Virus record (IMG/VR): IMGVR_UViG_3300043419_000606
Coordinates: 1 to 31,458 of that record
Strand: one strand, 5' to 3'
Length of the DNA: 31,458 nt
Source: a virus
Position 1 is the first letter of the stretch. Each line of letters starts with the position of its first letter. Positions 1 to 31,458 of this stretch are shown in pieces. The translations under genes and the position numbers were made by a program. The notes beneath the pieces were generated by a model that was not told where the DNA came from, did not search any database, and saw only the letters and a list, made by a program, of their open reading frames with translations.

Positions 1-193
1 AACTCATAATCTATTTAAATTATTTAATGTATTTTTTAAGCAACTTTCAGCCTCGAAAATACCCGAGTCAGCGCTCACTCTCGCTTTGAAAGATTTTATT
101 AAATTACTAACAAATCGATCAATAAAATTATTTTTCCCAAGTCCTAATCCTAAGCCGTTCATTACTTTCCTCTTAAATATGCGATTACTTTCC
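1..193. repeat. Left copy of the terminal near-identical repeat
   Basis: This segment matches 31265-31458 at the other end of the window. The first 127 bases are identical. The rest carries five substitutions and one single-base indel. The match runs to both physical ends of the window, as expected if the sequence is the linear form of a circular or circularly permuted genome of about 31,264 bp. Joining base 31264 to base 1 restores an uninterrupted fibre gene. The differences argue against an exact packaged terminal repeat and for strain variation in the overlap, although a true duplication cannot be excluded. Confidence 0.8.
4..162 (-). CDS. 52-residue protein with conserved virion motif (copy 1)
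   Basis: Small protein starting MNGLGLGLGK. Residues 22-49 (from IKSF to LNNL, with R-V at 28-29, G-x-F-E around 34-37 and C-L at 41-42) closely match residues 22-49 of the 728-residue tail protein at 8038-10224. The start ATG overlaps the stop of the 87-residue gene as TAATG. Its own stop overlaps the next ATG (ATGA), which is the first codon of the LamG-like fibre gene across the circular junction. That position suggests a small fibre-associated or attachment protein. Its function is not known. A second allele is at 31268-31426 and differs at one residue (Asn12 here, Thr12 there). Confidence 0.75.
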   Translation of the reverse strand: MNGLGLGLGKNNFIDRFVSNLIKSFKARVSADSGIFEAESCLKNTLNNLNRL

Positions 194-425
194 CAGTTAC
201 CGAAGTAACGGCCAAATCTCCATAAATTGACATTCCGGCTAATAAAGTTATTGTCGCACTTGCAGCTCCGTAACGAGTTGAAGTAACTCCAATCGTGCTG
301 TCTTCCAAAGCCATAATAGTAGCGAAACGCTCTCCGGCAATTGATGCTCCCGTTAGTATTCTAAATCCAAAATCTCCAAACTCTGCCACTTGGTACTCGT
401 GGTCTGTTCTAATATCTACGCTCAT
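162..425 (-). CDS. Small structural-region protein of unknown function
   Basis: An 87-residue protein rich in Ala, Gly, Thr and beta-forming residues, with no signal peptide or membrane span, ending in a short basic tail. It lies between the head-tail adaptor and fibre genes, so a virion role such as decoration, adaptor or fibre attachment is plausible. That is inferred from position only. Its 5' end overlaps the 35-residue ORF by 17 bases, and its TAA shares a base with the ATG of the next gene. The last codons of a second allele, with two synonymous changes, are at the right edge of the window. Confidence 0.75.
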   Translation of the reverse strand: MSVDIRTDHEYQVAEFGDFGFRILTGASIAGERFATIMALEDSTIGVTSTRYGAASATITLLAGMSIYGDLAVTSVTGKVIAYLRGK

Positions 426-516
426 CTTTTTTTATTTTATTGTTATTGTTTAATTTAACTATGAATTTTTTTAATTTCTTAATATTTACCTCAGTTCTTT
501 TGTCTGTCTTCCTCAT
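409..516 (-). CDS. Very basic 35-residue protein
   Basis: An ORF beginning MRKTDKRTEV starts two bases after the stop of the adaptor gene and ends inside the start of the 87-residue gene. It fills the only gap in this operon. About 14 of 35 residues are Lys or Arg, with an Asn run near the middle. The tight spacing on both sides supports translation by coupling, but the length is small and the composition is simple. Function unknown. Confidence 0.5.
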   Translation of the reverse strand: MRKTDKRTEVNIKKLKKFIVKLNNNNKIKKDERRY

Positions 517-517
517 T

Positions 518-1027
518 CTAATATGGTTTATCGAGCCACCACTTTCCGCAAATTAAATTTGATCTCATAGGGTTGACTATGTTTGTCGAACTACTTACGT
601 ACTCCGGTAAATTGAATTTATACAACCACCTTAACATCCGATCTTGGTACATTTCCGACTTTAATCTCATATTATTAACGAGATAGTCAACTTCGGTCTT
701 ATCTACGGCCACCGAGTTATCCGGTTGCGCTTTGAAAATACCGTTGTTATTTACTTTATAAGCTCCGATCAATAAATATTCAACCGCTGCCGCTGCAATT
801 ATAAAAGGTACAATATATCCCTCATATAAAGTCAAATAATCTCCCTCTAAGTCGTCGTTTTCAAAGTCTAAGCAAATTTTATTATAAAGAGTTTCCCCTA
901 AAATCTCCTCAAGTCTTATCCTTTGAGCGTCTGCGATGCATGGAATATATAAATCAATATCAATATTCCCACCTAAAAGCGTGTTTTTAGTTAATTCGTT
1001 CTCTCTTAAAAGTATTGTCGTTGCCAT
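518..1027 (-). CDS. Head-tail adaptor (DUF6712-like)
   Basis: A 169-residue protein that I read as the adaptor family common in Bacteroidota phages (DUF6712-like). An N-terminal stretch after LGGNIDIDLY includes the helix IADAQRIRLEEILGE, followed by a hydrophobic Ala-rich helix near residues 75-88. It starts at the base where the portal gene ends (1-base overlap), the usual place for a connector that docks under the portal ring. A role in closing the filled head and receiving the tail is known for such adaptors. The assignment here rests on sequence resemblance and position. Confidence 0.7.
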   Translation of the reverse strand: MATTILLRENELTKNTLLGGNIDIDLYIPCIADAQRIRLEEILGETLYNKICLDFENDDLEGDYLTLYEGYIVPFIIAAAAVEYLLIGAYKVNNNGIFKAQPDNSVAVDKTEVDYLVNNMRLKSEMYQDRMLRWLYKFNLPEYVSSSTNIVNPMRSNLICGKWWLDKPY

Positions 1028-2949
1028 TATTGTCTATAATTTGGAGTTAATGACCAAAAATTGTTACTCGGAGAGGCAATTTGTGCCACCTCAATTTCAT
1101 TTTGCTGCCATTGCGCTTGAGGTCTGTCTGCCGGATCTAAGTCTAAAATCATTTTTCGAGCTTGGTTTACTGTTATTCTCTCGTTATTTTTACGCAAATA
1201 TATTTTTCTCATCCAAAAATGGTTACAATTTACGCCACCTTTGTAGAGCCAAATTGAGTAATTATCCGCTCCGTCCGGTCCAAGTCCAGGATTAACTACT
1301 TTCGTCTCCGCAATTGTTATGTCTTCCTTGCGATAAGTACGCCCAGCGCTTACCATTTTGCTACAAAATTCTCTCTCCGCTCCCAAACTACCCTCGTAAG
1401 AATAACGTATCTTAAAAAGCTCCGTATCTTGTTCGCTCGTTACGTTTGGAAAACTTGCAAATGATCTCGCTAAGTTCAAAGTTATTTCGTTAATCTCTAA
1501 GTCTTGAGTCACCGGTATTGCGTCAATCTCAATCCACTCGTCCTCGTTTACAATTTCGCCCATTTCAATTAAAGCGTCTGCAACCTCTGAAAGTCCGTTG
1601 TCGTCTTTTGAACAGCAAATTTGTTGACTTGCTAATTGTGTTATCGGTGCGGGTTGGTTACTAAATAATGATTGAGCAACCGCTGCCGGAATGTTAAGGA
1701 ATTGAACTAAGAAAACTATCGCTTGCTCGGTTGTCAAAATACCCTCTTTTACTTTTGCAAATATGTCAATCGCTGAGCTAATTTGCGCACCGTTGTAAGA
1801 TATTGCAGCGTCGTTGGTTACCGTTGCAACTTCCGCACCGGTTGAGTCAGTTACTATCTCGGCCATTACTTCCTCAGCTCTTAGGCTTTCGAATTGTAAG
1901 TCCAAAGTAATTCCGTTAACGGCGAAAACCTCCATTAAACCGTCTAAAATAATTTCCTGTTTTGGTTTGATTACATTAATCATTAACTCAGCAAAACCAA
2001 CTTTAATCTCCTCAGCGTTTGAACTAAAACCGTTTGCCTCTTTTATCCCTACTAACATCGGAGACGTTAATTTATGAGAGGTGCAAAGTTGTTGTCTCGC
2101 CTCAGTACTTAAATAAGCATATTGCTGGTGAGCGTCCGATACTTCTAAGGCCGAAATTGTGATCTCGCTATCTTTGTTATCGTTCCAATTTAAAAAGAAA
2201 GCTCCGGCGTTTTGTGATCCGGTTAAGTGGTTACGAATTTGTCGAGTATTCTCTTGAATAGTCTCGGCGCTTTCTTGGATACCGCAATTCATATTTATAA
2301 TATGACCGAATGACAATCCCTTTTGAATGTGATTGATTGAGTAGTTACTTATTTCCTCCTCCATACGCGCCCACGAAATTCCGGAAACGTAACTTGGATT
2401 GCTATAATAAAATTGGCCTACCTGATAATCTCTAAAAATGAAAATTTCAGAGCGTTCGCCTAAGCCGTCACCAAAACCAAAAGCGTCAAAGCGCTCCGGC
2501 TTGTATTTATTTACATTTGCGAAATCATAACTATAATAATATCCGGTAATGTCTCCCTCTTCATTTGCAACCTCTGGAGCAATCCTTTGCTTAGCAATAT
2601 GAAAACATCTTTGGATTTTATTATTGATATATTTTACCTCAATAGACGCCTCTCCAAACATTTCAAAATCCTTGCATATTTTACGCAAATCTTTTTTTGA
2701 AACTAACGACATAATCGCCGCCCACTCGCTTGGCTTTTTTGCTTTGTCGTCTGAGGTTAAACCCTTACCATAAATAAACTGACTATAAGAGTCAATTATC
2801 GCCGAGTTAGTTGGTGATCCATTGTAAGCGTCAATAATAACCTGATAAAAGCTGTTTTTATCTCCGTTCAAAACCCACTTTTTACCGCTCACCTCTTTAA
2901 TCTCGGGACGAATGTAGTTTGATAGGTTTATAATTTGTAATTTCTCCAT
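1027..2949 (-). CDS. Portal protein with C-terminal Cys/His domain
   Basis: A 640-residue protein whose first ~400 residues have the features of phage portals: an early YNGSPTNSAIIDSYSQFIYG segment, a central region with YYYSYDFANVNKYKP, and helices around TEARQQLCTSHKLTSPMLVG. The portal forms the dodecameric ring through which DNA enters the capsid. A region after residue ~455 is extra. From about 502 it carries E-F-C (Cys529), TYRKEDI, NPGLGPDGADNYSIWLYKGG and CNHFW (Cys575, His577). I recognise this as a conserved module in Bacteroidota phages that may correspond to a minor head-protein function. It starts four bases after the 102-residue gene and leads directly into the adaptor. Confidence 0.85.
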   Translation of the reverse strand: MEKLQIINLSNYIRPEIKEVSGKKWVLNGDKNSFYQVIIDAYNGSPTNSAIIDSYSQFIYGKGLTSDDKAKKPSEWAAIMSLVSKKDLRKICKDFEMFGEASIEVKYINNKIQRCFHIAKQRIAPEVANEEGDITGYYYSYDFANVNKYKPERFDAFGFGDGLGERSEIFIFRDYQVGQFYYSNPSYVSGISWARMEEEISNYSINHIQKGLSFGHIINMNCGIQESAETIQENTRQIRNHLTGSQNAGAFFLNWNDNKDSEITISALEVSDAHQQYAYLSTEARQQLCTSHKLTSPMLVGIKEANGFSSNAEEIKVGFAELMINVIKPKQEIILDGLMEVFAVNGITLDLQFESLRAEEVMAEIVTDSTGAEVATVTNDAAISYNGAQISSAIDIFAKVKEGILTTEQAIVFLVQFLNIPAAVAQSLFSNQPAPITQLASQQICCSKDDNGLSEVADALIEMGEIVNEDEWIEIDAIPVTQDLEINEITLNLARSFASFPNVTSEQDTELFKIRYSYEGSLGAEREFCSKMVSAGRTYRKEDITIAETKVVNPGLGPDGADNYSIWLYKGGVNCNHFWMRKIYLRKNNERITVNQARKMILDLDPADRPQAQWQQNEIEVAQIASPSNNFWSLTPNYRQ

Positions 2950-2953
2950 AAAT

Positions 2954-3262
2954 TTATACTTTTAAAACTCCTTTGTTGAGTTCAAAATTCTCAAGGTCGG
3001 TTTGTGCGGTTGCAAAAGCCTTGCCTCTATATATTAAAACGTCGTCTTCATTAATTGTAATCTCAAAACTTTGCCCCTCTTTTAGTATTGGCTCGTCAAA
3101 TTGCAAAGTCATTATATTATTTGAATAAGATACCGACAAAAAATCGACATTATAAGTAATATCTCTAAGCTCATCGCGTAAAAAAAACGTCAATTCGCCC
3201 TCGTTATAATTACGAGGAATGCACTTAAATTGGTAAGGCGCTGTTAAATTAAATATCCACAT
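2954..3262 (-). CDS. Hypothetical protein, first gene of the portal operon
   Basis: A 102-residue protein, mostly predicted beta strands (N-terminus MWIFNLTAPYQFKCIPRNYN), with no membrane segment. The acidic IIe-Asn-Glu-Asp-Asp turn near residues 71-75 and alternating hydrophobic pattern suggest a small beta-sandwich virion or assembly protein. It lies just downstream of a terminator and a copy of the late motif, and five bases before the portal gene. Product not recognised. Confidence 0.75.
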   Translation of the reverse strand: MWIFNLTAPYQFKCIPRNYNEGELTFFLRDELRDITYNVDFLSVSYSNNIMTLQFDEPILKEGQSFEITINEDDVLIYRGKAFATAQTDLENFELNKGVLKV

Positions 3263-3300
3263 ATTAATATAACTAAAAAAAACCGTTTTGTAACAAAAAA
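3261..3300 (-). promoter_or_regulatory. Candidate late promoter, copy A
   Basis: On the minus strand this reads ACAAAAC, ten bases rich in T, then AGTTATATTAATATG, where the last ATG is the start of the 102-residue gene. The same two boxes with the same 10-base spacing occur at 5943, 13046 and 15990. It lies immediately after a terminator, as expected for a new transcription unit. If the GTTATA box is a -10-like element, the transcript would start at or very near the ATG. Confidence 0.55.
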
Positions 3301-3316
3301 AGCCACCGAAGTGACT
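3295..3316 (-). terminator. Intrinsic terminator with TTCG tetraloop
   Basis: On the minus strand AGTCAC-TTCG-GTGGCT forms a 6 bp stem (one G-U pair) capped by a very stable UUCG loop, followed by a T run. It lies 28 bases past the stop of the candidate tail tube gene. An A run on the other side would let it act in both directions, though no plus-strand gene needs it. Confidence 0.8.
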
Positions 3317-3343
3317 TTTTTTTAAACAAACTATGAAAGAAAA

Positions 3344-3868
3344 TTAGGAAACAACCACGTCGCTAACCAAAGCCATTAATGCGCTTTTAGTTGCTGAGTC
3401 CAAAAATGGACTTAAATTGCTCTCTTCTCCGGCAATTGTCAAAGTGAAACCTGATAAATCAGCTCCAGCTCCTCCGGTTACTTTTGTGCAGTTTGACATT
3501 GTTCCGTTAGCTGCACCAACTAAAAGAATATTTCCATTATAATCCTCAACGAAAACGTAAGGACGAGACGCACAAATTAATTGAATTTGACCTTGCAAGT
3601 CAGCCGATAATTTTGGAAGTGTAACCGCTAACGATTGAGCGTTTAAAAATGTTCCGTTATCCTGTGAGCTTGTTCCGGTTTCTGTTAATGTATTTGTGGT
3701 CGCTTTAACTTCGTATTTGAAAACTTCGTCCAAAGATCCCAAGCTCGTAACTTGGTGCGCTGCGATAACAAAACCATAATCGTCATAATTGGCGAAATAT
3801 AGATTTTTGTAACCACCTCTTTGATCTTTGCATCCTAAAAGTTTTCCTTTTGATATAAGACAAGACAT
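3344..3868 (-). CDS. Candidate major tail tube protein
   Basis: A 174-residue, beta-rich, small-residue-rich protein beginning MSCLISKGKLLGCKDQRGG. It has many Thr, Ser, Ala and Gly residues and no membrane span. Its size and composition suit a tail tube subunit, which polymerises around the tape measure. It follows the major capsid gene and is bracketed by two hairpin terminators (3889-3914 and 3295-3316), so it may be expressed as a separate abundant message or by read-through. A secondary head protein is the main alternative. Confidence 0.6.
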   Translation of the reverse strand: MSCLISKGKLLGCKDQRGGYKNLYFANYDDYGFVIAAHQVTSLGSLDEVFKYEVKATTNTLTETGTSSQDNGTFLNAQSLAVTLPKLSADLQGQIQLICASRPYVFVEDYNGNILLVGAANGTMSNCTKVTGGAGADLSGFTLTIAGEESNLSPFLDSATKSALMALVSDVVVS

Positions 3869-3888
3869 ATATTTTGAGTTTTTTTATT

Positions 3889-3914
3889 AAAAACCGCCCA
3901 AGTTAATGAGCGGT
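3889..3914 (-). terminator. Hairpin terminator after the capsid gene
   Basis: On the minus strand ACCGCTCA and TTGGGCGGT pair in an 8 bp stem (one G-U) around a 6-base loop, followed by a short T run. It lies 16 bases after the capsid stop codon. The T run is only about five bases, so termination may be partial and let some transcripts reach the tail tube gene. Confidence 0.65.
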
Positions 3915-3929
3915 ATTTGTGTTAATTAA

Positions 3930-4829
3930 TTAGTCTAAAGATAACCAAACGATCTCCTCAGCGTTGTAATATCCAACACCTACAGCGTAAACCACTTTCC
4001 CTCTAACTTTACCAGTCAATAAACCGATTTCGTCTTCGTCAACAAGTGCCACTTGGTTGTAGTCAGCTGTTAAACCTGTAGCGAAAACTAAGTTTTTACG
4101 CTCGTAGATAACTACTGAGTTACTTGGTAATCCGTTCAATACAGTTAACGTGTGACGTCCAAAAGCCAATGGAAAGTCAGAGTTTCCGTTTCCATAAACG
4201 ATACCTTGAGTAGATAAGTAAAAAGCGTATGCTTGAGCAACGTCCGGAGAAACCGCAACGATTAACTCTTTATTTCTCAAAGCAACTGGCACAGCGTTTA
4301 AAGCTGGTTTCAAATATTTAGGCAATACGTTTGCCTCAGTAACCGCAGCGTCAGCAGTTGGTTTGTTTACGTCAGCATCGTCAGCGAATAAAGTTAAGAA
4401 ACCGTCAAAGTTAGTAGACGATTGCCACATATCAGTTTCTAATTTTTCACCGATAGCTCCTAAAACTTCCGCTTGGATTGCGTCCATAATATCGCTAGGT
4501 GCTGTTCCGTTAGCAGCTCCCGCTCCCATAATTCCGTCAGACCAAGTCTGTCTGAAATCTTCTTTACAAACGTCAAAATCATTTTTGAATTTGAAAGGCT
4601 CGATAGTGTTTTCGTTTAATACGATAGTCCCAGCTGGTGCAAATCCGCAAGTGTATGCAGTTGTCCCGTCTGTGTAAGCGATTTTTCTTAATGATAATTT
4701 GAAATTAACATTTTCAGCGATAGTAACCGCGTTTTTTTCTATTGTGTCAATAGTTTTGAACGCTTGACCGATAATTGCACCGGCTGCCGTTCCATTGTAG
4801 TTTGATGATACAGTTGTAGTTGTAGGCAT
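3930..4829 (-). CDS. Major capsid protein
   Basis: A 299-residue protein beginning MPTTTTVSSNYNG, directly after the protease/scaffold gene (6-base gap), the standard partner of a major capsid protein. The sequence has a Gly/Ala-rich N-terminal arm, a central region with FKNDFDVCKEDFRQTW and helices after DAIQAEVLGAIGEKLE, and a beta-rich C-terminal half ending VGVGYYNAEEIVWLSLD. This fits an HK97-type fold, but the family is inferred from context and overall pattern. It is followed by a hairpin terminator, as is common for abundant capsid transcripts. Confidence 0.8.
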   Translation of the reverse strand: MPTTTTVSSNYNGTAAGAIIGQAFKTIDTIEKNAVTIAENVNFKLSLRKIAYTDGTTAYTCGFAPAGTIVLNENTIEPFKFKNDFDVCKEDFRQTWSDGIMGAGAANGTAPSDIMDAIQAEVLGAIGEKLETDMWQSSTNFDGFLTLFADDADVNKPTADAAVTEANVLPKYLKPALNAVPVALRNKELIVAVSPDVAQAYAFYLSTQGIVYGNGNSDFPLAFGRHTLTVLNGLPSNSVVIYERKNLVFATGLTADYNQVALVDEDEIGLLTGKVRGKVVYAVGVGYYNAEEIVWLSLD

Positions 4830-4835
4830 TTTTTT

Positions 4836-5945
4836 TTAATTTTTTAAGTTATTTAATATTTTTTGTGATCTCGAAAGTTTCACGTTTTTGTTTGAAGTTT
4901 GAGCAACTTCCGGCTTTGCTTTTGTTGACGCTTTCACTTCAACTTGAGTAGTTTTAACCTCAGCAATTTGAGCGCTTAACTCTGTTCTAATAGCCTCGAT
5001 TTGTTTTGAAACCTCAACGCTCATATTGGTAACGATAGCTTTTATCATTTCCTCAGTAGTCATTGCAACTTCAACCTCAACCTCAGCCTCCGGAGTTTCA
5101 ACTTCCTCAACCATTGCGTCTTTAATTTCAGCAATCATTCCCTCTTCGGTGATTACTAAAATTCTTCCGTCTTCAAGTTCATGCTCTCCAATTGGAGCAG
5201 CAACTTTGTCACCATTTTCAGCAACGATAAAAACCGCTTTTCCAGCCTCGAAAGACTCAGCCTCTAAAATAGTCACACCGTCTTTTAGCATCATTGTAGC
5301 CATTGTAACCTCAACGGTTTCAACAACTTCAACTTGCTCTGCCTCGCTCGATAATTTTACCGACGCGAAACCGTCTTTTATCGCGTTAACGATACTTTCT
5401 AAATTCATATTGATTTCTGTTTTTAAATTTACTTTCTCCATATCAAAGACTCCGTCAATCGAAAATCCTTTGACTTTACCAGTCTTTACGTAGTCGTTCC
5501 AAATCTCGTCATTATTGACTTTCATTGCAGCGTACCAAGTTCCGATTGGCTCATTAAATCCGTGCATTACGGACTTATCGTGTACCTCGTCCTCTTTTAT
5601 CCAAGTTTCAACAAATGTCACGTTTTCAATTTGCTTTCCTGAGTGTTCAATAGTTGAGTTGTTCTGATATCCTTGACTACTGAAATTTTGTTGAACTTGT
5701 TTAATCGTTTCTTTTGGAAATACGATATTAAATTCGTGACCGTCTTGTACTCTATAAATTGGTTGGTTTGGTATTAATACCGCACCTAATAAAATCCTTT
5801 GCTCCTCGTTTATAGTTGCAAGTTTGATTTCCTTTTGTTTTGATAAGGTTACAAATTGAACTTCAATTGCCGGATCACTAACTAACGAGATTGCATAAAC
5901 TCCCTCGTTATCCTCTTCGTTAAATAAAACTTTGTAAGTCTCCAT
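4836..5945 (-). CDS. Prohead protease (XkdF-like) fused to scaffold region
   Basis: A 369-residue protein. Residues 1-170 resemble the XkdF-like putative serine protease family. A His lies in STIEHSGK (His101), VETWI is near 113-117, and GFSIDG holds the likely nucleophile Ser162. Residues ~180-369 are acidic and Glu/Val-rich with coiled-coil character, ending in a basic tail, as expected for an internal scaffold removed by the protease. It sits just before the capsid gene and is headed by a copy of the late motif. The catalytic residues are my reading of the alignment pattern and are not proven. Confidence 0.75.
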   Translation of the reverse strand: METYKVLFNEEDNEGVYAISLVSDPAIEVQFVTLSKQKEIKLATINEEQRILLGAVLIPNQPIYRVQDGHEFNIVFPKETIKQVQQNFSSQGYQNNSTIEHSGKQIENVTFVETWIKEDEVHDKSVMHGFNEPIGTWYAAMKVNNDEIWNDYVKTGKVKGFSIDGVFDMEKVNLKTEINMNLESIVNAIKDGFASVKLSSEAEQVEVVETVEVTMATMMLKDGVTILEAESFEAGKAVFIVAENGDKVAAPIGEHELEDGRILVITEEGMIAEIKDAMVEEVETPEAEVEVEVAMTTEEMIKAIVTNMSVEVSKQIEAIRTELSAQIAEVKTTQVEVKASTKAKPEVAQTSNKNVKLSRSQKILNNLKN

Positions 5946-5979
5946 ATTACTATAACTTTTTTTTATTGTTTTGTTATAA
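5943..5979 (-). promoter_or_regulatory. Candidate late promoter, copy C
   Basis: The minus strand reads ACAAAAC, ten bases, then AGTTATAGTAATATG, ending at the start codon of the protease/scaffold gene. A second half-copy (A8 then GTTATA) lies about 57 bases upstream at 6007-6020, without the ACAAAAC box. The element heads the protease-capsid transcription unit. Confidence 0.5.
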
Positions 5980-6020
5980 ACTTTTTACATTAAATTTCAA
6001 TTTAATGATATAACTTTTTT

Positions 6021-7913
6021 TTAAATCGATGCGTTTGTTATTACGTTGCGATCCATTGCCTGAGCTGTGGTAACATCCGACGCTACGACATAACTTCTTT
6101 GAGGCGTTTGAGTTTGTTGGCCTATTGTTTGAGCGAGTTGGTTTGTTGAACTCGATCCAACCGTGTTGAAACTCGGCGCTGTCATACTCGGAGCGCTACC
6201 TCCACTCGGAGCGCTACCTCCACCGCCACCACCTCCGCCAGGAATTTGAACTGATACGATATCCTGTACCGCTTTAAATCCTGTCGCTGCGATTATAGCA
6301 ACGTTGGCAATTTTCAATCCAATTTCAAAAGGAGTGACGGTCTTGGTTGCAAGTTCCGCCGTAATACCCTGATAGGTATTTATCAAAGCGGCTGCCGCTG
6401 CCATTGCCTTTCCGGCTGCCGTATTTTTCCCCAATAAGTCAGCGCCTTTGTTTAAGGTTTCCGCAGTCTTAGCAAATAAGGCTTGCTTTGCCGCTGCCGT
6501 CTTTTTAGCCAATTCAATCTCTGCATCTGCATTCTCCTTATCTGTTTTTTTCTTTTTATCGTTTGCGACAGCCTCCAAGTCTTCCAAGTCCGAAATGTGT
6601 TTCATTTCGAGATCAAAAGTACTTTGACCGGCCGCCTCTAAAATTGCTTTTTTCTCTTCGTATTCTCTTTGAAGTTTTTGAGTTGGAGTTTCTTGACTTT
6701 GAGCCAACTCGTCAATTATCTTTTGCGCGTCGTCTTGTCTTCTTTTTTCGGCATCGGCTTGAGACTTGTTTAAGTTCTCAATTGCTTTTATATCCTCTTC
6801 GTCTCTTTTCTTTTTATCCTCAATCGCTTTTAGTCTCGCCGTTTCTGCGTCGTCTTTTAATTTTTGAGTGTGTGTTTTTGTTTTATCCTCAACCTCTTTT
6901 TGATGAGTTGTTTGAGCTTGTAAAATTTCAACTTGGTGACGTCTTTGAATATCTCTCCTCTCGTCAAATGCTTTTTGTACGTTTTGGTTTTGTTTGTTAT
7001 AATCTAAAATTGCTTTATTAGTGGTTTCCTGTTGTTTTTTAATTACCTCCTCGTCCGCTCCCGCAGCTTTTAAAGACGCTAAATAATTCTTATTTTTTTC
7101 GTAGGTATTAAACGCAATCGCTCGTCCTGATTTTTCGTAAGCAATTTTCTCGTCAATCAATTTTAACTCTAAGGCTCTAATTGAGTCCGCACTCGCTCCG
7201 GATGCTTTGGCCATTGCCAACTCATTGGCTTGTTTTTTCTGTAATTCGTTTGAGTTACGTTCCAAAGTTTTGGATTGACTCTCTAAGGCTTTCTTATTTT
7301 CGTCAACCGCCTTAGTATTTGCAGCGGCAGCCGCTGAGCTTTCCTTAAAATAATTAACAAGTGCAACTCCGGCAGCAATCAAAGCGACAATTCCGGCCAC
7401 AATTGCTCCGATAGGGTTTGCCATTATAGCCGCATTCCAAAGCCATTGACCGGCTGTGACTAATTTTTGTACTATTGTGTAACTTTTAGCAACGGCAGCC
7501 AACTGTTTGAATGAGTCAACGCTTTCTCCAATCGTTTGCAATCCTTGAGACAAGGCCATTGCGGATTGAACTTTTAAAAGTGTTTGCTCTACTTCTTTGG
7601 ATTGATTACCGAATAATGTTTGCGCACCTTGTAACGCTGCAAAACCTCCGGCAACTCCAGCCAAAGAGGAACTTAACGCTTTGAATTTAGCATCCGGATT
7701 GAACGCATCCGTCAAAGCCTTAGCGTCTCCAATACGGTCTTTTAATTCGGCCGCTCTTTTTGCTGCATCGGCCGCCTCTTTGGAAGTAACTCCAAATTTA
7801 TCGGATAAGGTTGCAACTTCCGCCTGAGCTTGTCTTAATTGTGAGCGTAAACTTCCAACCCTTTCGTCAACGTTGCTCTCAATTTTTATATCAATTATTT
7901 TTTCAATCGCCAT
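6021..7913 (-). CDS. Tail tape measure protein
   Basis: A 630-residue protein with typical tape measure features: an N-terminal coiled coil (residues ~20-65), a hydrophobic segment around 166-188 (ANPIGAIVAGIVALIAAGVA), long Lys/Glu/Ala/Gln-rich coiled coil from ~195 to ~470, a second Ala-rich hydrophobic region near 500-555, and a Gly-rich linker near 565-580. Tape measures set tail length and may help DNA enter through the cell envelope. At this length a tail of roughly 90-95 nm would be expected by the usual rule of about 0.15 nm per residue. The start overlaps the 48-residue gene. Confidence 0.9.
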   Translation of the reverse strand: MAIEKIIDIKIESNVDERVGSLRSQLRQAQAEVATLSDKFGVTSKEAADAAKRAAELKDRIGDAKALTDAFNPDAKFKALSSSLAGVAGGFAALQGAQTLFGNQSKEVEQTLLKVQSAMALSQGLQTIGESVDSFKQLAAVAKSYTIVQKLVTAGQWLWNAAIMANPIGAIVAGIVALIAAGVALVNYFKESSAAAAANTKAVDENKKALESQSKTLERNSNELQKKQANELAMAKASGASADSIRALELKLIDEKIAYEKSGRAIAFNTYEKNKNYLASLKAAGADEEVIKKQQETTNKAILDYNKQNQNVQKAFDERRDIQRRHQVEILQAQTTHQKEVEDKTKTHTQKLKDDAETARLKAIEDKKKRDEEDIKAIENLNKSQADAEKRRQDDAQKIIDELAQSQETPTQKLQREYEEKKAILEAAGQSTFDLEMKHISDLEDLEAVANDKKKKTDKENADAEIELAKKTAAAKQALFAKTAETLNKGADLLGKNTAAGKAMAAAAALINTYQGITAELATKTVTPFEIGLKIANVAIIAATGFKAVQDIVSVQIPGGGGGGGGSAPSGGSAPSMTAPSFNTVGSSSTNQLAQTIGQQTQTPQRSYVVASDVTTAQAMDRNVITNASI

Positions 7914-8041
7914 TTCAATAAGTCTTTAAATTGTTGTAAATAGTTTTTTTTAAGTTCATATTTTCCTTTGGCGGATGCGATTATTTCATTGTGTTCGTAT
8001 TGCTCGGCGTGTTTGAGCATTTCTAAAATGTTATTTATCAT
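7895..8041 (-). CDS. 48-residue helical protein between tail genes
   Basis: An ORF beginning MINNILEMLKHAEQYEHNEI, highly charged and predicted all helix, ending LLKWRLKK. Its ATG overlaps the TGA of the 728-residue tail gene (ATGA), and its end overlaps the tape measure start by 19 bases. The overlaps on both sides fit a translated gene in the tail operon. Unknown function; a tape-measure or tail assembly helper is possible from position only. Confidence 0.65.
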   Translation of the reverse strand: MINNILEMLKHAEQYEHNEIIASAKGKYELKKNYLQQFKDLLKWRLKK

Positions 8042-10224
8042 AATTCGTTTAAGAGTTCCATATCACTCTCTCCGGTTGTTAAGTTAGTAGTAATTTTATT
8101 TATTCTAAAAAGACGATCTACAATTTTAAACCTATCATTTAATTTATAATTTAAAAGTATTGACAAAGGTAAAATCGCTTTGATTTTTGTCAGTCTATTT
8201 TTAGGATTGAAAACTTGCAAAATGTAATCCTGATAATATTTTAAAAACAAAGTGTCTGTAAATTCATTTGTGGCAGTCCACTCATTTATCTCAGCCTTGA
8301 AATTAATATTTGACTTACTTACGGCCGGATCAAAACTTCGAGAATTTGACGGCGCAATATAGGACGTGATATTTTCGTGACTTGACGTTGTCGGCCTCCA
8401 TGAAAAATTAGAAACTCCGGTTACTAATATCGGATAAAATAAAAGAGGTTTCCCTAAGGCCGCCTCGTAGTTTCCAGTCGCGGAATTAAAGTTGTCGTTT
8501 GCGGAATATCCCCACTGAATATTCAAAGGAGTTGTCGGTGCGTTTACGTCGAATAGCCTCTCATATTTAAAGTGAGAAAACGGAAGAGTCACTTTGTAAA
8601 TACCGCCCTCAATTTCCGGTAACTCGTTATAAATCTCCTTAGCCCAATCGTAGTTGAATTGCTGAGCGTGTTTTAACGCGAGTAAAGTTTTTGTGTCTTC
8701 AAAACCAAACTCAATCTGTTTAAATGGTAAGGCAACGTTCACGGTATTGCTGTCAACTTTTATGTATTCGGTTATGTCGTAAACGTCTCCGGTATTATAA
8801 AAATCGTTTAAAGTTTTGACAACTGTAATTCCATTTTCAAAGTAAGCCGTTAAATTAAACATTTTAAAAATACCGCTTAAAAAATCGATAACTTTTATCT
8901 CCGGAATTTGTTGAGCAATATCAAAAGTGAAAGTATTATTCGTGTTAAAAACCGTCGCGTTATATGTATCGTATTCAACCGGAAGAGACAAATCTCCGTC
9001 CGGATAATATCCAATATTTAACTCAATATTATCTATAGTGATAACGCTTTGACTTTGAATAAAAAATGTATAATTCGCAACGTCAAAATAAATTCCATTT
9101 GTCGCGAAAAATAAAACTTCGTTTCCGTTTAAAGTATTACTTTGATAATACAAAGCTCCATTTCTAAAAATACTAAATTTGTAGTCAGTAGTTGAGGCCG
9201 TTGTTATTTCAACATTACTTGCCGCTCTTCCATAATCACTAAATACATTTAAATTATTGGTACTGGTAAACTCAGATTTTAAACCGCTACCGCTCCACGT
9301 ATTAATTAACTCGGGAGGTAAAATTCCACCCTCAGCTCCTTGAACTCCTCCTTTACTTCTGTGTAACCACATAAATAAATTATAATAGTCTAAATTGGTA
9401 CTATTAAAAAAGTCATTACTAAAAGTTAACCCGTATTGAACGCCAATCGCTTTGATAATTGCATCCAAACGAATAGCATATTTTAAGTCATTCCACAAAA
9501 GGCCGTGATTGTGTCCTCCTCCACTTTGATAATATAAATTATGAGCGTCCTCAGCGTGTCCGCTTGAGCTATCATAAAAATATCGGTTTGTGTGCGAGAT
9601 AAAAGGCGCGATTACATCGTTTGTCGCTGGGTTGGCTTGGAATTTAGTCTTAACCGTAGTATTATTATAAGCCAAATTATATTGAGACAAAGGCAAAGCG
9701 TTCAATTTATCCTCTCCGATTTTGTCTTTTAGGTTAACAGTATCGCCGTAATATGTAATTTTATAGGCGTAAGGCTGGTTATTTTTCATTTCAACGCCCT
9801 CAAGTTTGACCTTTCCGCTGTTAAATCGGTTGGCATCAATCTCAATATAGGCGTTTATCTTAATTCTCGCATCAAAACCTCCGTCAATATCGTAATTATA
9901 ATAATGTTTAAAGAGTCTATTATTCTCATCGGTTGCCGGAATTGAGAAACTTTTAGTAAAATTCGTAAAAATTAGACTTATATCTTTGACGTCCTGGATC
10001 ACTTGAGTGATTGAGATAGTCTCATCGTTGAATAAATCCGTCCTTTGGTATTGATTGCCAACGCCAAACACTCCCCCCAAAGAATGAAGTTGAGTATTTA
10101 AGCAATTATAATTCTCAAAAGTCCCTCCATTAGCTCTAACTCTGTCAATAAATGAATTGATATAGCCTTGAGTTTGGTCGATTAAAGCGTTAGTCTCTAA
10201 AAATAAAGCTAAATTTAAAATCAT
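8038..10224 (-). CDS. Large tail/baseplate protein
   Basis: A 728-residue, Asn/Tyr/Phe-rich, mainly beta protein. The N-terminal residues 22-49 (INSFIDRVRANGGTFENYNC, then a CL-x-x-x-L pattern) match the same positions of the 52-residue protein upstream of the fibre gene. The C-terminus (LNYKLNDRFKIVDRLFRINK) has the look of baseplate or tail-associated proteins that follow Dit in Bacteroidota phages. It overlaps the 368-residue gene by 4 bases (ATGA). A tail-tip or receptor-recognition role is plausible but unproven. Confidence 0.7.
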   Translation of the reverse strand: MILNLALFLETNALIDQTQGYINSFIDRVRANGGTFENYNCLNTQLHSLGGVFGVGNQYQRTDLFNDETISITQVIQDVKDISLIFTNFTKSFSIPATDENNRLFKHYYNYDIDGGFDARIKINAYIEIDANRFNSGKVKLEGVEMKNNQPYAYKITYYGDTVNLKDKIGEDKLNALPLSQYNLAYNNTTVKTKFQANPATNDVIAPFISHTNRYFYDSSSGHAEDAHNLYYQSGGGHNHGLLWNDLKYAIRLDAIIKAIGVQYGLTFSNDFFNSTNLDYYNLFMWLHRSKGGVQGAEGGILPPELINTWSGSGLKSEFTSTNNLNVFSDYGRAASNVEITTASTTDYKFSIFRNGALYYQSNTLNGNEVLFFATNGIYFDVANYTFFIQSQSVITIDNIELNIGYYPDGDLSLPVEYDTYNATVFNTNNTFTFDIAQQIPEIKVIDFLSGIFKMFNLTAYFENGITVVKTLNDFYNTGDVYDITEYIKVDSNTVNVALPFKQIEFGFEDTKTLLALKHAQQFNYDWAKEIYNELPEIEGGIYKVTLPFSHFKYERLFDVNAPTTPLNIQWGYSANDNFNSATGNYEAALGKPLLFYPILVTGVSNFSWRPTTSSHENITSYIAPSNSRSFDPAVSKSNINFKAEINEWTATNEFTDTLFLKYYQDYILQVFNPKNRLTKIKAILPLSILLNYKLNDRFKIVDRLFRINKITTNLTTGESDMELLNEL

Positions 10225-11327
10225 ATTACGTCATTAATTAAATTGAAATTATATTGAAACTCCATTGTGTAATTAATCATTCTATTTTTTAGCTTGGTTT
10301 TTAATTCAGAGCTTTGAGTTTTTAAATTGGCCGGTTTGCGGTCTAATAAAATCGTCTCGCTTAAAAGTAAGTCCGTTATCAATTCGCTATAATTCTCGTC
10401 AACCCAACCCGTGTTTAAAATAACGTTTTGACTACCTTGAATATTAAACGATTTGCTTTGACCTCTAAGTGGATTATAATCGACTTCTTTTGGCATCAAT
10501 TTATATTCGTCGCTTTTAGCTGTGACGGTATTGGTTTGAGCTTTGTAAAATGTTAGTGTCTGCCAACCTCCGTGACGATTAATAAAGTCACAAAGTACCG
10601 GCGTATATTTTGGCTCGCAAATTGGGTAAGTATTGAAACTGTTTACAATTGGACTTTCGCCCTCAGGACTAAAAGATATTTCGACATTGCAACCATTAAT
10701 AAAATCAGGATCAACTTTCGCCAAAGATATTGGAATTTTAAAAAGATAAATTCCAGTCATATCGTCATAAGTAAAAGTAAAATCGTAAGAAGTTCCGTCA
10801 ATTCGAGAATAAATAACCTCCAAAACATCCGCGTCACTTTGAAAATCTACTAAGACGTTTAAATATTGGATTGTGTCCTCAGGATAAGTGCTTTGTATTT
10901 GATAGTTATTTTTTATATCAGGATTGAATAGCAATTTTACAAGTGTATTTTCTGCATATTGTATTCCGTCAATATAATTGGTAAAACCATTAACGCCAAC
11001 GTAAGTATTTGTATCCAATAATGTATAAACTCCGGCGTTATCCCAATAGCGTTTAACTTTAAATAAAGCATAATTTTCTTGGTAATCAAAACCGACAGCG
11101 TTAGTGTATTGAGGTGCAATATTATCGACGTACTCTTTAACAAAATTTGATACGTTATAAGACGTTAATCTTTGATTTGTCGTTGGAATTGGTTTGCTTA
11201 GTGTGTATGTCGGAGTGGTTGGCTCTGTGTCTCCATTACGCCAAATGAAAACTTCAATCTTTGATCCCAACTGAGTCGGCTCATTGACTTGAATTATAAA
11301 CGGACTTCTTATTTCAACTACTTTCAT
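10221..11327 (-). CDS. Tail protein, possibly distal tail (Dit-like)
   Basis: A 368-residue, mostly beta protein starting MKVVEIRSPFIIQVNEPTQL. It lies directly after the tail completion genes and before the 728-residue tail protein, with back-to-back starts and stops. Position and beta-rich makeup suit a distal tail or baseplate hub component. I cannot identify a diagnostic motif, so the call is only 'tail protein'. Confidence 0.65.
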   Translation of the reverse strand: MKVVEIRSPFIIQVNEPTQLGSKIEVFIWRNGDTEPTTPTYTLSKPIPTTNQRLTSYNVSNFVKEYVDNIAPQYTNAVGFDYQENYALFKVKRYWDNAGVYTLLDTNTYVGVNGFTNYIDGIQYAENTLVKLLFNPDIKNNYQIQSTYPEDTIQYLNVLVDFQSDADVLEVIYSRIDGTSYDFTFTYDDMTGIYLFKIPISLAKVDPDFINGCNVEISFSPEGESPIVNSFNTYPICEPKYTPVLCDFINRHGGWQTLTFYKAQTNTVTAKSDEYKLMPKEVDYNPLRGQSKSFNIQGSQNVILNTGWVDENYSELITDLLLSETILLDRKPANLKTQSSELKTKLKNRMINYTMEFQYNFNLINDVI

Positions 11328-11852
11328 TTATAAATTATCTTTTAGTGTAAATTTTAAAAACGACTCCAAATCCAAGCCGTATTTTTCAACTATATTATTA
11401 TCAAAATCTTTATACTCTAAGTCAAACGCATTCCTAAAAAACCGAGTCTCAAAAGTTCCCGTTCTATTTATCGAGTTCGTTATTGAGGTAACCATTAATT
11501 TACGATTTGCAAATTGACCTTCAGCGCCTCTCACCCCTTGAATGCCTTTTCTAATTACCCACTTATCAATCGCAGCCCTTGAGGCGTTTGCTTTATATGG
11601 AGAGTTCGGAGCTTTTGCACTTGACTCACTCCCTTTCGTTCCAAAGTCCAACTCTTTCCAATAACTCTCAGCGTAAAAGTCAAACTCAATAGAATTTTTA
11701 TTCTCTTTGGCTTTGTAGTCTAACGACTTCGATAATTGGCCGGATGCGTTATGCGTTCCGTAACGTCCTCCGGTTTTTAAATTTTGTCTCGCTCTCTCAA
11801 CTACGGACGCACCGAACTCGTTGAGCGCTTGCTGTACAAATTTAGTCTCCAA
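11328..11852 (-). CDS. HK97 gp10-like tail completion protein
   Basis: A 174-residue protein with the pattern of the HK97 gp10/neck family: an N-terminal helix with Val-Val-Glu-Arg-Ala-Arg, then GRYGTHNASGQLSKSLDYKA (the usual G-x-L-x-x-S-I/L segment), a YWKELDFGTKG strand and an NRKLMVTSI helix. Such proteins sit at the head-tail joint. It overlaps the preceding 154-residue gene by 11 bases and abuts the next gene, consistent with a single tail operon. Confidence 0.75.
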   Translation of the reverse strand: METKFVQQALNEFGASVVERARQNLKTGGRYGTHNASGQLSKSLDYKAKENKNSIEFDFYAESYWKELDFGTKGSESSAKAPNSPYKANASRAAIDKWVIRKGIQGVRGAEGQFANRKLMVTSITNSINRTGTFETRFFRNAFDLEYKDFDNNIVEKYGLDLESFLKFTLKDNL

Positions 11853-12306
11853 AATCGCAAACAGTAAAGTCGTTATTCGGAACGCTTATTTCAATATCAC
11901 ATTTCCAACCGTCAAGCGCATTCGTAAAAGCTAATAAAATTGGTTGCAAAGTTGGATCGTTTTGAAGTTCAATATCTTCGTCACTTCTTTGCAATCTCAT
12001 TTGAGTAATCATATAATTGAGGATTGCGTGACAAGTGTTGAGGTTGTCGAGTTCGTTGTCGTTCCCTAAAAATTTATCGGTTACATTTATCTTTGAAATA
12101 TTACGAATATCGACAACAGCAATTTCGAAAGTAAAATTGACAACTCCGTTATTAATCGAAGAGCTGAGGATATTAATATGAGCAAGCGGAAAAATATTTT
12201 TTTTAACATTGTCGATTATGTCTGTGCCGTGAGTAATTGTATTTAAAAGTGGCGCGTTTTCCAACGTACTCTTAATATATGCTATGGCCTGGTAAAATGC
12301 TCTCAT
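11842..12306 (-). CDS. Candidate tail terminator/completion protein
   Basis: A 154-residue protein of mixed alpha/beta pattern, beginning MRAFYQAIAYIKSTLENAPL and with a C-terminal DGWKCDIEISVPNNDFTVCD strand. Its size, its position next to the gp10-like gene and its N-terminal helix followed by an edge strand are typical of tail terminator proteins. It overlaps the end of the frameshifted chaperone ORF by 4 bases. The assignment is by context. Confidence 0.6.
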   Translation of the reverse strand: MRAFYQAIAYIKSTLENAPLLNTITHGTDIIDNVKKNIFPLAHINILSSSINNGVVNFTFEIAVVDIRNISKINVTDKFLGNDNELDNLNTCHAILNYMITQMRLQRSDEDIELQNDPTLQPILLAFTNALDGWKCDIEISVPNNDFTVCDFGD

Positions 12307-13048
12307 TTTTTAAAGTGATTTTTAATTTGTTTTGCCTCTTCTTTGCTTTCGTCGATTAAGTAAGATAATAACGTGAGTGACTCGTGAAGAGGCTCGTTTC
12401 CAACTTCTCGAGGCTTGAGTCCAAGTTCTCGTGAAAGTCTAACAAATGATTGATACCAACCCCAGCGCTCCCCAAAACCTCCTCGAGAGATTTCCCCTCC
12501 CTCATCGATTTGCTCTCCAAATGCGATAGGATATTGTTCAATAATTCCTTGCTTAAATTCCAAAAAAAAAGTATTGCTCCGGTTACAACGTCCATTCTCA
12601 CGTCCTTAAATAATTCCGCTTTGCTTTCGTCTCCGTCGTATTCCTCAATTTGATAAAATGGCGTTACCTTTTTAGTAATTGGACGATATAAAACCGACAT
12701 CAATAAAGCCAAGTTCTCATCGCTACCGAGTAACGAGTCAATCGTTGCGTGTTCTCCGAGTGTAATCTTATCTAAGTTTGGAATAAATCCGTACTCAACG
12801 CCGTCCATTTTAAACGTCTTAACTCTCTCGGGTTTTTGATCCAACACCTTAGCTAAATTTTCGACTATTTCTGCAAAATCGTTAACGGGTATTTTCATAA
12901 CATCGGCCACGCTGAGGTTACAAAATATCGCAACCATTTGAATGCAAACAAAAGTCTCATCGTCTTGGTTGTCTTTTAATACTTTTAAATATCTCAAATA
13001 TTGAGACAATTTAATCTCCTTTAAATCCGTTGGAATTACTACTCTCAT
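12303..13048 (-). CDS. Tail assembly chaperone, long (-1 frameshift) form
   Basis: Predicted 248-residue product of a programmed -1 frameshift at the T9 run 12562-12570. The ribosome would read 162 codons of the short form (through ILFF), slip back one base and continue 86 codons as LEFKQGII, with GGFGERWGWYQS and LSYLIDESKEEAKQIKNHFK further on. The downstream frame has the GWYQS-x-x-x-L segment that I associate with the C-terminal half of chaperones in Bacteroidota phages. This is the equivalent of lambda gpGT, which recruits tail tube subunits to the tape measure. The downstream frame has no ATG, only TTG. If the T run were one base longer, the two would be a single ORF. Confidence 0.7.
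12356..13048 (-). CDS. Tail assembly chaperone, short (gpG-like) form
   Basis: A 230-residue protein starting MRVVIPTDLKEIKLSQYLRY, predicted helical, equivalent in role to lambda gpG. It is the zero-frame product of the chaperone locus, and its last 68 residues overlap the -1 frame for about 207 bases. It follows TerL and a copy of the late motif and is the first gene of the tail operon. Frame and length are clear; the chaperone role comes from the frameshift design and from placement before tail genes. Confidence 0.75.
   Translation of the reverse strand: MRVVIPTDLKEIKLSQYLRYLKVLKDNQDDETFVCIQMVAIFCNLSVADVMKIPVNDFAEIVENLAKVLDQKPERVKTFKMDGVEYGFIPNLDKITLGEHATIDSLLGSDENLALLMSVLYRPITKKVTPFYQIEEYDGDESKAELFKDVRMDVVTGAILFFWNLSKELLNNILSHLESKSMREGKSLEEVLGSAGVGINHLLDFHENLDSSLEKLETSLFTSHSRYYLT
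12561..12571 (-). other. Slippery sequence for -1 frameshifting
   Basis: The minus strand reads C, nine T, then GG, in the frame CTT TTT TTT TGG. Slipping back one base leaves perfect codon-anticodon pairing on TTT. Both frames are open over this point for a long distance. Homopolymer runs are also where sequencing indels occur, so the length of this run should be confirmed. Confidence 0.65.
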
Positions 13049-13079
13049 ATATATATAACTAAAAAATGTCGTTTTGTTT
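13046..13079 (-). promoter_or_regulatory. Candidate late promoter, copy B
   Basis: The minus strand reads ACAAAACG, a T-rich stretch, then AGTTATATATATATG, with the final ATG being the start codon of the chaperone gene. Box sequences and spacing match copy A exactly. It heads the tail operon. Confidence 0.55.
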
Positions 13080-13086
13080 ATTAATT

Positions 13087-14250
13087 TTACGTAATTATTA
13101 CGCGTCTCGATTTGTTTATTGCCAGGCTCATCATTGCGAAGTAACGTAAGGCGTCGATTGCGTGGTTAAATTCGTCGATTGGCCGGTTGAGTTTTTTGCC
13201 GGTTTTGTCAACGTCCCAGCTATAACTCCTCAACTCTTTTATTAAATTGGTGCTTGACTTAGTAACTAAGATTTCTTTTTGCTGCAATACCGAAATACCG
13301 TAATTGATTGAGTCAGCTCCTTTGACAACGGGTTTAATATTGTAACCGGCGCGTCTTATCTCTTCAATTGACTTCGGCTCGGCTGAGTCCGCCCAAATTG
13401 GAGCGGTGCGTTCCTGTTTCATTAGTCGAATGATATCGGAGTTTAAAAGTGAGGTGCTATAAATTAACTCGTCAACGATTATTTTACCGTTGTAATCATA
13501 AACAGCAATGTGAGCGGTCGGGTCGTTACTATAACCAAAATCGAGTCCACTTCCTAAGAATTTAGCCTCAGTTGGTATTGTGTCGATTGTCTCCCAATTT
13601 TGGAATATCACTCCCTCAAGTGAGCCGAGTTGACCGAGTCCGTAAACGTTCCACCAGTTCGCCCAATAGGTTGAGGTACTCGCTTTGTCTTTTGCTTTCT
13701 CAATTTCTTTGACGATTGCCGGATCGAGTGCCTCGTTATCTTTGTAGGTTAATATTACAAAGTCGGAGTCCTCATCGTTTAATAGTTCCGTTTGCACCCA
13801 AAACTCATTTGTTGGATTGTAGTCAAGGTATATGAATTTTTTAGTACGGACGGCTAATTGCTGGTAACTTTCAAAGTCGATATTATTGCACTCGTTTACG
13901 AATAGAATATCACGTCTCGCTCCTCGTAATTTATCCGGTTGGTCAACGCTAAAAAATTCAATATAGGAATTATTTGAGAATGTATATTTAAGTGACGACC
14001 GATTGAAATTTGCGTCTCGATAGTTGTCAGTTAGGAGCATTATTTTTTGGAAGTCTTTTAAAGCTCCACGTTTCAAATGAGGGATTGACTCACTAACTAT
14101 TGAAATCTCTGAAAAGGGATTTTGAATAGCGTAAGTAATAAGCAAAGGCAATATCGAAAACGTTTTGGAACTACTCGTCCCACCTTGCACAATCCTAACT
14201 CGTTTTCTTAGTTTGGCGATTTTACTCTGAGCCGTCGTTTTCTGGAACAT
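13087..14250 (-). CDS. terL: Terminase large subunit
   Basis: A 387-residue packaging motor. The N-terminal ATPase has a deviant Walker A at 22-30 (QGGTSSSKT) and a Walker B at 115-120 (ILFVNE) with the catalytic Glu120. The C-terminal nuclease has the expected acidic residues: Asp237 in GLDFGYSNDP, Asp288 in WADSAEPKS, and Asp366 in DEFNHAIDALRY. It cuts and pumps genome DNA into the prohead at the portal. It starts 29 bases inside the small subunit gene. The length is slightly shorter than many terminases, but all core motifs are present. Confidence 0.93.
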   Translation of the reverse strand: MFQKTTAQSKIAKLRKRVRIVQGGTSSSKTFSILPLLITYAIQNPFSEISIVSESIPHLKRGALKDFQKIMLLTDNYRDANFNRSSLKYTFSNNSYIEFFSVDQPDKLRGARRDILFVNECNNIDFESYQQLAVRTKKFIYLDYNPTNEFWVQTELLNDEDSDFVILTYKDNEALDPAIVKEIEKAKDKASTSTYWANWWNVYGLGQLGSLEGVIFQNWETIDTIPTEAKFLGSGLDFGYSNDPTAHIAVYDYNGKIIVDELIYSTSLLNSDIIRLMKQERTAPIWADSAEPKSIEEIRRAGYNIKPVVKGADSINYGISVLQQKEILVTKSSTNLIKELRSYSWDVDKTGKKLNRPIDEFNHAIDALRYFAMMSLAINKSRRVIIT

Positions 14251-14545
14251 CCAAATCGAGTGAATTAAAAATCGGTTTCTCTATATTTAAATTCATTTCC
14301 GTTTCCACTTTTTTAGGCACGAAATATTGAGCGTACTTTGCAAATAGCTCCAAATATTTATATGGATCTTTGTCTAAGACATCGGCAAAGGCTTGGTGTA
14401 TGTTTGGCACTTGAGCCTCCAACGTTTGAACGAATAAAGCTCTCGCCTCAGAAACCAATTTAGTCTCTGCGCCTTTCGGTTTTAATCCTCCGTGACCTTT
14501 TTTAAGTCTTCCGTTCTCGTCTCTTTTGCTTTCCATAACTGACAA
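14222..14545 (-). CDS. terS: Candidate terminase small subunit
   Basis: A 107-residue protein overlapping TerL by 29 bases. The N-terminus (ENGRLKKGHGGLKPKGAETK) is basic and Gly-rich. A central helical part follows, with IHQAFADVLDKDPYKYLELF and KYAQYFVPKK, and an acidic tail. The KGHGG-KPKGA start and the 'FAKYAQYFVPKK' helix are typical of small subunits in these phages. It would recognise the packaging site and regulate TerL. I see no separate HTH. Confidence 0.75.
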   Translation of the reverse strand: MSVMESKRDENGRLKKGHGGLKPKGAETKLVSEARALFVQTLEAQVPNIHQAFADVLDKDPYKYLELFAKYAQYFVPKKVETEMNLNIEKPIFNSLDLDVPENDGSE

Positions 14546-14549
14546 TAAT

Positions 14550-14765
14550 TTATTGTATCTGATATTTACCTAAAATTACCTCGTTATTAGTCAAAAACCT
14601 CGATGCAAACAATTTAAATCCCTTGTGAGACTTCTTTTTTAATAAATCATATAAGTTACTCGGCATCCAAATTTCGTTCACTGAGAGGTCTGCTGGTGCG
14701 TTTTCGATTATAGCGTCCAAAAATTCGTAAAATTCGGCTTGTTGTTGTTTTCTAGTTACTTTCAA
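14550..14765 (-). CDS. Hypothetical protein before the terminase genes (start uncertain)
   Basis: A small helical protein rich in Lys, Glu and Leu (for example QQQAEFYEFLDAIIENAPAD). An ATG at 14867 would give 105 residues but overlap the previous gene by 116 bases. The TTG at 14765 gives 71 residues with a 14-base overlap, more like its neighbours, so I use it. The 34 residues before it look like an out-of-frame reading of the Cys-rich gene. Function unknown. Confidence 0.55.
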   Translation of the reverse strand: MKVTRKQQQAEFYEFLDAIIENAPADLSVNEIWMPSNLYDLLKKKSHKGFKLFASRFLTNNEVILGKYQIQ

Positions 14766-15129
14766 AACTGTATAATTTAAATAAGTCTTTGATAATCGTT
14801 TCGTGAACTTTGGAGCAATTCGGACAATTTGAGTTATCAATCCCAAAATAGTACTTATAAAGTCCATTTAAATAGTCAACGTCTTCAAAAACTAACTCAG
14901 TTCGTCTTCCGTCGATTATCCTTTGACCTTTTACGTCTAAAAATATTTTAAAATGATCCTTATCGTTTGGAGTCATTTCCGATTTTACCTTTTTAAAGTT
15001 AAAAAGTCGGTTTAAAGAGAATTGTCTGTCTTTGCAATCGTCGCAAGGCTCAACTCCTATCGCTGAGGTTACCGCAGCAACTACGTCGCCCAATCCTTGA
15101 ATTTCTTTTTTAGTTTTTCTTTTTGCCAT
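14752..15129 (-). CDS. Zinc-ribbon-like conserved phage protein
   Basis: A 125-residue protein with an N-terminal basic stretch followed by GLGDVVAAVTSAIGV, then CDDC (Cys54 and Cys57) and, near the C-terminus, CPNC. The two CxxC pairs could bind one zinc ion. I recognise the GLGDVV-x-x-VT-x-A-x-G start as a recurrent phage protein of Bacteroidota, but no role is known to me. It starts at the last base of the 67-residue gene and lies just upstream of terminase. Confidence 0.7.
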   Translation of the reverse strand: MAKRKTKKEIQGLGDVVAAVTSAIGVEPCDDCKDRQFSLNRLFNFKKVKSEMTPNDKDHFKIFLDVKGQRIIDGRRTELVFEDVDYLNGLYKYYFGIDNSNCPNCSKVHETIIKDLFKLYSFESN

Positions 15130-15332
15130 TATATTAATTGCGTTAAAATATTAATATCTCTTGAAAATTCTATATCGTAATGGCTTGTCTCACTTGTATT
15201 ATTACTTAAATAATAAACGTATGTATAAGGCCTTTGTAAAATACCTGTTATTTGTCGAGGTATTTGCTCTTTGTCAGTAATAAGAAATACAATATCTCCA
15301 ATATTATATTTTTCAATCTTTTTTTCTCCCAT
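15129..15332 (-). CDS. Small hypothetical protein
   Basis: A 67-residue protein (MGEKKIEKYNIGDIVFLITD and a later YVYYLSNNTSETSHYDIEF) with a beta-barrel-like pattern resembling small KOW/Tudor-like or Bacteroidota 'NIGDIV-x-L' phage proteins. It overlaps the sigma-like gene by 20 bases, placing it in the same operon. No enzyme motif. Confidence 0.7.
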   Translation of the reverse strand: MGEKKIEKYNIGDIVFLITDKEQIPRQITGILQRPYTYVYYLSNNTSETSHYDIEFSRDINILTQLI

Positions 15333-15741
15333 TTAGTTTAATTTTTACCATTTTATTAACTCGGTGAATAGTTTGAATGTGTATTCCGGTTTGTCTTGAG
15401 AGTTCACGTTGACCGTGAAGTGTTGAGAGTTCAAAAAGAGTCCTCTCGTACCAAGTCAAGTCCTTTGAAAGTTCCTTGTAATCAATCCCCTCGTTATATT
15501 CCTCGTCTTCGACTTCAAATTTACTAAAATCGTCGATTAAAATATCATTATTTTTAAGAGAGTCATAAAATAATGATCTCAAAGTTACGAAAATATATCC
15601 GTCCGAGACAGGAATAGTCTTCTCTGATAATTTAATATACATATTTTGCACCAACTCGTCTGCTAAGTCCTTGCATTTACAAATTTGTAAAGCCATTTTC
15701 CGCCACTGAGCGTCTTTTTTAGCGAGTTCGTGGATTATCAC
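15313..15741 (-). CDS. Sigma-70-like factor
   Basis: A 142-residue protein with a short sigma-2-like region (residues ~20-55: CKDLADELVQNMYIKLSE and YIFVTLRSLFYDSLKNN) and a sigma-4-like C-terminal HTH (residues ~95-140: DLTWYERTLFELSTLHGQRE, then LSRQTGIHIQTIHRVNKMVK). This is the layout of ECF sigma factors. It likely redirects host RNA polymerase to phage late promoters, so the ACAAAA-N10-GTTATA motif is a natural candidate target. It lies upstream of the packaging and virion genes. The HTH is the clearest part; sigma activity is inferred. Confidence 0.75.
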   Translation of the reverse strand: MIIHELAKKDAQWRKMALQICKCKDLADELVQNMYIKLSEKTIPVSDGYIFVTLRSLFYDSLKNNDILIDDFSKFEVEDEEYNEGIDYKELSKDLTWYERTLFELSTLHGQRELSRQTGIHIQTIHRVNKMVKIKLNGRKKD

Positions 15742-15971
15742 AATCGCATAGGATTAAAAAACTCACTTAAAAAATGTAAAACGTGAGTTTCATTTTCAAT
15801 ATAATAGGCCGTTCCTCGAATAATTAACACAATTTCCTCCGGAGACTCAATCCAAAACCCGTCAATACTATCGACGTTGACTCTAAAATCGACAAATGAG
15901 CCATTGAGACCGAGATTGTCGTCTTCTTGCTCTAACCACATTTGAGTCGATATCGTGTAAGGTTTAATCAT
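15738..15971 (-). CDS. Hypothetical protein upstream of the sigma-like gene
   Basis: A 77-residue, acidic, mixed beta protein (MIKPYTISTQMWLEQEDDNL). Its C-terminus overlaps the sigma-like gene by 4 bases (ATGA), suggesting coupled translation. It starts four bases downstream of a TATATTTG box and 20 bases after late motif copy D. No recognised domain. Confidence 0.7.
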   Translation of the reverse strand: MIKPYTISTQMWLEQEDDNLGLNGSFVDFRVNVDSIDGFWIESPEEIVLIIRGTAYYIENETHVLHFLSEFFNPMRL

Positions 15972-15975
15972 TTGA

Positions 15976-16027
15976 CAAATATACTAATTATATTAATATA
16001 ACGGTAAAAAGTCATTTTGTAACAAAT
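15976..16027 (-). promoter_or_regulatory. Promoter region: late motif copy D and TAnnTTTG box
   Basis: Minus strand: ACAAAAT, ten bases, then CGTTATATTAATAT (about 15990-16026), followed by a host-type TATATTTG box at 15976-15983. Here no ATG directly follows the first motif, which supports a promoter role and not merely a start-codon context. The region would drive the 77-residue and sigma-like genes and, by read-through, terminase. Confidence 0.5.
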
Positions 16028-16294
16028 TTAGATTGTATTTGTTTTAAATTCAATATTCCAATCACTCCAGACATAAACTTGACAACCGTATTTTTTAAGC
16101 TCTGAGAGTCTTAACTCTTGAAGTGGTGACAATATACCATTTTCTTTTTTTACTTCAATAAACGTCGCCTGTCCGTCTTTGATAGCCAATAAGTCCGGAA
16201 TGCCATTTGTTGAGGTCTTTATAAGTTTGGTTACAAAATAACCTTGCGCCTGGAGTTTCTTTTTTATCTTAGTTTGTATTTGCTGCTCTGTCAT
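16028..16294 (-). CDS. VRR-NUC family nuclease
   Basis: An 88-residue minimal VRR-NUC domain. The N-terminus is TEQQIQTKIKKKLQAQGYFV. Then come NGIPDLLAIKDGQ (Asp in the PD core), FIEVKKENGILSPLQE (E-V-K catalytic strand) and LKKYGCQVYVWSD. Stand-alone VRR-NUC proteins act on branched or Holliday-type DNA. Here the likely role is clearing DNA junctions before packaging. It sits at the end of the accessory operon, just before the sigma-like region. The full family core is present. Confidence 0.88.
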   Translation of the reverse strand: MTEQQIQTKIKKKLQAQGYFVTKLIKTSTNGIPDLLAIKDGQATFIEVKKENGILSPLQELRLSELKKYGCQVYVWSDWNIEFKTNTI

Positions 16295-16300
16295 TTGGTT

Positions 16301-16480
16301 TTAATCTACAAGGTATTCATCTGTACTTAAACATTTTTGACCCTCCAATAACTCTGCTGTTCTACTTGTAACATAAACTGAAGTATGTGGATGATGATTT
16401 TCAGCCAAATATTTCATTAAAGGTCTTACTGCTTCTTCAAATTTTTGTTGTTTCTCGATTTGTTTTTTTGTTTGTTTCAT
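16301..16480 (-). CDS. Small basic protein
   Basis: A 59-residue protein. I take the internal start MKQTKKQIEKQQKFEEAVRP at 16480 because it follows the conserved start-region element and clears the 35-residue gene upstream; an in-frame ATG at 16531 would overlap that gene. The sequence is a Lys/Gln-rich helix followed by a His-rich part (AENHHPHTSVYV). Function unknown. Confidence 0.65.
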   Translation of the reverse strand: MKQTKKQIEKQQKFEEAVRPLMKYLAENHHPHTSVYVTSRTAELLEGQKCLSTDEYLVD

Positions 16481-16501
16481 AATCTTATTTGTTTTTAAAT
16501 T
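16478..16501 (-). repeat. Repeated start-region element, copy 1
   Basis: The minus strand contains AAAAACAAATAAGATTATG, ending at the start codon of the 59-residue gene and preceded by AATTT. Near-identical copies are at 16590-16613, 25653-25676 and 25808-25830. It also encodes the FKNK-stop end of the upstream gene. See findings. Confidence 0.7.
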
Positions 16502-16592
16502 GTTTGTATATTTTAATAAATGTAATTGCAATTATACTTCCTATAATTAATCCAAATGTAAAACGACCTAAAAAATCTATTAATATTTCCAT
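16485..16592 (-). CDS. 35-residue single-span membrane microprotein
   Basis: An ORF starting MEILIDFLGRFTFGLIIGSI with a hydrophobic helix through residue ~26, ending in a short basic tail IYKQFKNK. It begins with the repeated start-region element and ends 5 bases before the next start. One transmembrane helix with a positive cytoplasmic end is the likely topology (tail inside). Function unknown; one of several such microproteins in this phage. Confidence 0.65.
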   Translation of the reverse strand: MEILIDFLGRFTFGLIIGSIIAITFIKIYKQFKNK

Positions 16593-16613
16593 AATCTTAT
16601 TTGTTTTTAAATT
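16590..16613 (-). repeat. Repeated start-region element, copy 2
   Basis: Same sequence as copy 1 (AAAAACAAATAAGATTATG core), placed at the start of the 35-residue membrane protein and at the FKNK-stop end of the 72-residue gene. Confidence 0.7.
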
Positions 16614-16815
16614 TTTCAAACCATTGCTCGGTAGTATCTCCTAAATTAGAAGTTTTATTAGAAGATAAATCAAATCTATATTTTTGTAATAGTTCAATTA
16701 CTTCTTCCTCACTATAACTTCTTTCTTGTATAGTAAAGCACCCACAATCGTGTCCACAACTATCCATAAAACAACCATTTCCATTGTTGCCTTTACATTC
16801 GCCTATTAGTTCCAT
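16597..16815 (-). CDS. Cys-rich small protein
   Basis: A 72-residue protein with an N-terminal Cys/His cluster: Cys7, Cys15, Cys20, His22, Cys24 and Cys26 in the stretch CKGNNGNGCFMDSCGHDCGC. That is enough ligands for one zinc ion. The remainder is helical and charged, ending EQWFEKFKNK. Cluster spacing resembles a small phage protein family of Bacteroidota with unknown role. It lies 6 bases after its neighbour's stop in the accessory operon. Confidence 0.7.
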   Translation of the reverse strand: MELIGECKGNNGNGCFMDSCGHDCGCFTIQERSYSEEEVIELLQKYRFDLSSNKTSNLGDTTEQWFEKFKNK

Positions 16816-16821
16816 ATTTTA

Positions 16822-17025
16822 TTAATTTTTAAGATTTTCAATTTCGTGTCTAACTTCTTTCCACCATAATAATTCACTATTATATGGACTATTATCATCA
16901 CTTGCGTCAGGAATAGCTTTTATTATTTCATCAACTGCTATTAATGCACAAGATATTGCATTGTGTTTATGTGTTTCAAAACTCATTTTATCTATTAATT
17001 CTTTTGCTTTTTCTTTTGGTGTCAT
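16822..17025 (-). CDS. Small helical protein, paralogue A
   Basis: A 67-residue protein (MTPKEKAKELIDKM, then ALIAVDEIIK and a C-terminal VRHEIENLKN). It is clearly related to the 78-residue protein at 17680-17916, which shares MT-x-K-x-KA-x-EL, AL-IAV and VR-x-EIENL. An ancestral duplication within the operon is likely. Function unknown. It begins with AAATAAGATTATG, a partial match to the repeated start-region element. Confidence 0.7.
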   Translation of the reverse strand: MTPKEKAKELIDKMSFETHKHNAISCALIAVDEIIKAIPDASDDNSPYNSELLWWKEVRHEIENLKN

Positions 17026-17029
17026 AATC

Positions 17030-17338
17030 TTATTTAATTAAATCTTCTAAATAATGTATACTAATTTTTATATCTTCTAAAATACGTTCATAATAAAAAT
17101 TATTTTCTTCTAAACTTGATATATGAGGCAATTTTTGTAATTCTTCTTTATCATAATTGTAAATTTCTCTTGGAGTATCTCCCGCAAGACTTTTAACAAT
17201 TTCAAAAAGATTGTCTGCATTTCCTCTCAACTCAATGTTTGAAACTCTTTGTCTGTTAATTAAACGTTCTAAATGTGATATAGAATTTGTACACGTTTTT
17301 ACTTCTACTTCTTCTGTTTTAAATCTTATTGATTCCAT
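17030..17338 (-). CDS. Hypothetical helical protein
   Basis: A 102-residue charged helical protein (MESIRFKTEEVEVKTCTNSI with ISHLERLINRQRVSN), ending EDIKISIHYLEDLIK. No recognised motif or membrane span. It follows an 83-base gap that holds a TTGACA-like string but no full promoter that I trust. Confidence 0.65.
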   Translation of the reverse strand: MESIRFKTEEVEVKTCTNSISHLERLINRQRVSNIELRGNADNLFEIVKSLAGDTPREIYNYDKEELQKLPHISSLEENNFYYERILEDIKISIHYLEDLIK

Positions 17339-17421
17339 AATATTTGTAGCAATTATCCTTGCAATCGGGTTTATTTGTTTTAAAATGTCAAGTTTTTTCC
17401 ATCATTTACCTGACAAAATTA

Positions 17422-17514
17422 TTACTTTGTCATTATTAAAATTAACGCAACGGCCAACGTGATAACTGAAATCCAGGCCATAACTTCAACGATTAAATCC
17501 TCTTTGTTATTCAT
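17422..17514 (-). CDS. 30-residue single-span membrane microprotein
   Basis: MNNKEDLIVEVMAWISVITL begins the ORF. The hydrophobic stretch from residue ~11 to ~28 forms one transmembrane helix and the N-terminus is acidic. Its ATG lies inside the end of the 58-residue gene (8-base overlap), so translation is probably coupled. Function unknown. Confidence 0.6.
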   Translation of the reverse strand: MNNKEDLIVEVMAWISVITLAVALILIMTK

Positions 17515-17683
17515 ATTTTTGTTTATATATAGTAAATAATTCGTTTAAAGTCAAATCCTCTCCCTTATAATCCCAAAGGTATATCGAATTAAAATCACAC
17601 TCCAATCGCAACCAAGTTACAAAATGAATGACCTCGTCAATTTTGTCGAGTTTCTTTTTAGGTTTGTATTTTTCGCCTTTCAT
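17507..17683 (-). CDS. 58-residue hypothetical protein
   Basis: Basic start (MKGEKYKPKKKLDKIDEVIH) followed by TWLRLECDFNSIYLWDYKGE and a C-terminal helix ending YKQKYE. It overlaps the 78-residue gene by 4 bases (ATGA) and the next by 8. The soluble mixed sequence, with Trp, Cys and aromatic residues, supports a real gene. Function unknown. Confidence 0.65.
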   Translation of the reverse strand: MKGEKYKPKKKLDKIDEVIHFVTWLRLECDFNSIYLWDYKGEDLTLNELFTIYKQKYE

Positions 17684-17916
17684 AAATTTTCAATTTCTCG
17701 TTTAACATCGTCCAAATATAAATCAAATAAACTTCCCTCGTTTATATAAAATAAAGCATCGTTAAAAAATCGAACTTGCTCAACTGCTATTAATGCGCTT
17801 TTTTTAGCCATTTCGTGAGTCATAAGTAAATAAGTAGGTTTCATTTCAATAACTTGCTCAACTATTAAATTATTATACATTCTGTATAATTCAATTGCTT
17901 TGTCTTTTGCTGTCAT
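17680..17916 (-). CDS. Small helical protein, paralogue B
   Basis: A 78-residue protein beginning MTAKDKAIELYRMYNNLIVE with AKKSALIAVEQVRF in the middle and VKREIENL at the end. Paralogue of the 67-residue protein at 16822-17025, with a longer middle section. ATGA overlap with the next gene. Function unknown. Confidence 0.7.
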   Translation of the reverse strand: MTAKDKAIELYRMYNNLIVEQVIEMKPTYLLMTHEMAKKSALIAVEQVRFFNDALFYINEGSLFDLYLDDVKREIENL

Positions 17917-17927
17917 AGGTTTAATAT

Positions 17928-18185
17928 TTATCTCTCATTACTGAGAGATATTTTCTTTACAAAATTATCATTATAGTCGAACTCCATTTCAAAAATCTCG
18001 GAGTTATCTAAATACTTAAATGTATAAATCCAGTGAGAGCAAAAGGCTTTTTTTTCGTTGCTCCACTTCTCCGGCATCTCTAAATTTTTAGCCGTTCCAA
18101 TCATTCGGAACTCACGCCCAGCCGTTCCGACTTGAGGCAATAAGTGAATACCGATTTTATTATTCTTTACAATTAGATAGTCCAT
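17928..18185 (-). CDS. Hypothetical protein
   Basis: An 85-residue protein starting MDYLIVKNNKIGIHLLPQVG. I use the ATG at 18185 because it forms the TAATG overlap with the stop of the upstream gene; an ATG seven codons earlier (18206) gives a longer overlap. Mixed beta pattern with a WIYTFKYLDNSEIFEMEFDY strand pair. Product not recognised. Confidence 0.65.
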   Translation of the reverse strand: MDYLIVKNNKIGIHLLPQVGTAGREFRMIGTAKNLEMPEKWSNEKKAFCSHWIYTFKYLDNSEIFEMEFDYNDNFVKKISLSNER

Positions 18186-18583
18186 TATAAATTTTTTATC
18201 GCCCAATTAGCGTAATCAATAATCTTTTGAAAATCATCTTTGTCTTGTTGTTTTTGTCTCCAGCAATATTTGTCAATATTAAATTTGCAAATAGCCAATA
18301 TTTCCTCCTTACTTAAGTTTGCCTCAGCTCGTTCAAAGGTATCGATACCGATTTGATATTGCTTTGGTTTTTTGACGTATGGTTTTGTAATTGTATCGTA
18401 GTAATTAAATGGCTTAATATTTAATTTACTATCCCAATTTAACCAAAACTCATAACCCTCAATTGTATTATTCCAATTAAAAGCATCAATTAAATGATCT
18501 GTTAAATCACTATAATCTAATGAATTTTTTTGATATTCTAACGCTTTTTGTTTAACGTCTTCCGGTAATTCACTAATTTTCAT
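18185..18583 (-). CDS. DUF3310-like protein with N-terminal extension
   Basis: A 132-residue protein. Residues ~76-132 resemble DUF3310, a phage family related to the T7 gp1.7 type: YQIGIDTFERAEANLSKEEI, then CKFNIDKYCWRQ and a final helix around IDYANWAIKNL. Residues 1-52 (MKISELPEDVKQKALEYQKN and NTIEGYEFWLNWDS) look like a different small phage protein found on its own elsewhere. The gene may therefore be a fusion. Function is not established; gp1.7 is a nucleotide kinase in T7. Confidence 0.6.
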   Translation of the reverse strand: MKISELPEDVKQKALEYQKNSLDYSDLTDHLIDAFNWNNTIEGYEFWLNWDSKLNIKPFNYYDTITKPYVKKPKQYQIGIDTFERAEANLSKEEILAICKFNIDKYCWRQKQQDKDDFQKIIDYANWAIKNL

Positions 18584-18587
18584 AATA

Positions 18588-18671
18588 TTATTTTTTTTTA
18601 TATTCTTTTAAAATTATCGATGTTATTGCTAAAATCTGTATTAAAATTGCTATTATTCCTAATATACCCAT
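18588..18671 (-). CDS. 27-residue membrane microprotein
   Basis: MGILGIIAILIQILAITSII followed by a basic tail LKEYKKK. One transmembrane helix with a positive C-terminus. It sits two bases after the 34-residue microprotein. The size and low complexity make the call tentative, but the start, stop and placement are neat. Confidence 0.5.
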   Translation of the reverse strand: MGILGIIAILIQILAITSIILKEYKKK

Positions 18672-18673
18672 AA

Positions 18674-18778
18674 CTACCAATATTTAAAAATAAAATGTAA
18701 TACTACAAACCAAAATCCTAAGGCAATAAAAAAAATAAAAATAGCTCCTAAAATTTCTAAAAAATTTTCCTTACTCAT
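18674..18778 (-). CDS. 34-residue membrane microprotein
   Basis: MSKENFLEILGAIFIFFIAL with a strongly hydrophobic core to residue ~30 and end FIFKYW. One transmembrane helix. The ATG overlaps the end of the preceding gene (GAGTAA), so translation is likely coupled. Function unknown. Confidence 0.6.
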   Translation of the reverse strand: MSKENFLEILGAIFIFFIALGFWFVVLHFIFKYW

Positions 18779-18998
18779 AACTTTTACTATTTAAATTTAT
18801 AAAAAAATTTTGAATTTTATTTATTAAATTGTCATAATCTGACTTAATCCAAACTTGAGCTTTTATATCCGAGTAAAAAAACATTCTGCAATATTCTTTT
18901 GAATGCTCTCCTCCCTCTTCGATATATCTAATATCATTTAAATCAATTATAACTCTCCGATCTTTGTTGTCAATAAATTCTAAAAAATATCTATTCAT
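18771..18998 (-). CDS. Hypothetical protein, first gene of the accessory operon
   Basis: A 75-residue protein starting MNRYFLEFIDNKDRRVIIDL. A longer form from 19043 (90 residues) is possible, but the internal ATG has the A/T-rich leader usual here. The sequence is beta-rich (EYCRMFFYSDIKAQVWIKSD) and may be a PH-like or small regulatory fold; not recognised. It is preceded by a TAnnTTTG promoter and a hairpin in its leader. Confidence 0.65.
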   Translation of the reverse strand: MNRYFLEFIDNKDRRVIIDLNDIRYIEEGGEHSKEYCRMFFYSDIKAQVWIKSDYDNLINKIQNFFINLNSKSYE

Positions 18999-19029
18999 AA
19001 TTATAAAAAATAAACCCTCCTCGATTGCT

Positions 19030-19092
19030 ACCGCCAAGCGCAAAAGAAAAGGGAATTATTAAATACTTTACTTTGGCGGTTGTACAAATATA
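19030..19092 (-). promoter_or_regulatory. Promoter with leader hairpin for the accessory operon
   Basis: A TATATTTG box lies at 19085-19092 (host-type TAnnTTTG), with TTAGGATAT about 21 bases upstream, the same string as upstream of the 24353 box. Downstream, ACCGCCAA and TTGGCGGT (19073-19080 and 19030-19037 on the plus strand) form an 8 bp stem around a 35-base loop in the leader. The palindrome AATAATATTATT at 19092-19103 overlaps the box and could be an operator or mere AT bias. Confidence 0.55.
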
Positions 19093-19106
19093 ATAATATT
19101 ATTTTA

Positions 19107-19970
19107 TTATATCCTAATAAATTTAAAAATATGTTCAATTATTGGCAAAGTCCAACCGTCTCCCAATAATGATCCAGCCTTTGCCGTTGTCAAAATATCA
19201 CAATAGTCGTCAGGGAAACCTTGCAAACGACACATTTCAATTTTGTTAACCGTCCTAATATAATCATTTTCATAAATTAATAAAACCCCAAAAACTTCCT
19301 TGTCTTTTAAATATTTTTGAGCCTCAATTGATTTTTCATCTTTATAACAAAATGAATTATATAAACCTGACAAAAGACATTTGCTTTTATCTCTTTTAAC
19401 TTCTCCGCTTGTTATAATATCCTTAAAGATAATTTTCCTATCTTTTGGCTGAGGTATGTCGGTAACTATATCAAACATCGTCTCCTTTGTTTTTATATTG
19501 CTCCAGTAATAACGATCACGAAGTTGAGCCGTAACTAAAGAACTATTAATCCTAACCGGATAAACTCCCAAAGCTCGGCTCATAATTCCAACGTCCAACT
19601 TTGAGGCACTTCCGACATTTTCTTGTAAAAATAAGACGTTTGGATTGAGTGATTTTATATGTTCTAAAATTTCAATAAATACAAAAAAGAGACTCGACTT
19701 TTTGCCATTAATTCCGGCACGCTTACCGGCTGAGCTTAAATCTTGACAAGGCGATCCACTCAATAACAAATCAATAGTTTTCCAATCAATATCCCACTCT
19801 CGCCACTTAGTAACGTCTCCGACTTGGATTGTGTCAGGGAAGTGGTGCTGAGTTAATTGTATTGCATACGGCTTAATCTCTGAGCTATAATATTTGTCAA
19901 CTTTTATACCAACGTTTTCTAAGGCTTGGCGTCCTGTATTCATTCCGTTAAATAGTGATAGTACGTTCAT
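19107..19970 (-). CDS. C5 cytosine DNA methyltransferase
   Basis: A 287-residue enzyme that transfers a methyl group from S-adenosylmethionine to carbon 5 of cytosine. Motif I: NVLSLFNGMNTG. Motif IV: GSPCQDLS with catalytic Cys75. Motif VI: ENV at 117-119. Motif VIII: AQLRDRYYW at 148-156. A C-terminal LQGFP and GDGWTLPIIEHIF match motifs IX and X in the style of Dnmt3-like phage enzymes. The target recognition part is short. It overlaps the helicase gene by 23 bases. Likely role: protecting phage DNA from host restriction, or working with the adjacent nuclease. No partner restriction enzyme is certain. Confidence 0.9.
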   Translation of the reverse strand: MNVLSLFNGMNTGRQALENVGIKVDKYYSSEIKPYAIQLTQHHFPDTIQVGDVTKWREWDIDWKTIDLLLSGSPCQDLSSAGKRAGINGKKSSLFFVFIEILEHIKSLNPNVLFLQENVGSASKLDVGIMSRALGVYPVRINSSLVTAQLRDRYYWSNIKTKETMFDIVTDIPQPKDRKIIFKDIITSGEVKRDKSKCLLSGLYNSFCYKDEKSIEAQKYLKDKEVFGVLLIYENDYIRTVNKIEMCRLQGFPDDYCDILTTAKAGSLLGDGWTLPIIEHIFKFIRI

Positions 19971-21198
19971 TTTGATTAAATATTTTTAGTGTATAATCTC
20001 GTTTCTTTAATACTGTTTTATAAATGTCAAGTTCAATCCCTCCTTTGCTAAATATCCAAAAGACCTCATTCGATTGTCGTTGCATTGTCGTTAAGCGATC
20101 TCTACTTTGCCAGTAACTCGTTGCACTGAAAGCAATATTGTAATAGACTAAGTATTTGGCATTTTTTAAACTTATTCCCTCACGTCCGGAGACGATTTGC
20201 AAAGCGATACATTTATCGGAATTATCAAACTCTTCAACGTCATTTGTCAAGTTATCTCCGTAAACTGATTTTAATGCGTTATATTCCTCTTTGAAGACGT
20301 AAAAAATAGCAATTTTTACTCCCTTAAATTTTTCGAGAGTAAATTCAGCCTTTGAATAATCAATTATTTTACTCGTTCCGTCTTCGAACTTACAAGTCCC
20401 ACTTGACAGTTGGTGAATTTTTTGCATCAATTTAACTCCGGTATCTCCGAGAATGACCTGTCCGTCGGTATTTTTAACGACTAAATTCTTTTTGAGCTTG
20501 TTGATTATCAAATTGGTGATAGGTTGCATCTCGCATTCTAAAATCATTTCGTTAACTGAGGTCGTAAATCCGGCTTGCGCTTGTGTAAAAGTTATAATAT
20601 AGTGCTGTATAGTTCTACGTATTAACTGCTCATTTGCCTGAGAGTAATCTTTTATAACGGCGTAGCCTAAGCGTTTCTCTTTTACGTCAACATAATCAAC
20701 CGCCCACTTGTAAAAGTTCGTATATTGTTTAAATGGCGAGTAATCGGAAACCCAAAATTGATTAAACCATTGCGAATGACTCTCCGGAGTTGGCGTTCCT
20801 GACAAAAATATCATTGGCAAATGAGAGTAACGCTTTTTAAATAACTGAGCGACTTTATTAGGCTTTGGAAAAGCTCCGAAACGGTGATGCTCGTCATGTA
20901 TAATTAAGTCAAATTTGTCGCAATTATCGCCTATATTTGCGACAAGGTGCAAACTCTCATCGTTTATAATTGTTAAATCAAAGTCAAAACCAAAGTTATC
21001 GTAGTCCCACTGAATTGAGGAGATTGCTTTCTTTTTTGTTAAAAACAAAACTCTCCTGGCGTTAAATATCTTTGCCGTATTTAAAGCCGTCAAAGTTTTT
21101 CCTGTTCTCACTTCCATAGCCAAATAGACGATTTTTTTGTGATCTAAAACCTCAGCCGCCTGAGCTGAGATTTTAATTTGATAGTCTCTGAGTTTCAT
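19948..21198 (-). CDS. SF2 (SNF2/DEAD-like) helicase
   Basis: A 416-residue ATP-dependent DNA translocase. Motif I: MEVRTGKT at 28-35. Motif II: DEHH at 102-105. Motif III: SGTP at 133-136. Motif V/VI region: SGREGISL, then YWQSRDRLTTMQR with the arginines expected for hydrolysis. The sequence is a compact phage helicase without extra domains. It overlaps the nuclease gene by 4 bases and the methyltransferase by 23, so expression is coupled. It may act in replication or recombination, or with its neighbours in DNA cleavage or modification. Confidence 0.88.
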   Translation of the reverse strand: MKLRDYQIKISAQAAEVLDHKKIVYLAMEVRTGKTLTALNTAKIFNARRVLFLTKKKAISSIQWDYDNFGFDFDLTIINDESLHLVANIGDNCDKFDLIIHDEHHRFGAFPKPNKVAQLFKKRYSHLPMIFLSGTPTPESHSQWFNQFWVSDYSPFKQYTNFYKWAVDYVDVKEKRLGYAVIKDYSQANEQLIRRTIQHYIITFTQAQAGFTTSVNEMILECEMQPITNLIINKLKKNLVVKNTDGQVILGDTGVKLMQKIHQLSSGTCKFEDGTSKIIDYSKAEFTLEKFKGVKIAIFYVFKEEYNALKSVYGDNLTNDVEEFDNSDKCIALQIVSGREGISLKNAKYLVYYNIAFSATSYWQSRDRLTTMQRQSNEVFWIFSKGGIELDIYKTVLKKRDYTLKIFNQNERTITI

Positions 21199-21674
21199 TT
21201 GTAAAATCGATATTGTTTAACTAAGTTAATTTCCTTTTGATATTCATTATTAAACTCATCCTCAAAACTTCCTAATTCATAAGGAGTAAACCAATAATCT
21301 CCATATTTAGGATGATTTGGTATAAATACAATATTATTTTCAATTCTTTTTTTATTTAATTCGTCATAATGATAAAGTAAATTAACACTAAAATTTGGAA
21401 AATTATCAGATAATATTAATAAATCTTTTGTAAATAATTCATACCTATTTTTGTGATAATTATTATTAATCCAATCAAAATTAGGTTTAATTTCAATATA
21501 TAATTTTAAATTAGGTAAATAAAAATCAGGTGTATATTTTTGATTATTAGATAAAATAAAACATTCTGGCTCATAAACCCAATCTAAATTAAATGCATCA
21601 AAAAAAATTGCCCACCTTGCCTCTAATCTACTTCTAAATAAAATTCCGTTGTATTCCGTTTCTATTGCTGTCAT
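21195..21674 (-). CDS. PD-(D/E)XK endonuclease-like protein
   Basis: A 159-residue protein with the nuclease core readable from the sequence: FRSRLEARWA (Glu18) at 13-22, then EPECF, PDFYLP (Asp50) at 49-54 and EIKP (Glu61, Lys63). This is the phage 'FRSRLEARWA...PDFYL...EIKP' family. The gene is far more AT-rich than its neighbours: by hand count bases 21361-21480 hold 21 G/C in 120, against about 49 in 120 in two helicase samples. That suggests recent insertion between the primase and helicase genes. Substrate unknown. Confidence 0.82.
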   Translation of the reverse strand: MTAIETEYNGILFRSRLEARWAIFFDAFNLDWVYEPECFILSNNQKYTPDFYLPNLKLYIEIKPNFDWINNNYHKNRYELFTKDLLILSDNFPNFSVNLLYHYDELNKKRIENNIVFIPNHPKYGDYWFTPYELGSFEDEFNNEYQKEINLVKQYRFYK

Positions 21675-21676
21675 AA

Positions 21677-24007
21677 TTAAAAAGCAATATCGTCGTCCTC
21701 GACAATTTTATTTTCATTAGTAATAATTATAAACCAACGCATCCCGTTAGTATTTCCGTCGTTATATTTAGCTCCTATAAAATTGCAATACTTTTGTACC
21801 CAAATATTAAACTTCTTATTTGTCAACCATTTTTTATAATCCTGATATTCGGTTGTAAAATTATTGAAGTAAAAAGATTTTTCGAGTCTTTGATTGTGAG
21901 GTACGTTTTCAATATCTTTTACCCACTCTAAAAATTCCATTGAAGTCTCAGCGATAAATTTACGCATTTTAATATTTTTGGCGTTTTGAGGTACTAATCC
22001 CAATTTTAAATAAGATTGTAAACAATAAACCATATAATTATCAAAGCGCTTATAATCGTCCTCATTCCAGTCGTCAAATAGTTGTCGGTTAAATTCGTCG
22101 TAAGGCGTCAAAGCCTTTCCGTAAAATTGAGCGAACTCAATTTCAAACCTACGACGATCGTGAGAATTTCCCTCTCCTTTGATTGCGTAATTTGTAGAGA
22201 TAACCATTTTAGGACTCTCCTCAACTTTCAACTTAATAGCGTCTTTATTTTTACGCTCGAGAGTCATTCCCTCAGTAACTAAACTAAATTTGCTCTCAAA
22301 GTCAAAATTCTTTTTAACGTCGTCAAACACTAAAACTTGAGTCTCCGGAGATACCGTTTGATAAGGAAACGATTTTTTATCGTCAAATGACTTTCCGTCT
22401 AATATCGATATTTTTCTAATTTGTTTTAAACCTTGTACAAATAATCCCTTTCCAGTTCCTCCCTCCGGATTTTCGCTTATAACCTCATCATTTAAGATTA
22501 TAGCCTTATTATTCATTTTGTTTTTATAAGTACTTAAAAGATACCCAACGACGCACTCAATAGCTATAGGCTCATTATTGCTAATATTATTTATAAAGGT
22601 TTTATATTCATTTTCTAAGTCTTCGGATTGAATAAAATCTCTCTGAATAATTTGAGACTTCCAAACGTAACCGTCCACGTCGATATAATCAACCAATTTA
22701 ATATTATCTTTTGTGACTTCTAAAATACCATTTTCAAACGCGATATAGGATTTGGTTTTGGTATCTTTTAGCATCATTAAATCGACGCTCTCAATCATTG
22801 ACAAATAATTTTCTGAGAATATATTTTGATAACTTGCGCAATAATTCCAAACGTCAATCTCTCCTCGATCCATTAAATAATTAAGTACAAAATCTTTTAT
22901 TTTCTCGGCTGAGGTTTCAACTACTTTATTGGAGCTTATATAAATCCACGTTGCCTTTTGTGCCTCAGATTGAAAATATTTTTTAAATCCATTACGCTCT
23001 AAAAATAATCGGTACTTTAAATTATCAATTCTAAGTTTATTTTTTTCGCCATATTGCCAAAAGTCTTCGTGTTCGGATGCTTCCTTTATTTCGTTGAATG
23101 TATCCTCCGTGATACCGTATTTTTCAATTACTTCCTTTTTACCTTTTTTAAGATCTACTTTTATAGAGTCTATTTTATTATAATTCTCAAAGTATTTTAT
23201 ATCAAAGTTACGTTTTTTATAAGCGGATTTTATTGTGGTTTTAGCCTCTGTCTCGGAAAAGTCTCCTATTACTACATTATTAAGAATATAACCCTCTGCA
23301 TTGGCTTGAGAGATGCCATATTCACAAAACGCTCCGGCCAAATCAAAAATAAAAGCGTTACGCTCTCCCTCTCTAAAATCTTTTTGCCAATTCCACTCCA
23401 TTATTTTAGCAATAATTTTATCCTGGTCGGTAACCGGTAAAAGTGGAACTCTCTCCGATACATTAAACCCCTCCTCTTTTAGTATTGGATCAAATATCTC
23501 AGCCTCTTTATTAAAATAAATATTAGGATCGTATGACTCATAACAAACTCGGTCGACGTTGGAATTACTAATATCAAAATAATCAAAATTAAATTGCTTT
23601 TGAAACTCTTTAAATACTTTTGGATGTGTTTCCTTAGTTAGTTCATTTGAAACCCTTAAAACGCCCTTAATTCCCATTCCTGAGGGAGATATAAAAAGTA
23701 AACAAAAATGTTTATTTTGTTTTAAAATATCAAATTGTGAGAGCATCGTTTCAACGTCTGGATATTTATCAAAATCCACAACCATTAATCCGGAATGTTG
23801 TTGAAGTGAGTTTGAGTTTCGCTCATTAAAAATCCCTCCAAAAATAATACAAGGCAAAGAGCTTTTTAATTGTAATTGGCCGTTTCGAATTAAATCGATA
23901 ATCTCTTTTGAAGTTCCTTTTTTTATCCTATTGACTATTTTTTCAATTGGAACGTGAAAGGGGACGTCGGTTGACTTATACAAGTCTTTAAATACTGATA
24001 CTACCAT
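21677..24007 (-). CDS. Primase-helicase (VirE_N/BT4734-like plus SF3-type ATPase)
   Basis: A 776-residue replication protein. The N-terminus (about 20-190) resembles the BT4734/VirE_N primase-like domain, with HSGLMVVDFDKYPD (Asp78, Asp80) and SPSGMGIKGVL at 107-117. A PriCT-like part follows (around 200-270). The C-terminal ATPase has Walker A GGTGKG at about 513-518, Walker B LVFDDV near 557-562, ISTN (sensor-like) and SHDRRRFEIEF (Arg finger) near 615. It primes and unwinds the phage genome. No separate DNA polymerase is seen, so the phage probably relies on the host one. Its start overlaps the small HNH-like gene by 7 bases. Confidence 0.85.
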   Translation of the reverse strand: MVVSVFKDLYKSTDVPFHVPIEKIVNRIKKGTSKEIIDLIRNGQLQLKSSLPCIIFGGIFNERNSNSLQQHSGLMVVDFDKYPDVETMLSQFDILKQNKHFCLLFISPSGMGIKGVLRVSNELTKETHPKVFKEFQKQFNFDYFDISNSNVDRVCYESYDPNIYFNKEAEIFDPILKEEGFNVSERVPLLPVTDQDKIIAKIMEWNWQKDFREGERNAFIFDLAGAFCEYGISQANAEGYILNNVVIGDFSETEAKTTIKSAYKKRNFDIKYFENYNKIDSIKVDLKKGKKEVIEKYGITEDTFNEIKEASEHEDFWQYGEKNKLRIDNLKYRLFLERNGFKKYFQSEAQKATWIYISSNKVVETSAEKIKDFVLNYLMDRGEIDVWNYCASYQNIFSENYLSMIESVDLMMLKDTKTKSYIAFENGILEVTKDNIKLVDYIDVDGYVWKSQIIQRDFIQSEDLENEYKTFINNISNNEPIAIECVVGYLLSTYKNKMNNKAIILNDEVISENPEGGTGKGLFVQGLKQIRKISILDGKSFDDKKSFPYQTVSPETQVLVFDDVKKNFDFESKFSLVTEGMTLERKNKDAIKLKVEESPKMVISTNYAIKGEGNSHDRRRFEIEFAQFYGKALTPYDEFNRQLFDDWNEDDYKRFDNYMVYCLQSYLKLGLVPQNAKNIKMRKFIAETSMEFLEWVKDIENVPHNQRLEKSFYFNNFTTEYQDYKKWLTNKKFNIWVQKYCNFIGAKYNDGNTNGMRWFIIITNENKIVEDDDIAF

Positions 24008-24246
24008 AATAAATTACTTAATGAATTGTTTAAAATATTTTTATCTTTTCTTTTTACTTTTGAATTAAAAAATGGAGGGTAAATTTCAAATGCAAATAAC
24101 ACAAAAGCTCCGGCGCTTATTTTTTTATTATCAATTTCATAAAAAGAATAATCTCCATTAATTTGAGGTTTCAAAATAATGCCTTTTTTATTTTCGACAT
24201 TACCATTTTCATAGACTTTATAGCCTAAATAATTTTTAAATTTCAT
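24001..24246 (-). CDS. Small HNH/NUMOD4-like protein lacking catalytic His
   Basis: An 81-residue protein. The start (YLGYKVYENGNVENKKGIIL) resembles the NUMOD4-like DNA-binding segment of homing endonucleases. The end (VKRKDKNILNNSLSNLLW) aligns with the HNH_3 core (V-x-H-x-D-G-N-x-x-NN-x-x-x-NL-x-W). The catalytic His is Arg here, and the upstream His of the beta-hairpin is also missing. It therefore looks like an inactive or repurposed HNH protein that may still bind DNA. It is the first gene after a structured leader and overlaps the primase gene by 7 bases. Confidence 0.65.
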   Translation of the reverse strand: MKFKNYLGYKVYENGNVENKKGIILKPQINGDYSFYEIDNKKISAGAFVLFAFEIYPPFFNSKVKRKDKNILNNSLSNLLW

Positions 24247-24249
24247 ATT

Positions 24250-24348
24250 TTTAAAAAAGACAAAACCCCTAAAGAGCCATCACACATCTTTAAGGGTTTG
24301 TCTGTTGCTAAAAAATTAGCAATATTTTCCTGTAAGTGATGGTTTACT
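24250..24348 (-). ncRNA. Structured leader with terminator-like hairpin
   Basis: Transcripts from the 24353 promoter would begin near 24347 with a ~100-base leader before the 81-residue gene. It holds three stems: a weak 4 bp stem at 24332-24347, a 7 bp stem TTGCTAA/TTAGCAA at 24304-24321, and a long imperfect stem of 24258-24275 with 24287-24303 followed by a T run that looks like an intrinsic terminator. The loop of the last stem (24276-24286) contains a 7-base match to the first loop (CCATCAC with GTGATGG), allowing a kissing interaction. Suggests attenuation control of the replication operon. Confidence 0.5.
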
Positions 24349-24352
24349 TTTA

Positions 24353-24360
24353 CAAAGATA
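24353..24360 (-). promoter_or_regulatory. Promoter of the replication operon
   Basis: TATCTTTG on the minus strand matches the Bacteroidota -7 element TAnnTTTG. A TTAG lies 19 bases upstream at the usual place of the -33 box, as part of TTAGGATAT, also seen upstream of the 19085 box. Confidence 0.6.
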
Positions 24361-24403
24361 TAAAATACTTTTTAATATCCTAATTTTTTTTTTATTTTTT
24401 TTT

Positions 24404-24509
24404 AATAGTACACATACAACACATTTTTTTGGAAAAAGTACCCACCCATATAAAAATAAAAAGTTTAAATATATGTGGGTATAGGAAAAGGGTTAAAATG
24501 TGTACTATT
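24404..24509. other. Nested inverted repeats, candidate replication origin
   Basis: AATAGTACACAT at 24404-24415 has a perfect 12 bp inverted partner ATGTGTACTATT at 24498-24509. Inside, TACCCACCCATATA (24439-24452) and TATATGTGGGTA (24470-24481) pair over 12 bp with a 2-base bulge. Long A/T tracts flank the structure on one side (24382-24403). It lies in the only long non-coding gap, between the candidate ssDNA-binding gene and the primase-helicase operon. An origin or another protein-binding or regulatory site is plausible; this is unproven. Confidence 0.45.
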
Positions 24510-24511
24510 GC

Positions 24512-24537
24512 AAAAAAAAGGAGGACATAAGCCCTCC
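24512..24537 (-). terminator. Intrinsic terminator after the early operon
   Basis: On the minus strand GGAGG and CCTCC form a 5 bp GC-rich stem around an 8-base loop (a G-T pair can extend it to 6 bp), followed by eight T. It lies about 30 bases past the stop of the candidate ssDNA-binding gene. Confidence 0.85.
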
Positions 24538-24565
24538 GATTTCCATTATTAACCAAACAAATAAT

Positions 24566-25255
24566 TTAATAGTCTAAGTCGTCCTCTTCGATAACCTCAT
24601 CGGTTTCACTTGGAGCGATTGTATCAATAGGCTCGGACTTTGTTAAATACGTTTTTAAATAGGCCTCCAATACATTATAAGCCTCATCGGCTAAGTCTGC
24701 CTCAGACTCGCTTAATGACTTATTAAACGCAAAGCCTGGCGTTGTATATTTAATAGCTCCCTTTTTGCCGTCGATAGCTTTGTCAACGACAACCCACTCG
24801 TCAGTCAAACGTGATCGAGTCTTTGCTGTAAAATCTCCGTAAGATTGACACGCTCCTCCCTTAAGTTGCAAATTAGCAATTGAGCCGTCCTCGAGCATAC
24901 AATAAACACTCTTAACATAATGACCTCCGGCAGCCTTAATTTTCTCCTTAATGTCTTTGTAAAGTCCCTTTGCAATCTCGTTTCCTTTAAATGGTTTAAC
25001 AATCATTTCGTCACGTGAGATAAATTTTACCTCGTTGGAATTGATTTGACTTGAACTTGCATCGTTCCAACCTTTGACCGTATGTAATTCGTCAAGGACT
25101 AAGAATTTAAAAGGCAAAGGGATTGCGACATTTTCTTTGGTTTCTTTGTCGTAATAGCTGAAACCTTTGTCGTTGGATTTCCACTCAATAAATTTTTGAC
25201 TTGGATTTGTTTGAGGCTGCTGAAAAGCTGCTCTCCTGTTTGAAGTTGTACTCAT
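24566..25255 (-). CDS. Candidate ssDNA-binding protein
   Basis: A 229-residue protein with a polar Gln-rich N-terminus (residues 1-22), a mainly beta central part (about 25-190; FSYYDKETKENVAIPLPFKF and AGGHYVKSVYCMLEDGSIAN) and an acidic tail ending DEVIEEDDLDY. An acidic C-terminus is typical of single-strand DNA-binding proteins, where it docks replication partners. It is just upstream of the candidate origin and primase-helicase. I recognise the family as a conserved Bacteroidota phage protein; the DNA-binding role is inferred from tail, size and place. Confidence 0.6.
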   Translation of the reverse strand: MSTTSNRRAAFQQPQTNPSQKFIEWKSNDKGFSYYDKETKENVAIPLPFKFLVLDELHTVKGWNDASSSQINSNEVKFISRDEMIVKPFKGNEIAKGLYKDIKEKIKAAGGHYVKSVYCMLEDGSIANLQLKGGACQSYGDFTAKTRSRLTDEWVVVDKAIDGKKGAIKYTTPGFAFNKSLSESEADLADEAYNVLEAYLKTYLTKSEPIDTIAPSETDEVIEEDDLDY

Positions 25256-25318
25256 AATTTTATTTATTTATGGTCTGAAATTAAGATGCTCAAACCTTGC
25301 ATCGGTATTATGATATTG

Positions 25319-25450
25319 CTAAATTATATAATTCTTTTTAATTAACAAAATTTTTCTATATAAATTATTAACTCTCTCGGAATTTACGCCTCGTTTATAA
25401 TAAAAATTTAATACTCTTTTGATCCTGGTTAATTCGCTTTGCTTAGTCAT
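25319..25450 (-). CDS. 43-residue basic protein
   Basis: MTKQSELTRIKRVLNFYYKR with a later RVNNLYRKILLIKKNYII. Highly basic and helical, with an ATGA-type overlap (8 bases) with the 70-residue gene. It covers most of the gap before the ssDNA-binding gene. The remaining 63 bases (25256-25318) hold no clear promoter. Might be a small nucleic-acid-binding protein. Confidence 0.6.
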   Translation of the reverse strand: MTKQSELTRIKRVLNFYYKRGVNSERVNNLYRKILLIKKNYII

Positions 25451-25655
25451 TTACTTCCTCCAAATCTAAATAACGATAACTATTTGTAAATTTCCCCCAG
25501 TCAACTAAAACCGGCAGCGCTTGAGTTCGTTTTGGGTTTTGAAACTCGTTGCCTATTTCGACAATCACGCCAATTTTATCGGTTGGATTGTGTTTGTCTA
25601 TTTCAATTGCGAAAATACTCGTTTCTTTTAATTTTACTTTTTGACCTACTTTCAT
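25443..25655 (-). CDS. Small KOW/SH3-like protein
   Basis: A 70-residue protein (MKVGQKVKLKETSIFAIEID, then KIGVIVEIGNE and ALPVLVDWGKFTNSYRYLDL). The pattern G-x-x-V-x-L...G-x-I-V-x-I-G...V-x-W-G suggests a small beta-barrel like those in phage KOW/SH3-type proteins. It begins with the repeated start-region element. Function unknown. Confidence 0.7.
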   Translation of the reverse strand: MKVGQKVKLKETSIFAIEIDKHNPTDKIGVIVEIGNEFQNPKRTQALPVLVDWGKFTNSYRYLDLEEVND

Positions 25656-25676
25656 AATCTTATTTGTTTTTAAATT
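25653..25676 (-). repeat. Repeated start-region element, copy 3
   Basis: Same core as copies 1 and 2, ending at the ATG of the 70-residue gene. Here the upstream gene stops in another frame (ATT TAA inside the element), so the conserved bases are not explained by a shared protein end. Confidence 0.7.
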
Positions 25677-25810
25677 GTTTTATTCAAATTATTAATAATC
25701 CATTTAATATATCTATCTCTTGCTTTCTCATACTTTCTATTACTTATTTCTAATCCCACAAAGCATAAAATCATTATAGAGAATGATATTAAAATTAAAA
25801 TTTGTTCCAT
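25670..25810 (-). CDS. 46-residue single-span membrane protein
   Basis: MEQILILISFSIMILCFVGL then EISNRKYEKARDRYIKWIIN. One N-terminal transmembrane helix (about residues 3-20) and a basic/amphipathic helical tail, probably cytoplasmic. It fills an otherwise empty interval between two genes and ends inside the start-region element. Function unknown. Confidence 0.65.
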   Translation of the reverse strand: MEQILILISFSIMILCFVGLEISNRKYEKARDRYIKWIINNLNKTI

Positions 25811-25830
25811 ATCTTATTTATTTTTAAATT
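25808..25830 (-). repeat. Repeated start-region element, copy 4
   Basis: AAAAATAAATAAGATATG, one base shorter than the other copies and with C to T in the middle, at the start of the 46-residue membrane protein and the end of the 69-residue gene (QFKNK stop). Confidence 0.6.
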
Positions 25831-26023
25831 GTTCGTTGTAATTTTGTTTTCCGAATTTTAATTCATTTTTTAATGTATCAATACTTCCATTTTGATAACC
25901 ATTAATAAGCTGTTGCTTTTCAATTTCTTTGGCTTGTTCATATATGCTATCAAACTCTTCTTGTGTGAATTTTTCTTTTGATTGCATTTGTTTAAAATAC
26001 CATTCTACTGCTGTTTGTTTCAT
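25814..26023 (-). CDS. Small helical phage protein
   Basis: A 69-residue charged helical protein (MKQTAVEWYFKQMQSKEKFT, then FDSIYEQAKEIEKQQLINGY). This 'MKQTAVEW-x-x-x-x' family is common in Bacteroidota phages; its role is not known to me. It ends in EQFKNK within a copy of the repeated element. Confidence 0.75.
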   Translation of the reverse strand: MKQTAVEWYFKQMQSKEKFTQEEFDSIYEQAKEIEKQQLINGYQNGSIDTLKNELKFGKQNYNEQFKNK

Positions 26024-26027
26024 AATA

Positions 26028-26471
26028 TTAAAATTTTATTGATATTGAATTTTTGCGAGGAGTCGTCCCAACCTTTGGCACGTCGTTTCCGTATGCGTCA
26101 ATTATTGGCTGTTTTTGTGCGAGCTTTAATAGTTCAACCCTTGCGTCCAGGTCGGCTTTTAATTGGCAATAAATTTCGTCCTCAGCGTAGTTAATTGTGT
26201 CGCCTCCATTTGTCGGAACGAACTCAACGCCGTAATACTTTAATTTTTCAAATGGTAAATATTTTCTCATCTCTGAGTCGGCCGAATTAATAACCTCTTT
26301 TAATCGGCAAATATTTGCCATAAAATGATGTTTGTCTACCTCCCCGCTTTCGATTACATTGTCAACCATTCGCTTTCCTGTAAGTATTGCGTCTTTTTTT
26401 GTAAAGGTTGGCTCGTACATTGTTAGCACTTGCTCTGAATTTTCTAAGAATAATTTTGAACTTGCTCCCAT
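26028..26471 (-). CDS. Conserved early-region protein
   Basis: A 147-residue protein. The N-terminal half is helical with FTKKDAILTGKRMVDNVIES. The C-terminal half has KADLDARVELLKLAQKQ and a final basic segment ending TPRKNSISIKF. I recognise it as a recurring phage protein of Bacteroidota without known function. Its location next to replication genes suggests DNA metabolism. The ATG shares a base with the preceding stop (TAATG). Confidence 0.7.
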   Translation of the reverse strand: MGASSKLFLENSEQVLTMYEPTFTKKDAILTGKRMVDNVIESGEVDKHHFMANICRLKEVINSADSEMRKYLPFEKLKYYGVEFVPTNGGDTINYAEDEIYCQLKADLDARVELLKLAQKQPIIDAYGNDVPKVGTTPRKNSISIKF

Positions 26472-26590
26472 TATGAATTAATTTTTTGATAAGCGTTACA
26501 CATTTTTTCGTTGTTTGAGTAGTGAATTGATTGGACGGTTTTACGCATCCATTTGTCAAATTTTTTAATTTGTTTTAGTTTCTCTTCCAT
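26471..26590 (-). CDS. 39-residue basic protein
   Basis: MEEKLKQIKKFDKWMRKTVQ and end EKMCNAYQKINS. Short, basic and helical. It starts 16 bases inside the end of the preceding gene and abuts the 147-residue gene with a TAATG junction, so coupled translation is plausible. Function unknown. Confidence 0.55.
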   Translation of the reverse strand: MEEKLKQIKKFDKWMRKTVQSIHYSNNEKMCNAYQKINS

Positions 26591-26718
26591 TTTTCTAAGA
26601 TTTTTTCGATTGTTTGTTTGATTTCATTTTCTGACTCTATTGGGATTAACCTTTTAATTATTTTGGTTTGAGTTCCCTCTTTAAATTTTGACTTGCGTCC
26701 GGCGTTTCTTTTATTCAT
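26575..26718 (-). CDS. 47-residue basic protein, possible DNA-binding
   Basis: MNKRNAGRKSKFKEGTQTKI, then IPIESENEIKQTIEKILEKW. The NAGRKSKFKEG-T start resembles the N-termini of small ribbon-helix-helix-type or phage regulators. A basic first part followed by an amphipathic helix suits a dimeric DNA-binding protein. It starts at the end of the 69-residue gene and overlaps the next by 16 bases. Confidence 0.6.
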   Translation of the reverse strand: MNKRNAGRKSKFKEGTQTKIIKRLIPIESENEIKQTIEKILEKWKRN

Positions 26719-26920
26719 TGAATATATTTAAAATATTAGTGAGAGTAACTTCAATATCAAAAAACATACAAATTGAACTTGCCTCGCTAATTGTTAAACC
26801 AAATACGCTGCGATTGTATTGTAAGCTCAATTCTATTTTTTCCGCTGAGGTTGGATATTCCTCTTTTAAAATTTTTAATTTTTCTAAGTATTCCGGTTTT
26901 AATTTTTCTAATAAAGTCAT
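26711..26920 (-). CDS. Hypothetical helical protein
   Basis: A 69-residue protein (MTLLEKLKPEYLEKLKILKE) with predicted helices and LTISEASSICMFFDIEVTLT near the C-terminus. ATGA overlap with the preceding gene. Not recognised. Confidence 0.65.
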   Translation of the reverse strand: MTLLEKLKPEYLEKLKILKEEYPTSAEKIELSLQYNRSVFGLTISEASSICMFFDIEVTLTNILNIFNE

Positions 26921-27111
26921 AATGATAAATAATAAGTGATTAGTCTGTCCTGGATTGCTATTAATTTTTTTGCTTTCTCTAAATTCTCGGTTAAGTTCAA
27001 ACCTAATTGGATCATTTTAATATGGTTTTGAAACTTAAGCTCTGCGTTCTCAATCATTTTTAAGATTGCAATTTTTTTGCGATGTTCGTGAATTAGTCTT
27101 TTAGTATCCAT
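26917..27111 (-). CDS. Coiled-coil early protein
   Basis: A 64-residue charged helical protein (MDTKRLIHEHRKKIAILKMI and later KAKKLIAIQDRLITYYLSL) with coiled-coil character. It follows the first microprotein of the early operon with an 11-base overlap. Function unknown. Confidence 0.65.
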   Translation of the reverse strand: MDTKRLIHEHRKKIAILKMIENAELKFQNHIKMIQLGLNLTENLEKAKKLIAIQDRLITYYLSL

Positions 27112-27187
27112 AACGCAAAATTATTTGAATTAAAAAATAACTTGCTGCAATTATACAAAATGTATAATAAAATTTTTTTGATTTCAT
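27101..27187 (-). CDS. 28-residue membrane microprotein, first early gene
   Basis: MKSKKFYYTFCIIAASYFLI, one transmembrane helix after a basic start, ending LRYGY. It is the first ORF after the early promoter and overlaps the next gene by 11 bases. Function unknown; one of at least six tiny membrane proteins in the genome. Confidence 0.55.
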   Translation of the reverse strand: MKSKKFYYTFCIIAASYFLIQIILRYGY

Positions 27188-27218
27188 AATTTTAAATGTT
27201 TGTTTGTTAATAATAGAG

Positions 27219-27226
27219 CAAAGATA
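27219..27226 (-). promoter_or_regulatory. Early promoter box
   Basis: TATCTTTG on the minus strand, matching TAnnTTTG, 31 bases upstream of the first early ORF. The -33 region has no clear TTTG. Operator-like repeats lie 65-125 bases further upstream. Confidence 0.55.
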
Positions 27227-27287
27227 TAAATCAATTTTAATTTAAGGGACTAAAATTAAACTTTAACATTTTATTAACATATTAAAA

Positions 27288-27346
27288 TTATACGCAATCG
27301 AATATAATTATCCTTATTTATTCGTATTTATACGCAATTAGATATA
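27288..27346. repeat. Operator-like direct repeats and palindrome
   Basis: TTATACGCAAT occurs at 27289-27299 and 27329-27339, exactly 40 bases apart (about four helical turns), each followed by a similar (G/A)ATATAA stretch. CGTATTTATACG at 27323-27334 is a palindrome except for its two central bases and overlaps the second copy. The group lies upstream of the early promoter and could bind a regulator dimer. Confidence 0.5.
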
Positions 27347-27368
27347 AAAAAACCACTTATAAAAGTGG
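27346..27368 (-). terminator. Intrinsic terminator after the lysis operon
   Basis: On the minus strand CCACTT-TTAT-AAGTGG forms a perfect 6 bp stem with a 4-base loop, followed by seven T. It lies 33 bases past the spanin gene stop and separates the late from the early operon. Confidence 0.85.
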
Positions 27369-27400
27369 CTTTGATTTGCTTAAGTCTGTGACGTCTACAG

Positions 27401-27883
27401 TTAAGCGAATAAATTTAATCTCTTATTGAGGTAGTATAATAAGATAACGAATATTAATAACCATAACCACCAAAGTTCGGTGATTATTGACGCTTTTTTC
27501 TCTATTTGCTTAACGCTTGTTTTCGTTTGCTGTGTTTGCTTAATATTTTCTTTACGACTACTTTGTACAATCTCGGTTTTTAGTGTCTTATTTTGACTCG
27601 TTTCGCGTCTGTGACGTATTTTAGCATTAAGATAAGAGGTTTTTTTGCCGGAATTGTCAATTATTACTATCGCTTTTGTGGTATCAATAGGCTCAATATA
27701 AAAATCATTAACGACTTTGTCGATATTATAGGCCGTATTTGTAACAATTTTAGTAGTGTCGGAGATAGTAACCTCCGTTTTTGTCTTCGTTTCGGTATCG
27801 CTTTTGTTTACTTTACGAGTTCCGCAAGACCATATTCCCGAGATCAGGAAAATGGTAACTATTAATTTGATTTTATTTTCCAT
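27401..27883 (-). CDS. Candidate unimolecular spanin (lipoprotein with C-terminal TM)
   Basis: A 160-residue protein with an N-terminal signal peptide and lipobox-like site (LISGIWSC, Cys20) and a C-terminal hydrophobic helix (ITELWWLWLLIFVILLYYL, residues ~134-152) followed by a basic tail. The long Lys/Thr/Gln-rich middle would span the periplasm. A lipid-anchored outer membrane end with an inner membrane end is the layout of u-spanins, which fuse the two membranes at the last step of lysis. It lies close to the lysozyme gene. Bacteroidota spanins are poorly known, so this is a structural inference. Confidence 0.6.
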   Translation of the reverse strand: MENKIKLIVTIFLISGIWSCGTRKVNKSDTETKTKTEVTISDTTKIVTNTAYNIDKVVNDFYIEPIDTTKAIVIIDNSGKKTSYLNAKIRHRRETSQNKTLKTEIVQSSRKENIKQTQQTKTSVKQIEKKASIITELWWLWLLIFVILLYYLNKRLNLFA

Positions 27884-27893
27884 TATAACTCTA

Positions 27894-28886
27894 TTATCGG
27901 ATTTTATTTTCCACTATTCTAAGGTTATTCACCTCGTAATCGCCATTTTTTTCCACTAAAATATGAGCAAAGCCATTATTCCAACTATTGAAAGGCATAT
28001 ATTCCGGCTGCAATCCACAAAGACAACCAACGCTCCAGGTCGTTGTCACGTTTCCGCTTAACGAAACCTCAGTATGTTCGGAAGTTCTGTGGTGATGCCC
28101 AATAATTGAGCTTTCTTTTGCTTTCATATAAAGTCCTCGCGCTGGATTAACCGGAGGAGCGAAACCGCTAAAAAATTCGTGTCCGTGAAGTAGTGGCAAT
28201 TTACCGGCTTTGGCAATTTGTTTACTTTTTACTTCTTGAACGCCACTCTCTCCAAATCTTAAGATCGTTGAAAGTTCAAAATCCGGTATTCCTAAAAGTT
28301 CCGGCGCTTGCAACTTTAAAAAGTTTTGCCAACGGTCTTCATGGTTTCCAATTTTGTAATAAATCGGAGCTTGAAAGTGATCCTGTAAATTCTTTAAAAA
28401 GTTTCGAGTCATTTCCAACTCGTCGGCCATATTTCTCAATCGGCGATCTTTAATAAATCGGCTTAACATATACATGTCGATAGTATCTCCGTTTAAATAA
28501 ACGCAATCTACTTTCTCGCTTTTACCATAATCGAGCGCTAATTTAAGAGCGTCGTTGTTTTGGTGCGGAAAATGAATATCCGATAAAAATAAAATGTTTT
28601 TGTTGGGAACTATTACTTCGCTTTGCTTTTCATAGTCCGACTCTGGTAACTCAAAATTTTTTTCCATAAATTGTTTTCTTTCTTTTGCTGTTCTTACTGA
28701 GGTTAAATCTTTTACACTTCTTTGTAGTTCGCCGCGATGCGCTCTTACAAGTCCTCGCGCTGCCTCTACACTATTAAAGTCAATCGGATAATCTGCAACC
28801 AATAGACGAGAGATTGCGTTCGTGGATGCGTGTGGAAATTTAAGTAAATATTCTCTAACAATTTCACCCTTATAAGTTACTTTCAT
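27894..28886 (-). CDS. Calcineurin-like metallophosphoesterase with N-terminal HTH-like region
   Basis: A 330-residue protein. Residues 95-325 carry all the usual two-metal motifs: DIH at 103-105, GD at 133-134, GNHED at 180-184, HGHE at 234-237 and GHHH at 263-266. The N-terminal ~60 residues (REYLLKFPHASTNAISRLLV and AARGLVRAHRGEL) look like a helix-turn-helix arrangement. The enzyme may hydrolyse phosphodiesters or phosphomonoesters; the substrate is unknown. It overlaps the lysozyme gene by 17 bases, in the middle of the lysis module, an odd place for such an enzyme. Confidence 0.88.
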   Translation of the reverse strand: MKVTYKGEIVREYLLKFPHASTNAISRLLVADYPIDFNSVEAARGLVRAHRGELQRSVKDLTSVRTAKERKQFMEKNFELPESDYEKQSEVIVPNKNILFLSDIHFPHQNNDALKLALDYGKSEKVDCVYLNGDTIDMYMLSRFIKDRRLRNMADELEMTRNFLKNLQDHFQAPIYYKIGNHEDRWQNFLKLQAPELLGIPDFELSTILRFGESGVQEVKSKQIAKAGKLPLLHGHEFFSGFAPPVNPARGLYMKAKESSIIGHHHRTSEHTEVSLSGNVTTTWSVGCLCGLQPEYMPFNSWNNGFAHILVEKNGDYEVNNLRIVENKIR

Positions 28887-29325
28887 AATAAATTTGGCTT
28901 TCCTGTTCTCTTCTATTTGTCAATCCTTTTATTTCTTTACCTCCGGCCTTATTCCATTTTAAAAACTCGTTTTTTATGGTTAAGTCATCCGGATTGAAAT
29001 TGACCTTTTTTAATAAGGTACTTTTTGAAAATGCGTTAAGGCCTATATTATAACTCAAAGAAACGCAAGCGTTAAATTGATTTTGATTGACGTTTGATTT
29101 TATTAATTCATTCACTTTTACCGCAAATTTATCGGCTATAAATTTAAACATTTCAAACGCCTGTGGCTTTGTAATTGCTTTGTCTTGCATCATTACCTTT
29201 TTACCATTTGGATAATAAGTATTTCCGTATCCTATTGTCGGAACTTTGGCACTACAAAGGTAAGGAGTCAAGCTCAAGCCCTCAAATTTACAAATTAAAA
29301 GATAACCCGCGTTATTTAACCTCAT
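28870..29325 (-). CDS. Endolysin, GH24-type lysozyme
   Basis: A 151-residue muramidase-type endolysin. The E-8-(D/C)-5-T active site is readable: Glu15 in CKFEGL, Cys24 in PYLCSAKV and Thr30 in PTIGYGN. Cys replaces Asp, as in some known R21-like lysozymes. The rest fits the family: NVNQNQFNACVSLSYNIG, and a C-terminal GLTNRREQE. No signal peptide, so it needs a holin. It is preceded by two small membrane protein genes and followed by the phosphoesterase and spanin. Confidence 0.9.
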   Translation of the reverse strand: MRLNNAGYLLICKFEGLSLTPYLCSAKVPTIGYGNTYYPNGKKVMMQDKAITKPQAFEMFKFIADKFAVKVNELIKSNVNQNQFNACVSLSYNIGLNAFSKSTLLKKVNFNPDDLTIKNEFLKWNKAGGKEIKGLTNRREQESQIYYESNL

Positions 29326-29485
29326 TGTTTTTATTTTTCTCCATTAAATACCAACGGCGTAAGGTATAACCGGAGGCTAAAATAAAAGCGATTATTTTCA
29401 TCGCGACGTCAACCTCAGCGAATGAGATAATAAAATATGTTCCGGTTAATAGTGACAATTTTAAGTCTAAAAAGTACTGTCTCAT
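29312..29485 (-). CDS. 57-residue membrane protein, holin candidate
   Basis: MRQYFLDLKLSLLTGTYFII, then SFAEVDVAMKIIAFILASGY and a basic tail (RRWYLMEKNKNNEVK). One or two hydrophobic segments (about 9-22 and 28-41). It overlaps the 60-residue gene by 4 bases and the lysozyme by 14. Together with its neighbour this could be a holin/antiholin pair. Which of the two forms the lysis pore is not decided by sequence. Confidence 0.65.
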   Translation of the reverse strand: MRQYFLDLKLSLLTGTYFIISFAEVDVAMKIIAFILASGYTLRRWYLMEKNKNNEVK

Positions 29486-29664
29486 TTTCTTAACCTTTCA
29501 ACTATATTTGTAATTCCCTCGATACCGATATAAGCTGTAGCAATAACAACCCAATCAGATGAAGTTAAACTTTGATTAAACAATCCAAAACAAGCAATAG
29601 CAAAAACTAATAATTTTCTGCTAATTAACTTGTTTAATATAACATCAAATTGCTGTCGGCTCAT
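29482..29664 (-). CDS. 60-residue membrane protein, holin candidate
   Basis: MSRQQFDVILNKLISRKLLV with two hydrophobic segments (about 16-31, and 37-51 with DWVVIATAYIGIEGI), joined by a short turn, and a basic end (ERLRK). This is the small two-helix layout typical of phage holins. It lies just before the 57-residue membrane protein and the endolysin. Confidence 0.7.
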   Translation of the reverse strand: MSRQQFDVILNKLISRKLLVFAIACFGLFNQSLTSSDWVVIATAYIGIEGITNIVERLRK

Positions 29665-30004
29665 CGCTTAATAATTTAAAATCAATTTCTTTTATTGGCT
29701 CGCATCCCGCAAAATTATGCTTTGGATTATTAGGAAATATTTCGCTTTCAAACTTGTACTCAATATCACTCATAATATCATAAGCATATCCGTCAGCGTA
29801 AACAGGTGCAGTTACTTCTTTAAAGTCAGCATCGTAAGTTCCATTTTCTAAAACAATTTTACCAATTTCTACAATAGCTTGTATTCCTTTTCCGTAAACA
29901 AGTTGCTTTTCTTTGTTTAAATCCTCAACCTCAATATAGACTCCTTTTTTTAAGAAGTCTTTTATTGCAGTTTCTTTGTCTGAATAGTTTAATTTATATA
30001 TCAT
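29645..30004 (-). CDS. Hypothetical protein between fibre and lysis genes
   Basis: A 119-residue acidic, mixed alpha/beta protein (MIYKLNYSDKETAIKDFLKK; a later GYAYDIMSDIEYKFESEIFP and HNFAGCEPIKEIDF). It follows the fibre gene by one base and overlaps the holin candidate by 20 bases. Members of this kind occur next to fibre genes in related phages and could be a fibre chaperone or a conserved small virion protein. Not established. Confidence 0.65.
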   Translation of the reverse strand: MIYKLNYSDKETAIKDFLKKGVYIEVEDLNKEKQLVYGKGIQAIVEIGKIVLENGTYDADFKEVTAPVYADGYAYDIMSDIEYKFESEIFPNNPKHNFAGCEPIKEIDFKLLSDEPTAI

Positions 30005-30005
30005 T

Positions 30006-31271
30006 TTATAGTGTTGTTAATGCGATACATTCTGCATTTGTTAATTCTGTTTTATATAATTGAAGTGATTCAATTCTCTCTCCAATAGGTTCGTTTAAAT
30101 TACGATTAGTACCTACAAAAAGACTTTCAAGATTAGCATTAAAAGCGTTACCTGTTTGTGTGTAAATTAATGAACCATTTATAAAAAGTTTATAAACTCC
30201 ATTTTTATAAGTTACCGCTAATTTTAAAATAGGTGCAGTATAGACAAAGAAACCTAAAGCTCCAAGTGCTGCATTTCCAACAACAAAGAAACGAATTGTA
30301 TCTGCTAAAGCTGCTGAATAATTTACAGTAATATAATTATTTGCAGTTGCATCACTTACATAAAATAAAGTTCTATTTGTTTGACCTAATATTTTATTAT
30401 CAGCTTTAATGAATACAGTCCCCTCTGTTTGCCCTATTAAACTACTTATTCCTGTTTTAGAAATAACATCAGCGTTACGAGTTACTGAACTGCCTTGAGT
30501 TGGTATCAGTGAAGTAGCATAACTACCTTGCTCCATTTGAAAACCCCAAATATAATAAGAGTCAGTTCCATTACCCGCATATGTATAATCTAAAAAAGCA
30601 TCTAAAGTTGGATTTGCTACGTTTGATGCTGACCACACAATACCATATTGTACTCCAATAGATGCCATACTTAAACTTAATCTATACCAACCATTACCAT
30701 AATTTTCAATCTTTGCAGAAGTATTTGTTGGACTTCCAACGCTATTTGTTTGCAAAATTGTTCCTGTTTGTAAATCAACTGTAATACCAAATCTTGTTGC
30801 ATAAGAATTTGTCATTGCACGAAAAAGAAAATATCTTCCCGTTCCCGCTTTTACAAATAAACTAACATTATAATTAGTTCCTGCAGTCCCTACAATATCT
30901 CTAACTCCCGAGTGATAAGTATTTGCATTTGATACAATAAATTGGTCTGAATTTTGTGTTCCATCAGGACTTGTAAAAACATTTGAATTTACAGTTCCAC
31001 CTTCAGAAGCAATTATATCATTTGAATTAATAAACAAATTCGTTCTCTGTGGCTCTACCAATAAACTCGGACAACTTCCGTTTGTGTAATCAATACGAGG
31101 TACGTTTACAGCTACGCTTTCAATTAAACCCGCACTATTTACCCTCGTTGCTGTTGTAGCACGAACTACATTCATATCACCCGCTCCACTTGATGGAACA
31201 ACTGAATATAACTTGCTTTCTTTATACGCATTTGGCGTTACAATTAAGCTCGCCTTGTCTAATAAACTCAT
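30006..31271 (-). CDS. LamG/concanavalin-like fibre or host-recognition protein
   Basis: A 421-residue, beta-rich, Thr/Ser/Asn-rich protein. The N-terminal part (~1-80) includes LYSVVPSSGAGDMNVVRATT and a PRIDYTNGSCPSLLVEPQRT segment typical of phage structural proteins in Bacteroidota. A first beta-sandwich (~85-265) contains NGWYRLSLSM. A second, LamG-like one (~280-415) has GTVFIKADN and YKNGVYKLFINGSLIYTQTG, which is a carbohydrate-binding-type fold. It likely recognises the host surface. It follows the 52-residue gene by ATGA overlap. Base composition differs from the capsid and tail genes (fewer CG dinucleotides), which fits exchange between phages. Confidence 0.75.
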   Translation of the reverse strand: MSLLDKASLIVTPNAYKESKLYSVVPSSGAGDMNVVRATTATRVNSAGLIESVAVNVPRIDYTNGSCPSLLVEPQRTNLFINSNDIIASEGGTVNSNVFTSPDGTQNSDQFIVSNANTYHSGVRDIVGTAGTNYNVSLFVKAGTGRYFLFRAMTNSYATRFGITVDLQTGTILQTNSVGSPTNTSAKIENYGNGWYRLSLSMASIGVQYGIVWSASNVANPTLDAFLDYTYAGNGTDSYYIWGFQMEQGSYATSLIPTQGSSVTRNADVISKTGISSLIGQTEGTVFIKADNKILGQTNRTLFYVSDATANNYITVNYSAALADTIRFFVVGNAALGALGFFVYTAPILKLAVTYKNGVYKLFINGSLIYTQTGNAFNANLESLFVGTNRNLNEPIGERIESLQLYKTELTNAECIALTTL

Positions 31272-31426
31272 AATCTATTTAAATTATTTAATGTATTTTT
31301 TAAGCAACTTTCAGCCTCGAAAATACCCGAGTCAGCGCTCACTCTCGCTTTGAAAGATTTTATTAAATTACTAACAAATCGATCAATAAAAGTATTTTTT
31401 CCTAGTCCTAATCCTAAGCCGTTCAT
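31268..31426 (-). CDS. 52-residue protein (copy 2)
   Basis: Same protein as at 4-162 with one change (Thr12 instead of Asn12) and a few synonymous differences. It is directly upstream of the fibre gene (ATGA overlap). In a circular genome this and copy 1 are the same locus. Confidence 0.75.
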   Translation of the reverse strand: MNGLGLGLGKNTFIDRFVSNLIKSFKARVSADSGIFEAESCLKNTLNNLNRL

Positions 31427-31458
31427 TTATTTGCCTCTTAAATATGCGATTACTTTCC
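31427..31458 (-). CDS. C-terminal fragment of the 87-residue protein
   Basis: The last 10 codons of the gene seen complete at 162-425, ending at the window edge. The protein end VIAYLRGK is unchanged although two codons differ (GGC for GGA, AAA for AAG). Confidence 0.7.
   Translation of the reverse strand, partial: KVIAYLRGK

Follow-up and report, generated by a model that had tools for sequence, protein, structure and literature searches.

Kissing-Loop Leaders, Putative Transcription Attenuators Upstream of Primase and Other Genes in Phages of Flavobacterium and Probable Relatives

Introduction

General transcription attenuators are built from a promoter, a short untranslated leader, an intrinsic terminator and a regulated gene. 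The plasmid antisense systems ColE1 RNA I/RNA II and pT181 rely on kissing loops of about 7 nt, which lead to attenuation in pT181, and the kissing partner in these systems is an antisense transcript of the opposite strand. In phages, the immunity of P4 is established by a processed CI RNA (seqA/seqC) which, in the parts of the article considered here, is described to pair in trans with two sites and to silence the replication genes in lysogens (PMC4825925). According to the same parts, IsrK of Gifsy-1 is a short RNA running from a phage promoter to an intrinsic terminator, its read-through form being the downstream mRNA; the short IsrK acts in trans on the translation of this read-through form, and no comparable conserved loop-loop pairing is described there (PMC4825925). 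The put RNA of HK022 is a nascent phage RNA element that acts during the transcription of early genes (PMC9378689).

The leader that we describe here, located upstream of the primase gene of a phage contig, can be compared with each of these systems. Its order of parts is that of a general attenuator; however, in place of a leader peptide or an identified antiterminator that excludes the terminator, this leader and others of its design carry a conserved kissing helix between the 5' end and the terminator loop. In contrast to ColE1 and pT181, both kissing loops belong to one transcript, and between positions 24063 and 24774 no promoter (TAnnTTTG type only) was found on the plus strand from which an antisense RNA of the plasmid type could start. 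The leader resembles that of P4 by RNA-RNA pairing in a phage replication operon and by its predicted premature termination (PMC4825925, parts considered here), whereas the complementary pair lies here inside one leader, and such leaders precede many types of genes, also in virulent phages. The occurrence of the units in virulent isolates and before homing endonucleases does not fit an RNA immunity of the P4 type. No integrase was found among the window genes tested, and lysogenic immunity as the purpose of the units was rejected, since the virulent isolates mumin9-1 and hattifnatt9-1 carry them. While put suppresses pausing and termination (PMC9378689), the leaders here end in a terminator. 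P4 CI RNA, IsrK and put RNA are thus the nearest phage relatives by function, and none of them is built in this way according to their descriptions, for the first two as given in the parts considered.

Gene control in Bacteroidetes phages is little known. The leader architecture described here, the kissing loops of which covary very clearly, recurs in about 30 sequence classes. No description of the kissing leader design was found in the open literature, most subscription papers and preprints being outside the search.

Results and Discussion

The Leader Upstream of the Primase Gene

The window, i.e., the whole stretch of DNA that was analyzed, corresponds to one viral contig (31,458 bases), in which the unit before the primase gene is read on the minus strand. 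A preliminary description had proposed a TAnnTTTG promoter that gives rise to a leader of about 100 bases with three stems, the last one being followed by a T run directly before an 81-residue gene. This layout was confirmed, and all coordinates proved to be correct, the 7-mers having been given in plus-strand letters. The -7 element TATCTTTG (24360-24353, minus strand) is of the Bacteroidetes type and has the same position in leader-carrying relatives; the -33 element TTAG (24380-24383, minus strand) is located 19 nt upstream of it. In the Bacteroidetes promoter consensus, TTTG/TANNTTTG, the G is found at -5 and transcription starts 5 nt after it (PMC6847099). From this promoter geometry and the position of the terminator we infer a leader RNA of about 96 nt (24348-24253, minus strand), which would begin near 24348 and end in the T run. 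The covariance model of class A, the class of the window leader, matches it at 24353-24253, the window itself being a member of the model.

The stem of hairpin 1, GTAA[ACCATCAC]TTAC (24347-24332, minus strand), starts at about +2, and its kissing loop reads CCATCAC (CCAUCAC in RNA; 24342-24336, minus strand). Hairpin 2, TTGCTAA-TTTT-TTAGCAA (24322-24305, minus strand), is located in the linker; a hairpin of unrelated sequence is present at this position in most class A members. The intrinsic terminator hairpin (24303-24258, minus strand) carries the kissing loop GTGATGG (GUGAUGG in RNA; 24283-24277, minus strand), is directly followed by a run of six T (24258-24253, minus strand; U in RNA) and lies 12 nt before the ATG (24246) of an HNH-like gene. 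Its stem is strong, with about -22 kcal/mol. Folded as minus-strand RNA, the three stems reach -29.8 kcal/mol in comparison to -16.65 +/- 2.87 in shuffles (z -4.6). A loop match of at least 7 nt was obtained by chance in 95 of 5000 dinucleotide shuffles of the 5' part alone, and because p is only about 0.02, the single sequence is a weak proof of kissing. The search for known RNA families proposed in the preliminary description, which had not recognized a known riboswitch class, yielded no Rfam family (release 15) overlapping the tested units at E values up to 0.5-1.

Covariation of the Kissing Helix

Sequences related to the primase and to the 229-aa protein encoded upstream were collected, and the DNA between both genes was compared. 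Most of the closer relatives carry a leader that follows a TAnnTTTG promoter and precedes the primase ATG, the sequences of these leaders being very different. Even primases that are 98-99% identical are preceded by unrelated leaders (GTGGTAG type in contig L002, CATCTAC type in L004), and each such leader contains a 5' element of 6-10 nt that is complementary to the apical loop of the terminator hairpin. Unrelated leader classes before near-identical primases imply that leaders have been swapped as modules. Contigs L004 and L003 likewise differ in the region before the primase, with leaders of unrelated classes and nearly identical primases.

Class A was extended using the pattern of the terminator stem, with the loop left free. 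All 84 loop-pair cells of its 12 members are Watson-Crick pairs, despite five different loop types (CCATCAC, CTACTAC, GCTCTAC, GCACTAC, and GCTCAAC), and five of the seven kissing pairs differ on both sides between members. Class E members were gathered with a loop-free pattern as well, and every member identified by stem and promoter shows the 7-nt match. The kissing cells of this class are paired throughout (196/196 in 28 members), with compensatory double changes at 5 of 7 pairs, and the terminator stem itself is maintained by compensatory changes; covariation of the whole structure amounts to 0.473 in comparison to 0.112 when shuffled and at most 0.072 when slid. In the phages mumin9-1 and hattifnatt9-1, leaders that are otherwise near-identical occur in GTGGAACG and GTGAGACG versions, each with its own exact partner. 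Since both the loop pairs and the stem are kept by compensatory changes, the terminator stem is considered real, and on these alignments the kissing helix is almost certainly real too. The complementarity of CCATCAC and GTGATGG noticed in the preliminary description is thus genuine: the alignment with related phages that it had suggested revealed compensating changes in homologous leaders of classes A and E, the absence of which was to speak against the proposal. Diversifying selection on the loops was also considered and rejected, as the kissing helix of class E changes no more than the stems.

Distribution of the Units

A scanner requiring a promoter, a complementary 5' element, a hairpin and a T run was applied blindly to 2.56 Mb (both strands, around the relatives) and detected 167 units, in comparison to a single one in 0.75 Mb of shuffled window. 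In the sequence collected, 151 distinct units consisting of promoter, kissing pair, terminator and gene were found, which belong to about 30 sequence classes; a few singletons among them (e.g., in L012, L108, and L284) are not directly followed by a gene and probably represent chance matches. Of 48 arrangements of promoter, hairpin, T run and ATG in about 30 phage contigs, 35 contain the kissing match, and none of the other 13 has the look of a convincing leader. A scan of viral contigs with the pattern of class D was discarded, its matches being mostly due to chance.

The window contains a second unit (19084-19009, minus strand), which follows the cytosine methylase gene and is conserved in relatives. 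Its promoter TATATTTG (19092-19085, minus strand) precedes a 5' element, ACCGCCAA (19080-19073, minus strand), that begins at about the expected +1, and the terminator hairpin (19060-19009, minus strand) presents the loop TTGGCGGT at 19037-19030. A 75-aa ORF starts downstream at 18998 (minus strand), the unit together with this ORF spanning 18771-19092.

Units are also present in cultured phages. Both mumin9-1 (at least two units) and hattifnatt9-1 (at least three in the part of the record examined), phages of Flavobacterium sp. LMO9, are cultured virulent isolates, and elemoF 6-3D (Flavobacterium sp. BAL314) has at least one unit in the part of its record examined. Direct testing should therefore be feasible, and if the leaders work as attenuators, many naturally compensated loop pairs are on offer for their dissection. 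Alignable class E leaders are present in 34 phage records of Flavobacterium. Judging from these occurrences, the kissing leader design probably represents a common means of metering gene expression in phages of Flavobacterium and probable relatives. The DNA of the window leader showed no similarity above chance to phage records. In 299 genomes from the family of one Flavobacterium MAG, only three weak class A matches were obtained, none with a kissing unit; these model searches of host genomes were insensitive, with about 14 candidates scored per genome. Two contigs of the Flavobacterium MAG Ww15 (L586 and L595) contain a primase of the window type without a kissing leader before its start.

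Shared Anatomy and Alternative Explanations

In 148 distinct units, the hairpin gives way to 8 nt with 57-86% T, behind which come A-rich sequence and then the ATG. The distance between the end of the hairpin and the ATG has a median of 15 nt and does not exceed 25 nt in 105 of 112 units; a gap of about 15 nt leaves no room for a second promoter. The start of the 5' element is mostly found at a distance of 3-15 nt from the promoter; for classes lacking hairpin 1, the beginning of the kissing element falls at about +1 (the transcription start being taken 5 nt after the -7 box). With either hairpin 1 at about +2, as in the window, or the kissing element at about +1, the 5' end of the RNA is therefore tied up.

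An apparently buried 5' end and structure at both ends would also suit a stable and abundant small RNA of 80-100 nt whose targets, host factors or other RNAs, lie elsewhere, the next gene being incidental. However, an independent RNA would not need the tight distance from hairpin to ATG, and about 30 unrelated sequences at equivalent places fit a leader better than they fit a conserved partner in trans; we regard this explanation as unlikely. The lack of a free 5' tail might likewise indicate that the structure stabilizes the 5' end of the mRNA against 5'-end-dependent decay, in which case the T run would merely belong to an AU-rich translation start region. Translation in Flavobacterium is in fact affected by upstream sequence and by structure near the start codon, but the base favored before its start codons is A and not T (PMC6847099), and in the units T follows the hairpin directly while A prevails only from about 8 nt on, which makes a stabilizer rather improbable. 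The position directly after phage promoters at the heads of operons and the compact nascent RNA are compatible with a promoter-proximal RNA that modifies RNA polymerase in the way of HK022 put, i.e., by antitermination, with the kissing helix as its folded core. We consider such a function highly improbable, given the terminator-type U run that follows the hairpin in nearly all units and the opposite effect of put on pausing and termination (PMC9378689).

The linker to the terminator is always at least 10 nt long, with a mode of 18-21 nt, which fits intramolecular pairing; no correlation was found between linker length and stem length. The terminator loop of the best-covered classes is closed, with a size of about 8 nt, one unpaired base plus seven pairing bases. 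Considering also the compensated stem, kissing and a closed terminator can therefore coexist. Class E terminator stems are weak (about -12 kcal/mol) and have a large internal loop. In L121:2884-2975 and similar leaders, the internal loop GAGTA/GAAA of the terminator resembles the bulged-G (sarcin-ricin) motif, and possible tandem G-A pairs occur at the level of this internal loop in other classes. A linker motif, AYATTA, is shared across classes by 6 of 37 representatives (1.7 expected, p 0.0035); it lies in AT-rich sequence and was picked post hoc.

Between zero and four units are found per genome, and loops within one genome always differ, including all five pairs of units that belong to the same class. 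Private loops of this kind might point to a control of dosage in trans, where terminated leaders would pair with nascent ones and a rising copy number would decrease read-through into the primase, similar to P4 CI or plasmid control. Self-complementary loops indeed permit pairing between molecules, and the replication primase is the commonest downstream gene. In the form of copy counters, orthogonal kissing RNAs of flavophages would recognize nascent like leaders in trans by their private loops, and if this were true, read-through into replication and endonuclease genes would be linked to the number of phage genomes per cell. However, the difference between same-class loops is not significant (estimate about 0.1), for which reason loop orthogonality within genomes was not accepted, and the linkers have sufficient length for pairing within one molecule, which should prevail. 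In class E, the rate of change of the kissing helix does not exceed that of the stems, and the presence of units in virulent phages argues against lysogenic immunity as a general purpose. Control in trans is thus quite improbable, and its copy-counter form equally so.

A Candidate Transcription Attenuator

We favor, with a probability of roughly 0.6, the interpretation that the leader attenuates transcription in cis close to its promoter, with a kissing helix of 7-8 bp as a brace of the terminator hairpin. This interpretation builds on the promoter, the compensated kissing helix, the compensated terminator stem, the U run and the fixed distance to the next gene, all of which can be read from the sequences. 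Promoter, short leader, and hairpin with U run directly before a gene are arranged as in an attenuator, and the leader is likely to act in cis on the next gene.

RNA polymerase would start at the host-type promoter and synthesize a leader of 80-100 nt, the 5' end of which (a hairpin loop here, a bare 5' end in other classes) would form 7-8 bp with the terminator's apical loop. The RNA would thereby be tied end to end in one compact fold, and most transcripts would be expected to terminate at the end of the leader. Only read-through transcripts would reach the gene, with its ATG about 15 nt further on, in the window the HNH-like gene and then the primase. The level of read-through might be changed by a protein, by the speed of transcription or by phage dosage. 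In this way the attenuator would set the amount of transcription into replication genes, homing endonucleases and other phage genes.

Termination as such, the action in cis, the formation of both pairings in one molecule and a kissing helix that supports termination instead of blocking it are predictions of the attenuator model. The preliminary description had suggested that kissing could switch the terminator on or off. While the pairing of the loops was confirmed, a simple on/off switch was not supported, considering the closed terminator loop of about 8 nt and the compensated stem. No conserved structure competing with the terminator was seen by inspection, and the conserved pairing spares the stem. 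Since the stem is left intact, kissing may serve as a brace of the terminator, or of the RNA that ends there, instead of excluding it. That kissing helps termination is possible, although somewhat less likely than not. The weak stems of class E could depend on the kissing brace, and because some other stems are strong enough alone, kissing might serve the stability of the RNA and not termination. If the attenuator model is true, tertiary loop-loop bracing of a terminator joins the known transcription controls.

Downstream Genes and Neighborhood

The leader does precede a replication operon in the window, as had been stated in the preliminary description; however, the design is not special to such operons. 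Primases are most often found downstream of the units, but also HNH and GIY-YIG homing endonucleases, helicases, a cytosine methylase, an endolysin-like protein and small genes (names other than primase were assigned by sequence inspection), and the second unit of the window is a further example. Several relatives of the primase lack any leader, so that the leader is not essential for replication genes. An HNH or GIY-YIG homing endonuclease is located downstream in 26 of about 30 class E units. Class E leaders and their homing endonuclease genes (e.g., L015:4219-4302, L044:5481-5563, L057:4670-4751, and L463:3890-3974) appear as if they formed one mobile cassette.

The gene directly downstream of the window leader is not the primase itself but an HNH-like insertion of 81 aa (24246-24001, minus strand; phrog_959 HNH, E 1.4e-7), which is missing at this site from nearly all close relatives. 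The primase/helicase gene (BT4734-like N-terminus, PriCT_1; 24007-21677, minus strand) overlaps its end. A scan with the 81-aa sequence found no relatives, and a small conserved protein as the target of the leader was ruled out, the gene being an insertion whose own scan gave no relatives. Aligned with a full-length HNH protein, the 81-aa gene product shows loss of the HRL and NH motif histidines, and the gene may represent a defunct homing endonuclease retained in a different role. L153 has a copy with 44% identity at the corresponding position.

The stretch from the upstream gene to the promoter contains a long inverted repeat (24406-24513), AATAGTACACAT ... ATGTGTACTATT with an inner pair of C-run and G-run, which looks like the replication origin. 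The repeat is maintained in close relatives, and its arm sequences differ in more distant ones. A close relative has an Rfam DUF805b RNA (RF02914), detected above the gathering score, at L002:786-818, upstream of its replication module.
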